Shown here: positions 1 through 64,000 of the stretch, in pieces
Layout: each line of letters opens with the position of its first letter
Numbering within the stretch: the first letter of the stretch is position 1
Source of the DNA: Emticicia oligotrophica DSM 17448
GTDB lineage: Bacteria > Bacteroidota > Bacteroidia > Cytophagales > Spirosomataceae
Length of the DNA: 64,000 bases
Direction of reading: 5' to 3'
NCBI RefSeq assembly: GCF_000263195.1
Contig: NC_018748.1
Location: 4,154,001 to 4,218,000 of the forward strand
Notes under the pieces: generated by a model
What the model saw: only the letters and a program-made list of their open reading frames with translations
Database searches by the model: none
Told to the model about the DNA's origin: nothing
Position numbers and translations under genes: made by a program

Positions 1-447
1 GAAGTATTATGGGCTGCTTCTGATATTGTTAAAAAAAATCAACCAGAATATCATATTAATGTTGAGTTTGAGCAGATTCCTGAAAATGATGAGCAAATGA
101 TTGTGAGTGGAAATGCAGAATTATTAGTATTGGTTTTTAGAAATCTGATGGAAAATGCATGTAAGTATAGTGCAGATAAAAGAGTAGAAGCGAAAATTTT
201 ATATGAGAAAAATTCAATTAGGATTGATTTTATTGATAAAGGGGTGGGGATGTCTTCGAGTGAAACGGAACATATTTTTGAACCTTTTTATAGAAATGAA
301 AAAACCAAAGAAATCTCAGGACATGGAATTGGCTTACCACTAACCAAGAGAATCGTGGAAATTCATTCTGGGAAAATATCGGTTTTATCAGAAGAAGGTG
401 TTGGTTCAATTTTTACAGTAGAATTGCCCGTAAAGCAGCTTTATTAG
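1..447 (+). CDS. Sensor histidine kinase, C-terminal fragment (5' truncated by window)
   Basis: The frame is open from base 1 to the TAG at 445-447, giving about 148 residues of a HATPase_c domain. Visible ATP-binding boxes are the N box (MENACKYS), the G1 box (DKGVGM), the F box (EPFYRN) and the G2 box (GHGIGLPL). The dimerisation and phosphoacceptor His region, the membrane segments and any sensor domain lie before the window. The C-terminal half resembles the kinase at 46465-47829, so a membrane-bound OmpR-partner kinase is likely. It may partner with the response regulator at 860-1540, although kinases of this type more often follow their regulator, so a different partner upstream of the window is possible. 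Confidence 0.9.
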   Translation, partial: EVLWAASDIVKKNQPEYHINVEFEQIPENDEQMIVSGNAELLVLVFRNLMENACKYSADKRVEAKILYEKNSIRIDFIDKGVGMSSSETEHIFEPFYRNEKTKEISGHGIGLPLTKRIVEIHSGKISVLSEEGVGSIFTVELPVKQLY

Positions 448-449
448 AC

Positions 450-506
450 TTTAATTTGCTTTTAATTTAGGTTTTAGATGTTTTTTATCATTAGAATATA
501 TTTTTG
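450..506 (+). promoter_or_regulatory. Triple 11-bp-phased operator and promoter, site 1
   Basis: TTTAATTT lies at 450 and again at 461, and a third, weaker copy TTTTAGAT lies at 472, so the copies are exactly 11 bp apart. A Bacteroidota -7 element TATTTTTG follows at 499-506, 27 bp after the start of the third copy. Half-sites spaced one helical turn apart and ending at the -33 region are what OmpR/PhoB-family regulators use as activators. The downstream gene is the small secreted protein at 559. Sites 2 (1648) and 3 (2285) have the same geometry. Confidence 0.65.
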
Positions 507-558
507 ATTTAGAAAGCCAAACAGTGATTTGGTAGCTAACTCTATAATATAGACTGAC

Positions 559-777
559 ATGAAAAAAAATCTTATTTTAGCATTTATTGCGGCTATTTTT
601 GCTGCAAATGCAAATGCCCAAACAACACCTGAAGTTTCAAAAAAAACAGCTAAATTAGAGAAAAAAGAAGATAAAATAACGGCTAAAATGGCTGCTCATG
701 AAATGAAGAAAGAGCAGAAAGAAGCTAAAAAAACAGAGAAAGAGACAAAAAAAGAAGCTAAACACGCACATAAATAA
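559..777 (+). CDS. Small secreted Lys/Glu/Ala-rich protein, hypothetical
   Basis: This is a 72-residue protein. It has a clear signal peptide (MKKNLILAFIAAIFAANANA, cut before Q). The remaining 50 or so residues are almost entirely Lys, Glu, Ala and Thr, arranged as a probable single charged helix, ending in an Ala-His-Ala-His-Lys tail. I recognise no family. It should be periplasmic. It lies between a kinase gene and an OmpR-type regulator gene and behind the triple-repeat operator at 450-479, so it is probably a target of that two-component system. A small charged periplasmic protein in such a position could be a feedback or envelope-stress protein, but that is inference. Amino acid composition is unlike its neighbours, which makes homology searches weak. 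Confidence 0.75.
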   Translation: MKKNLILAFIAAIFAANANAQTTPEVSKKTAKLEKKEDKITAKMAAHEMKKEQKEAKKTEKETKKEAKHAHK

Positions 778-817
778 TTTTTCTTAATATTTTTGCTCTG
801 ATTCCCACAAATTTATA

Positions 818-852
818 TTAGCAAGGTAGCTTACTGCCTTGCTAAAATTTTT
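818..852 (+). terminator. Terminator-like hairpin just before response regulator gene
   Basis: TTAGCAAGG at 818-826 pairs with CCTTGCTAA at 837-845, and is followed by AATTTTTC. It can end the 559-777 transcript. It also sits only 8 nt before the regulator ATG at 860, so it could instead act as an attenuator or as a block on read-through. Confidence 0.5.
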
Positions 853-859
853 CGATTTT

Positions 860-1540
860 ATGAAAATACTGATTGTAGAAGACGAGCTCCGTTTGGCTGA
901 ATTCATTAAAAAAGGTCTTGAGGAAAATACACACATGGCAGATATTGCCAAAGATGGTGAAATGGGCCTAAAGATGGCATTCGATAACGATTATGATGTA
1001 ATTATTATGGATGTTAATATGCCAAAAATGAATGGCTATGACGTTACACAACAAATTAGGTCTGAAAAGCAAAATACCCCAATTCTGATGCTCACAGCCA
1101 TGGGTACATTAAACGATAAAGCCTTGGGTTTTGATGCTGGTATTGATGATTTTTTGGTGAAACCATTTCAGTTTCAAGAGCTTTTAATGAGACTCAACGC
1201 TCTACATAGAAGAAATGCAATTGTGCAGCATCAAGTAAAGCGTAATATTATGAAAGTCGCTGACTTAGAACTTGATTTAACAGCCAGAACAGTCATTAGA
1301 AACGGGAAAGATATTTTGTTGACTGCTAAAGAATATGCTTTGCTTGAGTATTTAATGATTAACCATAATAGGGTAGTATCCAGGGTTGATATTGCTGAAA
1401 AGATTTGGGACTCAGACCTTGACCCAACCAGTAATACCATTGATACTTACATAAATTTTCTTCGAAAAAAAGTTGATAAAGAATTTTCTTCCAAACTAAT
1501 CCACACAATAGTGGGAATGGGTTATATCTTAAAAGAGTAG
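860..1540 (+). CDS. OmpR/PhoB-family response regulator
   Basis: This is a 226-residue DNA-binding response regulator. The receiver domain spans about 1-115, with acidic residues E7/D8, phosphoacceptor D51, T79 and K101 in LVKPF. The winged-helix effector domain spans about 128-225 and ends in the typical YINFLRKKVD and HTIVGMGYIL motifs. I chose the ATG at 860 because MKILIVEDE is the standard start; the frame also extends to a TTG at 839 within the upstream hairpin, which is unlikely. It follows a small secreted-protein gene and the tail of a kinase gene. It is the obvious candidate to bind the 11-bp-phased TTTAAT repeats found at 450, 1648 and 2285. Confidence 0.93.
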   Translation: MKILIVEDELRLAEFIKKGLEENTHMADIAKDGEMGLKMAFDNDYDVIIMDVNMPKMNGYDVTQQIRSEKQNTPILMLTAMGTLNDKALGFDAGIDDFLVKPFQFQELLMRLNALHRRNAIVQHQVKRNIMKVADLELDLTARTVIRNGKDILLTAKEYALLEYLMINHNRVVSRVDIAEKIWDSDLDPTSNTIDTYINFLRKKVDKEFSSKLIHTIVGMGYILKE

Positions 1541-1560
1541 TAATTCTTATTAAGAATATA

Positions 1561-1596
1561 AAATAGCCTTGACATAAAATCTAGGCTATTTTTTTG
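1561..1596 (+). terminator. Rho-independent terminator after response regulator
   Basis: AAATAGCCT at 1561-1569 pairs with AGGCTATTT at 1583-1591, with the T-run continuing to 1595. It begins 20 nt after the regulator stop codon. Confidence 0.85.
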
Positions 1597-1647
1597 TAAA
1601 TACTTGATAATAAGGTGTTTGAGTTGTATTATGAGGCGGATTCTATT

Positions 1648-1704
1648 TTTAATCACTCTTTAATTTGATTTTTAGAAGCAATTAAGATAATACCTATACT
1701 TTTA
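1648..1704 (+). promoter_or_regulatory. Triple 11-bp-phased operator and promoter, site 2
   Basis: TTTAATCA at 1648, TTTAATTT at 1659 and TTTTAGAA at 1670 are exactly 11 bp apart. A -7-like element TACTTTTA (one mismatch to TAnnTTTG) lies at 1697-1704, again 27 bp from the third copy. Transcription would start near 1711 and meet a strong terminator at 1753-1787, with no convincing gene between. Confidence 0.6.
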
Positions 1705-1710
1705 CATCAA

Positions 1711-1790
1711 GAAACAGTAATAGTGAATTTTCATAAAGGAATTTTAGGTCTTAAAGCTCTGGTTTCACATTAACCAGAGCTTTTTTTAGA
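1711..1790 (+). ncRNA. Candidate small RNA, about 80 nt, controlled by site 2
   Basis: A regulated promoter (1648-1704) is followed after about 40 nt by a perfect 12-bp hairpin and a run of seven Ts, with no gene in between. The only open frame is a 16-codon one starting with GTG at 1723, whose stop (1771-1773) lies in the terminator stem. A small RNA ending in its own terminator fits best. A leader or very small peptide is the alternative. The start near 1711 is inferred from the -7 position. Confidence 0.5.
1753..1787 (+). terminator. Strong rho-independent terminator without an upstream gene
   Basis: AAAGCTCTGGTT at 1753-1764 pairs with AACCAGAGCTTT at 1772-1783, followed by Ts to 1787. 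The preceding gene already has its own terminator at 1561, so this one must serve a separate short transcript. Confidence 0.85.
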
Positions 1791-1840
1791 GTAGAAGTAT
1801 TAATCCGCCATAGTGGGTTTAGTTAGTTAGGGTTATAGTT

Positions 1841-1870
1841 CTCTGATTAAAACCCGATTTTTAATCAGAG
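1841..1870. other. Inverted repeat upstream of hypothetical gene
   Basis: CTCTGATTAA at 1841-1850 pairs with TTAATCAGAG at 1861-1870 across a 10-nt loop. No proper T-run follows (ACTTTTAAT), so it is not a clear terminator. It lies 43 nt before the gene at 1914 and may be in its leader. Confidence 0.4.
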
Positions 1871-1913
1871 ACTTTTAATAAAATTTTGTTGAATCTTAAT
1901 CTTTTCAAGTCTT

Positions 1914-2267
1914 ATGGAAACTTCATTTTTAGCAAACCTACCTTACAATACACAAATTCAATCATTCAAGAGTGAAAAACCAAGATTACTCAAATTGCAT
2001 ATTGAACCTTGGGCTTTTGAAAACATCAAAGATTTTTTTCCAAATTCTACTGAAAGTGATTTTATAAAACTACGCCATCATTTATCTGATTGTATCATGA
2101 GATTCGAACAGTTAGTTTCAGGTAAAATTCTTCTAGGTACTGAAATAATGATTGATTTCATGAACGGCCTTCTCATTTTTGAAGTAAAAAATTACGCACA
2201 ATCTTTTTATCAAAGCCAGATTGAAGAAACCTATACCTTAGACTTAGTTAAGGTTGAATTAAGGTAA
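1914..2267 (+). CDS. Hypothetical protein, 117 residues
   Basis: I do not recognise a family. The protein has no signal peptide or membrane segment and looks soluble and cytoplasmic, with mixed helices and strands (for example residues 29-60 and 75-95). Codon use matches the neighbours. It stands alone, separated from the regulator by a terminator and a candidate small RNA, and followed by the promoter region of the hydroxylase operon. If the terminator at 1753-1787 leaks, it would join the regulon of site 2. No cysteine pairs or obvious catalytic motif are visible. Confidence 0.7.
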   Translation: METSFLANLPYNTQIQSFKSEKPRLLKLHIEPWAFENIKDFFPNSTESDFIKLRHHLSDCIMRFEQLVSGKILLGTEIMIDFMNGLLIFEVKNYAQSFYQSQIEETYTLDLVKVELR

Positions 2268-2284
2268 AATATTTACCGAAAGTA

Positions 2285-2341
2285 TTTAATTGGGTTTTAA
2301 TGTGGCTTTGAATTTTTTTCTATTTGGTAAGATTAAATTTA
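2285..2341 (+). promoter_or_regulatory. Triple 11-bp-phased operator and promoter, site 3
   Basis: TTTAATTG at 2285, TTTAATGT at 2296 and TTTGAATT at 2307 are exactly 11 bp apart. A -7-like TAAATTTA lies at 2334-2341, 27 bp after the third copy, as at sites 1 and 2. The transcript would carry a leader of about 160 nt before the hydroxylase gene at 2511. Confidence 0.6.
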
Positions 2342-2490
2342 CACGGTAAGAAATATAGAACACTTAGAAATATCTATGATTAGTGTACGAATTTTCTTTT
2401 TTGATGGTATATGATGATTAGGAGTGGGATTTAAAAAAACTTAATCTTATCAACCCCATTATCATTTTTTATAATCCGTGTAAGATTTAA
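2333..2490. repeat. Long-range inverted repeat in hydroxylase upstream region
   Basis: TTAAATTTACACGG at 2333-2346 is the reverse complement of CCGTGTAAGATTTAA at 2476-2490 apart from one extra base. The left arm overlaps the -7 element of site 3, so a transcript starting near 2348 would not include it. A DNA-level element or the ends of a small mobile element are possible. No clear target duplication is visible. Confidence 0.4.
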
Positions 2491-2510
2491 CTACTAACCT
2501 TTAATTTTAA

Positions 2511-3338
2511 ATGAAAAACCTGATTAACTATTTTAATTCAGCACCCGATTTTCATAGAGTCTTATTGTTGTCGTTCTCTTTTTTTCTGTTTTGGAATATT
2601 GAGTATTTTTATGAACACGCAAAGAATAAAGTAAGTCATTTATGGCTTAATGCCAAATTTATGCTTACTGCAGCTCCAGTTCAGTTCGTACTAGGATATT
2701 TAATGAATTTTGTGCTTAAATGGACTCAAAACCATGAATTTGGGTTATTTCATCAAATCCAGAAAGTGAATGCGTTAACGCTTTTTATCTTGACTTTTTT
2801 ATATCTTGATTTTTGCGAATATGCCTATCATTTATTGATGCACAAAGTAAAAAAACTCTGGAAATTTCATTTAGTTCATCATGCCGATAAACAATTGGAT
2901 GTTTCTACAACATTACGAGAACATCCTGGTGAAACTACAATTAGACTGCTTTTTACCACACTTTGGGTATTTTTGGGCGGGGTCTCATTGTGGGCTCTTA
3001 TTTTCCGCCAGTTTATTCAAATATTTTCAAATGTATTGGCTCATACAGAAGTAAGACTACCAGAAAAGGTTGATTCTTGGCTGAGTTATCTGTTTGTTAC
3101 TCCTAATTTTCATCATGTTCATCATCATTATTTACAACCTTATACAGATACAAATTATGGAGATGTATTGAGCATTTGGGATAGAATATTTGGTACTTTT
3201 GCTCAATTACCTAAGGAAGCAGTAGTTTTTGGTGTTGATACGCATTTTGATGAGTGTAATCTTAATACTTTTAGTAAGTTATTGACTATTCCGCTAATAT
3301 CTGATAAAAGTTCTGTGAAGATTAATATGAAAGGCTAA
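2511..3338 (+). CDS. Fatty acid hydroxylase / sterol desaturase family membrane protein
   Basis: This 275-residue protein belongs to the di-iron membrane hydroxylase family. It shows the histidine clusters HLLMH, HLVHH and HHVHHHY that bind the two irons, plus ordered hydrophobic segments near residues 15-35, 45-70, 90-110 and 145-175. Family members hydroxylate or desaturate lipids, sterols or carotenoids in the inner membrane; the substrate here cannot be read from sequence. It is the first gene of a tight operon (1 nt to the next gene) behind operator site 3, so lipid modification may be part of the response of the two-component system encoded just upstream. Confidence 0.88.
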   Translation: MKNLINYFNSAPDFHRVLLLSFSFFLFWNIEYFYEHAKNKVSHLWLNAKFMLTAAPVQFVLGYLMNFVLKWTQNHEFGLFHQIQKVNALTLFILTFLYLDFCEYAYHLLMHKVKKLWKFHLVHHADKQLDVSTTLREHPGETTIRLLFTTLWVFLGGVSLWALIFRQFIQIFSNVLAHTEVRLPEKVDSWLSYLFVTPNFHHVHHHYLQPYTDTNYGDVLSIWDRIFGTFAQLPKEAVVFGVDTHFDECNLNTFSKLLTIPLISDKSSVKINMKG

Positions 3339-3339
3339 A

Positions 3340-4518
3340 ATGAGTATTTCGAGAATAATTTTCTTAGTATGTATCCCTTACAAGGTAGTGTTTGGGCAGG
3401 TAGATACTTCTAAAAATAAACTAGTGGATGTAATAGATGTTTGGCATCTTGTTTTTAGTAAGAATTATTCTATTGATACTTCAAAAGCTAAAGTTAAAGA
3501 GCCATTATTATCAATTTTACCAGGATTTGGGTATAGTCAGTTAACTGGATTTACGGTTTTAGTAGATGGTAATATTTCGTTTTATACCCAGCCTAATACC
3601 AATATTTCGGTTATAAAGCTTACGCCTGAATATGCTCAGAATAAGCAGTTTACGCCAATTTTGACAACTAGTATTTGGACTAAAAATAACCAATATAACT
3701 TTGTTTCAGATTGGAGATATTATAATTATAAAGTTATTGATTTTGGTTTAGGAGGAAGTACAAACCCTTTTATTTTTAATACTTACAGTTATCAATTTTT
3801 AAGGTTTCATCAATTATTGTCGAGGTCAATTTCAAGTAATTTTTTGCTTGGTATTGGTTATAATTTTGATAAACACTTCAATATTATTCAAAATGAATCT
3901 CAGTTAAATACCAATGTATCGAATTATGAAATAACTAAACCTACACTTTCTTCTGGATTAGTATTTAACGTTTTGTATGATTCCCGGAAAAATGAAAATA
4001 GTCCTGTATCTGGTGGTTGGTATTTCAATAGTTCCTTTATTAAGAATTTTAAATTTTTAAAAAGTAGTAGTAATTATTACTCCCTTTACTCTGATTTTAG
4101 GCATTATGTGAGTTTGCCTCAAGGTTCAAACAATATTTTAGCATTTTGGAATATTAATTGGTTAACTTTCGGAGGCCAATCTCCTTATTTCGATTTGCCA
4201 AGCACTTTGTGGGATACTTATGATAATGCTGGAAGAACTTTTATTCAGGGAAGATTCAGAGGCAAAAATATGCTTTATTACGAAGCTGAGTATAGATTTG
4301 ATATTATCAAAAACCAACTTTTGGGTGGTGCTTTTTTTGCGAATATTCAGTCATTTTCAGAACCTCAAAATAAACATTTTTCCAATCCAATTTTGGGATA
4401 TGGAGCTAGTTTAAGAACAAAAGTTAATAAGAAATCAAAAGTATATTTTGTAGTATCCTATGGTTTGGGTAAAGGAGGAGCAAGGGGTTTTTTCTTTAAT
4501 TTGGGAGATGTTTATTAA
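3340..4518 (+). CDS. Omp85/BamA-TamA-type outer-membrane beta-barrel, no POTRA
   Basis: This 392-residue protein starts with a signal peptide (cleavage likely after VVFG, before QVD). Most of the chain alternates aromatic and polar residues as in a beta-barrel. The GRFRG motif near residue 307 and a downstream YYEAEYRF strand match the bacterial surface antigen (Omp85) barrel with its lid-lock loop. There is no POTRA repeat region, so it is a short, barrel-only member. It starts 1 nt after the hydroxylase stop codon and 11 nt before the DUF2147 gene, so all three are co-transcribed. Function in the outer membrane is unknown; a partner for lipid or protein export is inference. Confidence 0.8.
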   Translation: MSISRIIFLVCIPYKVVFGQVDTSKNKLVDVIDVWHLVFSKNYSIDTSKAKVKEPLLSILPGFGYSQLTGFTVLVDGNISFYTQPNTNISVIKLTPEYAQNKQFTPILTTSIWTKNNQYNFVSDWRYYNYKVIDFGLGGSTNPFIFNTYSYQFLRFHQLLSRSISSNFLLGIGYNFDKHFNIIQNESQLNTNVSNYEITKPTLSSGLVFNVLYDSRKNENSPVSGGWYFNSSFIKNFKFLKSSSNYYSLYSDFRHYVSLPQGSNNILAFWNINWLTFGGQSPYFDLPSTLWDTYDNAGRTFIQGRFRGKNMLYYEAEYRFDIIKNQLLGGAFFANIQSFSEPQNKHFSNPILGYGASLRTKVNKKSKVYFVVSYGLGKGGARGFFFNLGDVY

Positions 4519-4529
4519 TTGTTTAAATT

Positions 4530-5000
4530 ATGTATAATTATTTTAAGAAAGTATTTCTGGTAGTGATAATAGTAGCAAATGGTATAGTACTAAACGCTCA
4601 AGATTATAAACAACAAGATGAAATTTTGGGTACTTGGATTTCTGAAAATAAAGATTTAAAAGTAGAAATTTATAAAAAAGAAGATAAGTATTTTGGGAAA
4701 ATTATTTGGTTCTTGTGTGACCCCAAAACGCCAAATATGAGTGATTTTAAAGATACCGAAAATCCTGAGCCTAAATTAAGACATAGACCTTGGCTTGGAA
4801 TGGAGGTTGTTGAAGGCTTAATGTTTAATGGTGATAATATATGGGGAAATGGCACGATTTACGACCCCAATACCGGACGTACATATAGTTCAGTGGTTAC
4901 ACTAAAAGATAATAATACTTTGGTTGTAAGAGGGTATTGGGGAATTGAGTTATTAGGTAAAAATATGATTTTTTATAGAGTGGTTCCTAGTGGGAAATAA
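4530..5000 (+). CDS. DUF2147 family exported protein
   Basis: This is a 156-residue protein with an N-terminal signal peptide (about 24 residues, ending LNAQ). The mature part contains the DUF2147 pattern: ILGTW near the start, a KVEIYKKEDKYFGKIIW strand pair, LRHRPWLGMEVV, and GTIYDPNTGRTYSS followed by LVVRGYWG. The family has a lipocalin-like barrel and occurs often in Gram-negative bacteria, with no established reaction. It is the last gene of the hydroxylase/barrel operon. Export and the neighbouring lipid hydroxylase suggest binding of a modified lipid or cell-wall product in the periplasm, which is inference. Confidence 0.88.
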   Translation: MYNYFKKVFLVVIIVANGIVLNAQDYKQQDEILGTWISENKDLKVEIYKKEDKYFGKIIWFLCDPKTPNMSDFKDTENPEPKLRHRPWLGMEVVEGLMFNGDNIWGNGTIYDPNTGRTYSSVVTLKDNNTLVVRGYWGIELLGKNMIFYRVVPSGK

Positions 5001-5028
5001 GGGTAAACATTGTTTACCCTTATTTTTT
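4999..5028 (+). terminator. Terminator between convergent genes
   Basis: AAGGGTAAACA at 4999-5009 pairs with TGTTTACCCTT at 5011-5021, followed by ATTTTTTAT. It ends the operon 2511-5000 and lies just before the stop of the minus-strand glucosidase gene. Confidence 0.85.
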
Positions 5029-7660
5029 ATTCACTAATATATTGTACAAGGTCTGCAACTAGGCCAGTCCAACCGCATTGGTGCGAAGCACCTAATCCTT
5101 CACCCGTATCTCCGTTAAAATATTCGTAGAATAAATGAAGGTCTTTAAAGTGAGGGTCGGTGTCAAATTTTGAAAAATCTCCAGTATTAGCTCTTTTTCC
5201 TTCTTTCATTTTAAAAATATTTACCAATCTTTCTGCAACAAGCAAAGCCGCATCCTTGATTGACATAATATTGCCAGAATTAGTTGGATATTCAATTTCG
5301 AAGTCATCACCATAGTAATGATAAAACTTCAGAAGAGAATCTATCAACAGGAAATTTATTGGAAACCAAATTGGTCCACGCCAATTTGAATTTCCACCCA
5401 TAATGCTCAAATCTGATTCCGCAGGGGTATATTTTACGGTCATTATTTCACCGTGGAGATTAAACTGATATGGCACATCATTATGGGCTTTTGATAAAGA
5501 ACGAATGCCATAATCTGAAAGAAACTCTGTTTCATCAAACATTCTTTTTACAACCATTTTCATGCGGTGCCCGCGTAAAAGCGAAAGTAAATGGGTTTCA
5601 CCTTTCCCCGGTTCGTTCCAGCGTGAGATGAGTGCTGCTAAATCTGGGCGATTCGTTAGAACCCACTCTAATCTACGTTTGAAGTCTGGTAATTTTGAGA
5701 GCATTTCTTCATTAATTACCTCAACAGCAAATAAAGGAATCAGACCCACATAGGAGCGAATCTTCATGAAAATAGTTTCACCGTTGGGGGCATGAAGTTT
5801 GTCGTAATAAAATTGGTCAGCTTCATCCCAAAGCCCCAAGTCATTTCCCTTAATTGGTTTATTGATAGCTGCAGCAATATGCAAGAAATGTTCAAAGAAT
5901 TTTGATGCCATATCTTGATAAACAGGCTTCTCCATGGCAATTTCGCAAGCAATTCGTAGCATATTGAGCGTGTACATGGCCATCCAGCCTGTTGCATCTG
6001 CCTGCTCTAATTTAACCCCAGGAATTTGGGCATTTCTATCAAAAACTCCAATGTTATCTAAGCCTAAAAATCCACCCCCAAAAATGTTGTTTCCTTCTTC
6101 ATCTTTTTGATTTACCCACCAAGTAAAATTAATGAGTAGTTTATGGAAGATTTTCTCTAAGAATGCTAAATCTCCTTTACCATTATTCTTCTTATCAATT
6201 TCATATACTTTCCAAGTTGCCCATGCATGAACAGGTGGATTTACATCTGAAAAATTCCATTCATAGGCAGGGATTTGCCCATTAGGGTGCATGTAATATT
6301 CTCTCAATACTACGGCTAATTGTCTTTTAGCGAAATCGGCGTCAATTCGGGCAAGCGTAAGCGTATGAAAGGCTAAATCCCAAGCGGCAAACCAAGGATA
6401 CTCCCATTTATCGGGCATCGACAAAATATTTGCCATGTAAGCATGTTTCCAAGTGCTATTTCTTGGAAAGGCCCTACCTTTAAATTCAAAAGGCATTTTT
6501 GGGTCGCCTTTGAGCCATTCGTTAATATTATAGTAGTAAAATTGTTTATTCCACATCATGCCTGCAAAGGCCTGACGTTGAATATTTTTCATCTCTTCAG
6601 ATTTTACATCTTTTTGTACATGGCCATAAAACTCGTCTGCTTCGATAATTCTTTTACTGAAAATTTCATCGAAATCATTGAAAGCATTATGATTATGCGT
6701 GTTTTGGCTGAATCTTAATCTAATTGTTGAACTTTCGCCACCCGCAATTTTTTTGGTATAGCGAGCGGAAGCCTTCGTTCCAATTTTATTTGGATTGACT
6801 GTTTCGCTTTTGCCAGTAAGGATATAATTGCTAATTCCATCCTTCACATACATGCTAGTATTGGGGCGTCCGAATACTCTTTCCATATTTGTTTCATTTT
6901 CACAAAATAGGAGTTCATCAGCACCTTCTACATATAATTTATACTTGCCCAATAATTGATGTCCAACTTCTATCTGCGTATTAGAAATACCTGTTAGCAT
7001 TGGAGCTTTACTATATGCTTCGTAGCCCCAACTCCATGTATTTCTAAACCATAGGGTAGGGAGCATGGTGAGTATTGCTTCTTTGGTATTTCTATTGTGA
7101 GCTGTAACCTTTATCAAAATATCGTTTTCATCGGCTTTTGCATATTCAATGAAAATATCGAAGTATTCATCTTTATCAAAAATACCTGTTTGTTCAATTT
7201 CGAATTCAGGATTACTACGATTTCGGCGTTGATTTTCTTCTACTATTTGTCGATACGGAAACTCATTTTGTGGATACTTATAGAGCATCTTCATATACGA
7301 GTGTGTTGGAGTACTATCGAGGTAATAGTATAGCTCTTTCACATCTTCTCCGTGATTACCTTCCGAGCCAGCCAGTCCAAATAGTCTTTCTTTTACTATC
7401 TTATCTTTATGATTCCAAAAAGCAAGGGCAAAACAAATGTGTTGTTTATTATCAGAAATACCTCCAATGCCATCTTCCCCCCATCTGAATGCTCGTGAAC
7501 GTGCCATATCGTGCGGAACGTAATCCCAAGCATTGCCGTATACACTGTAATCTTCCCTAACGGTTCCCCATTGTCTTTCCGACAAATAAGGTCCCCACTT
7601 TTTCCAACCTTTGTTATCTTTTCTTTGGTTTAGGCGTATTTGTTCTTGTATTTCCGTCAT
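5027..7660 (-). CDS. GH63/MGH1-like glucosidase
   Basis: This 877-residue protein matches the large cytoplasmic glucosidases of glycoside hydrolase clan GH-G (GH63 and MGH1-like domain). Early motifs are WGPYLSERQWGTVREDYS and the AFRWGEDGIGG segment. The (alpha/alpha)6 part shows PWFAAWDLAFHTLTLARID, the WD catalytic-acid region, and near the C-terminus ESDLSIMGGNSNWRGPIWFP and GDTGEGLGASHQCGWTGLVA. There is no signal peptide. Relatives cleave alpha-glucosides such as glucosylglycerate or mannosylglycerate; the substrate here is unknown. It is monocistronic, ending in the bidirectional hairpin at 4999-5021, and has a palindrome just upstream (7676-7690). Confidence 0.85.
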   Translation of the reverse strand: MTEIQEQIRLNQRKDNKGWKKWGPYLSERQWGTVREDYSVYGNAWDYVPHDMARSRAFRWGEDGIGGISDNKQHICFALAFWNHKDKIVKERLFGLAGSEGNHGEDVKELYYYLDSTPTHSYMKMLYKYPQNEFPYRQIVEENQRRNRSNPEFEIEQTGIFDKDEYFDIFIEYAKADENDILIKVTAHNRNTKEAILTMLPTLWFRNTWSWGYEAYSKAPMLTGISNTQIEVGHQLLGKYKLYVEGADELLFCENETNMERVFGRPNTSMYVKDGISNYILTGKSETVNPNKIGTKASARYTKKIAGGESSTIRLRFSQNTHNHNAFNDFDEIFSKRIIEADEFYGHVQKDVKSEEMKNIQRQAFAGMMWNKQFYYYNINEWLKGDPKMPFEFKGRAFPRNSTWKHAYMANILSMPDKWEYPWFAAWDLAFHTLTLARIDADFAKRQLAVVLREYYMHPNGQIPAYEWNFSDVNPPVHAWATWKVYEIDKKNNGKGDLAFLEKIFHKLLINFTWWVNQKDEEGNNIFGGGFLGLDNIGVFDRNAQIPGVKLEQADATGWMAMYTLNMLRIACEIAMEKPVYQDMASKFFEHFLHIAAAINKPIKGNDLGLWDEADQFYYDKLHAPNGETIFMKIRSYVGLIPLFAVEVINEEMLSKLPDFKRRLEWVLTNRPDLAALISRWNEPGKGETHLLSLLRGHRMKMVVKRMFDETEFLSDYGIRSLSKAHNDVPYQFNLHGEIMTVKYTPAESDLSIMGGNSNWRGPIWFPINFLLIDSLLKFYHYYGDDFEIEYPTNSGNIMSIKDAALLVAERLVNIFKMKEGKRANTGDFSKFDTDPHFKDLHLFYEYFNGDTGEGLGASHQCGWTGLVADLVQYISE

Positions 7661-7675
7661 AAGTTTTACTTATTA

Positions 7676-7690
7676 AATCCAATTTGGATT
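7676..7690. promoter_or_regulatory. 15-bp palindrome upstream of glucosidase gene
   Basis: AATCCAATTTGGATT is a perfect 7+1+7 palindrome lying 16 nt before the glucosidase ATG on the minus strand. This position suits a dimeric repressor site overlapping the transcription start. No TAnnTTTG box is evident nearby, and the regulator is unknown. Confidence 0.35.
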
Positions 7691-7840
7691 ATAAATAATT
7701 GAGGCTTAGTATTTTAACCACATACAGCAGTACTGATGCGGTTCTCGCAAAAATATGAAAAATTGTAATGGATAAAAGTTAATATTAATAATCGCTTATA
7801 ATAGTAATAAAAGTTATTGGAATATTTCTATATTGGTGAT

Positions 7841-7870
7841 AAACAAAAACGCCTCTTTGTAAGAGGCGTT
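7841..7870 (-). terminator. Terminator of coiled-coil protein gene
   Basis: AACGCCTCTT at 7848-7857 pairs with AAGAGGCGTT at 7861-7870. Read on the minus strand the stem is followed by a GTTTTTGTTT tract, so it ends the gene 7879-8556. Confidence 0.8.
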
Positions 7871-7878
7871 GAAATTTT

Positions 7879-8556
7879 TCAATTATTTTTTTTAGTTTTT
7901 ACAAGACTTGCTGCTTTTTGTTTTTCTTCCAATGAGATTTTGGCATTTTCTTGGTCTTGTTTATTGGCTATTTGGTCATTGAGAAGTTTTTCGAGTTCTA
8001 TTCTGTTTTCTTCAATTGCTTTAAGCAATTTTTCTTTTTCTCGTTTATTTCTCTCAATATCTCTCGAAATTTTATCTCCTGTTTTATTAACTCGCTCTAA
8101 GCTTTTTTGGGCTTCCTCTGAATCTCGTTCTGCTAATCTAACGTCTTCATTTTGCATGGCAAAAGCATAAAAATCTTTTAAGAATTTTTCTACTTTACTG
8201 AAATTTATAGAATTCTCTGATACCATTTGTCCACCCCCAACATCAAAAGAAGCAAAAACTTTGGTTTTTAATTTTTGTTCAGAGATGACTTTACTCATCA
8301 AATTAATTGGATCAGGTGAGATTTCTGACATATTCGCCGAAGCAATACTAAATATTTCGCGATTTTGTGAAACGCCACCATACTTTGAAATATAAATTGC
8401 CCAGTCTTTTTCAATGTATTTTTTATCAATACTAAGGGTCATATAGAATCCTTCTTTACGTTCTTTTCCAAAAATTTCAGAACCGCTTAAAATTGTTTGG
8501 GCGAAGTTCGTCAATGCCATGAATAGCATTAAAACAGTCATGAATAGTCTGCTCAT
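7879..8556 (-). CDS. Exported protein with C-terminal coiled coil, hypothetical
   Basis: This 225-residue protein has a signal peptide (MSRLFMTVLMLFMALTNFAQ). A first region of about 110 residues is mixed alpha/beta, and includes a glycine-rich segment (FDVGGGQMV). It is followed from about residue 128 by a long, highly charged heptad region rich in Lys, Glu and Arg, a probable parallel coiled coil that runs to the end. I do not recognise a family. It should sit in the periplasm. It is separated from the methyltransferase gene upstream by 73 nt and has its own terminator. A structural or adaptor role is only a guess. Confidence 0.75.
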   Translation of the reverse strand: MSRLFMTVLMLFMALTNFAQTILSGSEIFGKERKEGFYMTLSIDKKYIEKDWAIYISKYGGVSQNREIFSIASANMSEISPDPINLMSKVISEQKLKTKVFASFDVGGGQMVSENSINFSKVEKFLKDFYAFAMQNEDVRLAERDSEEAQKSLERVNKTGDKISRDIERNKREKEKLLKAIEENRIELEKLLNDQIANKQDQENAKISLEEKQKAASLVKTKKNN

Positions 8557-8629
8557 ATATAATAATTGTTTAATAAATAATTTTCAGACGCAAGTTCTTA
8601 TTTTTTGTAACATTTATTTAAAAAACTTA

Positions 8630-9817
8630 CTAGAGTTCAACTTTCTTACACAACAAAACAATCTTTTGTTTTTCTGAATTTTCGGTAGCAAATAAGTAAT
8701 AATCGCCACCATCTTGTAAACCAAGCTTCTTTTTTATTTCTTCTGGTTTCAAGGGGAAATTTCGGGTACTAATATTGGCTTTCGGCGATGGTAGTTTTGA
8801 TAGGATTTCTTTTTTATCAAACTTACAAATAGACTCGCACAAAAAGATTCTACCCGGAAAAGCCTCATTGAGTATATCTGATGTATAAAGATGACTATTT
8901 GGTGCTATTTTGAGCAAATTAAATTTTTCACTCACACTTTTAAATCCTCCGGCTTTTAAGATTGAAGCATTGGGTTCGTAGATATATTTCAGCGGATTAG
9001 AATATGCTATTTTACAATGCTCTTCTAAAGTATAATCAAATTCAAATATATGGGGCAATGACTTAAAACTAAGATTTACGCAAACTATATTTGGATTGGA
9101 ATCAATGCCATTGCTGATAAATAGTAACTCTTTTACTTCATTTTCGAAGGCAATCACATAGACATAAGAAATATTTGTGAGCTGTTCGAGTGCCATCTTA
9201 ATATCAAGCATAGGTGAAAATTTTACCATATATTTATTAAGAAATGGCTTCAAAGTCAGAAGGTTTGGTTCACAGTCTTCGATTTTAAAAACCTTATTTT
9301 GTGAATTATCTCTTCTGTGAGGGTCAATATAATAATTGTTATTATTTTTTAGAAATGAATAATCAAGGGTTGTAGCATTTTGGTTAATGACTTCAATATT
9401 TGTAAGGTTTAATGATTTAAAGTTAACCTTAGCAATTTCTGAAAGTAATTCTGATTGTTCAATGTATTTAACAGACTCGCAAATTTTAGCTAAAGCCCAA
9501 GAATCTACCCCCATCCCTCCAGTTAAATCAACAACATTCTTTTTGCCAATTAATTGACTAAAAACCGAAGCCTTAAAATTTGCTGTAACTTCCGATGATG
9601 CCTGTTCTACTGATAATGGTGGTGGAAAAAGTATCTTTGGGTTGGCAAACCATGTTGGAAGTTTTGTTTTTGATTTTTGTCGGGCAAGTAGCTGGTCTGC
9701 AACTAATGTAAGTGTGTTAGAACTAAGTTTCAGAGGGTTTTTTAAAATAAACTCCTGAACATTAGTATTTTGAAACTGTTGAGCAATTTTACTTGCTTCT
9801 ATCATTGCTTCTATCAT
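8630..9817 (-). CDS. SAM-dependent methyltransferase with THUMP-like domain (PG_1098-like)
   Basis: This 395-residue protein has a Rossmann methyltransferase core: motif I is VVDLTGGMGVD near residue 95, followed by the acidic YIEQSELL strand and a YIDPHRRD motif typical of this family. The C-terminal 80 residues match the THUMP-like domain (NISTRNFPLKPEEIKKKLGL and a final strand with VLLCKK). Relatives of PG_1098 are thought to modify RNA, but the target is not known. Two in-frame ATGs, 12 nt apart in a small tandem repeat at 9799-9817, make the start ambiguous. It is divergent from the oxidoreductase gene at 9916. Confidence 0.85.
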   Translation of the reverse strand: MIEAMIEASKIAQQFQNTNVQEFILKNPLKLSSNTLTLVADQLLARQKSKTKLPTWFANPKILFPPPLSVEQASSEVTANFKASVFSQLIGKKNVVDLTGGMGVDSWALAKICESVKYIEQSELLSEIAKVNFKSLNLTNIEVINQNATTLDYSFLKNNNNYYIDPHRRDNSQNKVFKIEDCEPNLLTLKPFLNKYMVKFSPMLDIKMALEQLTNISYVYVIAFENEVKELLFISNGIDSNPNIVCVNLSFKSLPHIFEFDYTLEEHCKIAYSNPLKYIYEPNASILKAGGFKSVSEKFNLLKIAPNSHLYTSDILNEAFPGRIFLCESICKFDKKEILSKLPSPKANISTRNFPLKPEEIKKKLGLQDGGDYYLFATENSEKQKIVLLCKKVEL

Positions 9818-9915
9818 TGGGCCTTCAAACTAAAAAAATATCATTCATCATTCAGTTTTATGTAATCTAAATGATAATTTTGTCTCTGTTCAAGATAAGT
9901 TAATCACACAATATT

Positions 9916-11052
9916 ATGCTAAGTTTTTGGGAAAAAGATGTTTTTTTGAAAAAATATGATGTAATCATCGTAGGTGCAGGTTTTTCTGGATTGTGGTTGG
10001 CTTTCTTTTTGAAAAAGCAGAATCCAAAAATTCAAATAGCCATTTTGGAACGAGGGGTTTTACCAACTGGTGCAAGTACGAAAAATGCAGGTTTTTCATG
10101 TTTTGGAAGTCCAACTGAATTATTGGAAAATATTGCTGTAATGGGTGTTGATGAGGCTATGTTTTTAGCTGAACAACGATTTCGTGGAATAAAAATGATT
10201 GAGCAATATTTTGGGTCAGAAATTGAGTTTGATGCCTGCGGTGGAACTGAATTATTTATTAATGATGGCGTTTTTGATGATACCATTCATAAAATTGATT
10301 ATCTGAATGATTCTATTAAAAGAATAGTAGGCAATGAAAACCATTTTTATGTCGATAAAAATATCATTGGAAATGCTGGATTTTATGGTTTTGAAAGTGC
10401 AATAACCAATAGTGTTGAAGGGTCAATACATAGTGGCAAACTTGTCAATGTAATGATTGAAAGCTTGCAAGACCTAAAAGTTAAATTTTTCTTTGGAGTA
10501 GAAGTAGATTCATTCGAAGAAAATAGTGGTGAGGTATGTATAAAAACCAAAAATAACCTCACTTTTTTATCAAAACACCTTTGTTTTACAACCAATGCTT
10601 TTACAAAGCAATTATTACCCGATATTGACTTATACCCTGGTCGTGGACAGGTCTTGATTACTGAACCCATAGAAGGGTTGAATTGGAGTGGTACTTTTCA
10701 CTTTGATAAGGGCTTTTATTATTTTAGAAACTACCAAAATCGAGTATTATTGGGTGGTGGAAGAAATCTAAATTTTACGCTCGAAAATACAGATGAATTT
10801 GGAATCACGAGTTTAATACAAGAAAAATTAGAAGAACTTTTATTCAAAAATATTATTCCCAATTTCAAGCAAACTAAAATTGATTATCGTTGGAGTGGGA
10901 TAATGGCATTTGATGAAACAAAAACGCCTGTTTGTAAAATGCTTTCAAACCAAGTCTCGCTCAGTGTTCGAATGAATGGTATGGGTGTTGCATTGGCTCC
11001 AACTTTATCTGAATTATTAGCAAAACAAATCACCGAAGTTCTTCAATATTGA
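9916..11052 (+). CDS. FAD-dependent oxidoreductase (DAO family)
   Basis: This 378-residue protein carries the FAD-binding motif VGAGFSGLWLAF (GxGxxG) at about residues 19-30, a basic-acidic ILERG turn after strand two, and the GASTKNAGFSCFG segment typical of glycine/D-amino-acid oxidase-like enzymes. Near the C-terminus are DYRWSGIMAFD and MNGMGVALAPTLSELLA, the usual second FAD contact region. It should be cytoplasmic and oxidise an amine or amino acid; the substrate cannot be predicted. It is divergent from the methyltransferase gene, with 98 nt between, and appears monocistronic. Confidence 0.87.
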   Translation: MLSFWEKDVFLKKYDVIIVGAGFSGLWLAFFLKKQNPKIQIAILERGVLPTGASTKNAGFSCFGSPTELLENIAVMGVDEAMFLAEQRFRGIKMIEQYFGSEIEFDACGGTELFINDGVFDDTIHKIDYLNDSIKRIVGNENHFYVDKNIIGNAGFYGFESAITNSVEGSIHSGKLVNVMIESLQDLKVKFFFGVEVDSFEENSGEVCIKTKNNLTFLSKHLCFTTNAFTKQLLPDIDLYPGRGQVLITEPIEGLNWSGTFHFDKGFYYFRNYQNRVLLGGGRNLNFTLENTDEFGITSLIQEKLEELLFKNIIPNFKQTKIDYRWSGIMAFDETKTPVCKMLSNQVSLSVRMNGMGVALAPTLSELLAKQITEVLQY

Positions 11053-11125
11053 TTTGTTTTGAATTTAACCAATATAAGTTTTTAATATTCTGTAAGCCAT
11101 TTATAGTAAGTTTAAGTTTTTAATC

Positions 11126-11145
11126 TATTTTTGCATTAGCAAAAA
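11126..11145 (+). promoter_or_regulatory. Promoter with inverted repeat before small exported protein
   Basis: TATTTTTG at 11126-11133 fits the -7 consensus TAnnTTTG. It overlaps an inverted repeat, TTTTTGC at 11128-11134 and GCAAAAA at 11139-11145, which could be a repressor site. The gene starts at 11174. Confidence 0.4.
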
Positions 11146-11173
11146 TTATAGTAGATATAAAAAATATTTATAA

Positions 11174-11473
11174 ATGGTAAAAAAGGTACTATTGATATTC
11201 TTCTTATTCATAGTCGAGTATTCGACTATGAGGGAGTATGTTAGTTTTGCTAAAATTACTACCGAAATAAATGATATCGAAGACAATAGCGAGGCAGAAG
11301 ATTCGACCAATGATGATTTAAACAATTTAATCGAAGAGCTATTTGTTCAAGAACAACAATTACAGTTCAATTTTCTGCCAATTACTTCAAATTTTCTGCA
11401 TTTTTTTAAATACGAATCTTCCTTTTTTGCCCATTTTCTAATCATTGATTCTCCCCCTCCAAGGTTTCTTTAG
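11174..11473 (+). CDS. Small exported acidic protein, hypothetical
   Basis: This is a 99-residue protein. Residues 1-27 form a hydrophobic N-terminal segment or signal peptide; the middle (about 31-60) is very acidic with Asp, Glu and Asn; the last 40 residues are aromatic and hydrophobic and end in SPPPRFL. Short proteins with such a PPP-containing tail are common just before transporter genes in Cytophagales, from my general knowledge, and have no known function. A perfect 10-bp inverted repeat lies inside the signal-peptide codons at 11208-11231. It precedes the SulP transporter gene by 250 nt. Confidence 0.6.
   Translation: MVKKVLLIFFLFIVEYSTMREYVSFAKITTEINDIEDNSEAEDSTNDDLNNLIEELFVQEQQLQFNFLPITSNFLHFFKYESSFFAHFLIIDSPPPRFL
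11208..11231. repeat. Perfect 10-bp inverted repeat inside small gene
   Basis: TCATAGTCGA at 11208-11217 is followed by a GTAT loop and TCGACTATGA at 11222-11231. It encodes part of the N-terminal segment of the small protein, so symmetry beyond coding need suggests an RNA hairpin near the start codon or a protein-binding site. Confidence 0.5.
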
Positions 11474-11488
11474 TTTTCCTCCGTTGAT

Positions 11489-11502
11489 AAAATGTACATT
11501 TT
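11489..11502. promoter_or_regulatory. 14-bp perfect palindrome in SulP upstream region
   Basis: AAAATGTACATTTT lies 16 nt after the small gene's stop codon. The remaining 220 nt up to the SulP start hold two GTCTTAA direct repeats (11577 and 11596) and otherwise only AT-rich sequence. Function unknown. Confidence 0.3.
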
Positions 11503-11723
11503 GTTTCAAATTTTTAATATGTCGGTGTAAAACTGCGTATTAGGTGCACTTTTAGTTCATTTTATCAAATCTTATTGTCTTAAATTGAAATTTTAGTCTT
11601 AAGAACACTCCTCTGCAAATTTATATTTTGCTTGTAAATATTGATTTCTTAAAGTTATAAGTTCGGAATCGAGTATTTCGCATATTGTACTTTAAAATTT
11701 AACCCAAAAATCTCAGTTTGATT

Positions 11724-13265
11724 ATGAGAAAATTAAGTTTTAATTACTTAAATGCTGATTTATCAGCAGGTTTAGTTGTATTTTTAGTTGCTCTCCCATT
11801 ATGTTTAGGTGTTGCGTTAGCATCAGGTGCTCCGCTCATTTCTGGTGTTGTCGCTGGAATTGTAGGAGGTATAGTAGTTGGCTTAATAAGTGGCTCACAA
11901 TTAGGAGTTAGTGGCCCAGCCGCCGGTCTAACAGTAATCGTTTTAAACGCTATTACCGAAATAGGATTATATGAATCATTTTTAACAGCCGTAGTTTTGG
12001 CTGGCGTATTTCAGTTAATCTTTGGCTTATTGAAGGCAGGAGTTATTGGCTATTATTTCCCTTCTTCAGTTATCAAAGGTATGCTGACAGCCATTGGTAT
12101 TATAATTATCTTGAAGCAGATTCCTCATGCAATGGGAATAGATTTAGACTACATCGGAGATGAAGATTTTATTCAAAAAGATGGTCAAAATACTTTTTCC
12201 GAGTTATTTCGTATTAGTGAGCTATTCAACGAAGGTGCATTAACGATAGGGATTGTCTCGTTAGGTATTATGATTTTGTGGGAGCAAGACTTTATCAAAA
12301 AAAATAAAATATTAAGTCTATTCCCAGGTGCTTTACTTGCAGTTATTGTGGGAATTATTTTGAACAATGGTTTATTATCGTTTCCACCAGTATTTCATTT
12401 AGAGAGCGTACATCTCGTTAATCTACCTGTAATCAATTCTTTGGACGATTTTACTAACTTATTTCAATTACCAAATTTTGCTGCAATTACTAATCCATTG
12501 ATTTGGAAAACGGGCATTGTTATAGCAATTATTGCAAGTTTGGAAACCTTATTAAGTGTTGAAGCTACTGATAAACTAGACCCTGATTCAAGAATTACTC
12601 CCACTAATCGAGAGCTAATAGCACAAGGTACTGGCAATATTGTTTCAGGTTTGTTGGGTGGTATTCCAGTTACCCAGGTAATTGTACGGAGTTCCGCCAA
12701 TATTCAGTCAGGTGGCAAAACAAATTTATCTACAATTATTCATGGTTTGTTATTATTAATTTGTACTGTTTCCATTCCAATATTTCTCAATCAAATACCT
12801 CTTGCATCGTTAGCAGTAGTATTAATTATGGTTGGTTATAAACTGGCCAAGCCGTCTATTTTTAAACAACTTTATCAAGAAGGACAAGACCAATTTGTGC
12901 CTTTTGTAGTTACAGTAATTGCTGTTGTGTTTACAGATTTATTGAAAGGAATTGGTATCGGTTTAATTGTGGCAATGGTATATGTATTGTATACTAATTA
13001 TAAAGGCTCAATTTCATTTCTTCGTGATGGTAAGAGTGTCTTAATTCAGTTTAACAAAGATATCTTCTATTTCAATAAATCAGAATTGAAACAAAAGTTG
13101 GCAGAATTAGATGAAGGAGATATGGTGTACGTAGATGGTGTGAAGGCATCATTTATCGACCATGACATTTACTTAACGCTTGAAGAGTTTCAGAAGGAGG
13201 TAATCAGTAGAAACATTAATGTACAATTAAAAGGAATAAACAAGGAAAAAACTAAAATCAGATAA
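11724..13265 (+). CDS. SulP-family anion (probably bicarbonate) transporter
   Basis: This is a 513-residue SLC26/SulP transporter. It has about 12 to 14 membrane segments, the N-terminal DLSAGLVVFLVALPLCLGVALASG signature split over helix 1, LGVSGPAAGLTVIV near residue 70, and SLETLLSVEATDKLDP near residue 277. The C-terminal cytoplasmic part (about 440-513) is a short STAS-like domain. I start at the ATG at 11724; the frame also extends to a TTG at 11718. The carbonic anhydrase gene begins 2 nt after its stop. That pairing, as in BicA-like systems, argues for bicarbonate rather than sulfate, but this is inferred from context. Confidence 0.9.
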   Translation: MRKLSFNYLNADLSAGLVVFLVALPLCLGVALASGAPLISGVVAGIVGGIVVGLISGSQLGVSGPAAGLTVIVLNAITEIGLYESFLTAVVLAGVFQLIFGLLKAGVIGYYFPSSVIKGMLTAIGIIIILKQIPHAMGIDLDYIGDEDFIQKDGQNTFSELFRISELFNEGALTIGIVSLGIMILWEQDFIKKNKILSLFPGALLAVIVGIILNNGLLSFPPVFHLESVHLVNLPVINSLDDFTNLFQLPNFAAITNPLIWKTGIVIAIIASLETLLSVEATDKLDPDSRITPTNRELIAQGTGNIVSGLLGGIPVTQVIVRSSANIQSGGKTNLSTIIHGLLLLICTVSIPIFLNQIPLASLAVVLIMVGYKLAKPSIFKQLYQEGQDQFVPFVVTVIAVVFTDLLKGIGIGLIVAMVYVLYTNYKGSISFLRDGKSVLIQFNKDIFYFNKSELKQKLAELDEGDMVYVDGVKASFIDHDIYLTLEEFQKEVISRNINVQLKGINKEKTKIR

Positions 13266-13267
13266 AT

Positions 13268-13933
13268 ATGCAATCATATCAAAAACTTTTATTAGCAAAT
13301 AAGGCATGGGCAGCCGAAAAACTTCGACTGGATGAGTCTTATTTTGAAAACCTTTCTGCCAATCAAAGTCCAGAGTTTTTATGGATTGGTTGTGCTGATA
13401 GTCGTGTTCCTGCCGACCAAGTTACAGGCACTCAACCCGGAGATATTTTTGTGCACAGAAATGTAGCTAATTTAGTGGTACATACTGATATTAATATGTT
13501 GAGCGTATTACAATATGCAGTTGAGGTTTTAAAAGTAAAGCATATTCTAGTGGTTGGACACTACAACTGTGGTGGTGTAAAGGCCTCGATGGATAATAAA
13601 GATTATGGTTTAATTAATAAGTGGCTCAGACACATTAAAGATGTGAATGTAAAACATATTGATGAGTTAAGTAAAATTGATGATTTTCAATCTCGATTTG
13701 ATAGGCTTGTAGAATTGAATGTAGTTGAACAAGTAAGAAATTTAGCTAAAACGACAATTGTTCAAAAAGCTTGGGCGAATGGTGATTATCCACATTTACA
13801 TGGATGGGTGCTTGATTTAAAAAGTGGGTTAATTAAAACCATTATGGAAATCTTTCCCGATGATTTGTCGGCAATTGAAGAAGTTTATAGATATGAATTG
13901 CCAGTTGTTGAATTAAGTGAAGTAATGAAATAA
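13268..13933 (+). CDS. Beta-class carbonic anhydrase
   Basis: This 221-residue enzyme interconverts carbon dioxide and bicarbonate. The zinc ligands are C42 (in CADSR), H98 and C101 (in HYNCGG), with the D44-R46 dyad of the active site. The segment after it (VPADQVTGTQPGDIFVHRNVAN) is highly conserved in the plant/enteric type of beta enzymes. It has no signal peptide and is cytoplasmic. It is translationally close to the SulP gene (2-nt gap) and followed by a strong terminator, so the two form one transcript. Together they would import bicarbonate and supply it or its product for carboxylases and pH balance. Confidence 0.95.
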   Translation: MQSYQKLLLANKAWAAEKLRLDESYFENLSANQSPEFLWIGCADSRVPADQVTGTQPGDIFVHRNVANLVVHTDINMLSVLQYAVEVLKVKHILVVGHYNCGGVKASMDNKDYGLINKWLRHIKDVNVKHIDELSKIDDFQSRFDRLVELNVVEQVRNLAKTTIVQKAWANGDYPHLHGWVLDLKSGLIKTIMEIFPDDLSAIEEVYRYELPVVELSEVMK

Positions 13934-13956
13934 TCTAATCTATTGAATTCCACACC

Positions 13957-13986
13957 AAAAAGCTATCAATTTTGATAGCTTTTTTT
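13957..13986 (+). terminator. Terminator of SulP-carbonic anhydrase operon
   Basis: AGCTATCAA at 13961-13969 pairs with TTGATAGCT at 13972-13980; flanking A and T runs extend the stem and supply the T-tract. Confidence 0.85.
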
Positions 13987-14204
13987 GATTATAACATTCT
14001 GTTTTAGTAGTATTTTTAATAATAATCACGCTCTGTTTATCACCAAAAATCTGCGTTCTTTCTCAAAGAAGATACTTCTAGCTACTTATTTTATGTTTAT
14101 CATGTATTTCAATTGCATTATTTTCAATGAAATACTTGTTGTTTGATTATCAATGATTTATAAAATTTGTTATGAAAAAAATAAAAAATAATCTTGGAAT
14201 AATC
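13987..14204. other. Intergenic region without recognised gene
   Basis: This is AT-rich sequence between the carbonic anhydrase terminator and the promoters of the InsA-like gene. I see no open frame of useful length, no RNA gene and no terminal inverted repeat of an insertion sequence. Confidence 0.5.
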
Positions 14205-14238
14205 TATATTTGCTAAAAAAATATATCTTTGCTAAAAA
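14205..14238 (+). promoter_or_regulatory. Tandem duplicated -7 elements before InsA-like gene
   Basis: TATATTTGCTAAAAA at 14205-14219 is repeated as TATCTTTGCTAAAAA at 14224-14238, 19 bp apart. Each copy contains an exact TAnnTTTG box. They may be two start sites, or one promoter plus a bound repeat. The second would give a leader of about 14 nt before the ATG at 14252. Confidence 0.55.
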
Positions 14239-14251
14239 TATATAGATAAAT

Positions 14252-14671
14252 ATGAACCTCCCAAACTGCCCCCAATGTGATTCAAATAATATCTCACGAA
14301 ATGGTATCATTAAAGAAAGACAGCGTTTTAAATGTAAAGATTGTGGATACAATTTTACAGTAGAAAAAATGGGTAAAAGTATCGAAAGCTATTATGTGAT
14401 TAAGGCTTTGCAGCTTTACATTGAAGGGGTAAGTTATCGTGAAATTGAACGATTATTAGGTGTTAGTCACGTTTCTGTAATGAATTGGGTAAAAAAATAC
14501 CAAGTCAAGATTCCCAAACAGACGCTTTATCATCCAACATATAAAGTGATGAATCATAAAGAATTAGCCGAGTTTTTTGCGAGTAGAGAAAACCTCAAAG
14601 GAGCAGGAATGGTAGTAACAGAGTTAGGAGATAAGTTTATGCTCATTAAATGGGAAAGATTTAAAAAATGA
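14252..14671 (+). CDS. Lone InsA-like zinc-ribbon/HTH DNA-binding protein
   Basis: This 139-residue protein resembles the N-terminal DNA-binding part of IS1-type transposases. Zinc-ribbon cysteines are C6, C9, C28 and C31. A helix-turn-helix follows at about 44-75, with YREIERLLGVSHVSVMNWVKKY. The last 60 residues have no DDE catalytic residues and end in MVVTELGDKFMLIKWERFKK. No insB-like catalytic frame, terminal inverted repeat or target duplication is present around it. It is therefore either a remnant or, more likely given its intact frame and neat promoters, a protein reused as a regulator. It sits between the bicarbonate operon and the carboxylate module. Confidence 0.75.
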   Translation: MNLPNCPQCDSNNISRNGIIKERQRFKCKDCGYNFTVEKMGKSIESYYVIKALQLYIEGVSYREIERLLGVSHVSVMNWVKKYQVKIPKQTLYHPTYKVMNHKELAEFFASRENLKGAGMVVTELGDKFMLIKWERFKK

Positions 14672-15015
14672 TTCCGTATTTGATAAATATAGGTTAAAAT
14701 TTCTCGAAAATATTAAAATAGTACAATATTTTATTGCTAAAATCTACTCATTTGGTATTTAAAATATTATTTCGTTTACCTACTGTATTGTTTTCTATTA
14801 GTTTTATATTGTTTTGAATATTGTTGTATTTTTGAAATAAAATTTGGAAATATTTGCTTGGATTGATTTTTTATTTTAATCAACGAGAAAATTTAAAGTG
14901 CAATAAATTCTATCTATTATTAGCAAAGCTATATCAAAGATTTGCCCATTAAGGCTTTTATTGAAAGTTTTGTGTCGTTCAAATGGACGTACAACAAAAC
15001 CATAATAAAAGACCT
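14672..15015 (+). promoter_or_regulatory. Intergenic region with promoter candidate for porin operon
   Basis: These 344 nt hold no gene. TATTTTTG at 14827-14834 matches the -7 consensus, but the nearest TTG (14809) is only 15 nt away, so the match is imperfect. An eight-base TTAGCAAA at 14920-14927 is the inverse of the TTTGCTAA in the promoter of the InsA-like gene. A leader of about 175 nt would result. Confidence 0.35.
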
Positions 15016-16404
15016 ATGAAAAAAATTGTATTCACTTTATCGTTATTGCTGTTTGGTTACGGAATGACTCAAGCACAGGGTTCATCCGACTACGGAAGTG
15101 GTATTAAACTAAATGTAAATCAAGAAGGAACTAAGTCAATTAGATTTATTACTTGGAATCAAACTTGGTTTAGAGCAACACAACTAAATCCGGGAACTAC
15201 CATTGGTGGCGAGGCAGCAAAAAATAACTATGATATTTCAGGCCGCCGTTTACGTATGTTGGCCTACACACAAATTAGTAAGCGTTACATGATATTGGCA
15301 CATTTCGGAATCAATAATCAAACCTTTATTAACGGAGGAGGTTCTGGTTCTTCAGGAACAGGTGGATATGGAAATGGTAAAAAACCACAGATATTTTTCC
15401 ATGATTTTTGGAATGAATACCATGTGATTATGCCAACCAAAGAAAATAAAAACTCTAGTTTAAGCGTAGGAGCTGGTTTGCACTACTTTATGGGCTTATC
15501 TCGAATGACTATGGCTTCTACTCTTAATTTTTTAACAGTTGACTCTCCAATTTTTTCATGGGCAACAATTGACAATGCCGACCAATTTGCTCGTCAATAT
15601 GGATTCTTTGCAAAAGGAAAGCTTAATAAGCTTGAGTATCGATTTGGTTTAAATAAGCCTTTTAATACAAGTTTAGCCCCAGCAAATGTCACAGAGTCTT
15701 CTAAAGCAGTGGCGGTTGATAACAATGGCAAAAGTAGTTGGGCAAAAACAGCTTATGTAGAATATCAGTTTCTTGATACTGAAGCAAATTTGTTACCATT
15801 CAAAGTTGGTTCATATTTGGGAACAAAGCGAGTATTTAATATTGGGGCAGGTTTTTACATGCAACCAAAAGGTACAAAATCTTCAGTTAATGGAGCATTA
15901 CAAAGCCATGATGTTAGATTATTCTCAATTGACTCATTCTTGGATATGCCTTTTGGTGATAAAGCTAAAAATGCTGCTGTAACTGCTTATGCTGGATATT
16001 TCAATTATAATTTCGGACCTAACTACATACGAAATATTGGTATCATGAACGAAGGTGTGGTTAATGCTGAGTACTCTGGAAAGGATAAAGTTATGGCTGG
16101 TGCAGGAAATGCCCAACCCATGATTGGCACGGGAAGTATTTTTTACACGCAAGTTGGCTTGTTAATGCCTAAAGTTACTGAAAAGCCAAAGATGAGAGTT
16201 CAGCCATTTGTTGCTTACACAAACAAAAACTTTAAAGCATTACCAGTGCCAGTTTCTAACTTTGATTTAGGAGTAAACTGGCTTATTGATGGGCATCATG
16301 CTAAAATTACTACGCAATACTCGTTGCGTCCTGAAGTTGAAACTGCTACAAATAAGCAAAAACATCTAGGAGAATTTATTGCACAATTGCAAATCTATTT
16401 ATAA
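15016..16404 (+). CDS. Outer-membrane porin-like protein
   Basis: This 462-residue protein begins with a signal peptide (MKKIVFTLSLLLFGYGMTQA, cut before QG). I take the ATG at 15016 for this reason; an upstream ATG at 14983 would add 11 polar residues. The mature chain alternates aromatic and small residues, begins with IRFITWNQTWFRATQLNPG, has a glycine-rich loop near residue 110 (GGGSGSSGTGGYGNG) and ends in a typical barrel strand (GEFIAQLQIYL). Family assignment is loose. It lies 46 nt before the MHS symporter gene, so it probably provides outer-membrane passage for the same small substrate. Confidence 0.75.
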   Translation: MKKIVFTLSLLLFGYGMTQAQGSSDYGSGIKLNVNQEGTKSIRFITWNQTWFRATQLNPGTTIGGEAAKNNYDISGRRLRMLAYTQISKRYMILAHFGINNQTFINGGGSGSSGTGGYGNGKKPQIFFHDFWNEYHVIMPTKENKNSSLSVGAGLHYFMGLSRMTMASTLNFLTVDSPIFSWATIDNADQFARQYGFFAKGKLNKLEYRFGLNKPFNTSLAPANVTESSKAVAVDNNGKSSWAKTAYVEYQFLDTEANLLPFKVGSYLGTKRVFNIGAGFYMQPKGTKSSVNGALQSHDVRLFSIDSFLDMPFGDKAKNAAVTAYAGYFNYNFGPNYIRNIGIMNEGVVNAEYSGKDKVMAGAGNAQPMIGTGSIFYTQVGLLMPKVTEKPKMRVQPFVAYTNKNFKALPVPVSNFDLGVNWLIDGHHAKITTQYSLRPEVETATNKQKHLGEFIAQLQIYL

Positions 16405-16450
16405 TAATCAACTCTAATAATATTACTTAAACTCTTAATTTATTAACACT

Positions 16451-18037
16451 ATGTCTGACAAAAAAAGCTCGATGTTTTCTATCATTGGAGCATCATCAGT
16501 AGGTACGATGATTGAGTGGTATGACTTCTACATTTTTGGAAGTTTGGCTACAATTATTTCAACCAAGTTCTTTCCTGCAGGACCGGGAAGTGAAACTTTA
16601 TCTTTCCTTTCTACACTAGCAACTTTTGCCGCTGGTTTTGTAGTACGTCCATTTGGAGCCTTATTTTTTGGCCGTTTAGGCGACCTTATTGGTAGAAAAT
16701 ATACATTCATGGTTACACTCTTATTAATGGGTAGTGCAACTTTTATTATCGGTTGTATTCCTTCCTATGAGACCATAGGTGTTGCGGCTCCCTTGTTAGT
16801 TTTGTTACTTCGTTTATTACAAGGTCTTGCTCTTGGAGGTGAATATGGCGGTGCCGCTACTTATGTGGCTGAACACTCACCAACCAATGAAAGAGGTTAC
16901 ATGACTTCGTGGATTCAAATTACGGCAACGGCTGGTTTAATAGTATCGTTAATAGTTATTGCTATTACAAAGATTTCAATGAGTAAAGAATCTTTTGAAG
17001 AGTTTGGTTGGAGAATTCCTTTCTTATTCTCAATCGTAATGGTGGGAGTTTCTTATATTATTCGTAGAAATATGCATGAGTCACCGCTTTTCTCAAAGGC
17101 TAAAGCAGAAGGTAAAACTTCAACTAATCCATTGAAAGAATCGTTTGGTAAAAAATTAAATTTTAAGTTTGTTTTGTTGGCACTTCTAGGTGTTACAATG
17201 GGACAAGGTGTTGTTTGGTACACTGGTCAGTTTTACGCAATGTCATTTGTAGAAAAAATTATGAATGTGCCAAAAGAACAAGTAGATAGTATCATGATTT
17301 GGGGGCTTTGTTTAGGAACACCTTTCTTTGTAGTTTTTGGTTGGTTATCTGACCGAATTGGTCGTAAGTGGATTATGTTAGCGGGTATGTTGGTTGCCAT
17401 CTTATCGTACCGTTCAATTTACTCAAAAATGTACGATACTGCCGATATTAAGAAGAAAACAGAAATTCTTGAAAAAACCACTTCAATTGCTGAATTAAAA
17501 GAAAATAAAAAGAATAAAAATGGTGGAGTCGATTCAGTTTATACGGTAACTAAAGCCTTTACCGATGGTACAACCTACAAAGAAGTAAAAACCAAAACTT
17601 TGAAAAATGGGGTAGTTGAGATAAATGAAAAAGATGGAAAACCGATTGTTGAAATCAAGAAAACAGTAACTATTAATGATACCGATAAGTGGACACTCAT
17701 TTGGTTGATATTCGTACAGATGTTGTTTGTTACAATGGTTTATGGCCCAGTTGCAGCATTCTTAGTTGAGATGTTCCCTACTAAAATTCGTTATACTTCA
17801 ATGTCTTTGCCTTACCACATTGGTAATGGTATTTTTGGTGGACTATTACCAGCGATTGCAACGTTTTTAGTATCAAATGCTACTAAATTAAATACAGATG
17901 CTGTTGAAGCTGGATTACCAAAAATCGTTGAACAACCTTATTTAGAAGGTCTTTGGTATCCAATTATTATTGCAGGTATTTGTTTTGTAATAGGGGCAAT
18001 ATATCTTGATGGTAAGGATAATAAAGTAAATGACTAA
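16451..18037 (+). CDS. MHS-type MFS metabolite:proton symporter with large loop insertion
   Basis: This 528-residue transporter belongs to the metabolite:H+ symporter branch of the MFS. It shows the MIEWYDFYIFG start of helix 1, the loop motif GRLGDLIGRK near residue 75, RLLQGLALGGEYGGAATYVAEH at about 121-142, and a second GWLSDRIGRK at about 297-306. Between about 328 and 412 there is a hydrophilic Lys/Glu/Thr-rich insertion of some 85 residues, in the cytoplasmic loop after helix 8, that standard members lack. Relatives carry small carboxylates and osmolytes. Neighbouring acyl-CoA ligases and the porin point to acetate, propionate or a similar acid. Confidence 0.88.
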   Translation: MSDKKSSMFSIIGASSVGTMIEWYDFYIFGSLATIISTKFFPAGPGSETLSFLSTLATFAAGFVVRPFGALFFGRLGDLIGRKYTFMVTLLLMGSATFIIGCIPSYETIGVAAPLLVLLLRLLQGLALGGEYGGAATYVAEHSPTNERGYMTSWIQITATAGLIVSLIVIAITKISMSKESFEEFGWRIPFLFSIVMVGVSYIIRRNMHESPLFSKAKAEGKTSTNPLKESFGKKLNFKFVLLALLGVTMGQGVVWYTGQFYAMSFVEKIMNVPKEQVDSIMIWGLCLGTPFFVVFGWLSDRIGRKWIMLAGMLVAILSYRSIYSKMYDTADIKKKTEILEKTTSIAELKENKKNKNGGVDSVYTVTKAFTDGTTYKEVKTKTLKNGVVEINEKDGKPIVEIKKTVTINDTDKWTLIWLIFVQMLFVTMVYGPVAAFLVEMFPTKIRYTSMSLPYHIGNGIFGGLLPAIATFLVSNATKLNTDAVEAGLPKIVEQPYLEGLWYPIIIAGICFVIGAIYLDGKDNKVND

Positions 18038-18070
18038 TTTTTGATAAAGCATTTTAAAAAATTATAAAAA

Positions 18071-18292
18071 ATGAATACAATAAAAAGACTTTTAGGCATT
18101 GTTTGGATTTTAATTGGAGCATTCGCTGTCTATTATTTAATCGTTAATCAAGCAATTGCACTCTGGAATAAAGGTGGCGAGAATATTATTCCTGCCGTAA
18201 TTTATACAGTTATTTTATGCCCGATGATTGCAGGGGCACTCGGTACTTTTGGTATATATTCACTTCAGGGTGAGTTTGATAGCAAAGATTAA
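18071..18292 (+). CDS. Small two-helix membrane protein (DUF6814-like)
   Basis: This 73-residue protein has two hydrophobic helices, about 5-27 and 42-64, with the motifs IKRLLGIVWILIGAFAVYYLI and VILCPMIAGALGTFGIYSLQGE. From memory this matches a Bacteroidota-specific small family (DUF6814) found next to MFS transporters; I could not check. It starts 33 nt after the symporter gene and is followed by a strong terminator at 18326, so it is the last gene of the porin-symporter transcript. A role as a transporter subunit is inferred from this constant pairing. Confidence 0.75.
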   Translation: MNTIKRLLGIVWILIGAFAVYYLIVNQAIALWNKGGENIIPAVIYTVILCPMIAGALGTFGIYSLQGEFDSKD

Positions 18293-18325
18293 TCATAATA
18301 AGTAAGGCTTAGGGTTTAATTGAGC

Positions 18326-18374
18326 AATGTATGCCAGTTGAGGATAATACCCAGTGGCATACATTCTTTTTTTT
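18326..18374 (+). terminator. Terminator of porin-symporter operon
   Basis: AATGTATGCCA at 18326-18336 pairs with TGGCATACATT at 18355-18365, followed by CTTTTTTTT. Confidence 0.85.
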
Positions 18375-18473
18375 AGTCAAAGTTAACTATATTAATTTTG
18401 CAAAAATAGCTAAATTAATCTTTGAATAGTACCATAGTAGTAGTAGTTTAGTGCAACAAATTGAACACCCTAA

Positions 18474-18680
18474 ATGAAGCAACAAAAAGCCATTGCAATT
18501 ACTATTCTGTTAGTTTTTCTATTAAACATTCCAATAATATCATTGCTTAATAAACCGCTTTTTGTATTTGGAATTCCATTAGTTTATGTATATGTGTTTT
18601 CAATTTGGGCTTTTGCAATTATTGTAATTGCATGGATAGCTGAATCAAAAAATATTGAAGATACATCAGAACATGAATAG
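18474..18680 (+). CDS. Small membrane protein, CbrX-like partner of transporter-kinase
   Basis: This 68-residue protein has two membrane helices (about 6-26 and 35-57). The segment NKPLFVFGIPLVYVYVFSIWAF resembles the small subunit-like proteins that precede sodium:solute symporter genes, and CbrX, which precedes CbrA. Its stop codon overlaps the start of the next gene (ATG at 18673, TAG at 18678-18680), so the two are translationally coupled. It probably assembles with the transporter domain of the kinase. A promoter should lie in the 100 nt after the terminator at 18374, but I see no exact TAnnTTTG there. Confidence 0.8.
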   Translation: MKQQKAIAITILLVFLLNIPIISLLNKPLFVFGIPLVYVYVFSIWAFAIIVIAWIAESKNIEDTSEHE

Positions 18681-21366
18681 CTATATTTTAGGTCTCATAT
18701 CAATTTATTATTTAGCTTTTTTGTTTCTGGTAGCTTATCGAGCAGAGCAAAAATCTAAGAACGATAAAAGTATTGTTAGTAATCCTAACATTTATGCACT
18801 TTCATTGGCAGTTTATTGCACCGCTTGGACTTTTTATGGTAGTGTCGGAAGGGCTTCAACTGATGGTTTAGATTTTCTAACGGTTTATATTGGGCCCACG
18901 ATTGTTATGTTTTTAGCATTTCCGATACTAAGAAAAATTATCCGAATTTGTAAAAACCAACGTTTGACAAGTATTGCTGATTTTATTTCATCACGTTATG
19001 GCAAAAATCGTTCTTTGGGAGTGCTGGTAACCGTAATTTGCTTATTATCAGGTATTCCATATATAGCTTTACAACTTAAAGCCATCTCGAATAGCTTCGG
19101 TATTCTTACTAAAAATGTTGTGAATAATAATTTTTGGGCCGACCATACTTTTTACATAGTAATACTTTTAATACTATTTACTATTTTGTTTGGTACACGT
19201 AATGTAGAAGCAACTGAAAAGCATGAAGGGATGGTTACTGCTATTGCAGTAGAGTCGATTATTAAACTGATAGCTTTTTTATCAATTGGTATTTATGTAA
19301 CCTATTGGTTGTTTGATGGTTTTGATGATATTTTTTTGAAAGCTAAAAACTTGCCATCAGCCCAAAATAATTTAATAATTGAAAAAAATACTGGACTATC
19401 GATGTGGTTTTGGCACACATTTTTAGCAACAATGGCCTTCATCTTTTTACCACGACAATTTCAGGTAGCAGTGGTTGAAAATGTAGATGAAAAATATATA
19501 AGCAGAGCAATGTGGCTTTTTCCATTATATATGCTTTTGATAAACATTTTTGTGCTACCTATAACTTTAGCTGGCGGAATTATTTTTGGTGAAAAGGCTA
19601 ATTCTGATATGTTTGTTTTATCAATACCACTGAATTTTTCAAGTGAATTATTGGCAATTCTTACGTATATAGGTGGATTTTCGGCGGCAACTGGAATGAT
19701 AATAGTCGAGACGATTGCGATAAGTGTCATGGTAAGTAATAATTTATTGATGCCAACATTTTTAGGGGTTTCAGCTTTTAAAGAGTTTATAAATAAAAAT
19801 CCTAGTAGGTTTATTCAATATATTAGGCGTTTGGCTATTGCTCTCATCATTTCTCTTGGTTATTTCTATTATAAATTCATCACTGAGAAATATTCTCTTG
19901 TTTCAATAGGAATGACCGCCTTTGTGGTGGTTGCTCAATTTGCTCCTTCAGTTTTGGGCGGAATTTTTTGGAAGCGAGGTACACAAAAGGGAGCGATGGC
20001 AGGTTTGGTGGGCGGAACAGTGGTATGGTTTTTCACGCTTATTATTCCATCATTTGTGAGTTCGGGGGTTATTTCTGAACAAATTATGACAGAGGGCCTT
20101 TTTGGGATTAGTCTTTTAAAACCTTTTGAACTTTTTGGAATGGTGGGAATGGATAATATCGCACATGCGACTTTTTGGACACTATTTATCAATTCAATTC
20201 TTTACGTTTTTGGCTCTCTTTTTACTAAGCAGACATCTATTGAGCATAATCAGGCAGTATTGTTTGTAGATGTTTTTCAGTATTCTAAAGGAATTGAAAA
20301 TTCGGTTATTTGGAAAGGAAAGGCTTTAGTTTCAGACATAAAGACTTTATTGGAAAGTTTTTTGGGAGCGGGTCGAACTGAAAGAATTGTAAGAGTATTT
20401 GCTACACGAAATAATATAAATCTTGATACACGCTATGCAGATGCTAGGTTTGTAAATTACGCCGAAAAATTATTATCAGGAATTGTTGGTACTGCTTCTG
20501 CAAGAATGATGGTTTCTTCAGTGGCCAAAGAAGAAGAAATATCTTTAAATGAAGTTGTTGAGATTTTAAAAAAATCACAAGAGTTGATGGCGGTAAATAA
20601 AGAATTAAAACAAAAATCGAATGAACTAAAGTTACTTACCGAGCAACTTCAATCAGCAAATGAGCAGTTGAAACTTACTGACAAGCTAAAAGATGATTTC
20701 TTGGCAACTGTAACGCATGAGATTCGAACACCATTAACTTCAATTAAAGCTTTATCGGAAATCTTGTATGATAATGAAGATATTGAACATGAAGAAAGAC
20801 AGCATTTTTTAAATACGATAATAAAAGAATCTGATAGATTAAGTAGGTTGATAAACCAAGTTTTAGATTTAGAAAAATTTGAATCAGGCAAGGTCAGAAT
20901 AGTTCAGGAGTCAATTAATTTTCAAGAAATCATCAATGATTCATTAGACTCAATTGAACAATTAGCCAAGGAAAAAGGGGTAAAAATAAAGACTGTTATT
21001 GATAAAAATTTGCCCAAACTTATAGGAGATAGAGACCGATTGATGCAAGTTATACTGAATTTACTCTCTAATGCTGTAAAATTCACAGAAGCTAATAAAG
21101 GCTTAATTACAATTACTGCATACAATGAAGAGAATAATTTGCTTTTTAATGTGATTGACGATGGAGCTGGAATAGCTAAAGAATATCAAGAATTAATATT
21201 TGATAAATTTTATCAGGCACATGACCAGACAATAAAAAAGCCTAAAGGTAGCGGTTTAGGACTTGCCATTTCTAAACGAATTATTGAACTCCATAATGGT
21301 AAAATTTGGGTAGAAAGCGAAGTAGGTAAGGGCACAAAGTTTTCATTTTCAATTCCAATAAATTAA
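18673..21366 (+). CDS. Sodium:solute symporter-histidine kinase fusion (CbrA/CrbS-like)
   Basis: This protein has 897 residues from the ATG at 18673; the frame also runs back to a TTG at 18655, inside the upstream gene. The N-terminal 500 or so residues form a 13-helix SLC5-type transporter domain. A STAC-like linker follows (about 525-620), then a coiled coil, a HisKA domain with THEIRTPLTS, and a HATPase_c domain with NLLSNAVKF, DDGAGI and GSGLGLAIS. There is no PAS and no receiver domain. CbrA and CrbS proteins of this design control carbon use, and CrbS controls acs in vibrios and pseudomonads. Adjacent ligase and acs genes support sensing of a carboxylate or its flux. Confidence 0.93.
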   Translation: MNSYILGLISIYYLAFLFLVAYRAEQKSKNDKSIVSNPNIYALSLAVYCTAWTFYGSVGRASTDGLDFLTVYIGPTIVMFLAFPILRKIIRICKNQRLTSIADFISSRYGKNRSLGVLVTVICLLSGIPYIALQLKAISNSFGILTKNVVNNNFWADHTFYIVILLILFTILFGTRNVEATEKHEGMVTAIAVESIIKLIAFLSIGIYVTYWLFDGFDDIFLKAKNLPSAQNNLIIEKNTGLSMWFWHTFLATMAFIFLPRQFQVAVVENVDEKYISRAMWLFPLYMLLINIFVLPITLAGGIIFGEKANSDMFVLSIPLNFSSELLAILTYIGGFSAATGMIIVETIAISVMVSNNLLMPTFLGVSAFKEFINKNPSRFIQYIRRLAIALIISLGYFYYKFITEKYSLVSIGMTAFVVVAQFAPSVLGGIFWKRGTQKGAMAGLVGGTVVWFFTLIIPSFVSSGVISEQIMTEGLFGISLLKPFELFGMVGMDNIAHATFWTLFINSILYVFGSLFTKQTSIEHNQAVLFVDVFQYSKGIENSVIWKGKALVSDIKTLLESFLGAGRTERIVRVFATRNNINLDTRYADARFVNYAEKLLSGIVGTASARMMVSSVAKEEEISLNEVVEILKKSQELMAVNKELKQKSNELKLLTEQLQSANEQLKLTDKLKDDFLATVTHEIRTPLTSIKALSEILYDNEDIEHEERQHFLNTIIKESDRLSRLINQVLDLEKFESGKVRIVQESINFQEIINDSLDSIEQLAKEKGVKIKTVIDKNLPKLIGDRDRLMQVILNLLSNAVKFTEANKGLITITAYNEENNLLFNVIDDGAGIAKEYQELIFDKFYQAHDQTIKKPKGSGLGLAISKRIIELHNGKIWVESEVGKGTKFSFSIPIN

Positions 21367-21419
21367 AATTTAGTATAATCTAAGTATAAACATAGAACCC
21401 TATATAACAAGATACGACC

Positions 21420-21809
21420 ATGAATATCCAAAAAAATATAAAAGTACTTATCGTTGATGATGAACCAAATATCTTGCTTTCATTAGAATTCTTAATGAAA
21501 AAGGAAGGATTCATTGTTTTTATTGCCAGAGATGGAGAAGAGGCCTTTGATATTATTAATCGTGAAAAACCAAGAATCGTTTTACTCGATATTATGATGC
21601 CAAAAGTCGATGGGTATGAAGTTTGTAAATTTATCAAAAGCAATAAAGATACCTCCGATACAAAGGTGGTTTTTTTGAGTGCGAAAAGTAAAGAAGCGGA
21701 TATTGAGAAAGGATATAGCATTGGTGCTGATTTATATATTCCCAAGCCTTTTTCCACGAGAGATTTAGTTAAGAAAATTAATATGATGGCAGCGGGAGTG
21801 GTGGCGTAG
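21420..21809 (+). CDS. Receiver-only response regulator
   Basis: This 129-residue protein is a single receiver domain. D13/D14, the phosphoacceptor D57 and the late Lys in IPKPF are present. It has no DNA-binding or enzymatic output domain. It starts 53 nt after the transporter-kinase gene, so it is the likely phosphate acceptor. This differs from CrbR and CbrB, which carry HTH or sigma-54 output domains. Signal output must therefore go through a protein contact, a phosphorelay, or a separate DNA-binding protein. Confidence 0.92.
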   Translation: MNIQKNIKVLIVDDEPNILLSLEFLMKKEGFIVFIARDGEEAFDIINREKPRIVLLDIMMPKVDGYEVCKFIKSNKDTSDTKVVFLSAKSKEADIEKGYSIGADLYIPKPFSTRDLVKKINMMAAGVVA

Positions 21810-21887
21810 TGCTGTAATAGAAATTATCCATCTGTGATATTCTATTATTCTTAAATTAACATTGTACAACAAAACTATAATAAAGTA

Positions 21888-23783
21888 ATGAATTATGACT
21901 CATTTTACCAAAAAAGCATCGAGAATCCTGAAGCTTTTTGGGCCGAACAATCTGATAAAATTGCATGGTTTAAAAAGCCAACTCAAATATTATCAACAGA
22001 TAAGAATGGCTTTTATCGTTGGTTTGCGGGAGGTGAGTTAAATACCTGTTATTTATCAGTTGACTATCATATTGAGCAAGGAAGAGGAAATCAAACTGCA
22101 TTGATATATGATTCTGCAGCAACTAATTCTATTATAAAATATACTTATAACGAAATTAAAGAAGAGGTTTCGAAAATTGCTGGAGCACTGAGAGATTTAG
22201 GTATAGAAAAAGGAGATACTGTGGTAATTTATATGCCTATGGTACCCGAAGCTGCCTTCTCAATGTTGGCTTGTGCTCGATTAGGTGCTGTTCACTCAGT
22301 AGTATTTGGTGGTTTTGCACCGCACGAATTAGCAATCAGAATTGATGATGCCAAGCCCAATGTAATTATTTCTGCTTCTTGTGGAATTGAGTTTGATAAA
22401 ATTATCCCTTATAAACCCTTACTTGATGAAGCAATTCACTTAGCTGAGTTTAAGCCGAAAAATTGTTTGGTTCTGCAAAGACCCATGTGCCATGCCAACT
22501 TAGTAGGAGAAAGAGATATAGATTTTGCTACAATGGTTGCTCAGTCAAAACCGGCTGATTGTGTTCCTGTTGATGCTACTGACCCACTTTATGTACTTTA
22601 TACATCAGGAACAACAGGAAAGCCTAAAGGTATTGTTAGAGATAACGGAGGGCATGCCGTTGCAATGAACTTCTCAATGAAATATATCTATGATTTGAAT
22701 CCAAAAGATGTTTTTTGGGCAGCTTCAGATGTGGGTTGGGTTGTAGGACATTCATACATTGTTTATGCACCTTTAATTTATGGTTGTACCACAGTTTTTT
22801 TTGAAGGAAAACCAATAAAAACACCAGATGCTGGTACTTTTTGGCGTGTCATTGATGAACACAAAGTAAAAGTTTTCTTTACCGCACCTACCGCATTTAG
22901 AGCGATTAAAAAAGAGGATTCTGAAGCGAAGTTGAAAGAAAAATACGATACATCATCCTTAAAGACTATCTTTGTTGCTGGCGAACGATGCGACCCACCA
23001 ACTTTAGAATGGCTTCAACAAATTGCACAAGTGCCAATAATCGACCACTGGTGGCAAACCGAAAGTGGTTGGGGAATTGTTGCCAATATGATGGGAGTAG
23101 AGCAGTTTCCTGTAAAAGCTGGTTCGGCTACAAAACCAGTTTGTGGTTTTGATGTACAAATTTTAGGAGAAAATGGTCAGAAATTAGGGCCAAATGAAGA
23201 AGGTTATGTTTGTATCAAGCTGCCACTTCCACCTAGCTGCTTACCTACACTATGGAATGATGACGACAGATTCCGTAGTTCATATCTCAATAAATTTGAG
23301 GGTTATTATTTAACAGGCGATGGTGGATACATCGACGAAGAAGGCTATGTATTTATCATGGGCCGTGTTGATGATGTGATAAATGTGGCAGGGCATCGAC
23401 TTTCAACGGGCGAAATGGAAGAAATTGTAGGGTCTCATAAAGCAGTTGCGGAATGTGCAGTAGTAGGAATTGCAGATGAGCTACGTGGACAGCGACCATT
23501 AGGTTTAGTAGTTTTGAAGGATGGGATTGAGATTTCAGAAGAAGTTCTTGAAGAGCAATTAATAAAATTGATACGAGACCAAATTGGTGCAGTGGCATTC
23601 TTCCGAAATGCAATCCTTGTAAAACGTTTGCCTAAAACTCGTTCGGGTAAGATTTTACGTAAAACTATTCGACAACTTGTTGATGGTGAGCAATTTACAA
23701 TACCGTCAACGATTGATGATGTAAGTATTCTTAGTGAAATTGAATTGTGTATGAGAAATAGAAAAATTGGAGTTTTTCAATAA
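21888..23783 (+). CDS. prpE: Propionyl-CoA synthetase-like acyl-CoA ligase
   Basis: This 631-residue AMP-forming ligase activates a short carboxylic acid to its CoA thioester. The P-loop YTSGTTGKPKG is near residue 238, the A5 region DHWWQTESGWG near 388, and the acylated Lys in LPKTRSGKILRKTIR near 590. The YDTSSLKTIFVAGERCDPPTLEWLQQ segment is typical of PrpE and ACSS3 rather than Acs. It shares the general fold and part of the sequence with the acs gene at 24924. Both lie behind the transporter-kinase and its regulator. Propionate is the best guess; other short acids cannot be excluded. Confidence 0.83.
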   Translation: MNYDSFYQKSIENPEAFWAEQSDKIAWFKKPTQILSTDKNGFYRWFAGGELNTCYLSVDYHIEQGRGNQTALIYDSAATNSIIKYTYNEIKEEVSKIAGALRDLGIEKGDTVVIYMPMVPEAAFSMLACARLGAVHSVVFGGFAPHELAIRIDDAKPNVIISASCGIEFDKIIPYKPLLDEAIHLAEFKPKNCLVLQRPMCHANLVGERDIDFATMVAQSKPADCVPVDATDPLYVLYTSGTTGKPKGIVRDNGGHAVAMNFSMKYIYDLNPKDVFWAASDVGWVVGHSYIVYAPLIYGCTTVFFEGKPIKTPDAGTFWRVIDEHKVKVFFTAPTAFRAIKKEDSEAKLKEKYDTSSLKTIFVAGERCDPPTLEWLQQIAQVPIIDHWWQTESGWGIVANMMGVEQFPVKAGSATKPVCGFDVQILGENGQKLGPNEEGYVCIKLPLPPSCLPTLWNDDDRFRSSYLNKFEGYYLTGDGGYIDEEGYVFIMGRVDDVINVAGHRLSTGEMEEIVGSHKAVAECAVVGIADELRGQRPLGLVVLKDGIEISEEVLEEQLIKLIRDQIGAVAFFRNAILVKRLPKTRSGKILRKTIRQLVDGEQFTIPSTIDDVSILSEIELCMRNRKIGVFQ

Positions 23784-23818
23784 AAAAACGGTCTCTTTTC
23801 TAAAAAATATTTAAATAA

Positions 23819-24865
23819 ATGCCCAAAGTTATCTGGATATCTAACCTTAGAGTTTTCGCAACTCTTACCGTCATTATGCTCCACTGTGCCGCAGGTGGGA
23901 TTTATTTGATGGGTAAAATTCCAGATTCATGGTGGTGGATTTGCAACGCTGCTAATGCTTTTGGGCGATTTGCCGTACCTATTTTTGTGATGCTTTCAGG
24001 GTATTTACTCTTAGGTAAATACAAAAATTTAATTGATTTCCTTTCAAAAAGGTTTTCAAGAATATTTATTCCATTTCTAGTATGGACGCTCATTTATATG
24101 CTTTGGGGTAGTTATTTTGGAGTTATTCCTGCCGAAAAAACGAAGCTTGAAATAATTGATATTCTTCGAAAAATTATGTTTGGAGGTGCAGGGGGCTCAG
24201 GGCATTTATGGTTTGTTTATATGCTTTTAGGAATCTATTTATTCCTGCCAATTTTGAGTAAATGGATTACACAAGCAAGTTCGCAAGAAATAAAATACTT
24301 CCTGATTTTATGGGTAATTTCTTGTACTGTTTATCCGTATTTTAATCGATTTTTGGGAATTAAAATTAATTTCGAAATAAGATATTTTTCAGGATACATA
24401 GGCTATTTTGTTTTAGGCTATTTTCTTGGGAATATACAATTTTCTAATGCAATCCCAAAAATTGGATATTGGGCTTTAGGTATTTTTGTAATTAGTTGGA
24501 TAATAACTTTTGTTGGCATTTATTTTTCAACGATAAGCAACAGAAGTATCTATGAAGCCAACCTTTTTGATTATCTAAGTCCGAGTGTAATTATGATGTC
24601 TGTTACAGCGTTTTTGGCTTTTAAGAATTTATTTAATCTTGAATTCCTACCCAATCTAACTACGCAAATAGATAAATTTAGTTATGGCATGTATTTGATG
24701 CACCTAATTCCGATGAAGACTATTTCAAGACAATGGCACATTAATTTTAAATGGATTCATCCGATAATAGGCATTTCAACCCAATTTATTCTTACAGCTT
24801 TGGTATGTTATTTTGTAATGCTGATTATTAGTAAAATACCAAAAACAAGTTGGATAACGGGTTAA
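23819..24865 (+). CDS. Membrane acyltransferase (acyltransferase 3 / WecH-like)
   Basis: This is a 348-residue integral membrane protein with about ten helices. It starts ISNLRVFATLTVIMLHCAAG, where the conserved His of the family is in LHC, and continues with RFAVPIFVMLSGYLLLG and FSRIFIPFLVWTLIYML. Such enzymes use acetyl-CoA or other acyl-CoA to acylate a sugar or peptidoglycan-type acceptor across the inner membrane. It lies between two acyl-CoA synthetase genes with gaps of 35 and 58 nt, so it is probably co-transcribed. Use of the acyl-CoA made by its neighbours is an attractive inference, not shown. Confidence 0.85.
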   Translation: MPKVIWISNLRVFATLTVIMLHCAAGGIYLMGKIPDSWWWICNAANAFGRFAVPIFVMLSGYLLLGKYKNLIDFLSKRFSRIFIPFLVWTLIYMLWGSYFGVIPAEKTKLEIIDILRKIMFGGAGGSGHLWFVYMLLGIYLFLPILSKWITQASSQEIKYFLILWVISCTVYPYFNRFLGIKINFEIRYFSGYIGYFVLGYFLGNIQFSNAIPKIGYWALGIFVISWIITFVGIYFSTISNRSIYEANLFDYLSPSVIMMSVTAFLAFKNLFNLEFLPNLTTQIDKFSYGMYLMHLIPMKTISRQWHINFKWIHPIIGISTQFILTALVCYFVMLIISKIPKTSWITG

Positions 24866-24923
24866 CAGATTTTTAAACAAATTAGTATATTTTAGTCAAT
24901 TTATTCAATAAATACCTTACCAA

Positions 24924-26825
24924 ATGAGAATTTCTGATTTTAATGATTACGAAATCCAATACAAGCACTCAGTTGAAGACCCAGAGGGTTTTTGGGCGGA
25001 GATTGCTGCCAATAACTTTGAATGGAGAAAACCATGGAAAAAAGTATTGAATTGGAATTTTACTGAGCCAAAAGTTGAATGGTTTGTAGGTGGAAAGCTC
25101 AATATTACTGAAAATTGCCTCGATAGACACGTAAAGGATAAGCCTAACCAACCAGCAATTATTTGGGAACCAAACGACCCAAATGAAGAAGCGGTAATCC
25201 TTACCTACCGTCAATTATTTGAACGTGTTTGTCGTTTCTCAAATGTCTTAAAACGAAATGGCGTAAAGAAAGGAGATAGAGTGTGTATTTATATGCCAAT
25301 GATTCCTGAATTAGCTATTGCAGTTTTGGCTTGTGCACGTATTGGAGCAATTCACTCGGTTGTTTTTGGTGGTTTCTCTGCATCTTCAATTGCTGACCGA
25401 ATCAATGACTCTCAATGTGTGGCAGTAGTTACGACTGATGGTGCCGTACGTGGTAACAAATCAATTCCAATGAAAGACACCGTGGATGATGCTTTGATTG
25501 GATGTCCTTCAGTTAAGAAAGTAATTGTGACAACGCGTACACGAACGCCTGTGAGTATGATTAAAGGCCGTGATGTATGGTGGGAAGAGGAAGAAAAACA
25601 CGTAACAAGTGATTGCCCAGCAGAAGAAATGGATTCAGAAGACCCGCTATTTATTCTTTATACTTCAGGTTCAACTGGAAAACCAAAAGGAGTTGTTCAA
25701 ACTTGTGGCGGATACATGGTTTATTCAGCTTATACTTTCTTGAATGTATTTCAGTATAAACCTGGGCAAATTCATTTCTGTACTGCTGATATTGGTTGGA
25801 TTACCGGACATTCATACATTGTCTATGGACCATTAGCAAATGGTGCAATAACACTTTTGTTTGAAGGTATTCCTACGTATCCTGATGCAGGACGTTTTTG
25901 GGATATTGTTGAGAAACACAGCGTAAATATTCTTTACACAGCACCAACAGCGATTCGTTCATTAATGGGCTTTGGCTTAGAATACGTAGAAGGAAAAGAT
26001 TTGAGTTCTTTGAAAGTTTTGGGTTCTGTTGGTGAACCAATTAATGAAGAAGCTTGGCAATGGTATTCAAAAAATATTGGAAAAGATAAATGTCCAGTAG
26101 TTGATACTTGGTGGCAGACCGAAACTGGTGGAATCATGATTTCAGCATTGGCTGGCATTACACCGCTCAAACCAGCTTGGGCGTCATTGCCACTACCGGG
26201 TATTCAAATGATGTTGGTTGATGAGCATGGAAATGAAATTGAAGGTGGTGATGTAAGTGGAAACCTTTGTATTAAATTCCCGTGGCCTTCAATTTTACGT
26301 ACAACTTGGGGCGACCATGAACGTTGTAGAACGAATTACTTCTCGGCATACCCAAATTTATACTTCACCGGTGATGGAGCGATGCGTGATGCCAATGGTT
26401 TTTATAGAATTACTGGTCGTGTAGATGATGTGTTAAATGTATCTGGACACCGAATTGGTACGGCAGAAGTTGAAAATGCTATCAACATGCACACTGGAGT
26501 TGTTGAAAGTGCCATTGTTGGGTATCCTCATGATATTAAGGGTCAAGGAATTTATGCTTATGTAATCTGTGAAAGCATGATTCATGATGAAGACCTTACT
26601 CGTCGTGATATTTTAGCCACTGTTTCACGTGTTATTGGGCCAATCGCAAAACCAGATAAAATTCAATTTGTAAGTGGTTTGCCAAAAACTCGTTCGGGTA
26701 AAATTATGCGTAGAATTCTTCGTAAAATTGCAGAAGGCGATGTATCTAATTTAGGTGATACTACCACACTTCTCGACCCCAACATCGTTGATGAAATTAA
26801 GAATGGAGCTGCTGCATTGAAGTAG
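24924..26825 (+). CDS. acs: Acetyl-CoA synthetase
   Basis: This 633-residue AMP-forming enzyme makes acetyl-CoA from acetate, ATP and CoA. The P-loop YTSGSTGKPKG is at about 246-256, the DTWWQTETGG adenine-binding motif near 394, the hinge and G-loop in YRITGRVDDVLNVSGHRIGTAEVE near 500, and the regulatory lysine in LPKTRSGKIMRRILRK near 597. Length and motifs are typical. It closes the carboxylate module and is followed by a bidirectional terminator. The lysine could be acetylated as in other bacteria, but no Pat or CobB gene is in the window. Confidence 0.95.
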   Translation: MRISDFNDYEIQYKHSVEDPEGFWAEIAANNFEWRKPWKKVLNWNFTEPKVEWFVGGKLNITENCLDRHVKDKPNQPAIIWEPNDPNEEAVILTYRQLFERVCRFSNVLKRNGVKKGDRVCIYMPMIPELAIAVLACARIGAIHSVVFGGFSASSIADRINDSQCVAVVTTDGAVRGNKSIPMKDTVDDALIGCPSVKKVIVTTRTRTPVSMIKGRDVWWEEEEKHVTSDCPAEEMDSEDPLFILYTSGSTGKPKGVVQTCGGYMVYSAYTFLNVFQYKPGQIHFCTADIGWITGHSYIVYGPLANGAITLLFEGIPTYPDAGRFWDIVEKHSVNILYTAPTAIRSLMGFGLEYVEGKDLSSLKVLGSVGEPINEEAWQWYSKNIGKDKCPVVDTWWQTETGGIMISALAGITPLKPAWASLPLPGIQMMLVDEHGNEIEGGDVSGNLCIKFPWPSILRTTWGDHERCRTNYFSAYPNLYFTGDGAMRDANGFYRITGRVDDVLNVSGHRIGTAEVENAINMHTGVVESAIVGYPHDIKGQGIYAYVICESMIHDEDLTRRDILATVSRVIGPIAKPDKIQFVSGLPKTRSGKIMRRILRKIAEGDVSNLGDTTTLLDPNIVDEIKNGAAALK

Positions 26826-26832
26826 TTTTATA

Positions 26833-26869
26833 TTAGAGGCTTGGATTTGATTCAAGCCTCTAAATTTTT
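26833..26869. terminator. Bidirectional terminator after acs
   Basis: TTAGAGGCTTG at 26833-26843 pairs with CAAGCCTCTAA at 26853-26863, followed by ATTTTTG on the plus strand. The stop codon of the convergent minus-strand gene lies in the stem. Confidence 0.8.
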
Positions 26870-28497
26870 GGTTCAATCCAAAGTGCAGTTAAAATCGATA
26901 AAATTAAGATAAACCATATCCATTCGGGAACACCTACGCTAAGTTTTTGCTCGGTGTTTATACTTGAATTTGAGGTGTTTAAATATGGTTTTATGGCATT
27001 TGCTTTGGTTAATTCACTGTGGTTATCTTCTACAAATACCTCTAAAGAATCTTGAAATTTCTGCCAATTTTTATTTTTAAATGAATAATAAACTTTATTT
27101 GAAGTTGAGTTTATAGGAGATTTCTGTTTTTGAATGGTATCTTCTTCAATAATTACTGAACTAGATTTTTGGTCATTATTGAAATTCATTTCAAGTTTCG
27201 AGTTTGAAAATATAGGTCCATCCAAAAGAATAGTAGTAGATTTTGGAGGTAATAAATAATGTATAGTCCCCTGCCAAATTTTCATGTATGTTAAACTATC
27301 CCCACTTAAAATTAAAGGAAATGTTTCGTTTAATAAACTAAGCCCAATTCTACCATTTCGTTTCTGAATAGCAATTGGAAATTCTGCGTTTAGTTTTTGA
27401 AAATCAGTACTTTGGAAGGCAAATGGTTTAGCCGTTAAGTCTGTTAAAATTGGAATATTTTCTTGTGTACTGATACGTTTAAGTGCCCAGTTCGTTCCAA
27501 AGGTTTGATTGATACTTTTTGCCGCTAAATCTGCTTGTTCAATATTAATAAATAATATAGATTTACCTTCATTAAAGGCTTTTTTTACAGTAGTATTTTC
27601 AGCATTATTTGGGTCAGTGATGATAATATCTGCTACAAAATCACTTTCTGATTGATTGATTGAAATAGTACTTTGCGTATTTTTTGCAACATTACTGATT
27701 ATTTTTACTTGATTACCATTTTTTCCAAGCCAATCGGCTAATATTTTACCTTCAAAATCTGGATTTGAAAGAATCATCAACACTTTAATCGGTTGATTTT
27801 TTTGACTGAAAAACTTAATTTCTTGAATTTTTTCTTCATTCAAAACTAAATCAAATGTGTTGCGTCCAATAGAAAATACTGGAGTTCTAAGACTAAAATA
27901 ATTGAAACCTTTTTTTAGATTAACACTATCAATGGTTTGATTTCCCCATTTAAGTGTAAGTTTTTGATTTTCAGATGAATGAATTTTTCCGTTTATTTCC
28001 TGAATATCTCCTTTATTCACAATTGCTCGCCATTGAACCTCTTGTATTTCATTATCTTTAAAAAATGGTAGCCAATGAATGGTGTGATTTACAAGTTTGC
28101 TCAATATCTCAGGCCTAACATCCTGCCCTAAGAAGTATATTTGCCCAATTTGAGTTTCAAAACCGTCGTTTTCAAGTAAACGCTTATTGAATTTTTGTTG
28201 AGTAAAATACTCTTGTATTTTTAAACTATCTTTAGTTTTTTGAATTATTTCAAGCGGAATATTCTCAGAAACTACTAAAATCTTATTGGTATCGCTTTGT
28301 TTATGATAGCTTGGATTGATAATAAATAAACTAATAATTAGCCAAAGAGCGATATTGAGTCCAACTTTTACGCCATATCTTTTACTTCCCTTCTCTTTGA
28401 TTAACTTAAAATATTGAATAAATAGTAAAGCCACCAAGGACATTCCTAACAGCCAATCATAAATGCTCAGATTTTGTATTTGTTGAATTAAATTCAT
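26860..28497 (-). CDS. BatA-cluster membrane protein with periplasmic domain, hypothetical
   Basis: This 545-residue protein has two N-terminal helices (about 14-30 and 43-61), a large soluble region of roughly 450 residues, and a C-terminal helix (WIWFILILSILTALWIEP). The middle contains an alpha/beta stretch (IKVLMILSNPDFEGKILADWL and later SILFINIEQADLA) like the glutamine-amidotransferase-type fold seen in related cluster proteins. I recognise no named family. It is the last gene of the MoxR cluster, 40 nt after the DUF4175-like gene. The layout resembles BatA/BatB membrane anchors without the von Willebrand domain; a structural role in that complex is inference. Confidence 0.72.
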   Translation of the reverse strand: MNLIQQIQNLSIYDWLLGMSLVALLFIQYFKLIKEKGSKRYGVKVGLNIALWLIISLFIINPSYHKQSDTNKILVVSENIPLEIIQKTKDSLKIQEYFTQQKFNKRLLENDGFETQIGQIYFLGQDVRPEILSKLVNHTIHWLPFFKDNEIQEVQWRAIVNKGDIQEINGKIHSSENQKLTLKWGNQTIDSVNLKKGFNYFSLRTPVFSIGRNTFDLVLNEEKIQEIKFFSQKNQPIKVLMILSNPDFEGKILADWLGKNGNQVKIISNVAKNTQSTISINQSESDFVADIIITDPNNAENTTVKKAFNEGKSILFINIEQADLAAKSINQTFGTNWALKRISTQENIPILTDLTAKPFAFQSTDFQKLNAEFPIAIQKRNGRIGLSLLNETFPLILSGDSLTYMKIWQGTIHYLLPPKSTTILLDGPIFSNSKLEMNFNNDQKSSSVIIEEDTIQKQKSPINSTSNKVYYSFKNKNWQKFQDSLEVFVEDNHSELTKANAIKPYLNTSNSSINTEQKLSVGVPEWIWFILILSILTALWIEPKI

Positions 28498-28537
28498 CTA
28501 AATTTTTCGACCAATGATTTAATTAATGGTTTATATT

Positions 28538-30730
28538 TTACTGTTTAATGTTCTTCCAATAAGCGTTCTCCAATTTTTTCTCTACAAATAATGTTTGATT
28601 ACTAGGGTTTGTATTGTTGAGCAATGACTTATTGATAAGACCATACATTTTTGTTTTTAGCGTTGTTTGCTCTTGGTCAGTGATGTTTTTACCATTAATA
28701 AGCTCTTGTAAGGTACTCAAAATGCTCCAGTTTGATAAATTGCTATTAACAACTCTGGTAGAAATGGCTGCACTCAACTCCATAAGTTTGTATTTTTGAG
28801 TATTGTCTAAAATTCTTTCGTTTTCAGAAATTATACCCATTACTTCTGCAATAAGTGTCTCTAATTGCTGTTGAGTATAATTTTTTTGAAACTTAAATGC
28901 AGAATTAAACTTGGTTAATTCTCCCGTCAATCTTTTTTCTTTTTCTTTAATTGGAGGCGGAGCAAAACTGGTTTTTTTTACAAAAGTTCTAGCTTTATGT
29001 TGAGCAGACTTTAAATATTCGAGAGCTTTTTTCTCAAAAGGAAGTGCTTTTTCTGGTTCGTATAACCTCAAATGTAGTTCAGACTGCCACATTTGTTCAA
29101 GCGACATCTTTAATAAACTTTTAGTTGATTGCTCGTAATATGTATTAGCCTCTCCGTCATCATGCGAATGTACGTATTCTGCCAGCAAACTGGCAACGGG
29201 GTCTTTTTCTTCAGCTGCAGTTCCATGATTATGTCCTTCTTCTTCATGCTTATTTCCTTCGTCATGGTCATGTTCACCTTCATCGTGGTCATGTCTGAAG
29301 CCTTTTAATAAATCACCATCCTTTGCTTCTGCTGGTAATGCATTCACTGCTCCAATGGCCCCTTCATTTTCCTCTCCTAAATACTGACCATACCTAAGTC
29401 GTAGAGCTTTTTGGTCGAAACCAATATTATTTGAAATATCATTAAAATCCTGCTTTTTTAACTTATTTCGCTTGGCAATGAGTTTTTCTGTATCAATAAT
29501 GATTTGTCTTTGACTTCTGAAATACTCGGGCATAATATTCATCGCCATAGTTGCCAAATCAGATTCTTCTACTTGTGCAGTATCTTTATAAACAATAAAA
29601 TAAGTATCAGATTTTGAGAAATTTGGTGATGGACGTTTATTATCAATAGCTGCCCAATAATAGTAAAGCTCATCACCCGGAGTAAAGTTAAGTGCCCTCA
29701 AATCAATGGTTTTACTAATTGTTGCAGATTTGAAATTTGATTGTGGAAGTGGGATTTTTACTTCTCTGAATTTTACATTTTCTCCTGAACCACGAGCTAA
29801 AGTAGCAACGATGAACGCTTGATTTACTAAAAAATCATCTGAAATTTTGGCAGAAATTTGAATGTTTTTAGAATCTTTAATGAAATGTAATTGGTAAAGT
29901 TCTTTGGATGTGGGCTCTATTTTCGGTGATAAATCAGGTATTGCATCTAAACGATAATAATCTGATTGATAAATAAGTGAATCATGAAAATAAGCTTTAA
30001 AAGAATAAAGTCCCGAACTAATGAGTTGGTCTGTATATTCAAAGTGTTCATCAACGAGTTTAAATGCTACCTCTTCGCCTCGATTATTGCTTAAATTAAC
30101 TTTTAAATTGGTTGAATTTGAGAAGTTGATTTGCCATTTAAGCATTGAGCCAACAACGGCAGAGGCATTCATATTTTCTGAACTAATATTTTCAATATTG
30201 GTATAGCTTGGAGGAGTAATTGTTAGCGTAGCAGATTCAAAGTTTGGAATATATCTTTGATTAGTTGATAACTGGTTTTTAATAGAATTTGATTTTAACT
30301 GATGATTATTCCATTTTAATTTAGGTCCCCAGTTATAAAAGCTAAAAGCTAAAAGAAATACTCCAAAAAAACAAAGTAGTTTTCTTTCAAAAATGATGGG
30401 CGTTTTATAGTTATTGCTTAATAAACGTTCAAGTTGTAATTGTTCGGCTAAATTAGGTTGCTCGAGTGTCAATAATTCGAGACTATATTCTGTATTATCA
30501 AGTTTTTGATGAATAATTTTGATGGCTTCTTTTTGTTTATTCTGAAATAGCTTTTGTTGAAGAGAAATCCCTAAAAATGAAAGAAACAAAGCTATTGATG
30601 CCCAAATTTCTGATTGAACAAAGAATAAAATGATGTAATAAGCAGTGCCAGCTACTAACAAGCAAACTAATATTGCTTTAGTGTACAACTGGAGGTTGAC
30701 TTTGGTTATGATTTGTTTGAGTTGATTCAT
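28538..30730 (-). CDS. DUF4175-like membrane protein with His-rich insertion
   Basis: This protein has 730 residues from the ATG at 30730, which overlaps the preceding stop codon as ATGA; a start 24 nt earlier is possible. N-terminal helices (about 20-55 and 115-135) are followed by an extracytoplasmic region with Ig-like strands. A His/Asp/Glu-rich stretch at about 478-525 contains HDHDEGEHDHDEG and EEEGHNHG, and looks able to bind divalent metals. The rest is long helices. It belongs to the DUF4175-type protein that accompanies MoxR, DUF58 and BatA in Bacteroidota. No enzymatic motif is visible. It probably forms the periplasmic part of that envelope complex. Confidence 0.75.
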   Translation of the reverse strand: MNQLKQIITKVNLQLYTKAILVCLLVAGTAYYIILFFVQSEIWASIALFLSFLGISLQQKLFQNKQKEAIKIIHQKLDNTEYSLELLTLEQPNLAEQLQLERLLSNNYKTPIIFERKLLCFFGVFLLAFSFYNWGPKLKWNNHQLKSNSIKNQLSTNQRYIPNFESATLTITPPSYTNIENISSENMNASAVVGSMLKWQINFSNSTNLKVNLSNNRGEEVAFKLVDEHFEYTDQLISSGLYSFKAYFHDSLIYQSDYYRLDAIPDLSPKIEPTSKELYQLHFIKDSKNIQISAKISDDFLVNQAFIVATLARGSGENVKFREVKIPLPQSNFKSATISKTIDLRALNFTPGDELYYYWAAIDNKRPSPNFSKSDTYFIVYKDTAQVEESDLATMAMNIMPEYFRSQRQIIIDTEKLIAKRNKLKKQDFNDISNNIGFDQKALRLRYGQYLGEENEGAIGAVNALPAEAKDGDLLKGFRHDHDEGEHDHDEGNKHEEEGHNHGTAAEEKDPVASLLAEYVHSHDDGEANTYYEQSTKSLLKMSLEQMWQSELHLRLYEPEKALPFEKKALEYLKSAQHKARTFVKKTSFAPPPIKEKEKRLTGELTKFNSAFKFQKNYTQQQLETLIAEVMGIISENERILDNTQKYKLMELSAAISTRVVNSNLSNWSILSTLQELINGKNITDQEQTTLKTKMYGLINKSLLNNTNPSNQTLFVEKKLENAYWKNIKQ

Positions 30731-31929
30731 GCGTTTTTGGAAATAGCGAGCCAACGCTCAAAACAAAGTAATAAAATGAATACTAGAATGAGGCTTTTAT
30801 CAAACCATTCATTTGAGGACTTGTGCGGAAAAGGTTGTATTTTAAACAAAGCCTTTAATTGTTGCTCAGAAAGCGGCTTTAGATTTTCATTGTTTAATTG
30901 CCAATGTTGAATGATTTTTTCGCCAATAAACTCTGGTAAGTAGGCATTAAATACCCATTCGTTAGTTTGTGGTGTGAGCGGTTTTGAGATAATTATTTCG
31001 TTGTCATTATTTGTTACATAAACTCCGACCCACTTTTGTGAATTACTGAAAAATCCTAAAGTTTTAGCTGAAATATGAATTGGTTTATCTGAAAAAATTA
31101 TGTCATAATTATTCGTTTCTTTGGGTGCTAATTCAATTTGAAACTGCCATTCATAAATATCTTTCAGAGCCGATAAAGAAGCAATTATTTGTTTCTTTTC
31201 CGTAGTATTTTTATTGAAAATACCCACATTAAATATGCCCTCGTGACTTATTTCTTGCTTAGAATTTGTATTATTTCTGACCGTTTTTAATTGGCCATCA
31301 GCATCAATAAATGATGTTTTATTGTCAGAGAAAGCAAATACGTTATTAGTGCGTGTTGAATCAATAATTGAATGGATTTTAAGATTAGTTGGTGAAAAAA
31401 TCTGTGGAAGCTGAGTTAGTTTACGCTGATTAATGAGATATAATTCAAGCGTTTGGTCTTGAATAAGTTTGCCCATTTCGTTCAGATTTGATTGTAAAGA
31501 TTGGGCATTGATTTTTACAATATTTGAAGGTAATTGTTCAATCGAGGTAAATCTAACGGGCTTATCATTTATCCAATAACATTCTTCTCCTTTTTTAAGA
31601 GCTTCATCAATCTCAAACTTAAAATTCTCAAATACTATTCGATTGGCTTCAATTAAATGAGTTTTTGTTTTTTTTGAACTAGCATTTGTCCATATTAACA
31701 ATGGTTTCGACAAGATAAAAACAAATAGTAAAAGCAGTAAACACCTGATTATCAGCAATAAAATATTGTCCAGTCGAATGCCTCTCGACTGTTGGAGATT
31801 TTTTTCACTAAGCCATTGAGTAGCAGCCCAAGCAATTAATTTTCCTTTTTTTTGATGCCAAAAATGTATAATAACAGGAATACCAACTGCCAAGCTTCCC
31901 CAAAGTATGTAAGGGTATAATAATTCCAT
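30727..31929 (-). CDS. BatA N-terminal-domain membrane protein
   Basis: This 400-residue protein starts with the Bacteroidota BatA (aerotolerance regulator) N-terminal domain: MELLYPYILWGSLAVGIPVIIHFWHQ, then a W..TQWLSEK stretch and a second helix in ILLLIIRCLLLLLFVFILSKPLLIW. A large periplasmic part follows, and the last helix is near residues 375-393. No complete von Willebrand MIDAS motif is seen, so it is a shortened member. It overlaps the next gene by 4 nt and starts 1 nt after the DUF58 gene. With MoxR and DUF58 it should form an envelope-associated chaperone-like assembly. Confidence 0.82.
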   Translation of the reverse strand: MELLYPYILWGSLAVGIPVIIHFWHQKKGKLIAWAATQWLSEKNLQQSRGIRLDNILLLIIRCLLLLLFVFILSKPLLIWTNASSKKTKTHLIEANRIVFENFKFEIDEALKKGEECYWINDKPVRFTSIEQLPSNIVKINAQSLQSNLNEMGKLIQDQTLELYLINQRKLTQLPQIFSPTNLKIHSIIDSTRTNNVFAFSDNKTSFIDADGQLKTVRNNTNSKQEISHEGIFNVGIFNKNTTEKKQIIASLSALKDIYEWQFQIELAPKETNNYDIIFSDKPIHISAKTLGFFSNSQKWVGVYVTNNDNEIIISKPLTPQTNEWVFNAYLPEFIGEKIIQHWQLNNENLKPLSEQQLKALFKIQPFPHKSSNEWFDKSLILVFILLLCFERWLAISKNA

Positions 31930-31930
31930 T

Positions 31931-32797
31931 TCAGAAATTTCTTTGCTTTATTGCTTCCAAAATTACGCTCGCAATTGGAGTATCAAAGCTTGTTTTGAAC
32001 AAGTGTACAAATGGAATTTGTAATGCTTCTTCAAGTTTTGTTAAATAATTTTCAGCGTTTTTTTTAACCTCTTCTTTAATTGCTTCCGCTTGAAGTTCAA
32101 TTTCTTGCCCGGTTTCTAAATCTTTAAATCTGAAAAAACCTTTGAGGTTGAAATTTAATTCTTGTTGCCCCAATACTAGGAAAATAAGTATTTCTCGGTG
32201 GGCATTGGCCAATGATTTAATTAAAGTTAGCCACTCATCATTGAATTGTAATAAGTCAGACGCAATTACTAAAACTTCTTTTTGTTTTCCCGATTGCAGA
32301 ACACTCAAGTCTAGTGAATTTGTATTCTCCCAATTTCCATGAGCCTCGATTTTTTCCAGCGTGTAAAGTATTCTTTGAAACGATTGTTTTCCAGAATTAA
32401 CAAGGGTGACTATTTCTCCATTTTTTATTCCAAACAAACTCATTAAGTCACCTTGTCGATATCCTAAATAAGACAGAGAAGCGAGTAAAATTTTACAATA
32501 TTCTAACCTTGAGACTTTATTTTCTACATAATTCATCGAACCAGAAAGGTCTATTATAAACTTCAAATGAAAATTACTTTCGGTAGAAGATTCACGAACC
32601 AAGTGTTTATCTGTTCGGGCATAAAGTTTCCAGTCGATTCGTTTAGGGTCATCACCAATTTCATAATGGCGATATTGCTCAAATTCTACCCCATAACCTG
32701 TTCTTTTACTATGATGAATGCCCAACATTAGTTGCTCACTCACCAATTTACCAGCTAATTGGAGGTTGTTGAGTTTTATGAGTTCTTCTGTTAGCAT
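31931..32797 (-). CDS. DUF58 domain protein
   Basis: This 288-residue protein carries the DUF58 signature: GVEFEQYRHYEIGDDPKRIDWKLYARTDKHLVRE near residue 37, followed by a von Willebrand-like core (FIIDLSGSM, with the DxSGS start of a MIDAS site). DUF58 proteins are the constant partners of MoxR ATPases and act in maturation or insertion of envelope or enzyme complexes. It is 4 nt after MoxR and 1 nt before the BatA-like gene in a compact operon. It has no membrane segment, so it is cytoplasmic or peripheral. Confidence 0.93.
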   Translation of the reverse strand: MLTEELIKLNNLQLAGKLVSEQLMLGIHHSKRTGYGVEFEQYRHYEIGDDPKRIDWKLYARTDKHLVRESSTESNFHLKFIIDLSGSMNYVENKVSRLEYCKILLASLSYLGYRQGDLMSLFGIKNGEIVTLVNSGKQSFQRILYTLEKIEAHGNWENTNSLDLSVLQSGKQKEVLVIASDLLQFNDEWLTLIKSLANAHREILIFLVLGQQELNFNLKGFFRFKDLETGQEIELQAEAIKEEVKKNAENYLTKLEEALQIPFVHLFKTSFDTPIASVILEAIKQRNF

Positions 32798-32801
32798 CTT
32801 A

Positions 32802-33797
32802 CTATTTCAACAAATCCGTGATAACATCATCAGTACTGATACCTGCTGCTTCTGCTCTAAAATTTAGTGCAATGCGGTGGCGAAGAATAGGGTATGTAAG
32901 AGCTTCAATATCTTCTGGTATTACCGAAAAACGCTCATTTAAAACGGCACGAGCCTTCGCACAAACAACTAAAGCTTGCCCTGCACGTGGACCAGCCCCC
33001 CATTCGCTCCATTCCTTCACAAAAGCAGAGGTAGTATTTGCTGGGCGAGTTGAACGTACAATTTTATTGATTTTTACAATAAGTTCTTCAGAAATATGTA
33101 CTTGACGAGTAAGGTGCTGTAAATCAATGATTTCAGCATCACTCATGATGGAATTCAATGTTGGTTTTGAAGTGCCAGTTGTATTCTTTAATACATTAAG
33201 TTCTTCACTTTCAGAGGGATAACCCAATTTAATATAAAGTAAAAAACGGTCGAGTTGAGCTTCTGGTAATGGATACGTACCAGCTTGCTCGATTGGGTTT
33301 TGGGTGGCAATAATCAGAAAAGGTTTGGGCAAATCGTAGTTAGTGCCTGCATAGGTTACCTTATATTCTTGCATTGCTTCAAGTAAAGCAGCTTGAGTTT
33401 TGGGTGGTGTACGGTTAATTTCATCTGCAAGAACAATATTGGCAAATATAGGCCCTCGATTAAATTTGAAGAATTTCTTTCCCGTTTCATGGTCCTCTTC
33501 TAAAATTTCAGTACCGAGAATATCTCCAGGCATTAGGTCAGGGGTAAACTGAATGCGTTTAAACTTCATGTCTAAAGCTTCAGAAATAGTTTTTACCATT
33601 AGAGTCTTTGCTAAGCCTGGTACACCTTCAAGCAAACAGTGCCCACCTGCAAGCAATGAAATTAGAATTTCGTCGATGGCGGCTTCCTGCCCGACAATTA
33701 CTTTGGCAATTTCTTTTTTTAGTAGCGGTAATTTTCCTACTAAAGATTTGTAATGATGAAGATCTTTGGTTTCCAATTTTCTTTGTTTTTGATGCAA
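32802..33797 (-). CDS. MoxR-type AAA+ ATPase
   Basis: This 331-residue ATPase of the MoxR branch has Walker A in LLEGVPGLAKT near residue 56, Walker B in NIVLADEINRTPPKTQAALLEAMQE near residue 117, sensor 1 in LIIATQNPIEQAGTYPLPEAQLDRF near 162, and the C-terminal lid with GAGPRAGQALV near 268. MoxR proteins remodel or help mature client complexes together with von Willebrand proteins. It lies 39 nt after the DUF4159 gene and drives the order MoxR-DUF58-BatA-DUF4175-membrane protein. Start and length are typical. Confidence 0.95.
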   Translation of the reverse strand: MHQKQRKLETKDLHHYKSLVGKLPLLKKEIAKVIVGQEAAIDEILISLLAGGHCLLEGVPGLAKTLMVKTISEALDMKFKRIQFTPDLMPGDILGTEILEEDHETGKKFFKFNRGPIFANIVLADEINRTPPKTQAALLEAMQEYKVTYAGTNYDLPKPFLIIATQNPIEQAGTYPLPEAQLDRFLLYIKLGYPSESEELNVLKNTTGTSKPTLNSIMSDAEIIDLQHLTRQVHISEELIVKINKIVRSTRPANTTSAFVKEWSEWGAGPRAGQALVVCAKARAVLNERFSVIPEDIEALTYPILRHRIALNFRAEAAGISTDDVITDLLK

Positions 33798-33836
33798 TTA
33801 AGTTATATCAGTAGTTTGGAAGATTAGCTAAACTTT

Positions 33837-34451
33837 CTACATAGTTAATGCATAATTAATGATATTCACGCCAAATTTTGTATTATCTTCTGCAAGCCAG
33901 CGTTTATTCCTAAAATCATAGTCCCACTCACAGCCATAGTCTTTATTACTATATAAAACGCCAATTCTTCCATTAATAACAATGGCTTTTAGGTAATCAT
34001 GAACGAGGTCATCTCCCCAGCCATTTAGCTCAAAAGTGGTGGTAGGAGGGCCTTCAAATTGAAAAAAACAGTTGTAAATAGCATGATTATTCGGGATTTT
34101 TTGAAGTGCCTTTGCTCCAAAGGTTCTTGCCATTTCTTGTTCAAAAGATTTTGCAAAAAGCCCATCAATATCATGGTTACAATCATCTACAAATACAAAT
34201 CCACCATTCTGTACATAGCGATAAAAATGGTCTCGTTCTTGACTCGAGAACTCAACTAATTTATGGCCACTCAAATAACAAAACGGACTCTTAAATAGCT
34301 CATTACTACTCAATAGCACCACTTTTTCCTTTTCATCTATTGGAATAGTCGTATATTCAACTAATGAATTAAGAATATTTGTTGGCATTCTTTGGTCGGT
34401 GTCCCAATCTCCAGAATTATATTGTATTCGCGTGAAAATAAATGGTTTCAT
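33837..34451 (-). CDS. DUF4159 family protein
   Basis: This 204-residue protein matches DUF4159. It begins FIFTRIQYNSGDWDTDQRMP, contains YLSGHKLVEFSSQERDHFYRYVQNGGFVFVDDCNHD, and later GVLYSNKDYGCEWDY. The fold is expected to be a class I glutamine-amidotransferase-like domain without a confirmed catalytic Cys. There is no signal peptide in the annotated frame. DUF4159 genes usually accompany MoxR/BatA clusters, as here (39 nt before MoxR). A heptad-repeat hairpin lies immediately upstream at 34466-34558. Function unknown. Confidence 0.88.
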   Translation of the reverse strand: MKPFIFTRIQYNSGDWDTDQRMPTNILNSLVEYTTIPIDEKEKVVLLSSNELFKSPFCYLSGHKLVEFSSQERDHFYRYVQNGGFVFVDDCNHDIDGLFAKSFEQEMARTFGAKALQKIPNNHAIYNCFFQFEGPPTTTFELNGWGDDLVHDYLKAIVINGRIGVLYSNKDYGCEWDYDFRNKRWLAEDNTKFGVNIINYALTM

Positions 34452-34465
34452 AAGTTGGAATATCA

Positions 34466-34558
34466 GATACTGGTTATTGGCTATTTGTGAAAATAAATTG
34501 GATACATATTAATCCTTTACAAAATAGTTTCCAGTAACCAGTATCAAATAACAAATAA
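34466..34558. repeat. Inverted arrays of 7-bp repeats forming a long hairpin
   Basis: Left arm heptads TACTGGT, TATTGGC and TATTTGT (34468-34488) face right arm heptads CCAGTAA, CCAGTAT, CAAATAA and CAAATAA (34531-34558). The arms pair over about 15 bp (34466-34480 with 34531-34545, one G-T pair), then CTATTT with AAATAG after a small bulge. It fills the gap between a PmbA-type gene and the DUF4159 gene. Heptad arrays like this are known as intergenic short repeats in some bacteria. Confidence 0.65.
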
Positions 34559-34565
34559 TCAAATT

Positions 34566-35903
34566 CTACACTGCATCAGATAAACTAGAGAAAGTAAATT
34601 CTCTAATTTTCATTGGTGGAACCATGTAGTTTTGATTCGATTCTGTACTTACCACACGCTCTGTTTTTCCTAACATTTCAAGGTTATTGAGCATGATGAT
34701 TGGACTTTCATTGAATCGGAAATTTTTAATTGGATATTTAATCTTTCCATTTTCAATATAGAAAGTTCCGTCACGGGTAAGTCCTGTTTGGAGTAGCGTT
34801 TGAGGGTCAACCGAACGAATGTACCAAAGCTTAGTAACTAAAATACCTCTTTCTGTACTTTTTATCATTTCATCAAGTGTAGCATTTCCACCCATCATGA
34901 TGAAATTTGTGGGAAAAGGAATAGGTTTTACTCCTTTTTCTTTCGCCCAAAAGCGTGAATAAGACAGGTTTTTAACAACTCCTTTTTCAATCCACATTCT
35001 TTTTTCTTGTGCTTGTCCATCTCCACCCCAAGGAGAAGCTGGTAAATCGGCATAAGCGGGGTCAGAGAAAATAGTTACTCGCTCATCTACTATTTTTTCA
35101 CCAATTTTATTCTTTCCACCTGCTTTACTAAAAAATGAGCGTCCTTCGTCGGCACTACGAGCATCCATATCAAAATAGATGTTTTCGAGTAAAACGGCTG
35201 CGGCTGTCGGTTCAAGAATTACAGTATATTTTCCCGGTTCGAGAGCTTTAGCTCCTTTTGACCCAACTGCTTTTTGAATCGCAATTTTGGTTGCTTCCGC
35301 CGTATCAAGTTTATTTACATCACTAAAACCCTTAATTACATAACCTGAACCAGTGCCGTCTTCAGTACGCACAGTAAGTGAGTAGTTTACATTCGTACTT
35401 TTGTAGTAGGCGAAAAGTCCTTTTGAATTCATCATGGCTGAATAGCCTTTTGAATCTTCTAAAAAACCTGCGGCTACTAATTTTTGCTCACGCGTGAGTT
35501 TTAAACTTTTCATCACAGCCTCCGCACGAACATCGGGATTGATATTTGCAGTTGAGTCAAAATATCCTTCTGATTTCATATATTGCTGTGGTTCTAATAC
35601 ACCCATATATTCAGGGTTTTCGGGAGCAAGTCGAGCCAATTCTTCAGAGCGTCTTACTACTTTTTCAAGTGAAGCATCATCAAATTCATCAATTGTGGCA
35701 ATCCCTACCTTTTTACCAAAGGCAGATTGTACTTGCAAATTTTGATTTGTAAGACCTCCACTGGTAGAAACCTCATTTCTAGCATAACGGATGTTTCCGT
35801 TGATATTTCCCGATAGATTGACCTCGCAATCATCGGCTTTAGAATAGCTTAAAACCTTCTTTAAGAGGTTTTTAGCTTCTGCTTCTGTTAATATTACTGA
35901 CAT
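34566..35903 (-). CDS. PmbA/TldE-type protease-family protein, pair 1
   Basis: This is a 445-residue member of the TldD/PmbA family. It has the TldE-type layout, with NGNIRYARNEVSTSGG near residue 30, EPGKYTVILEPTAAAVLLENI near 222, DGTFYIENGKIKYPIKNFRFNESPI near 380, and ends IREFTFSSLSDAV. The zinc motif HExxxH is absent, as in PmbA/TldE subunits, which need a TldD partner for activity. That partner is the gene immediately upstream (35998-37638). No signal peptide is visible. It is paralogous to 37820-39184. In other bacteria the TldD/TldE pair degrades peptides and matures microcins; the substrate here is unknown. Confidence 0.92.
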   Translation of the reverse strand: MSVILTEAEAKNLLKKVLSYSKADDCEVNLSGNINGNIRYARNEVSTSGGLTNQNLQVQSAFGKKVGIATIDEFDDASLEKVVRRSEELARLAPENPEYMGVLEPQQYMKSEGYFDSTANINPDVRAEAVMKSLKLTREQKLVAAGFLEDSKGYSAMMNSKGLFAYYKSTNVNYSLTVRTEDGTGSGYVIKGFSDVNKLDTAEATKIAIQKAVGSKGAKALEPGKYTVILEPTAAAVLLENIYFDMDARSADEGRSFFSKAGGKNKIGEKIVDERVTIFSDPAYADLPASPWGGDGQAQEKRMWIEKGVVKNLSYSRFWAKEKGVKPIPFPTNFIMMGGNATLDEMIKSTERGILVTKLWYIRSVDPQTLLQTGLTRDGTFYIENGKIKYPIKNFRFNESPIIMLNNLEMLGKTERVVSTESNQNYMVPPMKIREFTFSSLSDAV

Positions 35904-35997
35904 TATTATTCAAGATTTTAAAGATGATTTTGCTTCTTTTAGTTCATGACAAATGTTAGAAAGAAAATTCTTTCTTTTGTAAACTTTAATGAAGCGA

Positions 35998-37638
35998 TTA
36001 AACTTTACGTGCCGTGTTAATTACGTTAACACCATTGAAACGAGCCGTTGCACTACCATGAGATACTGCACTCGATTGTGAAGGTTGTCCCTTACCATCG
36101 AAGAATGAACCGCCAAGACGGTAATCACGTTCGTCACAAATTTTCACACATGAATTCCAAAATTCCTGCGTATTTGATTGATACGCAACATCTTTTAGCA
36201 TTCCTGCAATTTGTCCATCTTTAATTTCATAATATAATTGTCCGCCAAATTGGAAGTTATAGCGTTGTTGGTCAATTGAGAAAGAACCATCGCCAATGAT
36301 ATAAATTCCTTTTTTCACATCCTTAATCATTTCGGCCACTGTTAGTGGTGTTTTTCCTGCTGCTAAAGACACATTGGCCATGCGTTGGAATTGAACCGAT
36401 GACCAACTATCAGCATAGCAACAGCCATGTGATTCTTTCTCACCGAGAATATGAACTTGGTCTCTGATGGCTTGGTAATTGACCAAAGTACCATCTTTCA
36501 CCAAATCCCATCGTTTGGTTTTTACACCTTCATCGTCCCAACCAACGGCACCCAAAGAACCAACTTGAGTTTTATCAGCGAAGAAATTTACTTCTTTACT
36601 GCCATAATTAAAGTTTTTGCTTTGCCATTTATCGAGTGTTGCAAACGAAGTTCCCGCAAAATTTGCTTCATAACCTAATACACGGTCAAGTTCTAGTGGG
36701 TGACCAACCGATTCGTGAATAGTCAACCAAAGGTGAGAAGGGTCGAGTACCAAATCATATTTACCAGCCTCAACTGATTTAGCAGTTAGTTTTTCTTTTG
36801 CTTGTTTGGCTGCTGCCGTAACATCTTCAAGCATGTCATAACCCTTATTATAACGCGTTGTGATGCCAGTAACTTTATCTTTTGGATTGGTTTGAAGATA
36901 CTCGTAGCCCATTCCCATTGGTGCAGAAAGGGCTTGGCGTGTCTCAAATTTGCCAGTTTTTGGGTCAATGGCAGTTACAGATGCAATTGGCCATATACGG
37001 TGAATATCTTGGTCGATGTACGAACCATCAGAAGAAGCAAAGTATTTTTGTTCATTTACCAAGAATAAAACTGAGTTTACGTAGTTTGCTCCATTTTTTA
37101 ATGCAGCATCATTTACTCCGAGTAATAAATCAACTTTTTCTTTAATTGGAACTTCGAAGGCATTACGTTGGATTGGTGCTTTCCAACTAACTTCTCCATA
37201 ACCATTTTGAGGTGCTAAAATGACTGGTTGAGACATTAGCTTGGCATTGGCCTTGGCTATTGCAACCGCTTCTTCGGCTGCACGTGCGGTATCTGCTTCA
37301 GTTTTGGCATCAACAACAGCAGCAAAACCCCAACAACCATTAGCAATGACACGTACACCTACGCCATAAGATTCGGTATTTACAATGTTCTGAACTTTGT
37401 CTTCACGCGTAACCACAAATTGATTAAGGTAACGGCCAATTCTTACGTCAGTGTAAGTGGCTCCTTTGGCTTTAGCGGCATTTAAGGCAGCATCTGCAAG
37501 TCGCTTCTTGATGGCAACATCCATTGCTCCATCGAGCATGGCTTCTTGAGATACTGAATTGCCAATAATTGGTATATTCGGAAGCATTAAGCCACCAAAT
37601 CCCAATCCTGATAGTTGAATAAAATCTCTTCTTTTCAA
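35998..37638 (-). CDS. TldD-type zinc protease with Tat-like signal, pair 1
   Basis: This 546-residue protein is the catalytic half of a TldD/PmbA pair. The zinc-binding HExxxH motif (HESVGH) is at about 308-313, with the Cys-containing HGCCYADSW further on. The N-terminus reads MKRRDFIQLSGLGFGGLML, a twin-arginine-type signal with RRDFI and a hydrophobic stretch, so export through Tat is likely. Cytoplasmic TldD proteins lack this. It is 94 nt upstream of its PmbA-type partner and follows the second pair. About two thirds of positions look the same as in 39291-40934, pointing to a tandem duplication of the whole pair. Confidence 0.92.
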   Translation of the reverse strand: MKRRDFIQLSGLGFGGLMLPNIPIIGNSVSQEAMLDGAMDVAIKKRLADAALNAAKAKGATYTDVRIGRYLNQFVVTREDKVQNIVNTESYGVGVRVIANGCWGFAAVVDAKTEADTARAAEEAVAIAKANAKLMSQPVILAPQNGYGEVSWKAPIQRNAFEVPIKEKVDLLLGVNDAALKNGANYVNSVLFLVNEQKYFASSDGSYIDQDIHRIWPIASVTAIDPKTGKFETRQALSAPMGMGYEYLQTNPKDKVTGITTRYNKGYDMLEDVTAAAKQAKEKLTAKSVEAGKYDLVLDPSHLWLTIHESVGHPLELDRVLGYEANFAGTSFATLDKWQSKNFNYGSKEVNFFADKTQVGSLGAVGWDDEGVKTKRWDLVKDGTLVNYQAIRDQVHILGEKESHGCCYADSWSSVQFQRMANVSLAAGKTPLTVAEMIKDVKKGIYIIGDGSFSIDQQRYNFQFGGQLYYEIKDGQIAGMLKDVAYQSNTQEFWNSCVKICDERDYRLGGSFFDGKGQPSQSSAVSHGSATARFNGVNVINTARKV

Positions 37639-37776
37639 AGCTTTTTCAGTTTTGTGTTAAATAATAAGTTTATTAATGAAGACTAATTTAAAAAATATTC
37701 TTTCTTGGTGAAAAAATGTGTGTCGGATTTTGATAAATGGTAATAAATATTGTTGAGTGGAAATCCATTATTCTAT

Positions 37777-37809
37777 AAACCATGTAGGCCTTTATAACCT
37801 ACATGGTTT
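37777..37809. other. Strong hairpin after PmbA-type gene, pair 2
   Basis: AAACCATGTAGG at 37777-37788 pairs perfectly with CCTACATGGTTT at 37798-37809. On the minus strand no T-run follows, so it may be a processing or stability element between the two TldD/PmbA pairs rather than a terminator. Confidence 0.5.
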
Positions 37810-37819
37810 GAAAATCTTT

Positions 37820-39184
37820 TTAAACCGCATCAGATAAGCTACTAAATGTAAAGTCTCTGATTTTTAATGGTGGAATCAAACAACCACCTACACGTGTTGG
37901 TTTGCCCATTGCTTCAAGGTTATTGAGCATAATCACAGGGCTTTCATTGAAACGGAAATTTTTAATTGGATATTTAATTTTTCCATTTTCAATATAAAAA
38001 GTTCCGTCACGTGTCAGACCCGTGTAAAGTAATGTTTGAGGGTCAACGGCACGGATATACCAAAAACGAGTTACTAAAATCCCTTTTTCAGTTCCTTTAA
38101 TTAAATCAGCTAAAGATTCGCTTCCTCCAGCCATGATAAATCCTTGTGGAGGAGGCACCGCTTTTACTCCTTTTTTATCTGCCCAATATCTTGAATAGTA
38201 AACGTTTTTAACGATACCATTTTCAATCCAAGAAATTTTTTCTTGCGGACGGCCATCGCTTCCTCCACCACCAAAACGGCCTCCACCACCGCCTCCACCG
38301 CCACCACCAAATCCAGAACCTGGAATTTCAGGATTGATTGGGTCAGAGAAAATATTTACTCTTTCATCAAATAATTTTTCTCCAATTCTTGTACCACCAC
38401 CTTTTTTACTCAAAAAACTACGACCTTCATCTGCATTACGTGCATCCATACTACGCATCATGTTTTGAAGTAGGTCAATAGATGCCGCAGGTTCTAAAAT
38501 TACTGTGTATTTACCTGGCTCCAATGCCTTAGCATTGCTCGAAGCCATTGCTTTTTGCATCGCAATTTCGGTAGCTTCTTTTGTACTTAGTTTTGAAGTA
38601 TCATTAAAGTCACGAATGGCATAGCCTGAACCAAGACCATCAGCTGTTCTTACGGTTATCGAAAAATCTACTGATGTTGCTTTATTATATCCAAATAAGC
38701 CTTTGCTGTTACCGATAGCCGTAAAACCAGTAGAATCCTCTAAATAACCTGCAGCAGTGAGGTTCTTCTTGATACAAGGGTCAATACTATCAAATGCGGC
38801 CTTTGCCCTATATTCGGGGTCGATATTAGCAGTTGCTTCGGCGTAAGTATTTGAATCTACGTACGTTTGAGGCCCAAGCATAGGCATATATTCAGGGTTT
38901 TCTGGTGCTAATCGAGCAATTTCCTCTGCTCTTCTGACCGTTTTTTCAAGTGAAGCATCATCAAATTCATTGATTGTTGCAGTTCCCGAACGTTTACCAA
39001 AAACTGCTGTTACAGCCAATGATTGGTCGTAAGATTCTCCACTTGTCGAAACAGAATTTCTTGCGTAGCGAATGTTGCCAGTGCGGCCACCGCTAAGTGA
39101 AACACTCATTTCATCGGCTTTTGAAAATGCTAAAACTTTATCAATAATCTTTTTAGCTTCTTCTTTTGATAATATTTTATTCAT
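37820..39184 (-). CDS. PmbA/TldE-type protease-family protein with glycine-rich insert, pair 2
   Basis: This 454-residue paralogue of 34566-35903 has the same family motifs (GNIRYARNSVSTSGE, EPGKYTVILEPAASIDLLQN, DGTFYIENGKIKYPIKNFRF, RDFTFSSLSDAV) and again no HExxxH. It differs by a glycine run near residues 298-322 (GSGFGGGGG continuing to GRFGGGGSDGR), a flexible loop where the paralogue has a short segment. It lies 106 nt after its TldD-type partner 39291-40934. No export signal is visible although the partner has one. Confidence 0.91.
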   Translation of the reverse strand: MNKILSKEEAKKIIDKVLAFSKADEMSVSLSGGRTGNIRYARNSVSTSGESYDQSLAVTAVFGKRSGTATINEFDDASLEKTVRRAEEIARLAPENPEYMPMLGPQTYVDSNTYAEATANIDPEYRAKAAFDSIDPCIKKNLTAAGYLEDSTGFTAIGNSKGLFGYNKATSVDFSITVRTADGLGSGYAIRDFNDTSKLSTKEATEIAMQKAMASSNAKALEPGKYTVILEPAASIDLLQNMMRSMDARNADEGRSFLSKKGGGTRIGEKLFDERVNIFSDPINPEIPGSGFGGGGGGGGGGRFGGGGSDGRPQEKISWIENGIVKNVYYSRYWADKKGVKAVPPPQGFIMAGGSESLADLIKGTEKGILVTRFWYIRAVDPQTLLYTGLTRDGTFYIENGKIKYPIKNFRFNESPVIMLNNLEAMGKPTRVGGCLIPPLKIRDFTFSSLSDAV

Positions 39185-39290
39185 TTGTTTAGTTTTTTAA
39201 GGTAAGTAGTGTAAGTACATTCAATAGAAAAATAGGCAAAGATTTTAAAGTTTGGACTATCAACCATTGTTTGTGAACTAGCGACTTTTA

Positions 39291-40934
39291 TCAAATCTTT
39301 CTACCTGTATTAATCACATTTACACCGTTGAAGCGAGTAGTAGAACTACCATGTGATACAGCACTAACTTGTGAAGGTTGACCCTTACCATCGAAGAATG
39401 AACCGAAAGTACGATAGTCGTCTTTATCACATACTTGAACACATGAATTCCAAAATTCTTGTGTATTTGACTGGTAAGCCACATCATCAAACATACCCAC
39501 GATTTCTCCATTTTTGATTTCGTAGAATAGCTGTCCACCAAATTGGAAATTGTAACGTTGTTGGTCAATTGAATATGAACCACGACCAATGATGTAAATA
39601 CCTTTTTCTACACCTTTAATCATATCAAACACGCTGAGTTTGTCTTTTCCTGGGCGTAGCGATACATTTGGCATACGTTGGAATTGAACAGAGTTCCAAT
39701 TATCAGCATAACAGCAGCCATGGGAAGCATTTTCTCCTAGAATATTTACTTGGTCTCTGATTGCTTGATAATTTACCAGAATACCATCTTTGATTAAATC
39801 CCATTCCTTACAAGGCACACCTTCGTCGTCAAATCCAACTGTTCCTAAAGCATAAGGTTGAGTCTTATCGGCAACAATATTTACTTGCTTACTACCATAA
39901 TTGAAGTTTTTCGACTTCCACTTATCTAAAGTTGCAAAGCTTGTTCCTGCATAATTGGCTTCATAACCTAATACACGGTCAAGTTCGAGTGGGTGACCAA
40001 CCGATTCGTGAATAGTTAAACCTAAGTGATTAGGGTCAAGCACTAAATCATATTTACCTGCTTGAACAGTTTTTGCGGTTAGCTTTTCTTTAGCTTGTTT
40101 AGATGCCATTACTGCATCTTCAACCATATCATAAGAATTACGGTAGCCGATTAGTCCGTTTGGAGCGGAGATTTTTTCACTGGCTAATCCATCCAAATAT
40201 TCATAACCCATACCCATAGGAGAGCTGATTGCATCACGAGTTTTGAATTTTCCAGCAGCTTTATCTACCGCAGTAACCGTAAAGGTTGGCCAAATACGAT
40301 GAATATCTTGGTCGATATAAGAGCCATCAGATGAAGCAAAATACTTCTGTTCATTGATGAAAAATAGATTTGAAGTAACAAAAGCTGCCCCATTTTTCAT
40401 GGCTTCGCCGTTTACTTTCATCAATAAATCTATTTTCTGTTGAACTGGTACTTCAAATGCGTTTTTCTTAATTGGAGTTTTCCAAGAAACTTCACCAACA
40501 CCTTTTTGAGGAGCAAGAATTACAGGTTCTTTCTGGATTTTTGAGTTTGCCTTAGCAATAGCCACCGCTGTCTCTGCACATTTGGCAATACCATCATTGC
40601 TTACGTCGCTTGTTGCGGCAAATCCCCATGTACCGTTGGCAATTACACGTATTCCTACGCCATAAGATTCGGCATTAACAATGTTTTGAACTTTATTTTC
40701 GCGAGTGAAAAGGTATTGTTGTAGATAACGACCAATGCGAACATCAGTGTAGGTTGCTCCACGCGATTTGGCAGCATTAAGTGCAATGTCGGCCATTCGT
40801 TTTTTTGCCGCTACATCAGCACCTGGTTCAAGAAGATGCTCAACAGGCACCATATTTCCTAGCACTGGTATCGAAGAGCCCATTAGAGCTCCAAATCCCA
40901 TACCCGATAGCTGGATGAAATCCCTTCTTTTCAT
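39291..40934 (-). CDS. TldD-type zinc protease with Tat-like signal, pair 2
   Basis: This 547-residue paralogue of 35998-37638 is the first gene of the minus-strand cluster. It has the twin-arginine-type start MKRRDFIQLSGMGFGALMG, HESVGHPLELDRVLGYEANYAGTSFATLDKW with the HExxxH near residue 311, and HGCCYADNW. Its partner is the PmbA-type gene just downstream. Export through Tat is expected. With the second pair, DUF4159 and the MoxR genes downstream on the same strand, it may belong to an envelope proteolysis and complex-maturation system, which is inferred from gene order only. Confidence 0.92.
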   Translation of the reverse strand: MKRRDFIQLSGMGFGALMGSSIPVLGNMVPVEHLLEPGADVAAKKRMADIALNAAKSRGATYTDVRIGRYLQQYLFTRENKVQNIVNAESYGVGIRVIANGTWGFAATSDVSNDGIAKCAETAVAIAKANSKIQKEPVILAPQKGVGEVSWKTPIKKNAFEVPVQQKIDLLMKVNGEAMKNGAAFVTSNLFFINEQKYFASSDGSYIDQDIHRIWPTFTVTAVDKAAGKFKTRDAISSPMGMGYEYLDGLASEKISAPNGLIGYRNSYDMVEDAVMASKQAKEKLTAKTVQAGKYDLVLDPNHLGLTIHESVGHPLELDRVLGYEANYAGTSFATLDKWKSKNFNYGSKQVNIVADKTQPYALGTVGFDDEGVPCKEWDLIKDGILVNYQAIRDQVNILGENASHGCCYADNWNSVQFQRMPNVSLRPGKDKLSVFDMIKGVEKGIYIIGRGSYSIDQQRYNFQFGGQLFYEIKNGEIVGMFDDVAYQSNTQEFWNSCVQVCDKDDYRTFGSFFDGKGQPSQVSAVSHGSSTTRFNGVNVINTGRKI

Positions 40935-41236
40935 GTTAGGTTTGTTGATTGAATGATTATTAATTTTATTGTAAAAATGTACAAATATTCGTTGAAATGA
41001 AATTTTTGCAAAAGAAAATCAATGCAATAATGTTTAAAACTATTCAAAACTAAACTTGTTTTTTTTATTTGATAGACGAAATAGTCTTTTTTAGCGACTT
41101 TTTGTGTACAATATTTTCAAAATTGAGCAAAGTACAGAAAAACGTATATTTCTTACACTTTTACTCTTGTCTTTGCTTTAGTTATTGTATTTTTGAAACA
41201 ATATCGATTTTAAGCTTTTTTAACAATATTATAAAA
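40935..41236 (+). promoter_or_regulatory. Divergent intergenic region with galM promoter
   Basis: These 302 nt separate TldD (minus) from galM (plus). TTG at 41167-41169, an 18-nt spacer and TATTTTTG at 41188-41195 form a good promoter for galM with a leader of about 35 nt. The coding frame of galM is open back to 41069, but the promoter lies inside that stretch, which supports the later start. I found no clear box for the minus strand. Confidence 0.6.
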
Positions 41237-42286
41237 ATGAGTATTCAAAAATCCTCTTTTGGAGTTTTACCAAGTGGCCAAGAAACGAGCCTATTTATTT
41301 TAAAAAATGCCGCTGGTATGGAAGCGAAAATTTCGGATTATGGTGGAATTGTGGTTGCTTTAACTGCTCCCGACCGAAACGGAAATTTAAATGATGTGGT
41401 ATTGGGCTGTGAAACACTTGAAGGTTATTTAAAAGGAGTTCCTTATTTTGGAGCAATCATTGGTCGTTATGGAAATCGAATTGCAAAGGGCACTTTTCAA
41501 TTAGATGGAGAAACTTATTCATTAGCTATTAATAATGGTGTGAATGGTCTTCATGGTGGATTGAAAGGATTTGATAAAAATGTGTGGAAGGCTGAAACCA
41601 TTGATTCAGTGGAGCCCGTTTTAAAACTTTCGTACCTTTCAGTAGATGGAGAAGAAGGATATCCGGGAAATTTATCAGTGGAGGTATCTTATACTTTAAC
41701 CAGCAATGCTCTACGTATTGATTATCAGGCAACTACTGATAAAGCAACTGTTTTGAATTTAACCAATCACTCATATTTTAACTTAAGTGGTGCTGAAGAT
41801 GTCTTATCGCATGAAGTAATTTTACATGCTGATAAATTCTTACCAGTTGATGAGACCGTTATTCCTACGGGTGAACTACGTTCTGTGGTGGGAACTCCTT
41901 TTGATTTTACTACAAGTCATCAAATTGGTGAGCGTATTAATGATACTTCCTACGAGCAAATTGTGTTAGGTAGCGGATATGACCATTGCTATGTTTTAAC
42001 TGATAATAGTTCAGAATTGAGGTTAGCTGCTGAAGTTTATGAATCTTCTACCGGTAGGATAATGAAAGTATTAACAACCGAACCAGGAATGCAATTCTAT
42101 ACCGCCAATCATTTAAAAGGAAATATAGTTGGTAAAGGTGGAGTGACCTACGGACGACGTTCGGCGTTTTGTATCGAAACCCAACATTTTCCAGATTCGC
42201 CAAATAAACCTGAATTTCCGAGCACTGTACTAAGACCTGGTGAGGTTTACACATCAACAACAATTTATCAATTTGAGACTAAGTAA
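41237..42286 (+). CDS. galM: Aldose 1-epimerase
   Basis: This 349-residue mutarotase interconverts the alpha and beta forms of glucose or galactose. It contains GAIIGRYGNRIAKGTF near residue 76, NGLHGGLKGFDKNVW near 103, LTNHSYFNLSG near 177 (catalytic His region), YDHCYVL near 250 and CIETQHFPDSPN near the C-terminus with the catalytic Glu. I start at the ATG at 41237, because the longer frame from 41069 would place the promoter inside the gene. There is no signal peptide. It seems monocistronic, with a hairpin at 42296. Confidence 0.92.
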   Translation: MSIQKSSFGVLPSGQETSLFILKNAAGMEAKISDYGGIVVALTAPDRNGNLNDVVLGCETLEGYLKGVPYFGAIIGRYGNRIAKGTFQLDGETYSLAINNGVNGLHGGLKGFDKNVWKAETIDSVEPVLKLSYLSVDGEEGYPGNLSVEVSYTLTSNALRIDYQATTDKATVLNLTNHSYFNLSGAEDVLSHEVILHADKFLPVDETVIPTGELRSVVGTPFDFTTSHQIGERINDTSYEQIVLGSGYDHCYVLTDNSSELRLAAEVYESSTGRIMKVLTTEPGMQFYTANHLKGNIVGKGGVTYGRRSAFCIETQHFPDSPNKPEFPSTVLRPGEVYTSTTIYQFETK

Positions 42287-42295
42287 GGTATCATT

Positions 42296-42335
42296 TTTGG
42301 CTGTTGGTAATAAGCTGCTTACAGCCAAATATTTT
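42296..42335 (+). terminator. Hairpin between galM and Crp-like gene
   Basis: TTTGGCTGT at 42296-42304 pairs with ACAGCCAAA at 42321-42329, followed by TATTTTA. The T-run is weak and the next ATG is at 42337, so it may act as a terminator or a leader structure. Confidence 0.45.
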
Positions 42336-42336
42336 A

Positions 42337-42942
42337 ATGAAATTTTCTATGTCTGGTGAATCATCTCATAAATTACTTTTAAAACAGACAGTCGATGCTG
42401 TTCATTCACTTTCTGAAGATGATTTTGAAGCTTTTTATGCACTTTTTAAGCCTTTTTCCGCTAAACGTAAAGAAATTTTGACTTTTGCGGGTACTACTGA
42501 GCGTTATTTGTATTTCGTAATAGAGGGCTTACAAAGAATGTATTATGCTGATGAAAATGGAAGGGAAGCTACTTTAGTTTTTTCTTACACTGGTAATTTT
42601 GCTTGTATTTTAGACTCGATGTTATCGCAGAGTCCATCAAAATACTATTTTGAAACACTTAGCCAATCTAGGTTTCTCCGTACTACTTACCAACAAATTG
42701 AAGATTTATTTCGGACCAATCCTAATATTGAAATGTTGCTTCAAAAAGGACTTTTGGGTGGTTTTTCTGGTTTACTCGAAAGACTTGTAGAATTGCAAAG
42801 TTTCACATCAGAAGATAAATTTCGACAATTATTAAAGAGAAGTCCGCATATTCTACAAATTGTTCCTCATAAATACTTAGCCAATTATATTGGAATAGAT
42901 GCGAGTAATTTTAGTAAGTTAATAAATTCTGTACAGATATAA
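42337..42942 (+). CDS. Crp/Fnr-family transcriptional regulator
   Basis: This protein has 201 residues from the ATG at 42337 (a second ATG lies at 42349). Residues about 20-120 form a cyclic-nucleotide-binding-type beta roll (LYFVIEGLQRMYYADENGREAT and FETLSQSRFLRTTYQQIEDLF). A C-terminal helix-turn-helix ends the protein (LANYIGIDASNFSKLINSV). The residues that bind cAMP in Crp are not convincingly present, as in many Bacteroidota homologues that respond to something else or to nothing. It has its own terminator at 42946 and precedes the DinB-like gene, an arrangement common for local regulators. Confidence 0.85.
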   Translation: MKFSMSGESSHKLLLKQTVDAVHSLSEDDFEAFYALFKPFSAKRKEILTFAGTTERYLYFVIEGLQRMYYADENGREATLVFSYTGNFACILDSMLSQSPSKYYFETLSQSRFLRTTYQQIEDLFRTNPNIEMLLQKGLLGGFSGLLERLVELQSFTSEDKFRQLLKRSPHILQIVPHKYLANYIGIDASNFSKLINSVQI

Positions 42943-42945
42943 ATA

Positions 42946-42989
42946 TTGGTATTTACCAAGATTTTTTTTCTTCTACTACCTTAATTTTG
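42946..42989 (+). promoter_or_regulatory. Terminator of Crp-like gene and promoter of DinB-like gene
   Basis: TTGGT at 42946-42950 and ACCAA at 42955-42959 form a short hairpin followed by ATTTTTTTT, ending the regulator transcript. TAATTTTG at 42982-42989 is an exact TAnnTTTG box, with a leader of about 20 nt before the ATG at 43018. No TTG is at the right distance. Confidence 0.5.
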
Positions 42990-43017
42990 TCAATGAAAAT
43001 TAGTCAAACACAAAATT

Positions 43018-43557
43018 ATGGAAAAGCTATCATTACTTAATTTATTAGAAAGTCAAGTAGAAAACCACCTTCAACTAGCAATAGAAAAATTCCAGAATCT
43101 TTCGGAAGAAAGTTTATTAATGCCATCATCTTCTAGAGGGTGGAGTATAGCACAATGCTTAGAACACCTGAATACTTATGGAGTTTATTATTTGCCATTG
43201 TTTGAAAAAGGTTTAGCCGAATGTAGAGAAGATTTAGGTCAGGAATTTTTAAAAAGTACTTGGTTAGGCAAGCTCTCAATTGATTCGATGAATCCTGAAA
43301 AGGGAAAACGAAAATTTAAGGCTATGAAAGGGCATATTCCTTCGCAGAATTTGGAAGCAGATAGGGTAGTGGCTGAATTTATCAATCAACAGGAGAGACT
43401 ATTGCTAATTTTAAGAGAAGCAGCAAAGAAAAATATTCAGCGAATAAAAATCCCAATTTCGATTGCTAAATTCTTAAAGTTAAATTTAGGAGATGCACTA
43501 CAATTCTTGATAATTCACAACGAAAGGCACATGCAGCAAGCACTTAGAAATTTATAA
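43018..43557 (+). CDS. DinB-superfamily protein
   Basis: This 179-residue four-helix-bundle protein belongs to the DinB/YfiT-like superfamily. The three metal-binding histidines are H50 (in SIAQCLEHL), H167 and H171 (in IIHNERHMQQ). Such proteins bind a divalent metal and include thiol-dependent transferases, but most have no known reaction. It has its own promoter box and terminator. The neighbouring Crp-like gene could regulate it, which is inferred from position only. Confidence 0.87.
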   Translation: MEKLSLLNLLESQVENHLQLAIEKFQNLSEESLLMPSSSRGWSIAQCLEHLNTYGVYYLPLFEKGLAECREDLGQEFLKSTWLGKLSIDSMNPEKGKRKFKAMKGHIPSQNLEADRVVAEFINQQERLLLILREAAKKNIQRIKIPISIAKFLKLNLGDALQFLIIHNERHMQQALRNL

Positions 43558-43560
43558 AAA

Positions 43561-43597
43561 CCTTGTCCAATCGAATCTTCGGTTGGACAAGGCTTTT
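43561..43597 (+). terminator. Terminator between convergent genes
   Basis: CCTTGTCCAA at 43561-43570 pairs with TTGGACAAGG at 43583-43592, followed by CTTTT; preceding As support function on the minus strand as well. Confidence 0.85.
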
Positions 43598-43606
43598 AAT
43601 AAGATA

Positions 43607-44317
43607 TTAATTGCTGATAAACTGTACTAACGTTCTTTTTGCTATTGGTAACAAGGTTTCTTCTAAAGGAAATGTCATTTCAGTTTCGATTGAATAAACA
43701 GCAGGATTGGGTAGGTGTTTTTGTTGTTTAATCAGATTTAACTTAATGTTTTCGTAACTATTTACAAAACCACGTTCCCATTCTGAAATGTAAGTTGTAC
43801 TTAATGAGCGGTATTTCTCATTATGGCGTTCGAAAAGAGTCATTCTGTACGAATAAACTTTTGTGCCTTTTTGCTTACCATTTGCCAATAAAAAATAGCC
43901 TTCATCGGTTTTTAAGGGTAAAATACCTACAGGTGAGATAGAAATTTTGCTTTCCACAAAATCATAAATTTCACTTCCAACAGAAATGGCATTTTTAAAG
44001 CGATTGCTTGCATAATGAATGATTTCTTCAATTTCCTGCATTAAATTATTGTCTGAAATTATTTCTTCATAAACTAACTCTAAATTTTCAATTTGAATGC
44101 CTGAAAATCTTTTAGGAAAATGTTCCTTCAAGTAATTCTTGTTTTCTTTGAATGAAACTAAATTGTTGTTGTGAAAGAATAAATCTGCAAGTTGAGGATA
44201 TACTTTGGTGTTATCAAAGTAAAATTTTACTTTTTGTAGATAAGCGAGGAGTGTGTACTTTTTTGTTTCAAAATCAATTGTACCATCTACCATCCATGTT
44301 TCTGATAATTTTTCCAT
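43607..44317 (-). CDS. Hypothetical protein, 236 residues
   Basis: I recognise no family. The protein is predicted soluble, with no signal peptide or membrane segment; a mixed alpha/beta pattern runs throughout, with strands such as GILPLKTDEGYFLLAN and a Tyr-rich segment near YISEWERGFVNSYENI. The ATG at 44317 is preferred over one at 44395 because a good promoter (TTG, 19 nt, TAAATTTG) lies at 44344-44373, between the two. It is convergent with the DinB-like gene and shares its terminator. Function unknown. Confidence 0.7.
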   Translation of the reverse strand: MEKLSETWMVDGTIDFETKKYTLLAYLQKVKFYFDNTKVYPQLADLFFHNNNLVSFKENKNYLKEHFPKRFSGIQIENLELVYEEIISDNNLMQEIEEIIHYASNRFKNAISVGSEIYDFVESKISISPVGILPLKTDEGYFLLANGKQKGTKVYSYRMTLFERHNEKYRSLSTTYISEWERGFVNSYENIKLNLIKQQKHLPNPAVYSIETEMTFPLEETLLPIAKRTLVQFISN

Positions 44318-44343
44318 AACAGTATTTGAATGTCTTGATATTT

Positions 44344-44373
44344 CAAATTTAATCCTTTTTTTATAAAATCCAA
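44344..44373 (-). promoter_or_regulatory. Bacteroidota-type promoter for gene at 44317
   Basis: On the minus strand TTG (44373-44371), a 19-nt spacer and TAAATTTG (44351-44344) fit the consensus exactly. Transcription would start near 44337, 20 nt before the ATG. Confidence 0.65.
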
Positions 44374-44404
44374 ATATTCTTCTGCATTTTAACAATTTAC
44401 AAAA

Positions 44405-44443
44405 TATAATAAAAAAGATGACCGAAATTTTCAGTCATCTTTT
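44405..44443 (-). terminator. Terminator of universal stress protein gene
   Basis: AAAAGATGAC at 44413-44422 pairs with GTCATCTTTT at 44434-44443. Read on the minus strand it is followed by a long T/A-rich tract. It lies 115 nt after the stop of 44558-45463. Confidence 0.7.
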
Positions 44444-44557
44444 TGGTGTAGCACTTCCAAATATACTTATTCTATTATATTTATTGATTGGGTTACGATT
44501 CTTTGGTTTACGTAAATGTTAATTTGAAGTGCTTGCTTAAGTTTTATGAGATTGATT

Positions 44558-45463
44558 TTAATTTTGATTAGAATAATTCAATGTATTTTTTTCTATTGTT
44601 AATAAATTACTAAACATTGGTTTGATTAAAAGTATCGGGCATTGAGCTTGGTTGATAATTTTTCTCATGTTGTTGCCTAAAACAAATTTTTCCCAGTCAG
44701 AATCAATATTTGGATTAATGACAATCAAATCAGATTGATTGATAGAAGCATATTCCAAAATAAATCTGGTAATATTATCACAGAAAATATTTTGGAAACT
44801 TGCCTTTAAACCATCTTTTTTTATGAAGTTCGAAAGTTCTGAAACTTTTTCTTTTACGCGGTCAGATGTTTCGTAATCTTCAAATCTTGATATTCCCAAA
44901 AGGTCTATTTCTAAATCATCTGACGGAATCATATTTTTTAATGCCCAATAATTGTCAAAATCAACATTAGCACTTGTATTCCCAATGGGGAATAAAACCT
45001 GCTGAAAACTAGACTTAGAAAATTTTTCGGGGATAGCAAATACAGGGCAAATTGCATTTTTAATTACTTGAAAAGTATTTCTACCAACAAAATGTTCGTT
45101 TATCCCTCTCATTCCATTCATACCCATAACTACGAGGTCGATATGGAGTTTTGAAGCATATTTTTCAATAGACTCCGAAACAATCCCAATATCAATAAAA
45201 TTAACAACATTAATTTTATGTTTTTTTATGATAGATTTTGAAGTCTCTAGAAGCTTATTTTTACTAATTTTCTCCAAGTCGTTCCAATTGTCATACGGTA
45301 TATCTACTTCGCCAATATATGATATGTACTGTGGAATGATTACATGTAAGATATGTAATTGGGCCGAGTGTCGTTTGGCAAGTGCAATACCTACTTCCAA
45401 AGCATTTTTTGCAGAATTTGAAAAGTCGGTTGGCACTAAAATATTTTTTATTCTTTCATGCAT
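44558..45463 (-). CDS. Universal stress protein with two Usp domains
   Basis: This 301-residue protein has two tandem Usp domains, about 1-150 and 151-285. The first starts ILVPTDFSNSAKNALEVGIALAK and carries the ATP-binding pattern in VVMGMNGMRGINEHFVGRNTFQVI. The second ends VINPNIDSDWEKFVLGNNMRKIINQAQCPILLI, where the glycine pattern is reduced, so it may not bind nucleotide. Such proteins help survival under starvation or redox stress. It is divergent from the two-component system at 45791, with a hairpin at 45511-45534 in its upstream region. Confidence 0.93.
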   Translation of the reverse strand: MHERIKNILVPTDFSNSAKNALEVGIALAKRHSAQLHILHVIIPQYISYIGEVDIPYDNWNDLEKISKNKLLETSKSIIKKHKINVVNFIDIGIVSESIEKYASKLHIDLVVMGMNGMRGINEHFVGRNTFQVIKNAICPVFAIPEKFSKSSFQQVLFPIGNTSANVDFDNYWALKNMIPSDDLEIDLLGISRFEDYETSDRVKEKVSELSNFIKKDGLKASFQNIFCDNITRFILEYASINQSDLIVINPNIDSDWEKFVLGNNMRKIINQAQCPILLIKPMFSNLLTIEKNTLNYSNQN

Positions 45464-45510
45464 TATTGTAAGGTTATGTGTGAAATCGTAGCGAATGATT
45501 CTTGAAAAGA

Positions 45511-45534
45511 AGCCTCAATAAAATAATTGAGGCT
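45511..45534. other. Hairpin upstream of universal stress gene
   Basis: AGCCTCAAT at 45511-45519 pairs with ATTGAGGCT at 45526-45534, loop of six. Neither strand has a clean T-run. It would lie about 48 nt into the leader of the stress-protein transcript. The rest of the 327-nt gap (45464-45790) holds no gene. Confidence 0.4.
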
Positions 45535-45761
45535 CTCTATTAGCTGAAAAGTCAATTAATGTAAGCCACCATATTGTCAAACTACTATAAATGAAAAATT
45601 TGGCAGACACTCAACTGTTCGCATTTTAAACGTTGTTCAAAACTAATCTCAAAGGTATTTGACAAAGCTTTGATTAAACAAAATTCAACTTTAATTATTA
45701 GAGACTGCTTAACAAGAAATTAGAAATTTATTAGATGTTTTTTTTCTGAAAAAATGCTTTT

Positions 45762-45769
45762 TACTTTTG
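45762..45769 (+). promoter_or_regulatory. -7 element of two-component operon
   Basis: TACTTTTG matches TAnnTTTG. A start near 45776 leaves a leader of only about 6 to 15 nt before the ATGs at 45782 and 45791 and excludes the in-frame TTG at 45767. No TTG is at the usual upstream distance. Confidence 0.45.
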
Positions 45770-45790
45770 AAAAAATATCAAATGCTCCCG

Positions 45791-46465
45791 ATGAAGATTT
45801 TAGTAGTTGAAGATGAACCCAAAACTTTGTATGCCATTCAGCAAGGGCTTACAGAAAATTTTTATGAAGTGGATATTGCATTTGATGGCTTGATTGCCAA
45901 GCAATTAGCTCTTAGGAAATCTTATAATTGTATAATTACCGATGTGATTATGCCTGGTATTAATGGGCAAATGTTAATTCAGGAATTAAGAAAGGCAGGA
46001 ATTCAAACACCTGTACTCATGCTTTCGGCATTGGGCGAAAGCGAAGATAAAATTGCTGGTTTTGATTCAGGTGCTGACCAATATTTAGTTAAACCTTTTC
46101 AATTTGCTGAATTATTAGCAAGGGTTAGGGCCCTGACAAAACGAAGTACCGAAACAATTATAAATACAAATACCCTACAATTTGCCGATTTGGTGGTTAA
46201 TTTAGATACGAAAGTTGTAAAAAGAGACAATCAAATAATTGACCTTACGGTTTTGGAATATAGACTTCTGGAATTCTTTTTAAGAAATCAGGGAAAAGTT
46301 TTGTCGAAAAATCTAATTGCTGAGAATGTTTGGGATGTAAACTTTGATAAAGGGACGAATTATATCGAGGTTTATATCAATTATTTAAGAAAAAAAATTG
46401 ACAAAAATTTCAATAAAAAATTAATTCATACGGTATTCGGAATGGGTTATGTACTAAGAGAATAA
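45791..46465 (+). CDS. OmpR/PhoB-family response regulator (second system)
   Basis: This regulator has 224 residues from the ATG at 45791 (MKILVVEDE); an ATG at 45782 is also possible. The receiver has E7/D8, phosphoacceptor D51 and the Lys in LVKPF. The winged-helix domain, about 125-224, ends YINYLRKKIDKNFNKKLIHTVFGMGYVLRE. It overlaps the kinase gene by 1 nt (TAATG), so the two are coupled. It resembles the regulator at 860-1540 but none of the 11-bp-phased TTTAAT triplets is found near it, so its targets are probably different. Confidence 0.94.
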   Translation: MKILVVEDEPKTLYAIQQGLTENFYEVDIAFDGLIAKQLALRKSYNCIITDVIMPGINGQMLIQELRKAGIQTPVLMLSALGESEDKIAGFDSGADQYLVKPFQFAELLARVRALTKRSTETIINTNTLQFADLVVNLDTKVVKRDNQIIDLTVLEYRLLEFFLRNQGKVLSKNLIAENVWDVNFDKGTNYIEVYINYLRKKIDKNFNKKLIHTVFGMGYVLRE

Positions 46466-47829
46466 TGAAACTTCGACACTCAATAACCCTTCAATTTATA
46501 ATAGTTGTGATGGCTATTTTAGGCACAACTATGCTTTCAATTTACTTTTTTACCAATTATTTTTTAGAAAAAAACTTTTCTCGAAGATTAAATAATCGTG
46601 CCGAAACAATTGTAGCTTGGATTAGTGAGTCAATCGAAAAAGAGCATGAGCTTGATTTTTTAGAAAAACTCATGGCTAATAGAAAAGACCAACTCACAGG
46701 CGAAGAAATCATTGTATTTCAATTAGATGGTAAAGTTATCTTTGAATCTACCAAAGAGCCTAATACCAAAATTGATAAACGAATTTTAGAGCGTGTAAAG
46801 AAGGAGAAACGCATTGAGTTTGCGGAAAAAGACCTTGAAGGTGTTGGTATTTTTCAGCATTCACCTACACAATCTTTTTTGGTAGTCGCAATGGCTAAAA
46901 ATTTCTATGCAAGTGAATTTCTAACACAAATGCGTTGGATGATGCTTGGATTACTTACAATTTCTATTATAATTGTTGGAGTAATAGGATGGTTTTATTC
47001 AAAAAAAACATTAGAACCTATTGATAAGATTGGCATTGAGTTAAAGAATGTTTTCCCTAAAAATTTAAGTAATAGATTATCTGAAAATGAAAAATTTGAT
47101 GAAATTATTACGCTCAGTCAAACTATTAATCATTTATTAGAAAGGGTTGAAGAGGGGGTTCGACTCCAAAAAATGTTTGTTGGTAATGTTTCCCATGAAT
47201 TGCAAAACCCACTAACTAGGATAAGTTCACAATTAGAAGTGAGTTTATTAAAAGAACGAAATTTAGAAGAGTACCAAAATGTCATTCATTCTGCCCTCGA
47301 AGACATTTCTGATTTAGTCAAACTTACCCAAAATTTGCTTCGTTTATCAAGAATAACTACCGAAAATGAAGAATTATTGGCAGAAAATATTAGGCTTGAT
47401 GATTTACTTTTTGAGTCAAAGATTTTTGTAATGAAAAACTATCCGAATTATAAAATTGACATACGCCTTGAAGCATTGCCAGAAGAACCAGAACATTTGT
47501 GCATTTTCGGAAATTCAGCTTTACTAAAAATTGCATTTGTTAATTTAATACAAAATGCTTGTAAGTTCTCTCCTGATAATCAAGTAATTATATCGTTGTC
47601 AGCTAACGAAAATTATAAAATTATTCACTTTAAGGATAATGGAATTGGCATTGCTCCAGATGATATAAAATACATTTTCATGCCTTTTTATCGTTCTTCA
47701 AAAACAAGTGGAATAAGAGGCTACGGTATTGGACTTTCGTTAGTTGAGAGAATTATTAAACTTCACAATGCGAAAATAAGTGTGGCTTCCGAAGAGAATA
47801 AAGGAACAAAGTTTTCGATAATTATATAA
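46465..47829 (+). CDS. Sensor histidine kinase (second system)
   Basis: This 454-residue membrane kinase has helices at about 9-31 and 152-174, with a periplasmic sensor of roughly 120 residues between and a HAMP-like segment after. The HisKA domain has NVSHELQNPLTR with the phosphoacceptor His, and HATPase_c has NLIQNACKFS, FKDNGIGI and GYGIGLSLVER. It shares the start of its reading frame with the end of the response regulator gene and is the obvious partner. The signal sensed is unknown. Confidence 0.94.
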   Translation: MKLRHSITLQFIIVVMAILGTTMLSIYFFTNYFLEKNFSRRLNNRAETIVAWISESIEKEHELDFLEKLMANRKDQLTGEEIIVFQLDGKVIFESTKEPNTKIDKRILERVKKEKRIEFAEKDLEGVGIFQHSPTQSFLVVAMAKNFYASEFLTQMRWMMLGLLTISIIIVGVIGWFYSKKTLEPIDKIGIELKNVFPKNLSNRLSENEKFDEIITLSQTINHLLERVEEGVRLQKMFVGNVSHELQNPLTRISSQLEVSLLKERNLEEYQNVIHSALEDISDLVKLTQNLLRLSRITTENEELLAENIRLDDLLFESKIFVMKNYPNYKIDIRLEALPEEPEHLCIFGNSALLKIAFVNLIQNACKFSPDNQVIISLSANENYKIIHFKDNGIGIAPDDIKYIFMPFYRSSKTSGIRGYGIGLSLVERIIKLHNAKISVASEENKGTKFSIII

Positions 47830-47830
47830 A

Positions 47831-47864
47831 AAAAAGCGATACATGACTGTGTATCGCCTTTTGG
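47831..47864. terminator. Bidirectional terminator between kinase and rny
   Basis: GCGATACA at 47836-47843 pairs with TGTATCGC at 47850-47857. The preceding run of As gives a T-run on the minus strand for rny, and CTTTT follows on the plus strand. Confidence 0.8.
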
Positions 47865-47877
47865 TCTTTTGTTATTA

Positions 47878-49464
47878 TTATTTTGCATAAGCCACGCTTC
47901 TCATTTCACGAATAACCGTTACTTTGATTTGGCCAGGATATTGCATTTCTTTTTCAATTCTTTGAGAAATATCAAACGATAATTTACTTGCTATTTCATC
48001 AGTAACATTTTCTGAATCTACAATTACACGTAGTTCACGACCCGCCTGAATAGCATAGCATTTTTCTACGCCATTATAACTTAGAGCGAGTGCTTCAAGG
48101 TCACGAAGGCGTTGAACATAAGATTCCATCATTTCTCGGCGTGCACCAGGACGAGAACCAGAAATAGAGTCACAGATTTGAACAATTGGAGAAATCATTG
48201 AGGTCATTTCAATTTCATCGTGGTGAGCTCCAATCGCATTAATAACTTCTGGATGTTCTTTATATTTCTTAGCTAGTTCCATACCTAAAAGAGCGTGAGG
48301 TAATTCCTGCTCTTCGTGCCAAACCTTACCAATATCGTGGAGTAAACCTGCACGTTTGGCTAGTTTTGCATTCAAACCTAATTCAGATGCCATCGTAGCA
48401 CACATTTTGGCAACTTCTCTTGAGTGTTGTAGGAGGTTTTGTCCGTAAGATGAGCGGAAACGCATACGGCCAATCATACGAATTAATTCTGGATGTAAAC
48501 CGTGTACACCTAAATCAATTACCGTACGCTCACCAATTTCGTTGATTTCGTTTTCGATATCCTTTTTGGTTTTCGCTACTACTTCTTCAATTCGAGCAGG
48601 GTGTATGCGTCCATCTTGCACCAAACGATGCAGAGATAAGCGTGCAATTTCACGGCGAACAGGGTCAAAACTTGAAATCACAATTGCTTCTGGAGTATCA
48701 TCAACAATTACTTCAACACCTGTGGCTGCTTCAAGGGCACGAATGTTACGACCTTCTCTACCAATAACTTTACCTTTAATTTCATCGCCCTCGATATTAA
48801 ATACAGAAACGCAGTTTTCGATAGCTTGTTCAGCAGCAGTACGTTGAATCGTTTCAATGATAATTTTCTTAGATTCTTTCGTAGCAGTTAGTTTTGCTTC
48901 TTCAATCGTTTGTTTAATAAAGCCAGATGCTCGTGTTTCAGCTTCACCTTTAATAGCATCAATTAATTGTTGTTTTGCTTGTTCAGCGGTCAAATTAGCA
49001 ATTTTTTCTAACTGTGCTACTTGCTGGCTAAGCATTTTCTCTGCTTCTTCTTTACGTTTTGCGGCAAGTTCAGTTTGTTTAACTGCTTGTTCAGTTTGTT
49101 CGTTAAGCTTGTTTTGCAAAGCTTCTAATTCATTTTCACGACGTTTATTTTGTTCAACCATTTGTGAAGCTTGTTGTTGCATTTGCTTCACACGTTGCTC
49201 ATTTTGAAGAATAATATTTTTACGTTTATTAGACTCTTCTTCAAATTCCGATTTTAGCTTTAAAAAATGCTCTTTGGCCTCTAACATTTTATCTTTTTTA
49301 ATGTTTTCGGCGGTTTGTTGGGCATTTTTTAATACTTCATTGGCTCTTATTTCTGCTTCTGCTTCTTTAGTTTGGAATGTTTTTTTGAGTAATGCTCTAC
49401 CCACAAAAAAACCAATTGCCAACGCAATTAGGTCAGTAAGGAGCATCATTATAATATCAGACAT
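47878..49464 (-). CDS. rny: Ribonuclease Y
   Basis: This 528-residue membrane-anchored endoribonuclease starts mRNA decay. It has an N-terminal helix (about 5-24), a long coiled coil rich in Lys, Glu and Gln (about 30-200), a KH domain with [18 protein letters not shown] near residue 235, and an HD domain with [12 protein letters not shown] near residue 370. Length is typical. It follows zapA after a 218-nt gap that holds no gene, and ends at a bidirectional hairpin. Confidence 0.97.
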
Positions 49465-49682
49465 TTTGTAATGGAATTTATTAAAATTTATAAATAATTA
49501 GGAAATTGCTCACAGGCTCAGTGAATTGTCAAGATTATACAGCAAAATACAAAAGATATCTGAATTGACAATACAAAAGCCATTACATCGTAGTCAACCT
49601 GACAAATTGAAACAAGAAGCGTATGATTATTGAGTAGATACTGAAAAACGGCTTTAATTTATGCCTATTTTGTATCATCTAC
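49465..49682 (-). other. zapA-rny intergenic region, possible 6S-type RNA
   Basis: This 218-nt gap has no open frame. Read on the minus strand, ATTGTCAA (about 49572-49565) can pair with TTGACAAT (about 49532-49525), and AAAGCC pairs with GGCTTT across about 65 nt. In gammaproteobacteria the 6S RNA gene follows zapA. A related RNA here is a weak suggestion; a long leader of rny is equally possible. Confidence 0.25.
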
Positions 49683-49982
49683 TCAACCAAGAAGAGTGAA
49701 GCGTTGCTCGATATCATCGAGTCTAGAATTTAGTGATTGTTGCAAAAGTTTATATTTATCTTGGTTTTTCTGTGATTCTACCATGCCTTCTATTGCTACA
49801 GTAATTAGAAAGTCCCAAGTATCCATTTCGCCGCCACTAAAGTTTTTGGTAAACGTGTCGATGCGTCGATTAACAAGGTTGGCTGCTTTTCTAAAGTATG
49901 GTTCCATTTCGGGGTGAATCATGAGTGTGATTACTCGACTCGAAACCTTCAAAGCAATTTCTATTTTTTCAGATTCAGCCAT
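49683..49982 (-). CDS. zapA: Cell division protein ZapA
   Basis: This 99-residue protein matches ZapA, which bundles FtsZ filaments at the division site. The N-terminal part has EIALKVSSRVITLMIHPEMEPYFRKAANLVNRRI, followed by a C-terminal coiled coil (about 65-99) ending in SRLDDIEQRFTLL. It lies upstream of rny and downstream of a coiled-coil gene, the usual order in Bacteroidota. Confidence 0.9.
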   Translation of the reverse strand: MAESEKIEIALKVSSRVITLMIHPEMEPYFRKAANLVNRRIDTFTKNFSGGEMDTWDFLITVAIEGMVESQKNQDKYKLLQQSLNSRLDDIEQRFTLLG

Positions 49983-50093
49983 TTATCTTTTAATCAAAAA
50001 GTCTTATTATAAAAACTGATTGCAGTCATTTTTAACTAAAAATTTAAGTTTTTGACCAACCAATTTAAAAATTATCTACTTCAACGCTCTCAA

Positions 50094-50471
50094 CTAATTT
50101 TCGTTTAACAAAGCAATACACGCATCAATCTCTTGTATCAGTTCAGTTATTGTTTTCTTAATTTCCAATTTGTCCTTAGACCTTTGAGCTTTATTCGCTA
50201 CAATTTTAACACTTTCTTTTTGAATTTCTTTACTTTTTTCAAGAAAAACTTGTTTCTTAATTCTTTCGTTTAAATTTTCAATCTCTTTTTTGTGTTCAGA
50301 AATCCTTTTTTCTAGCATTTTAATGTGCGATTTTAATGCCAAAATATCTTCTTGAGCCTGTGAATTCTCAGAAAATAGTTTGTTAAAAATTCTACTAAAT
50401 CGAGCATACATGAAAGCATTTTCTTCTTTCATAATTTGCTCCATGTATTTCTGTTCAATGCTATTAGTCAT
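50094..50471 (-). CDS. Coiled-coil protein next to zapA, hypothetical
   Basis: This 125-residue protein is almost entirely helical. A heptad coiled coil runs from about residue 35 to 115, with many Lys and Glu, and there is no signal peptide or membrane helix. I recognise no named family. It lies 111 nt upstream of zapA on the same strand. Its size and position suggest a ZapB-like partner in division, but this is inferred from context only. Confidence 0.72.
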   Translation of the reverse strand: MTNSIEQKYMEQIMKEENAFMYARFSRIFNKLFSENSQAQEDILALKSHIKMLEKRISEHKKEIENLNERIKKQVFLEKSKEIQKESVKIVANKAQRSKDKLEIKKTITELIQEIDACIALLNEN

Positions 50472-50506
50472 AATAACATATTAGTTTTCAGTCGTTGTGA
50501 AAAGGT

Positions 50507-50537
50507 TGCCTACTTAAAATTAAGTAGGCATTATTTT
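50507..50537. terminator. Hairpin terminator after metZ
   Basis: TGCCTACTTA at 50507-50516 pairs with TAAGTAGGCA at 50521-50530. It follows the metZ stop on the minus strand; the better T-run (TTATTTTTTT) is on the plus strand. Confidence 0.55.
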
Positions 50538-50538
50538 T

Positions 50539-51711
50539 TTATTTCATTGATTTCTTGGCTGCCTGCTTGAAATCAGCAATCAAATCTCTGATATCTTCGA
50601 GACCAACCGAGCAGCGAATAAGTCCTTCTGTAATACCTAATTTTGCTTTATCAGCTGGTGATAATTTAGAGTGAGTGGTTGTATTCGGATTCGTAATAAT
50701 TGTACGGGCATCACCTAAATTTGAAGAGTTTGATGCGATTTTTATTAATTGAGTAAATTTATTCACTCTTTTAAAACCACCTTCTAATTCAAAAGTAACC
50801 ATTGCCCCACCGGCTTTCATTTGTTTTTTTGCCAGTTCAAATTGAGGGTGGCTCGGTAAATGTGGATATTTTACATTTTTGATTCCATCCATTTTCTCAA
50901 GAGCTTTAGCTAATTTTATTGCGTTCTCACAGTGGCGAGCCATTCTAATTTCTAAGGTTTCAAGACTTTTTGATAATACCCAAGCATTAAATGGTGCCAT
51001 CGAAGGCCCTGTATGACGACAGAAAAATCTGACTGGAGCAATTAATTCTTTTGTTCCTGTGATAATTCCTCCTAAAACTCTACCTTGACCATCCATAAAC
51101 TTTGTTGCAGAATGAACAATTAAGTTTGCACCATAATCTGTTGGTGTATGAATGATTGGCGTAGCAAAACAATTATCTACATAATAAATTAAGTTATGTT
51201 TTTTTGCTAAACGACCAATCATGGCCATATCAACTAACTCCAGACCCGGATTTGATGGAGTTTCAAGGTAAACCATTTTGGTATTTGCTTGAATCGCCGA
51301 TTCCCAATCTTCTTCGCTTGCAGTTGCATCAAGGTAAGTATGAGTAATGCCCCATTTAGACAAGATTTGCGTGAGGATTTGGTGTGCAGAGCCAAATAAT
51401 GCTCGAGAGGCTACAACATGGTCTCCTGATTTTAAATGAGCGGCAAATCCTGCAAATACTGCTGCCATACCTGTTGCGGTTGCAATGCCTTCTTCACAGT
51501 TTTCAAGCATGCATACTTTATCTACAAATTCTTGTACTGAAGGATTTGAAAATCTGGTGTATATATTCCCTTCGAGTGTTTCATCGAAAAGTGCTTTGCC
51601 TTGTTCGGCATCTTCAAAACAAAAGCTACTTGTGAGAAACAAAGGCGTTGAGTGTTCTCTATATTGTGAACGTTTAGTTTGAATTCTAATGGCTTTGGTT
51701 TGTTTCTCCAT
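50539..51711 (-). CDS. metZ: O-succinylhomoserine sulfhydrylase-like PLP enzyme
   Basis: This 390-residue enzyme of the Cys/Met metabolism PLP family has YTRFSNPSVQEFVDKVCMLENCEEGIATATGMAAV near residue 52, the VYLETPSNPGLELVDM strand, and the PLP Lys in IVHSATKFMDGQGRVLGGII near residue 204. The wording DGQGRVLGG after the Lys is typical of MetZ, which makes homocysteine from O-succinylhomoserine and sulfide. Cystathionine gamma-synthase or gamma-lyase remain possible. No other methionine genes are adjacent. Confidence 0.8.
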   Translation of the reverse strand: MEKQTKAIRIQTKRSQYREHSTPLFLTSSFCFEDAEQGKALFDETLEGNIYTRFSNPSVQEFVDKVCMLENCEEGIATATGMAAVFAGFAAHLKSGDHVVASRALFGSAHQILTQILSKWGITHTYLDATASEEDWESAIQANTKMVYLETPSNPGLELVDMAMIGRLAKKHNLIYYVDNCFATPIIHTPTDYGANLIVHSATKFMDGQGRVLGGIITGTKELIAPVRFFCRHTGPSMAPFNAWVLSKSLETLEIRMARHCENAIKLAKALEKMDGIKNVKYPHLPSHPQFELAKKQMKAGGAMVTFELEGGFKRVNKFTQLIKIASNSSNLGDARTIITNPNTTTHSKLSPADKAKLGITEGLIRCSVGLEDIRDLIADFKQAAKKSMK

Positions 51712-51775
51712 CTTAATGATTATAATTCTTTGGTAATTCGTTTTGTAAATATCGTTAGCCTAGTGAAATAAGGTT

Positions 51776-52339
51776 TTAAAATTTACCCATTTCATAATTT
51801 TTTATCCAATCTTTCTGAAATCCGTGAATACTTTTAAAAAATGGGATAAAGTATTGCTTCATGTCAGCCTCAAAATTTCCAGTGGGCATAAATGGTTCTG
51901 CAAAAATAATTGATTTGCGAGGGTAATCAAAGCCAGACATGATGATTGGAACATTAGCGGCATGAGCCATATAATAGAAACCAGTTTTTAACTTACTAAC
52001 ATTTTTTCTGGTTCCTTCGGGAGCAATGGCTACTAAAAGTTTTTCATGAGCATTAAAAGTTGCCGCTACTTGTTGTACAAAGTTTGTACTTTTACTTCTA
52101 TAAACAGGTGTACCCCCTAAGCCTCTAAAAATCCATCCAAAAGGCGGTCGGAATAATTCGGCTTTGCCTAAGTAACTAATGTTTATTCCCATGGCAGCCC
52201 TTGTGCCTAATCCAATTAGAAAATCCGCTGTACGAGCATGTGGTGCTACCGCAAACAACCCTTTATTTAAGTTCTTTGGGGTATTGACCAATTTCCAACC
52301 CGATGCTTTAAATATTATTTTGAAGAGCCAGTTTAGCAT
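51776..52339 (-). CDS. PlsC-like 1-acylglycerol-phosphate acyltransferase
   Basis: This 187-residue acyltransferase has motif I as HARTAD (HxxxxD) near residue 34, motif II in GGTPVYR near 74, and motif III APEGTR near 106. It lacks a clear N-terminal membrane helix beyond the first 15 residues. Members transfer acyl groups to lysophosphatidic acid or other lipids. The AHARTAD form differs from the NHxSxxD of classic PlsC and is usual in a Bacteroidota subgroup of unknown acceptor. It stands 64 nt from metZ. Confidence 0.85.
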   Translation of the reverse strand: MLNWLFKIIFKASGWKLVNTPKNLNKGLFAVAPHARTADFLIGLGTRAAMGINISYLGKAELFRPPFGWIFRGLGGTPVYRSKSTNFVQQVAATFNAHEKLLVAIAPEGTRKNVSKLKTGFYYMAHAANVPIIMSGFDYPRKSIIFAEPFMPTGNFEADMKQYFIPFFKSIHGFQKDWIKNYEMGKF

Positions 52340-52429
52340 AATTTTAGTTTAAGTGCGTTACACAACCTAAATTTAGGGTATTGTATTTTAATGAAAAAGG
52401 ATTTAATAAAGTTTTACCTCAATAATTAT

Positions 52430-53584
52430 TTAGTGGGGTAAATTTTGAATGATAACAAAAGGTTTTGGGCTAAAACAAAGGATAAATATAATCAATGAAA
52501 TCCAACCTAATATTTTTCTTTCAAGCGTAAGAGGTTTCATATCATAAGTTGTTGGATGATAAACGCCCAGGTATCGACCAATCATTAATCCGAAAGCTAA
52601 AAAACCTGAGTACCCCTCAATCGTTGGAATAAAATAAGATAATATTAGCTGTGTAGCTACCACCGATAAGGCAATTAGCCAGTTAGTAAGGTAGTTCTCT
52701 GAAATTTTCGAGAAACAAAGATAATTAAAGAGAATATACAGAATGTATTTGCCAATTAACTCTAAGAAAATCTGATTGTCTTGTGTGGTAAATTCATGGG
52801 CATTGAACAAGCCTAAGCCCGCATAAAATACAAATCCTGTGAAAATAATCGGAGAAACTACGTTGAAAGCTTTATCTCCTATTAAGCCATAAAGTATATG
52901 CCCGCCATCAAGCTGACCAATTGGGAATAGATTTAGTGCAGTAAAAAATAAAGAAAGATAGCCCGCAAATATAATCGGGTAATTAGTGTAAAGATAAGGA
53001 TGTGGCAATTCTCCGTTCGAAACATATTGCTCAAAAAAATTAAACAACAAACTATCTCCTAGTTTTATTGATATGTAATCGGGGGTTGTTTCAAGGAATT
53101 TGCCATATTCGTTTCCGTATTGTTTGAAAATTGGGAAAAGTTGAAAAACATAATCAAGTGGAGGTAAATGCGAGAAGCCATACCAAAGAACAAAAAGTGC
53201 TGCTACGAATCCTGCTAGAGGGCCAGCAATACCGATATCAAAATATTTCGTACGTGATTGAATTCTTTCTTTGATGCGAATAAATGCACCTAAAGTGCCA
53301 AACGTAGATGTAATCCCTCCAAGCCAAAGTGGAATATAAAAAGGGAGGGTTACGTCCGTTCTATGCTTCTTGGCTATAAAATAATGCCCGAATTCGTGTA
53401 TAGTCAAAACACCAAGAAATGGTACAGAATATTGAAAGCCATCTAAAAACTCATTCCAACCTAGTGTATTTTCTCCAAAAAAAAATGGTCTTCCATAAAT
53501 CCATTCTGCACCAGTAAGAGTTGTTGCAATGAGGGTAGTTATAAATAAAATTATTTGTATCGAAAGCGTACGTTTTTGATTCAT
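52430..53584 (-). CDS. Site-2 protease family intramembrane metalloprotease
   Basis: This 384-residue membrane protein has the zinc motif HEFGH near residue 63 and the third-ligand motif NLFPIGQLDGGH near residue 225, the M50 pattern. There are about eight to ten helices and no PDZ domain. I use the ATG at 53584 (MNQKRTLSIQ); an ATG at 53608 would add eight residues. Such proteases release regulators or clean the membrane by intramembrane cleavage, but most Bacteroidota members of this subtype have no known substrate. It is 33 nt after the HAD gene. Confidence 0.9.
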   Translation of the reverse strand: MNQKRTLSIQIILFITTLIATTLTGAEWIYGRPFFFGENTLGWNEFLDGFQYSVPFLGVLTIHEFGHYFIAKKHRTDVTLPFYIPLWLGGITSTFGTLGAFIRIKERIQSRTKYFDIGIAGPLAGFVAALFVLWYGFSHLPPLDYVFQLFPIFKQYGNEYGKFLETTPDYISIKLGDSLLFNFFEQYVSNGELPHPYLYTNYPIIFAGYLSLFFTALNLFPIGQLDGGHILYGLIGDKAFNVVSPIIFTGFVFYAGLGLFNAHEFTTQDNQIFLELIGKYILYILFNYLCFSKISENYLTNWLIALSVVATQLILSYFIPTIEGYSGFLAFGLMIGRYLGVYHPTTYDMKPLTLERKILGWISLIIFILCFSPKPFVIIQNLPH

Positions 53585-53617
53585 AAGTTGATAATTGTGC
53601 AAATGCAAAGTAACAAC

Positions 53618-54238
53618 TTAAAATAGGTTTTTACAATACTCTATGATTGAAGTAGGAGGTTCAACTAAAATAGTTTGCATGCCGATTGACTTTGCAGATT
53701 CTATATTATGATGGTTATCATCAAAGAATATTACTTCGTTGGGTTTTAAATTGTTTAGTTTGAGTACTTCATGGTAAATAGCCGTATCGGGCTTCCACAA
53801 CCCCATTTCATAAGAGAGATATGTTTTATCAAAGAGAATGTTTAGATGCTCAATGTCATGGGCTTTCTTGAGGTATTGATTAGAAGCCTCAATATGAATG
53901 TTATTTGTATTACTCAATAAAAAAACAGGGTATTTTTGTCGAATTTTTTTAATTAATTCAATTCTATCCTTGGGGATATCAAGTAATAGTGCGTTCCAAG
54001 CAGTATCTACTTCATAATCACTCAGTGGAAATCCTACAGTTTGTCGAATGACTTCTCTAAATTCTTCATCTGTAAATTGCCCAGTTTCATATCTCCTAAA
54101 AATCTGATCTTCAATAATTTTTTTTTCGATATATTCAGCTGGCTTAGATGTAAATTGGGCAAATTTTTGATAGATTAGAGGAACATCAATATTTATTATT
54201 ACATTCCCAAAGTCAAAAATCACGGCTTTGAATTTCAT
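53618..54238 (-). CDS. HAD-family phosphatase (YihX-like)
   Basis: This 206-residue HAD hydrolase has motif I as VIFDFGNVIINID, motif II in FLLSNTNNIH, the Lys in LWKPDTAIYHEVL, and motif IV in VIFFDDNHHNIESA. The DFGNVI form matches YihX-type sugar-phosphate phosphatases, in which the second Asp of DxD is replaced. The substrate is not determined. It precedes the site-2 protease gene and may be co-transcribed. Confidence 0.88.
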   Translation of the reverse strand: MKFKAVIFDFGNVIINIDVPLIYQKFAQFTSKPAEYIEKKIIEDQIFRRYETGQFTDEEFREVIRQTVGFPLSDYEVDTAWNALLLDIPKDRIELIKKIRQKYPVFLLSNTNNIHIEASNQYLKKAHDIEHLNILFDKTYLSYEMGLWKPDTAIYHEVLKLNNLKPNEVIFFDDNHHNIESAKSIGMQTILVEPPTSIIEYCKNLF

Positions 54239-54379
54239 AAAAAATTTAATAAGGGCTAGTTAATTATCAAGTAATAATTTTGGATACTTAACTAGAAACG
54301 TTTTCATTAGCATTATATTTTGATAACCTAATAAAATGAAAAAAAACAGACTAATTGCTCCTTTTTTAGTTTTTACTTA

Positions 54380-55726
54380 CTATAGTTCACCGCTTTTAAG
54401 CATATTGTAAATAGTAGATTTTCCGATGTCTAATTTTTCAGCAACCAATAAAACATCATCGTCATACTTATTCAAAAAATGTCGAATAATTCTCCTGTTA
54501 TACTCTCGCAGTGTTACTTCATCTAATAAAAAAGCACCTTCTGGTTTTATAGAATTAAACGTAATATCGTCGGCTGAGATGGTATCTTCAATGGCCATTA
54601 CACATGCTAATTCAATTATTGCTTTCAGTTCTCGAATATTTCCAGGGTAAGAATAGCTCAAAAGTTTTTGTGAGGCTTCATTACTCAAGCTAATTTTATG
54701 CACCCTATTTTTCTTACTGTATTCTTCAATAAAATATTTCGATAAAACTATAATATCATTGCCTCGTTCCCGAAGCGGAGGAAGTTGCAAGTTTAAACCT
54801 AATAATCGGTAGTACAAATCTTCTCTAAAATTTCCTTTTTGTACTTCTTCCGCTAAATTTCGATGAGTTGCAACAATGATTCGGCAATCGATCTTAACAA
54901 TTTGATTTCCACCAATTCTTGTAATTTCTTGTTCTTGCAAGACCCTAAGAATTTTTGCTTGCATTGTTAATTCCATTTCGCCAATTTCATCTAGGAAAAG
55001 AGTCCCTCCGTTGGCCTCCTCAAACTTACCAATCCTTCTACTAATTGCACCGGTAAATGCTCCTTTTTCATGGCCAAAAAGCTCACTTTCGACTAAGTCT
55101 TTCGGGATTGCGGCCATATTAACTGCAACAAAAGGTTTTTTATTTCTTGTAGAATTATGATGAATCGCCTTAGCAACAAGCTCTTTTCCAGTACCAGTTT
55201 CTCCGTGTATGGAAACATTAATATTGCTTTTCGACGCCTTCTCCATTAAAGAAAAAATCCGATGTAAGGCGGCACTATTCCCTTTGATAGCTTTATCAAA
55301 TTCATACTTTTCGCGTACTTCTTCACGGAGTTGTGAAATTTCAGCTCTTAGCTCCTGCGTTTCCTTAATTTTGAGGATAGAGTTCCAAAGTCTCTCTTTA
55401 GTATTGGCATCTTTTACGATGTAGTCATAAGCACCATTTTTTAGTAATTGTACAGCAGTAGAAATATCTTCTTGCCCCGAAATAATTATTACTGGGATTT
55501 CTGGATTTTCTTTGTGAATTCTTTTCAAGACCGTTTCACCATCCATATCTGGAAGTGAATAGTCAAGAGTAATAGCAATGGGTCTTCGAAAGAGATTTTC
55601 CAGTAAACTTTTACCAGTTTCAAACCTTTCAACTGTGTAATCAGGGTTAAGCGTGAGGTAGTACTCTAGCATCGCCCCATAGAAAGGGTCGTCTTCAACA
55701 ATAAAAATTATTTGCGAATTTTCCAT
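54380..55726 (-). CDS. NtrC-type sigma-54-dependent response regulator
   Basis: This 448-residue regulator has a receiver domain (1-120; D12/D13, phosphoacceptor D55, K in VKDA near 104), an AAA+ sigma-54 activation domain (about 140-375) with Walker A GETGTGKE, the GAFTGA loop that contacts sigma-54, and Walker B LFLDEIGEM, and a Fis-type HTH at the C-terminus (LDIGKSTIYNMLKSGEL). It is divergent from the receiver-phosphoglycosyltransferase gene. Two sigma-54-type promoters at 55861 and 60776 carry a shared upstream element and are the likely targets. Its kinase is probably the hybrid kinase at 61905. Confidence 0.95.
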   Translation of the reverse strand: MENSQIIFIVEDDPFYGAMLEYYLTLNPDYTVERFETGKSLLENLFRRPIAITLDYSLPDMDGETVLKRIHKENPEIPVIIISGQEDISTAVQLLKNGAYDYIVKDANTKERLWNSILKIKETQELRAEISQLREEVREKYEFDKAIKGNSAALHRIFSLMEKASKSNINVSIHGETGTGKELVAKAIHHNSTRNKKPFVAVNMAAIPKDLVESELFGHEKGAFTGAISRRIGKFEEANGGTLFLDEIGEMELTMQAKILRVLQEQEITRIGGNQIVKIDCRIIVATHRNLAEEVQKGNFREDLYYRLLGLNLQLPPLRERGNDIIVLSKYFIEEYSKKNRVHKISLSNEASQKLLSYSYPGNIRELKAIIELACVMAIEDTISADDITFNSIKPEGAFLLDEVTLREYNRRIIRHFLNKYDDDVLLVAEKLDIGKSTIYNMLKSGEL

Positions 55727-55826
55727 TAAATTGTTAATATGGCATTCAAATTAGATTCAATTTCCAACATTTATTTTTTATTTCCAAATTATGGAATATT
55801 ATAATAATTGGCATAATTTTAGTTAA

Positions 55827-55876
55827 TTGATTATCAGTGTTTTGTGAGTTTTCGAAAAACTGGCAAAAGAATTGAA
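55827..55876 (+). promoter_or_regulatory. Sigma-54-type promoter A with 17-bp upstream element
   Basis: TGGCAAAAGAATTGAA at 55861-55876 has GG and GA separated by 10 nt, as in -24/-12 promoters (GA in place of the usual GC). A 17-bp element, TTGATTATCAGTGTTTT, lies at 55827-55843, 35 bp before the GG. The same 17 bases precede promoter B at 60753. A start near 55888 leaves 25 nt before the ATG at 55913. Confidence 0.6.
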
Positions 55877-55912
55877 ATGTATTTTATATAACAATAACAA
55901 AAAGAAAATACG

Positions 55913-57070
55913 ATGAAAAAAAGACTTCTCATTATCGACGATAATGTTATGTTATTAGCGTTGATTAAACACTGCTACAGCGAAACTTTTGATCTTACCC
56001 TTTGCAACAGCTTACATGAAGCAAAAGATATACTTCAGAGTGGTTTGATGCCAGATGGTATCATTACAGATTTGAATTTAGAAGATGGAGACGGTAAAGC
56101 AATTATTAGCTATCTTAAAACCAATCCACTCTACGTAAATATTCCTTTGATTGTATTGTCTGGTGAAGATAAAAGCCAAAGTAGAATTGAGTGTTTGAAA
56201 TTGGGAGCCGATGATTATGTAGTGAAACCATTTCATCCAGAAGAGTTACAAATTCGTATTGAAAAGTTATTGAATGTCCTTCCTTCTTCCAACAACTCAA
56301 ACAATGCTAATACTGCTGATAAAAAAGATTCTGATGATAAGCCTTCAAAGGGTTTTTTAACACCAAAATTATCCTTTAGAAAGAGATTTTTTGATATCGT
56401 TGTTGCAGGTACAGCATTACTTTTACTTTCTCCGCTATTACTGATAGTTGCTATACTAATAAAACTTGATTCGAAAGGTCCAGTGTTTTTTCTTTCTAAG
56501 AGAATAGGTGCTGGATATAAAGTTTTTGAGCTTTATAAATTTCGTACTATGCGTACAGGTGCAGAAAATGAAATTAAAAATATGGCTCATTTGAACATGT
56601 ATGAAACTGCGAAGCAAGAAGTAGATTTAGCATCCGATGGAAATTTAATTGATGATTCAGGTTGGAAAAATGAAGAAGTAATTTTGGATGAAAACAGCCA
56701 AAAATCTGCCTTCCTAAAATTTAAAGACGACCCAAGAATTACGAAGCTAGGAGCTTTCCTTCGTAACACAAGTATAGATGAGATACCTCAATTAATTAAT
56801 ATTATCAAAGGTGATATGTCAATTGTAGGTAATAGACCTTTGCCATTATATGAGGCGGAGCAATTAACAAAAGATGAGTCAATTGCTAGATTTTTGGCCC
56901 CTGCGGGCCTTACTGGTTTATGGCAAGTAACCAAACGTGGTAAAGGAGAACTTTCAGCAAAAGAACGCCAAGATTTAGATAACACTTATGCTCAAAAGCA
57001 CAATTGGAAATTTGATTTAAAGCTAATTGCTAAGACTTTTCCCGCACTTTTCCAATCTGAAAAAATGTAA
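55913..57070 (+). CDS. Receiver domain fused to phosphoglycosyltransferase
   Basis: This 385-residue fusion starts with a receiver domain (1-120) containing D9/D10, phosphoacceptor D53, S83 and K105 in VVKPF. An Asn/Ser/Asp-rich linker (about 122-148) leads to a polyisoprenyl-phosphate sugar-1-phosphate transferase: KRFFDIVVAGTALLLLSPLLLI helix, KRIGAGYKVFELYKFRTMR, the catalytic DE in TSIDEIPQLINIIKGDMSIVGNRP, and a C-terminal LTGLWQVTKRGK. It contains a roughly 50-residue insertion after FRTMRTGAENE. It would start repeat-unit synthesis of an exopolysaccharide in the inner membrane, possibly under phosphorylation control. Confidence 0.92.
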   Translation: MKKRLLIIDDNVMLLALIKHCYSETFDLTLCNSLHEAKDILQSGLMPDGIITDLNLEDGDGKAIISYLKTNPLYVNIPLIVLSGEDKSQSRIECLKLGADDYVVKPFHPEELQIRIEKLLNVLPSSNNSNNANTADKKDSDDKPSKGFLTPKLSFRKRFFDIVVAGTALLLLSPLLLIVAILIKLDSKGPVFFLSKRIGAGYKVFELYKFRTMRTGAENEIKNMAHLNMYETAKQEVDLASDGNLIDDSGWKNEEVILDENSQKSAFLKFKDDPRITKLGAFLRNTSIDEIPQLINIIKGDMSIVGNRPLPLYEAEQLTKDESIARFLAPAGLTGLWQVTKRGKGELSAKERQDLDNTYAQKHNWKFDLKLIAKTFPALFQSEKM

Positions 57071-57107
57071 TTTTTACATTGCTTGATACTTCTAACTGAC
57101 TACTTAA

Positions 57108-58259
57108 ATGATTGCCATTCTAATATATTTCGGTATTGCTGTTGCATATGTTTTTTTCTTTGCAATTGCTTCAAAATTCTACAAAAAGGGAAGTGCTAAA
57201 AAAGGTTTAGATATTGAAAATATCAATTTTTTGTTCATGGTTCCTGCATATAAAGAAGATGCAGTAATTATTGAAACTGCAAAAAATATCATTTCGCAAC
57301 CCGATTTTGGTTCGAAGGATGAAGTTGTGATAATTGCAGACCAATTAAAACCCGAAACAATCACGCATCTTGAAGAATTGAAGGTTACAGTAATAGAGGT
57401 GTTTTTTGAAAAAAGTACGAAAGCGAAGGCTATTAATAGTGCCATGAAATCCTTAGAGTCATGGGGGAGAAAGTATAATGCAGTAGTCTTACTTGATGCA
57501 GATAATCATTTGGTAGAAGGCTATATCACCAAGACAAAAGAATCTTATGTAAGTGGCAATCAAATTATTCAAACACACAGAATTGCCAAGAATTTAGATA
57601 CTACAATGGCTAAATTAGATGCCATTAGTGAAGAAATAAATAATTCAATTTTCCGTTTAGGACATCATAATGTAGGACTTTCTGCGGCATTGATTGGCTC
57701 TGGATTAGTAATGAATTACGATTTGTTTGTAAGCTACTTAAGAAAGATTGATGTAGTAAGTGGCTTTGATAAACAATTAGAACTTGATGTAATGAAAGAT
57801 AAGCTTCTTATTGAATATCTTGAAGAAGCATACGTACTTGATGAAAAGGTAAGAAATACACAGGTTTTTGAAACTCAACGAACTCGTTGGCTTGCTGCTC
57901 AGTGGAATTTTGCCAAACAGAATTTTTTAAGTGCTTGGGTTGAATTATTTAAAAATGGTAATGTTGATTTTTTCAACAAAGTAATTCAATTTGTTTTGCC
58001 TCCTCGTTTAATCTTAGTAGGAGTCCTAGGATTAATGCTTATTTTTAGTTTAATTTTTCCAGCTTACCTCACAGAAATTATTTCATTAAATGCTCTATTG
58101 TGGGCAGGTTTATTGATAGCTACGCCAACTTATTTACTGAAAATGTTGAATATGAAAGTTCTTTTGGAACTACCAAAAGTGTTTTTCAGTATGCTGAAGG
58201 CAATACTTAAGATTGGTAAGGCAAAGCAAAAGTTCTTACATACACCACACGGAGCTTAG
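57108..58259 (+). CDS. Membrane-bound family 2 glycosyltransferase
   Basis: This 383-residue GT2-type enzyme has an N-terminal helix, FMVPAYKEDAVIIETAKNI with the nucleotide-binding start, LLDADNH (DxD-type) near residue 125, a QRTRWLAAQW motif (the QxxRW of processive synthases) near residue 262, and two or three C-terminal helices. The final 60 residues are membrane-associated. It is 37 nt after the phosphoglycosyltransferase and in the same transcript. It is likely to add or polymerise sugars on the lipid carrier; the sugar is unknown. Confidence 0.88.
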   Translation: MIAILIYFGIAVAYVFFFAIASKFYKKGSAKKGLDIENINFLFMVPAYKEDAVIIETAKNIISQPDFGSKDEVVIIADQLKPETITHLEELKVTVIEVFFEKSTKAKAINSAMKSLESWGRKYNAVVLLDADNHLVEGYITKTKESYVSGNQIIQTHRIAKNLDTTMAKLDAISEEINNSIFRLGHHNVGLSAALIGSGLVMNYDLFVSYLRKIDVVSGFDKQLELDVMKDKLLIEYLEEAYVLDEKVRNTQVFETQRTRWLAAQWNFAKQNFLSAWVELFKNGNVDFFNKVIQFVLPPRLILVGVLGLMLIFSLIFPAYLTEIISLNALLWAGLLIATPTYLLKMLNMKVLLELPKVFFSMLKAILKIGKAKQKFLHTPHGA

Positions 58260-58347
58260 TGAGTAGGGGCATACGAAAGAAATAATTGAAACTGTATTTG
58301 GTTAACTTATCTTAAATTTCTGAAAGGTTAGCAAACCTTCTTCTGCA

Positions 58348-59493
58348 ATGATTATAGGAATTGAAGCACAAAGAATTTTTCGCCCGAAAAAGCATGGCAT
58401 GGACATTTATGCACTTGAACTAATCAGAGCAATTCATAAGATAGATAAGGAAAATCAGTATGTGGTTTTTGTAAAACCAGATACTGATATATGCTTAAAA
58501 TCAAGTGATAACTTAAAAGTGGTTGAAGTTGAAGGCAAGACCTATGTTGATTGGGAGCAGGTATCACTTCCTAAGGCAATTGAGCAAGAGAAAATAGATT
58601 TAATGCATTTTACTTCAAATACTGCTTCTGTAAAAATTAGCTGTCCGTTTGTACTTACGCTTCATGACATTATTTATTTAGAGAAGTTTCTTTCACAAGG
58701 GTCTTTATACCAAATTGCAGGACACTTTTATAGAAGATGGAATGTGCCGAAAATTGCTCCCAAAGCAAAATTTATTTTTACAGTATCTGAATTTGAAAAA
58801 ATACAAATTCAAAAGGCACTTGGTGTAAATTTTGATAGAATACAAGTTGTTTATAATGCTTATAATCAGCAGTTTAGAGTAATTGACGAACAGCAGGAAT
58901 TAGATAAAGTAAGAGTCAAATATTCACTCCCACAGGAATTTATTTTTTTCTTAGGTAATCAAGCCCCTAAGAAAAATATGAAAAGAGTCCTAGAAGCTTA
59001 CGCTCAATATGTTGATTCAACTGAAAATCCAATAAAATTAGTTGTAGCTGAAAGTTCTCAAACTGATTTAATGAACCTCCTCAATGAAATTAATCGAAAA
59101 GATTTATCTTCAAATATTATACTGACAGGTTATGTTAAGCATGCCGAGTTACCATTTATCTATAACTTGGCTAAGTTATTTTTATACCCTTCTTTGCGAG
59201 AAAGCTTCGGAATTCCAATCATTGAAGCAATGGCTTGCGGAACACCAGTAATTACATCAAATACCAGTGCAATGCCTGAAGTAGCCGATGACGCAGCTGT
59301 GTTAATAAATCCAATGGATACATCTTCAATTACTCAAGCAATTAGGAAGGTTTTAGGAAGTGATAGTCTGTATAATGATTTAAAAAACAAAGGTTTAAAT
59401 CGGGCGAAGGCTTTTTCATGGGAAAGTACAGCCGAAAAGACTATCAATTTTTATCGTGCTGTTCTTAATTCAGAATCAATTAAATCGCTGTAA
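58348..59493 (+). CDS. Family 4 glycosyltransferase
   Basis: This 381-residue GT-B enzyme begins IGIEAQRIFRPKKHGMDIYALELI (glycine-rich start of the acceptor domain). The donor site is in LYPSLRESFGIPIIEAMACGTPVITSNTSAMPEV near residue 290, with the E-x7-E pattern. It has no membrane helix. Its stop lies 7 nt before the next glycosyltransferase. It probably acts in the same polysaccharide pathway. Confidence 0.92.
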   Translation: MIIGIEAQRIFRPKKHGMDIYALELIRAIHKIDKENQYVVFVKPDTDICLKSSDNLKVVEVEGKTYVDWEQVSLPKAIEQEKIDLMHFTSNTASVKISCPFVLTLHDIIYLEKFLSQGSLYQIAGHFYRRWNVPKIAPKAKFIFTVSEFEKIQIQKALGVNFDRIQVVYNAYNQQFRVIDEQQELDKVRVKYSLPQEFIFFLGNQAPKKNMKRVLEAYAQYVDSTENPIKLVVAESSQTDLMNLLNEINRKDLSSNIILTGYVKHAELPFIYNLAKLFLYPSLRESFGIPIIEAMACGTPVITSNTSAMPEVADDAAVLINPMDTSSITQAIRKVLGSDSLYNDLKNKGLNRAKAFSWESTAEKTINFYRAVLNSESIKSL

Positions 59494-59500
59494 TAAAAAG

Positions 59501-60664
59501 ATGAATACTATTGAAATTATTTTTTGGCTGTTAATTGGATTAACTTTTTATGCCTACATCGGCTACGGAATTTTGATTTGGATAATGGTTAAAATTAAAC
59601 GATTATTCGTTAAGAGCAAATCTTACAATCCAAACTTTCTACCAGAAGTTACCTTGCTAATTGCTGCCTATAATGAAGAAGATTGTATTGAAGCAAAAAT
59701 CGAAAATTCTTTATCTTTAAACTATCCAAAAGAGAAGTTGAAGATTGCATTTGTGACGGATGGTTCAACTGATAGAACTGCTGAAATTATATCAAAAAAT
59801 TCTGCCATTACACTTTATCACAAGGATGGTAGAAGTGGTAAAATGGCTGCTATAAATAGAGTGATGCCACTTGTCAGTACACCAATTACAATTTATTCTG
59901 ATGCTAATGCGATGCTAAATGCTGATGCTGTGAGAGAAATTGTTAAGCATTTTGAAGATGAGAAAGTTGGTGTTGTTGCAGGTGAAAAAAGAATTATGAA
60001 AACAACCGGAAAAACAGCTGAGGTGGGAGAGGGCATCTATTGGAAGTATGAAGGCTTTTTGAAGAGATTAGATTCAGAACTCTATTCTACCGTTGGAGCT
60101 GCAGGTGAACTTTATGCAATTAGAACTAGTCTTTTTGAGGAATTAGAAGCAGATACTTTATTAGATGATTTTGTATTATCGTTAAGAATTTGTCAAAAAG
60201 GATATGTGACTGCCTACGAGCCTAATGCTTTTGCTACTGAAACTGCGTCATTAAATAGTTCAGAAGAACTCAAAAGAAAAATCAGAATTTGTGCTGGGGG
60301 ATTTCAATCAGTCGTCAGAATGCCTAAGTTATTAAATCCATTTAAAAATGGATTGCTTACTTTTCAATATATTTCGCACCGAGTTTTAAGATGGGTTGCA
60401 GTGCCATTTGCCTTGATTTTAATTCTTGGTTTAAATATTTCACTTTTTGAATATAATGAAATTTATAAAATTTTGCTCTTTGGACAGATTTTATTCTATT
60501 CAATGGCTATATTAGGTTTCTATTTTGAACGTGCTGGCAAGAAAGTTAAAGTTTTGTACGTGCCTTATTATTTTTCATTAATGAATTATTCGGCATTGGC
60601 AGGGTTTAAGCGTTTTTTAAACAATCAACAAAAAGTTGTTTGGGAAAAGGCAATTCGTTCTTGA
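59501..60664 (+). CDS. Family 2 glycosyltransferase
   Basis: This protein has 387 residues from the ATG at 59501, 7 nt after the preceding stop; the frame extends back to 59456 inside that gene, which is less likely. It has an N-terminal helix, TLLIAAYNEEDCIEAKIENSL, FVTDGSTDRT, YSDANAMLNADAV (DxD region), and LLDDFVLSLRICQKGY. Two or three C-terminal helices follow. The QxxRW motif is replaced by a RKIRICAGGFQS segment, as in several GT2 membrane synthases. It belongs to the same operon. Confidence 0.9.
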   Translation: MNTIEIIFWLLIGLTFYAYIGYGILIWIMVKIKRLFVKSKSYNPNFLPEVTLLIAAYNEEDCIEAKIENSLSLNYPKEKLKIAFVTDGSTDRTAEIISKNSAITLYHKDGRSGKMAAINRVMPLVSTPITIYSDANAMLNADAVREIVKHFEDEKVGVVAGEKRIMKTTGKTAEVGEGIYWKYEGFLKRLDSELYSTVGAAGELYAIRTSLFEELEADTLLDDFVLSLRICQKGYVTAYEPNAFATETASLNSSEELKRKIRICAGGFQSVVRMPKLLNPFKNGLLTFQYISHRVLRWVAVPFALILILGLNISLFEYNEIYKILLFGQILFYSMAILGFYFERAGKKVKVLYVPYYFSLMNYSALAGFKRFLNNQQKVVWEKAIRS

Positions 60665-60752
60665 TAAAATGATATTTATTTTGCTGTTGAATGTTTTTTT
60701 TCTTAAATTTGGAATCTCATCCATTTTTTGGAATTAACTTTGCTATTGGGTG

Positions 60753-60793
60753 TTGATTATCAGTGTTTTACATATTTGGTATGTTTTATGCAC
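60753..60793 (+). promoter_or_regulatory. Sigma-54-type promoter B with 17-bp upstream element
   Basis: TTGGTATGTTTTATGCA at 60777-60793 approximates a -24/-12 promoter: GG at 60778 and GC at 60790 with 10 nt between. The 17-bp element TTGATTATCAGTGTTTT at 60753-60769 is identical to that at promoter A and lies 25 bp before GG, 10 bp nearer than at A, so on the same face of the helix. A start near 60803 leaves 20 nt to the ATG at 60823. Confidence 0.7.
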
Positions 60794-60822
60794 TATTTTA
60801 ATTCACCATAACGTCTAATATC

Positions 60823-61908
60823 ATGTACTTCGAAAGCATAGCAGATTTAACTCAAGATTCGATTGAAAATCTAAAATTGAGTAACAATTATGTACTTGTA
60901 TTCATGGCAGAAAAAACTGCTCACGAAGCAAATCAACTGATAGCTCTTCTCAATGACAATAATTTAAAGTTTTTTGGTGGAATTTATCCAACCCTTATTC
61001 ACAACACCGAAAATTACTACGAAGGATTTGTTTTGATTTCTATTCCGAATGTTGAGCAAGTTGTCAAATTTTCAATGAAGGACGACTCATCTTTTCGAAG
61101 GATTGAAAATTTAGAAGGAATTAAAACTGCCATCCTGCTAATGGATGCGATGGTTGCTGAAACAGATTTATTATTAAAAAAAGTTTACGGTTTACTGAAT
61201 AGCAAAATTAATCTTGTTGGTGGTGGAGCTGGATTCATGAGTTTTGAACAGAAACCTTGTATTTTTACTAATGAAGGAATGTTTGACGACGGTGCTTTAC
61301 TCATTTTATTGAGTAGCAATAGTAAAATTGGCGTAAAACATGGTTGGGAAGTATTTGCAGGACCCTTCATTGCTACATCAACTGAAAAAAATATTATAAA
61401 AGAATTAAACTGGAGACCTGCTTTTGAAGTTTACAAAGAAGTAATTGAGTCAAATTCAAATAATAAATTCTCTGAATCACAATTTATTGACATTGCTAAA
61501 ATATTTCCATTTGGGATTTACAAGGAAGGAGCTGAGTTTGTTGTTCGTGACCCAATAGCAATTAATGAAAATAACGAAATTATTTGCATTTCAGAGGTTC
61601 CTGAAAATTCAACTTTGCAAATCTTAACTGGTGACCCTGAAAAATTAATCGATGCAGCCTCTGAGGTTGCAAATCAGACTTTTCAGGATGAAGGATCTGC
61701 CGCTTGCTTAATGGTATTTGACTGTATAACCCGAGTAATGTATTTAGAAGATCAGTTTACCGAAGAGCTAAAAGCAATGAAAGATGTTTACAGTGATAAA
61801 CTATGTAAAATAAGAGGAGTATCTACACTTGGTGAAATTGCCTCTTCGGGTACAGGTTTTGTTGATTTTTACAATAAAACAATCGTTGCAAGCAGTATAT
61901 ACAAATGA
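60823..61908 (+). CDS. FIST-domain sensory protein
   Basis: This 361-residue protein has the FIST N and C domains. FIST N includes NLVGGGAGF near residue 130 and EGMFDDGALLILLSS with GWEVFAGPFIAT. FIST C includes FPFGIYKEGAEFVVRDPIAINENNEIICISEVPENSTLQI and AACLMVFDCITRVMYL, ending SSGTGFVDFYNKTIVASS. The family is predicted to bind small ligands, perhaps amino acids, in signalling systems. The stop codon overlaps the start of the hybrid kinase gene (ATGA), so the two proteins should act together, here as a separate sensor subunit under sigma-54 control. Confidence 0.93.
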   Translation: MYFESIADLTQDSIENLKLSNNYVLVFMAEKTAHEANQLIALLNDNNLKFFGGIYPTLIHNTENYYEGFVLISIPNVEQVVKFSMKDDSSFRRIENLEGIKTAILLMDAMVAETDLLLKKVYGLLNSKINLVGGGAGFMSFEQKPCIFTNEGMFDDGALLILLSSNSKIGVKHGWEVFAGPFIATSTEKNIIKELNWRPAFEVYKEVIESNSNNKFSESQFIDIAKIFPFGIYKEGAEFVVRDPIAINENNEIICISEVPENSTLQILTGDPEKLIDAASEVANQTFQDEGSAACLMVFDCITRVMYLEDQFTEELKAMKDVYSDKLCKIRGVSTLGEIASSGTGFVDFYNKTIVASSIYK

Positions 61909-64000
61909 TTAACTTAGGAACTAAAATAGATGTAGCACATGAAATTTCACTACTCTATGAATTATCACTTTCTATAGGTAATTCATTAGACTTAAGGGAT
62001 AATTGTGCGAATTTCCTAAATGTTTGGATGAGGCAAAAAAATATTGATTTTGGTTCAATTTGGATAAAAAATGAACACTTGAATAAGCCTAATCCAGACA
62101 ATCATACTTTAATCTATGCAAATCCAGAGTTTAGTACTAACCTCAGGGAAATTACACTTAACCACTATTTAATGAGTCTACTTGATGGAACTGGTGGTGT
62201 CTTGGTAAAATCAGGCACACCACTTTTCCACGAAATAAATACTGAGCAAAATATTCATGAAGGTATTTATTGGATAATCCCACTGCCTCAATTAGGGTTC
62301 ATCAAATTTTATTTTAGTCAAAATAACGCCTCTAAGAATGCTTTCACCGAAGGTGACTCAAAAAAAGCCGCCAAAGTAATTAAAAAGTTTGCAATTTCTC
62401 TCCAATCTAGTCTATTACACAACCGTGTTATTGAAGAAACCAAGCAAAAGATTCGTTATCAAGAAGAATTAAAGAAATTGGCTGTTGTTGCCGAAAAAAC
62501 CGATAATGCAATCGTGATTACCGATGCACAAGGAAAGATAGAATGGGTAAATCAAGGTTTTTCAAGAATTACTGGTTATTTCCTTAACGAAGTCAAGGGA
62601 AAAACACCAGGAGAAGTACTACAGGGACAGGAAACAAACATCGAAACCCGTAAATATATTTCAGAACAAATCAAATTAAGAAATAGCTTCAGAACTGAAA
62701 TTTTAAATTACTCTAAAACTGGTGAGAAATATTGGGTTGAGCTTTCAATTCAGCCAATATATGACAATGAGGGTATTCTGACTAATTTTATTGCAATAGA
62801 ATCTGATATTACGGATAGAAAAAATTATGAGGCTCGCTTACAAGAAGCCAAAGAAAAAGCTGAAGAAGCAAGTAGAGTCAAGCAAGAGTTTCTCGCAGTG
62901 GTGAGTCATGAAATTCGTACGCCATTAAATGCGATTTTAGGAATGATGAACTTGATTCAGAAAACGCATCTTACACAACTACAAACCGACTACATAAGTA
63001 CGGTTCAAATTTCTGCCGAAAATCTTCAAGGAATTATCAATTCAATCCTAGACTTTTCTAAGATCGAAACTGGTAAAATGACTTTACAAAAAATTCCATT
63101 CAACTTAAAAAAGACCTTACAGAATATTATTAGTAGTAATGAATTTAAAGCGGAACAGAAAGGAATTGGTTTGTTTTTGAAGTTTGACGAAAAATTAAAT
63201 ACTACAGTTACAGGAGATTCAATCCGTTTAAGTCAAGTATTATTGAATTTGGTGAGTAATGCTATTAAGTTTACTGAAATTGGTAGGATTACAATCGAAG
63301 CCCGTTTGGTCACTAAAATGAATAATGCTTTAGTGGTTGAATTTGTTATTTCTGATACAGGCAAAGGAATTGCACCTGAAAATTTAAAATTAATTTTTGA
63401 AAGTTTTACTCAAGAAGATTCAAGTATTAGTCGTAAATATGGTGGTACAGGCCTTGGTTTAAGTATTTCTAAACAATTAATTGAAATAATGGGCGGAGAT
63501 CTTCGAGTTAAAAGTGAGCTTGGAAAAGGTTCTACTTTTACCTTCGTAATAGGATTTCCTATTAGCCAAGAGCCATTGGATGAGATTAAACAAAGCCATT
63601 TATCTAGTAATTCGCTTATCGGTAAAAAGATTCTTTTAGTAGAAGATAATGCAATGAACCAATTTTTTGCTCAAAAGCTTTTAGAAGGTTGGGGAATGAA
63701 AGTCGAAATTGCACATAATGGACGTGAAGGAGTAGAAAAGTTCCGTTCAAAGTACTACGATTGTATTCTGATGGATATTCAGATGCCAGAGATGGATGGT
63801 TTTCAGGCTACGAAATTGATTAGAGCTGAAAGTCCTAAAATTCCAATTATTGCATTAACGGCATTAATGATTGAAGAGGAAATCGACCATTTTACAAGGG
63901 TAGGCATGAACGATTATATCGGTAAACCCTTTGTAGCTGATGAATTGCTAGCAAAATTAGTGAAGCATATAAGTAATACTACTATCAATTACACATTAAC
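61905..64000 (+). CDS. Hybrid sensor histidine kinase, 3' truncated by window
   Basis: This frame is open from the ATG at 61905 to the window end (about 698 codons). The layout is a GAF-like N-terminal region (1-185), PAS plus PAC (about 190-310), HisKA with AVVSHEIRTPLNA near residue 333, HATPase_c with NLVSNAIKF, SDTGKGI and GGTGLGLSIS, and a receiver from about residue 571 with the acceptor Asp in LMDIQMPEMDG near 623. No membrane helix is seen, so it is cytoplasmic. Its start overlaps the FIST gene stop. A further Hpt domain or more receivers could follow outside the window. It is the best candidate kinase for the NtrC-type regulator at 54380. Confidence 0.93.
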   Translation, partial: MINLGTKIDVAHEISLLYELSLSIGNSLDLRDNCANFLNVWMRQKNIDFGSIWIKNEHLNKPNPDNHTLIYANPEFSTNLREITLNHYLMSLLDGTGGVLVKSGTPLFHEINTEQNIHEGIYWIIPLPQLGFIKFYFSQNNASKNAFTEGDSKKAAKVIKKFAISLQSSLLHNRVIEETKQKIRYQEELKKLAVVAEKTDNAIVITDAQGKIEWVNQGFSRITGYFLNEVKGKTPGEVLQGQETNIETRKYISEQIKLRNSFRTEILNYSKTGEKYWVELSIQPIYDNEGILTNFIAIESDITDRKNYEARLQEAKEKAEEASRVKQEFLAVVSHEIRTPLNAILGMMNLIQKTHLTQLQTDYISTVQISAENLQGIINSILDFSKIETGKMTLQKIPFNLKKTLQNIISSNEFKAEQKGIGLFLKFDEKLNTTVTGDSIRLSQVLLNLVSNAIKFTEIGRITIEARLVTKMNNALVVEFVISDTGKGIAPENLKLIFESFTQEDSSISRKYGGTGLGLSISKQLIEIMGGDLRVKSELGKGSTFTFVIGFPISQEPLDEIKQSHLSSNSLIGKKILLVEDNAMNQFFAQKLLEGWGMKVEIAHNGREGVEKFRSKYYDCILMDIQMPEMDGFQATKLIRAESPKIPIIALTALMIEEEIDHFTRVGMNDYIGKPFVADELLAKLVKHISNTTINYTL

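Follow-up and report, generated by a model that had tools for sequence, protein, structure and literature searches.

The analyzed window, a stretch of 64,000 nucleotides from the genome of Emticicia oligotrophica DSM 17448 (5,220,361 bp; G000), begins inside a histidine kinase gene, whose 3' part (1..447, forward strand) encodes a HATPase_c domain. The whole gene (G000:C5:4153074-4154447) lies behind a CusA-type pump gene, and its protein product contains HAMP, HisKA, and HATPase_c domains. On the same strand, the kinase gene is followed by an ORF for a Lys-rich protein of 72 aa, judged by eye to carry a signal peptide and thus to be secreted (559..777), and by the gene for an OmpR/PhoB-family response regulator, termed RR1 below (860..1540), with the Response_reg and Trans_reg_C domains. 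Both the regulator gene and the kinase tail had been named in a first-pass annotation of this DNA, and their domains were found. The 72-aa protein has no match in Pfam or NCBIfam, and 79-aa counterparts occupy the equivalent place in two other Emticicia genomes (G004 and G008). Further downstream, a putative operon (2511..5000, forward strand) includes genes for a fatty-acid-hydroxylase family protein (2511-3338, Pfam PF04116), a 392-aa protein, read as a possible barrel at first pass and without a Pfam match (3340-4518), and a DUF2147 protein (4530-5000, Pfam PF09917), all in the same direction.

Three sites on the forward strand of this region share one geometry: site 1 (450..506), site 2 (1648..1704), and site 3 (2285..2341). 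Half-sites start at 450, 461, and 472 in site 1, at 1648, 1659, and 1670 in site 2, and at 2285, 2296, and 2307 in site 3, and in each of them a putative promoter -7 element follows, its first base exactly 27 bp downstream of that of the third repeat (TATTTTTG at 499-506, TACTTTTA at 1697-1704, and TAAATTTA at 2334-2341). The first-pass claims of three repeats at 11-bp steps and of a -7 element at this distance are thus borne out by the coordinates at all three sites. The number of repeats needs correction: a weaker fourth half-site, lying outside the search pattern, is observed 11 bp further on (TTTTAT at 483, ATTAAG at 1681, and TTCTAT at 2318), so that each site has four half-sites instead of three. 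The half-sites are of the nTTAA type, five bp apart, and arranged head to tail, as in a PmrA-box-like operator, and the spacer sequences differ among the sites. The -7 consensus of the primary sigma factor of Bacteroidota is TAnnTTTG, as stated in the excerpt of PMC7366714. In ten promoter groups, with positions counted from repeat 1, the first T of this consensus (+49) is present in only five, whereas A at +50 occurs in nine, TTT in all ten, and position +56 is G in six and A in four; A, TTT, and R belonged to the selecting pattern. A sigma-70 promoter scan found 27 promoters versus 26.6 in shuffles and is uninformative.

The exact composite pattern, the triplet of repeats plus the promoter element, has three matches in the 5,220,361 bp of the genome, all of them in the window, and none in the reversed control. 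The triplet by itself is only mildly enriched: at up to one mismatch it has 24 matches genome-wide versus 12 for the reversed pattern, and at up to three mismatches it has seven matches in the window versus a shuffle mean of 3.05, a number reached by 4 of 100 shuffles. Among the 24 triplets, TTTR lies at +53 from repeat 1 in seven, and AnnTTTR lies at +50 in six, compared with 0.0079 per position (P = 2.9e-8; 2.4e-6 after accounting for 82 offsets), a count that takes in the three sites that prompted the hypothesis. It is the fixed promoter distance, not the triplet, that sets the real sites apart from chance. The expectation that the triplet would be commoner here than in random sequence therefore holds mildly, and rarity is found only with the promoter offset. 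The genome scan for triplet plus promoter suggested in the first-pass annotation, run at up to one mismatch, revealed seven promoters versus none in the control. Allowing two mismatches added four matches versus 14 in controls, which is noise, and therefore no further regulon member can be named.

The four promoters beyond sites 1-3 lie outside the window. The operator at 4014704 is upstream of the gene for a second response regulator, RR2. The operator at 4140550 precedes an outer-membrane efflux gene and an adaptor gene; genes for another adaptor, an RND pump of the HAE1 type, and another outer-membrane efflux protein are located further on. The operator at 4149798 is upstream of the CusA/CzcA-family pump gene (TIGR00914, 939 bits; cut-off 701.45), next to which lies the kinase gene, and the operator at 3687087 is upstream of a DUF4136 gene. 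The regulon of three promoters proposed at first pass thus stands for these three members but not in its extent, as at least seven promoters, including those of efflux operons outside the window, carry the pattern.

The closest orthologs of RR1 belong to Emticicia and are those of Emticicia sp. HJF.15 (L058, 94% identity), E. aquatilis (L059, 93%), and E. aquatica (L061, 85%). A scan of 11 Emticicia genomes, the second scan suggested at first pass, gave 52 composite matches versus three in controls, the orthologous ones among the 52 not being independent. In G004 and G008, a single cluster has operators between its genes and encodes, in this order, RR2, an outer-membrane efflux protein, two adaptors, an RND pump, a second outer-membrane efflux protein, the CusA-type pump, the kinase, the small secreted protein, RR1, the RNA described below, a 115-aa protein, a DUF4136 protein, a hydroxylase-like protein, a 393-aa protein, and a DUF2147-like protein; some of these names were assigned by likeness to scanned proteins of the E. 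oligotrophica genome. In the latter genome the RR2 and DUF4136 genes have moved away and retained their operators. In four more distant genomes (G001, G005, G006, and G007), an operator precedes the regulator gene itself and an RNA-like stretch upstream of it. Other operators of the distant genomes are located before a TolC-like gene (G005) and before genes for small Lys/His-rich secreted proteins (G006 and G007), and genes for secreted proteins of about 200 aa follow operators in G001, G004, G005, G006, and G007. Some of the Emticicia matches have no clear gene behind them.

Pairwise identity within ortholog groups of operators is 95% (1506/1587) in the pattern columns, which were subject to pattern selection, and 87% (359/414) in the fourth half-site versus 66% (1278/1932) in the spacers, both of which were free of it. 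G002 has no close relative of RR1 (best 50% identity) and a single operator match, with a mismatch. In G009, 7 nt are missing from site 2, most of repeat 3 among them, several pairs of hairpin A of the candidate RNA are broken, and neither the small-protein gene nor the hydroxylase operon is seen beside RR1; the parts of the system decay together in this genome.

The pattern is not confined to Emticicia. The composite pattern has 148 matches versus 16 for controls in 94 other Spirosomataceae genomes, 62 of which have at least one match and 14 a control match. A search for four repeats without the promoter in 61 Spirosomataceae genomes identified 18 sites in 17 genomes from 10 genera and none for the control, and 16 of the 18 sites have TTTG at +53; the other two are L260, with TTTA at +53, and the first site of L259, with TTTG at +52. 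The three Emticicia genomes of this sample (G000, G005, and G006) have no exact four-repeat site because their fourth half-site is degenerate. By eye, we take the genes behind the family sites to encode CusA-type pumps (L225 and L256), TolC (L236, L237, and L242), a DUF4136 protein (L231), ECF sigma factors (L231, L238, and L239), and SulP- and DabA/DabB-like transport proteins (L228, L229, L230, and L235). A phylum-wide reading was considered and rejected: the 32 wider regulator loci (L063-L094) contain seven strict TTTAAY pairs, none with TAnnTTTG in register (L069 has GACATTTG at the register position), and therefore the frame is not claimed for the phylum. The near absence of exact four-repeat sites across the phylum, with matches in 2 of 198 genomes versus 1 for the control, agrees with this, and the single four-repeat site outside the family lacks TTTG at +53.

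A looser scan of the window revealed a second type of operator (45679..45735, minus strand), in which the half-sites TCTAAT, TCTAAT, GTTAAG, and TCTAAT are followed by GAATTTTG at the same offset as in sites 1-3. Next to it lie the gene for a paralogous OmpR/PhoB-like regulator (45791..46465, forward strand), 47% identical to RR1, and an ORF for a kinase-like protein (46465-47829). We surveyed the regulator loci of ten relatives for TCTAA operators, with a criterion set after the window site had been seen. Five relatives whose regulator is 66.8-82.1% identical to the paralog have such operators with TTTG at +53, whereas the loci of the five with 46-61% identity have none. Thus, the frame stays constant and the half-site follows the regulator. 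The two proteins also differ in the stretch that we presume to be the recognition helix, SNTIDTYINFLRKK in RR1 versus TNYIEVYINYLRKK in the paralog. Behind the TCTAA operator lies a possible RNA (45503..45678, minus strand) that ends in a terminator-like hairpin; its fold has a z score of -3.17, 1 of 200 shuffles being as good, and it is not conserved in the five relatives aligned.

Taken together with the genomic counts, these comparisons leave practically no room for the view that A+T-rich sequence or a copied repeat gave rise to the regularity. The mild enrichment of the triplet without promoter would be compatible with such an origin. Against it stand the excess over controls of the full pattern (3 versus 0), of the composite with one mismatch (7 versus 0), of the four repeats (18 versus 0), and of the composite in the 94 other family genomes; the single offset of TTTG in sites that were selected by repeats only; the stronger conservation of the fourth half-site than of the spacers; and the TCTAA variants that follow the regulator. 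In addition, the spacers differ from site to site, and the sites persist where G+C reaches 56%. The first-pass argument that A+T-richness is an unlikely source thus holds, the promoter offset being fixed.

The regulator that binds the sites may be RR1, RR2, or both. RR1 scores above cut-off for PF00072 (97.2 bits) and PF00486 (83.8 bits) and has 49 matches at E <= 0.001 in its own genome, partial ones counted; RR2 is 57% identical to it. Neither regulator reaches the cut-off of 279.2 bits for the heavy-metal subfamily TIGR01387 of the CusR/CzcR type (RR1, 233; RR2, 254.4), RR1 scores 160.4 bits for PmrA (NF007928; cut-off 330), and the best NCBIfam model for the kinase, TIGR01386, gives 191 bits, below the cut-off of 292.55. 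A serious but less probable alternative is that RR2 alone, or another OmpR-family paralog, binds and RR1 does something else. RR2 has an operator in its own promoter, and in G009, where RR1 is kept and site 2 and its neighbors have decayed, the only operator found is that of RR2; as to other paralogs, RR3 has a similar recognition-helix stretch. However, RR1 is flanked by three of the seven sites. It also falls into one clade with RR2 and the regulators of distant Emticicia (support 0.68; the clade also contains L069), and the helix is nearly identical among these regulators. In G003 and G009, a single kinase gene is found between the genes for RR2 and RR1.

Behind site 2, a candidate small RNA is predicted on the forward strand. 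It would comprise hairpin A with a terminator-like T run (1705..1784, from a predicted start) and element B (1813..1872), in which a terminator scan detected a hairpin at 1840-1871. The fold of 1705-1875 has a z score of -4.09, better than all 200 shuffles. Two-sided changes are observed in 2 of 19 consensus pairs of hairpin A in six sequences and in 2 of 13 pairs of the element B terminator hairpin in five sequences, both of the latter in G003. These conserved hairpins with compensatory changes uphold the candidate small RNA of the first-pass annotation. Positions 1-9000 of the window have no match in Rfam 15 at gathering score, and the E. oligotrophica genome has no Pfam match for Hfq. Long complements of the RNA (22 and 29 nt, up to three mismatches) were found in this genome only at the RNA gene itself, and therefore no target is proposed; the controls gave one match, for the 22-nt query.

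A related arrangement is found in other genera: an operator overlaps with the 3' end of a kinase-like gene, and behind this operator lies an RNA-like stretch that contains the motif TTwArTTGAGTTrkGTkwrTArTA and a terminator. Searched without the operator in 101 genomes, this motif has 10 matches in 10 genomes and none for the control. Eight matches have, at a distance of 97-315 nt upstream, the start of an operator with its promoter in register, and in seven the operator start coincides with the end of a kinase-like gene; such an operator is absent from L267 and L269, the former of which also lacks a clear terminator. The motif was itself derived from four of these genomes (G013, G027, G041, and G059), which had been found through the operator. 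Outside this set, four of six matches have an operator (G025, G082, G092, and G100), G082 having been seen before the motif search. The E. oligotrophica genome is not among the ten; its element B aligns to the motif at the cost of one gap and two mismatches, and as 2 of 2000 shuffles align equally well, equating the two is supported for this genome. For the RNAs of G003 and G005 it is not supported, as 425 and 469 of 2000 shuffles, respectively, are as good. The alignment of the RNAs across genera is poor. By inspection, a TTTTCATAAA stretch is visible in the RNAs of both near and distant Emticicia.

The first-pass proposal of an OmpR-type regulon with a fixed operator-promoter geometry is supported because the pattern is rare, the half-sites are conserved over the spacers, the frame recurs in the family, and half-site variants are specific to regulators. 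Judged from sequence, sites 1-3 are probably promoters that an OmpR/PhoB-family two-component system activates through a four-half-site frame. The proposed mechanism has the following features: (i) upon a presumed signal, phosphorylated RR1 and/or RR2 would bind in head-to-tail orientation, probably in the form of two dimers, to four half-sites spaced by 11 bp (TTTAAY, TTTAAY, HTTNAD, and a weaker fourth); (ii) as the start of the last half-site is 16 bp upstream of the Bacteroidota -7 element (nAnnTTTR), the bound regulator would lie at about the position of the -33 element, stand in for it, and recruit RNA polymerase; and (iii) the switch would control about seven promoters in its own genome. 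The predicted targets are the TolC/adaptor/RND cluster, the CusA-type pump and the kinase gene downstream of it, the Lys-rich secreted protein, RR2, the candidate small RNA, the hydroxylase/DUF2147 operon, and the DUF4136 gene. Such a set would make the switch a response of efflux and envelope functions that feeds back on the genes for its kinase and regulator. Across the Spirosomataceae, the geometry is shared by related regulators, at least one paralog keeping it with a changed half-site (TCTAA).

Repression, with the regulator covering and blocking the promoter, is improbable. About one helical turn separates the last half-site from the -7 element, so that blocking would be possible; however, this spacing equals the activating positions of a direct PhoP box, 12 and 23 nt upstream of the -10 element in the excerpt of PMC3335776. 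In an alignment on the TTTA cores, the distance from the end of the half-sites to the -7 element downstream is 12 nt for half-sites 3 and 4 and 23 nt for half-sites 2 and 3. Moreover, the exact distance to the -7 element in 16 of the 18 four-repeat sites is explained better by activation than by blocking.

The class of switch favored here, an OmpR/PhoB activator on direct repeats, is already known. To our knowledge, few operators of stand-alone two-component regulators have been defined in Bacteroidota, and in the open-licence PubMed Central literature we found none of this kind from the phylum, nor the four-half-site frame, its regulator-specific variants, or the linked RNAs. From the sequence comparisons we tentatively propose, with slightly less than even confidence, a Spirosomataceae subfamily with one rigid frame (four 11-bp half-sites and the -7 element at 16 bp), in which paralogs would be distinguished only by the letters TTTAA or TCTAA and a recurrent kinase-adjacent, terminator-ended small RNA would form an Hfq-independent feedback arm. 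Since the frame can be read from sequence alone, regulons and regulator-operator pairs should be inferable from genomes. The TTTAA/TCTAA pair of paralogs would be a specificity code open to direct testing, and the kinase-linked motif offers a small RNA for study in bacteria of which at least E. oligotrophica has no Pfam match for Hfq.

Several known systems resemble parts of this arrangement. Enterobacteria have small RNAs under OmpR-family regulators, e.g., OmrA/OmrB. The likeness is in the short intergenic RNA with a terminator behind an OmpR-family operator; no sequence relation is claimed, and the E. oligotrophica genome differs in the Hfq result given above. The CusRS and CzcRS systems are similar in that the kinase and regulator described here best match heavy-metal subfamilies and are encoded near a CusA/CzcA-family pump. 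They differ in that the kinase and RR1 score below the respective cut-offs and in that the repeats here are direct, whereas CusR sites are palindromic. The 11-bp direct repeats described in the excerpt of PMC10197871 lie inside a tolC gene and are unrelated. The PmrA box of Salmonella and Klebsiella, with the half-sites CTTAAG and XTTAAT five bp apart and head to tail in the excerpt of PMC3973317, is alike in half-site and step (here TTTAAY/HTTAAD with five bp between); however, it has two half-sites, whereas the operators here have four, and the regulators here are not PmrA. PhoP box promoters of Salmonella (architecture I and the 23-nt position, in the excerpt of PMC3335776) have direct repeats at matching spacings, whereas in the operators described here both positions would be filled at once and the promoter element is the -7 element of Bacteroidota.

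Downstream of the TCTAA operator, which keeps the half-site frame with changed half-sites and lies beside a paralogous regulator gene (45791-46465, plus strand), a 176-nt stretch (minus strand; 45503-45735 when the operator is counted in, 45503-45678 without it) ends in a terminator-like hairpin and gives a folding z of -3.17. No conservation of this stretch was seen in the five relatives compared. It is possibly a further regulator-linked RNA. Another RNA-like stretch is common to four more distant Emticicia (L144, 8180-8560; L145, 7262-7710; L151; L157), where it is conserved, carries a GGCTGGG...CCCAGC hairpin and a T run, and is flanked by two operators upstream of the regulator.

Shortly upstream of the start of RR1, the OmpR/PhoB-family response regulator gene (860-1540, plus strand), TATTTTTG occupies 788-795 and a terminator-like hairpin spans 818-845; these may represent RR1's own promoter or a control of read-through into the gene. 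In two relatives (L142, 10465-13366; L143, 9390-12656), a single kinase gene lies between RR1 and its paralog RR2, an arrangement possibly reflecting a one-kinase, two-regulator system; in E. oligotrophica, RR2 is 140 kb distant and lacks an adjoining kinase gene.

The same operator frame also precedes other genes in Spirosomataceae. SulP- and DabA/DabB-like transport genes, named by eye, follow it in L228, L229, L230, and L235, with a related regulator nearby in three of these four loci. A gene resembling, by appearance, an ECF sigma factor is likewise downstream of the operator in L231, L238, and L239; in L231, it is followed by a regulator and by a DUF4136-like gene that has a separate operator of its own.
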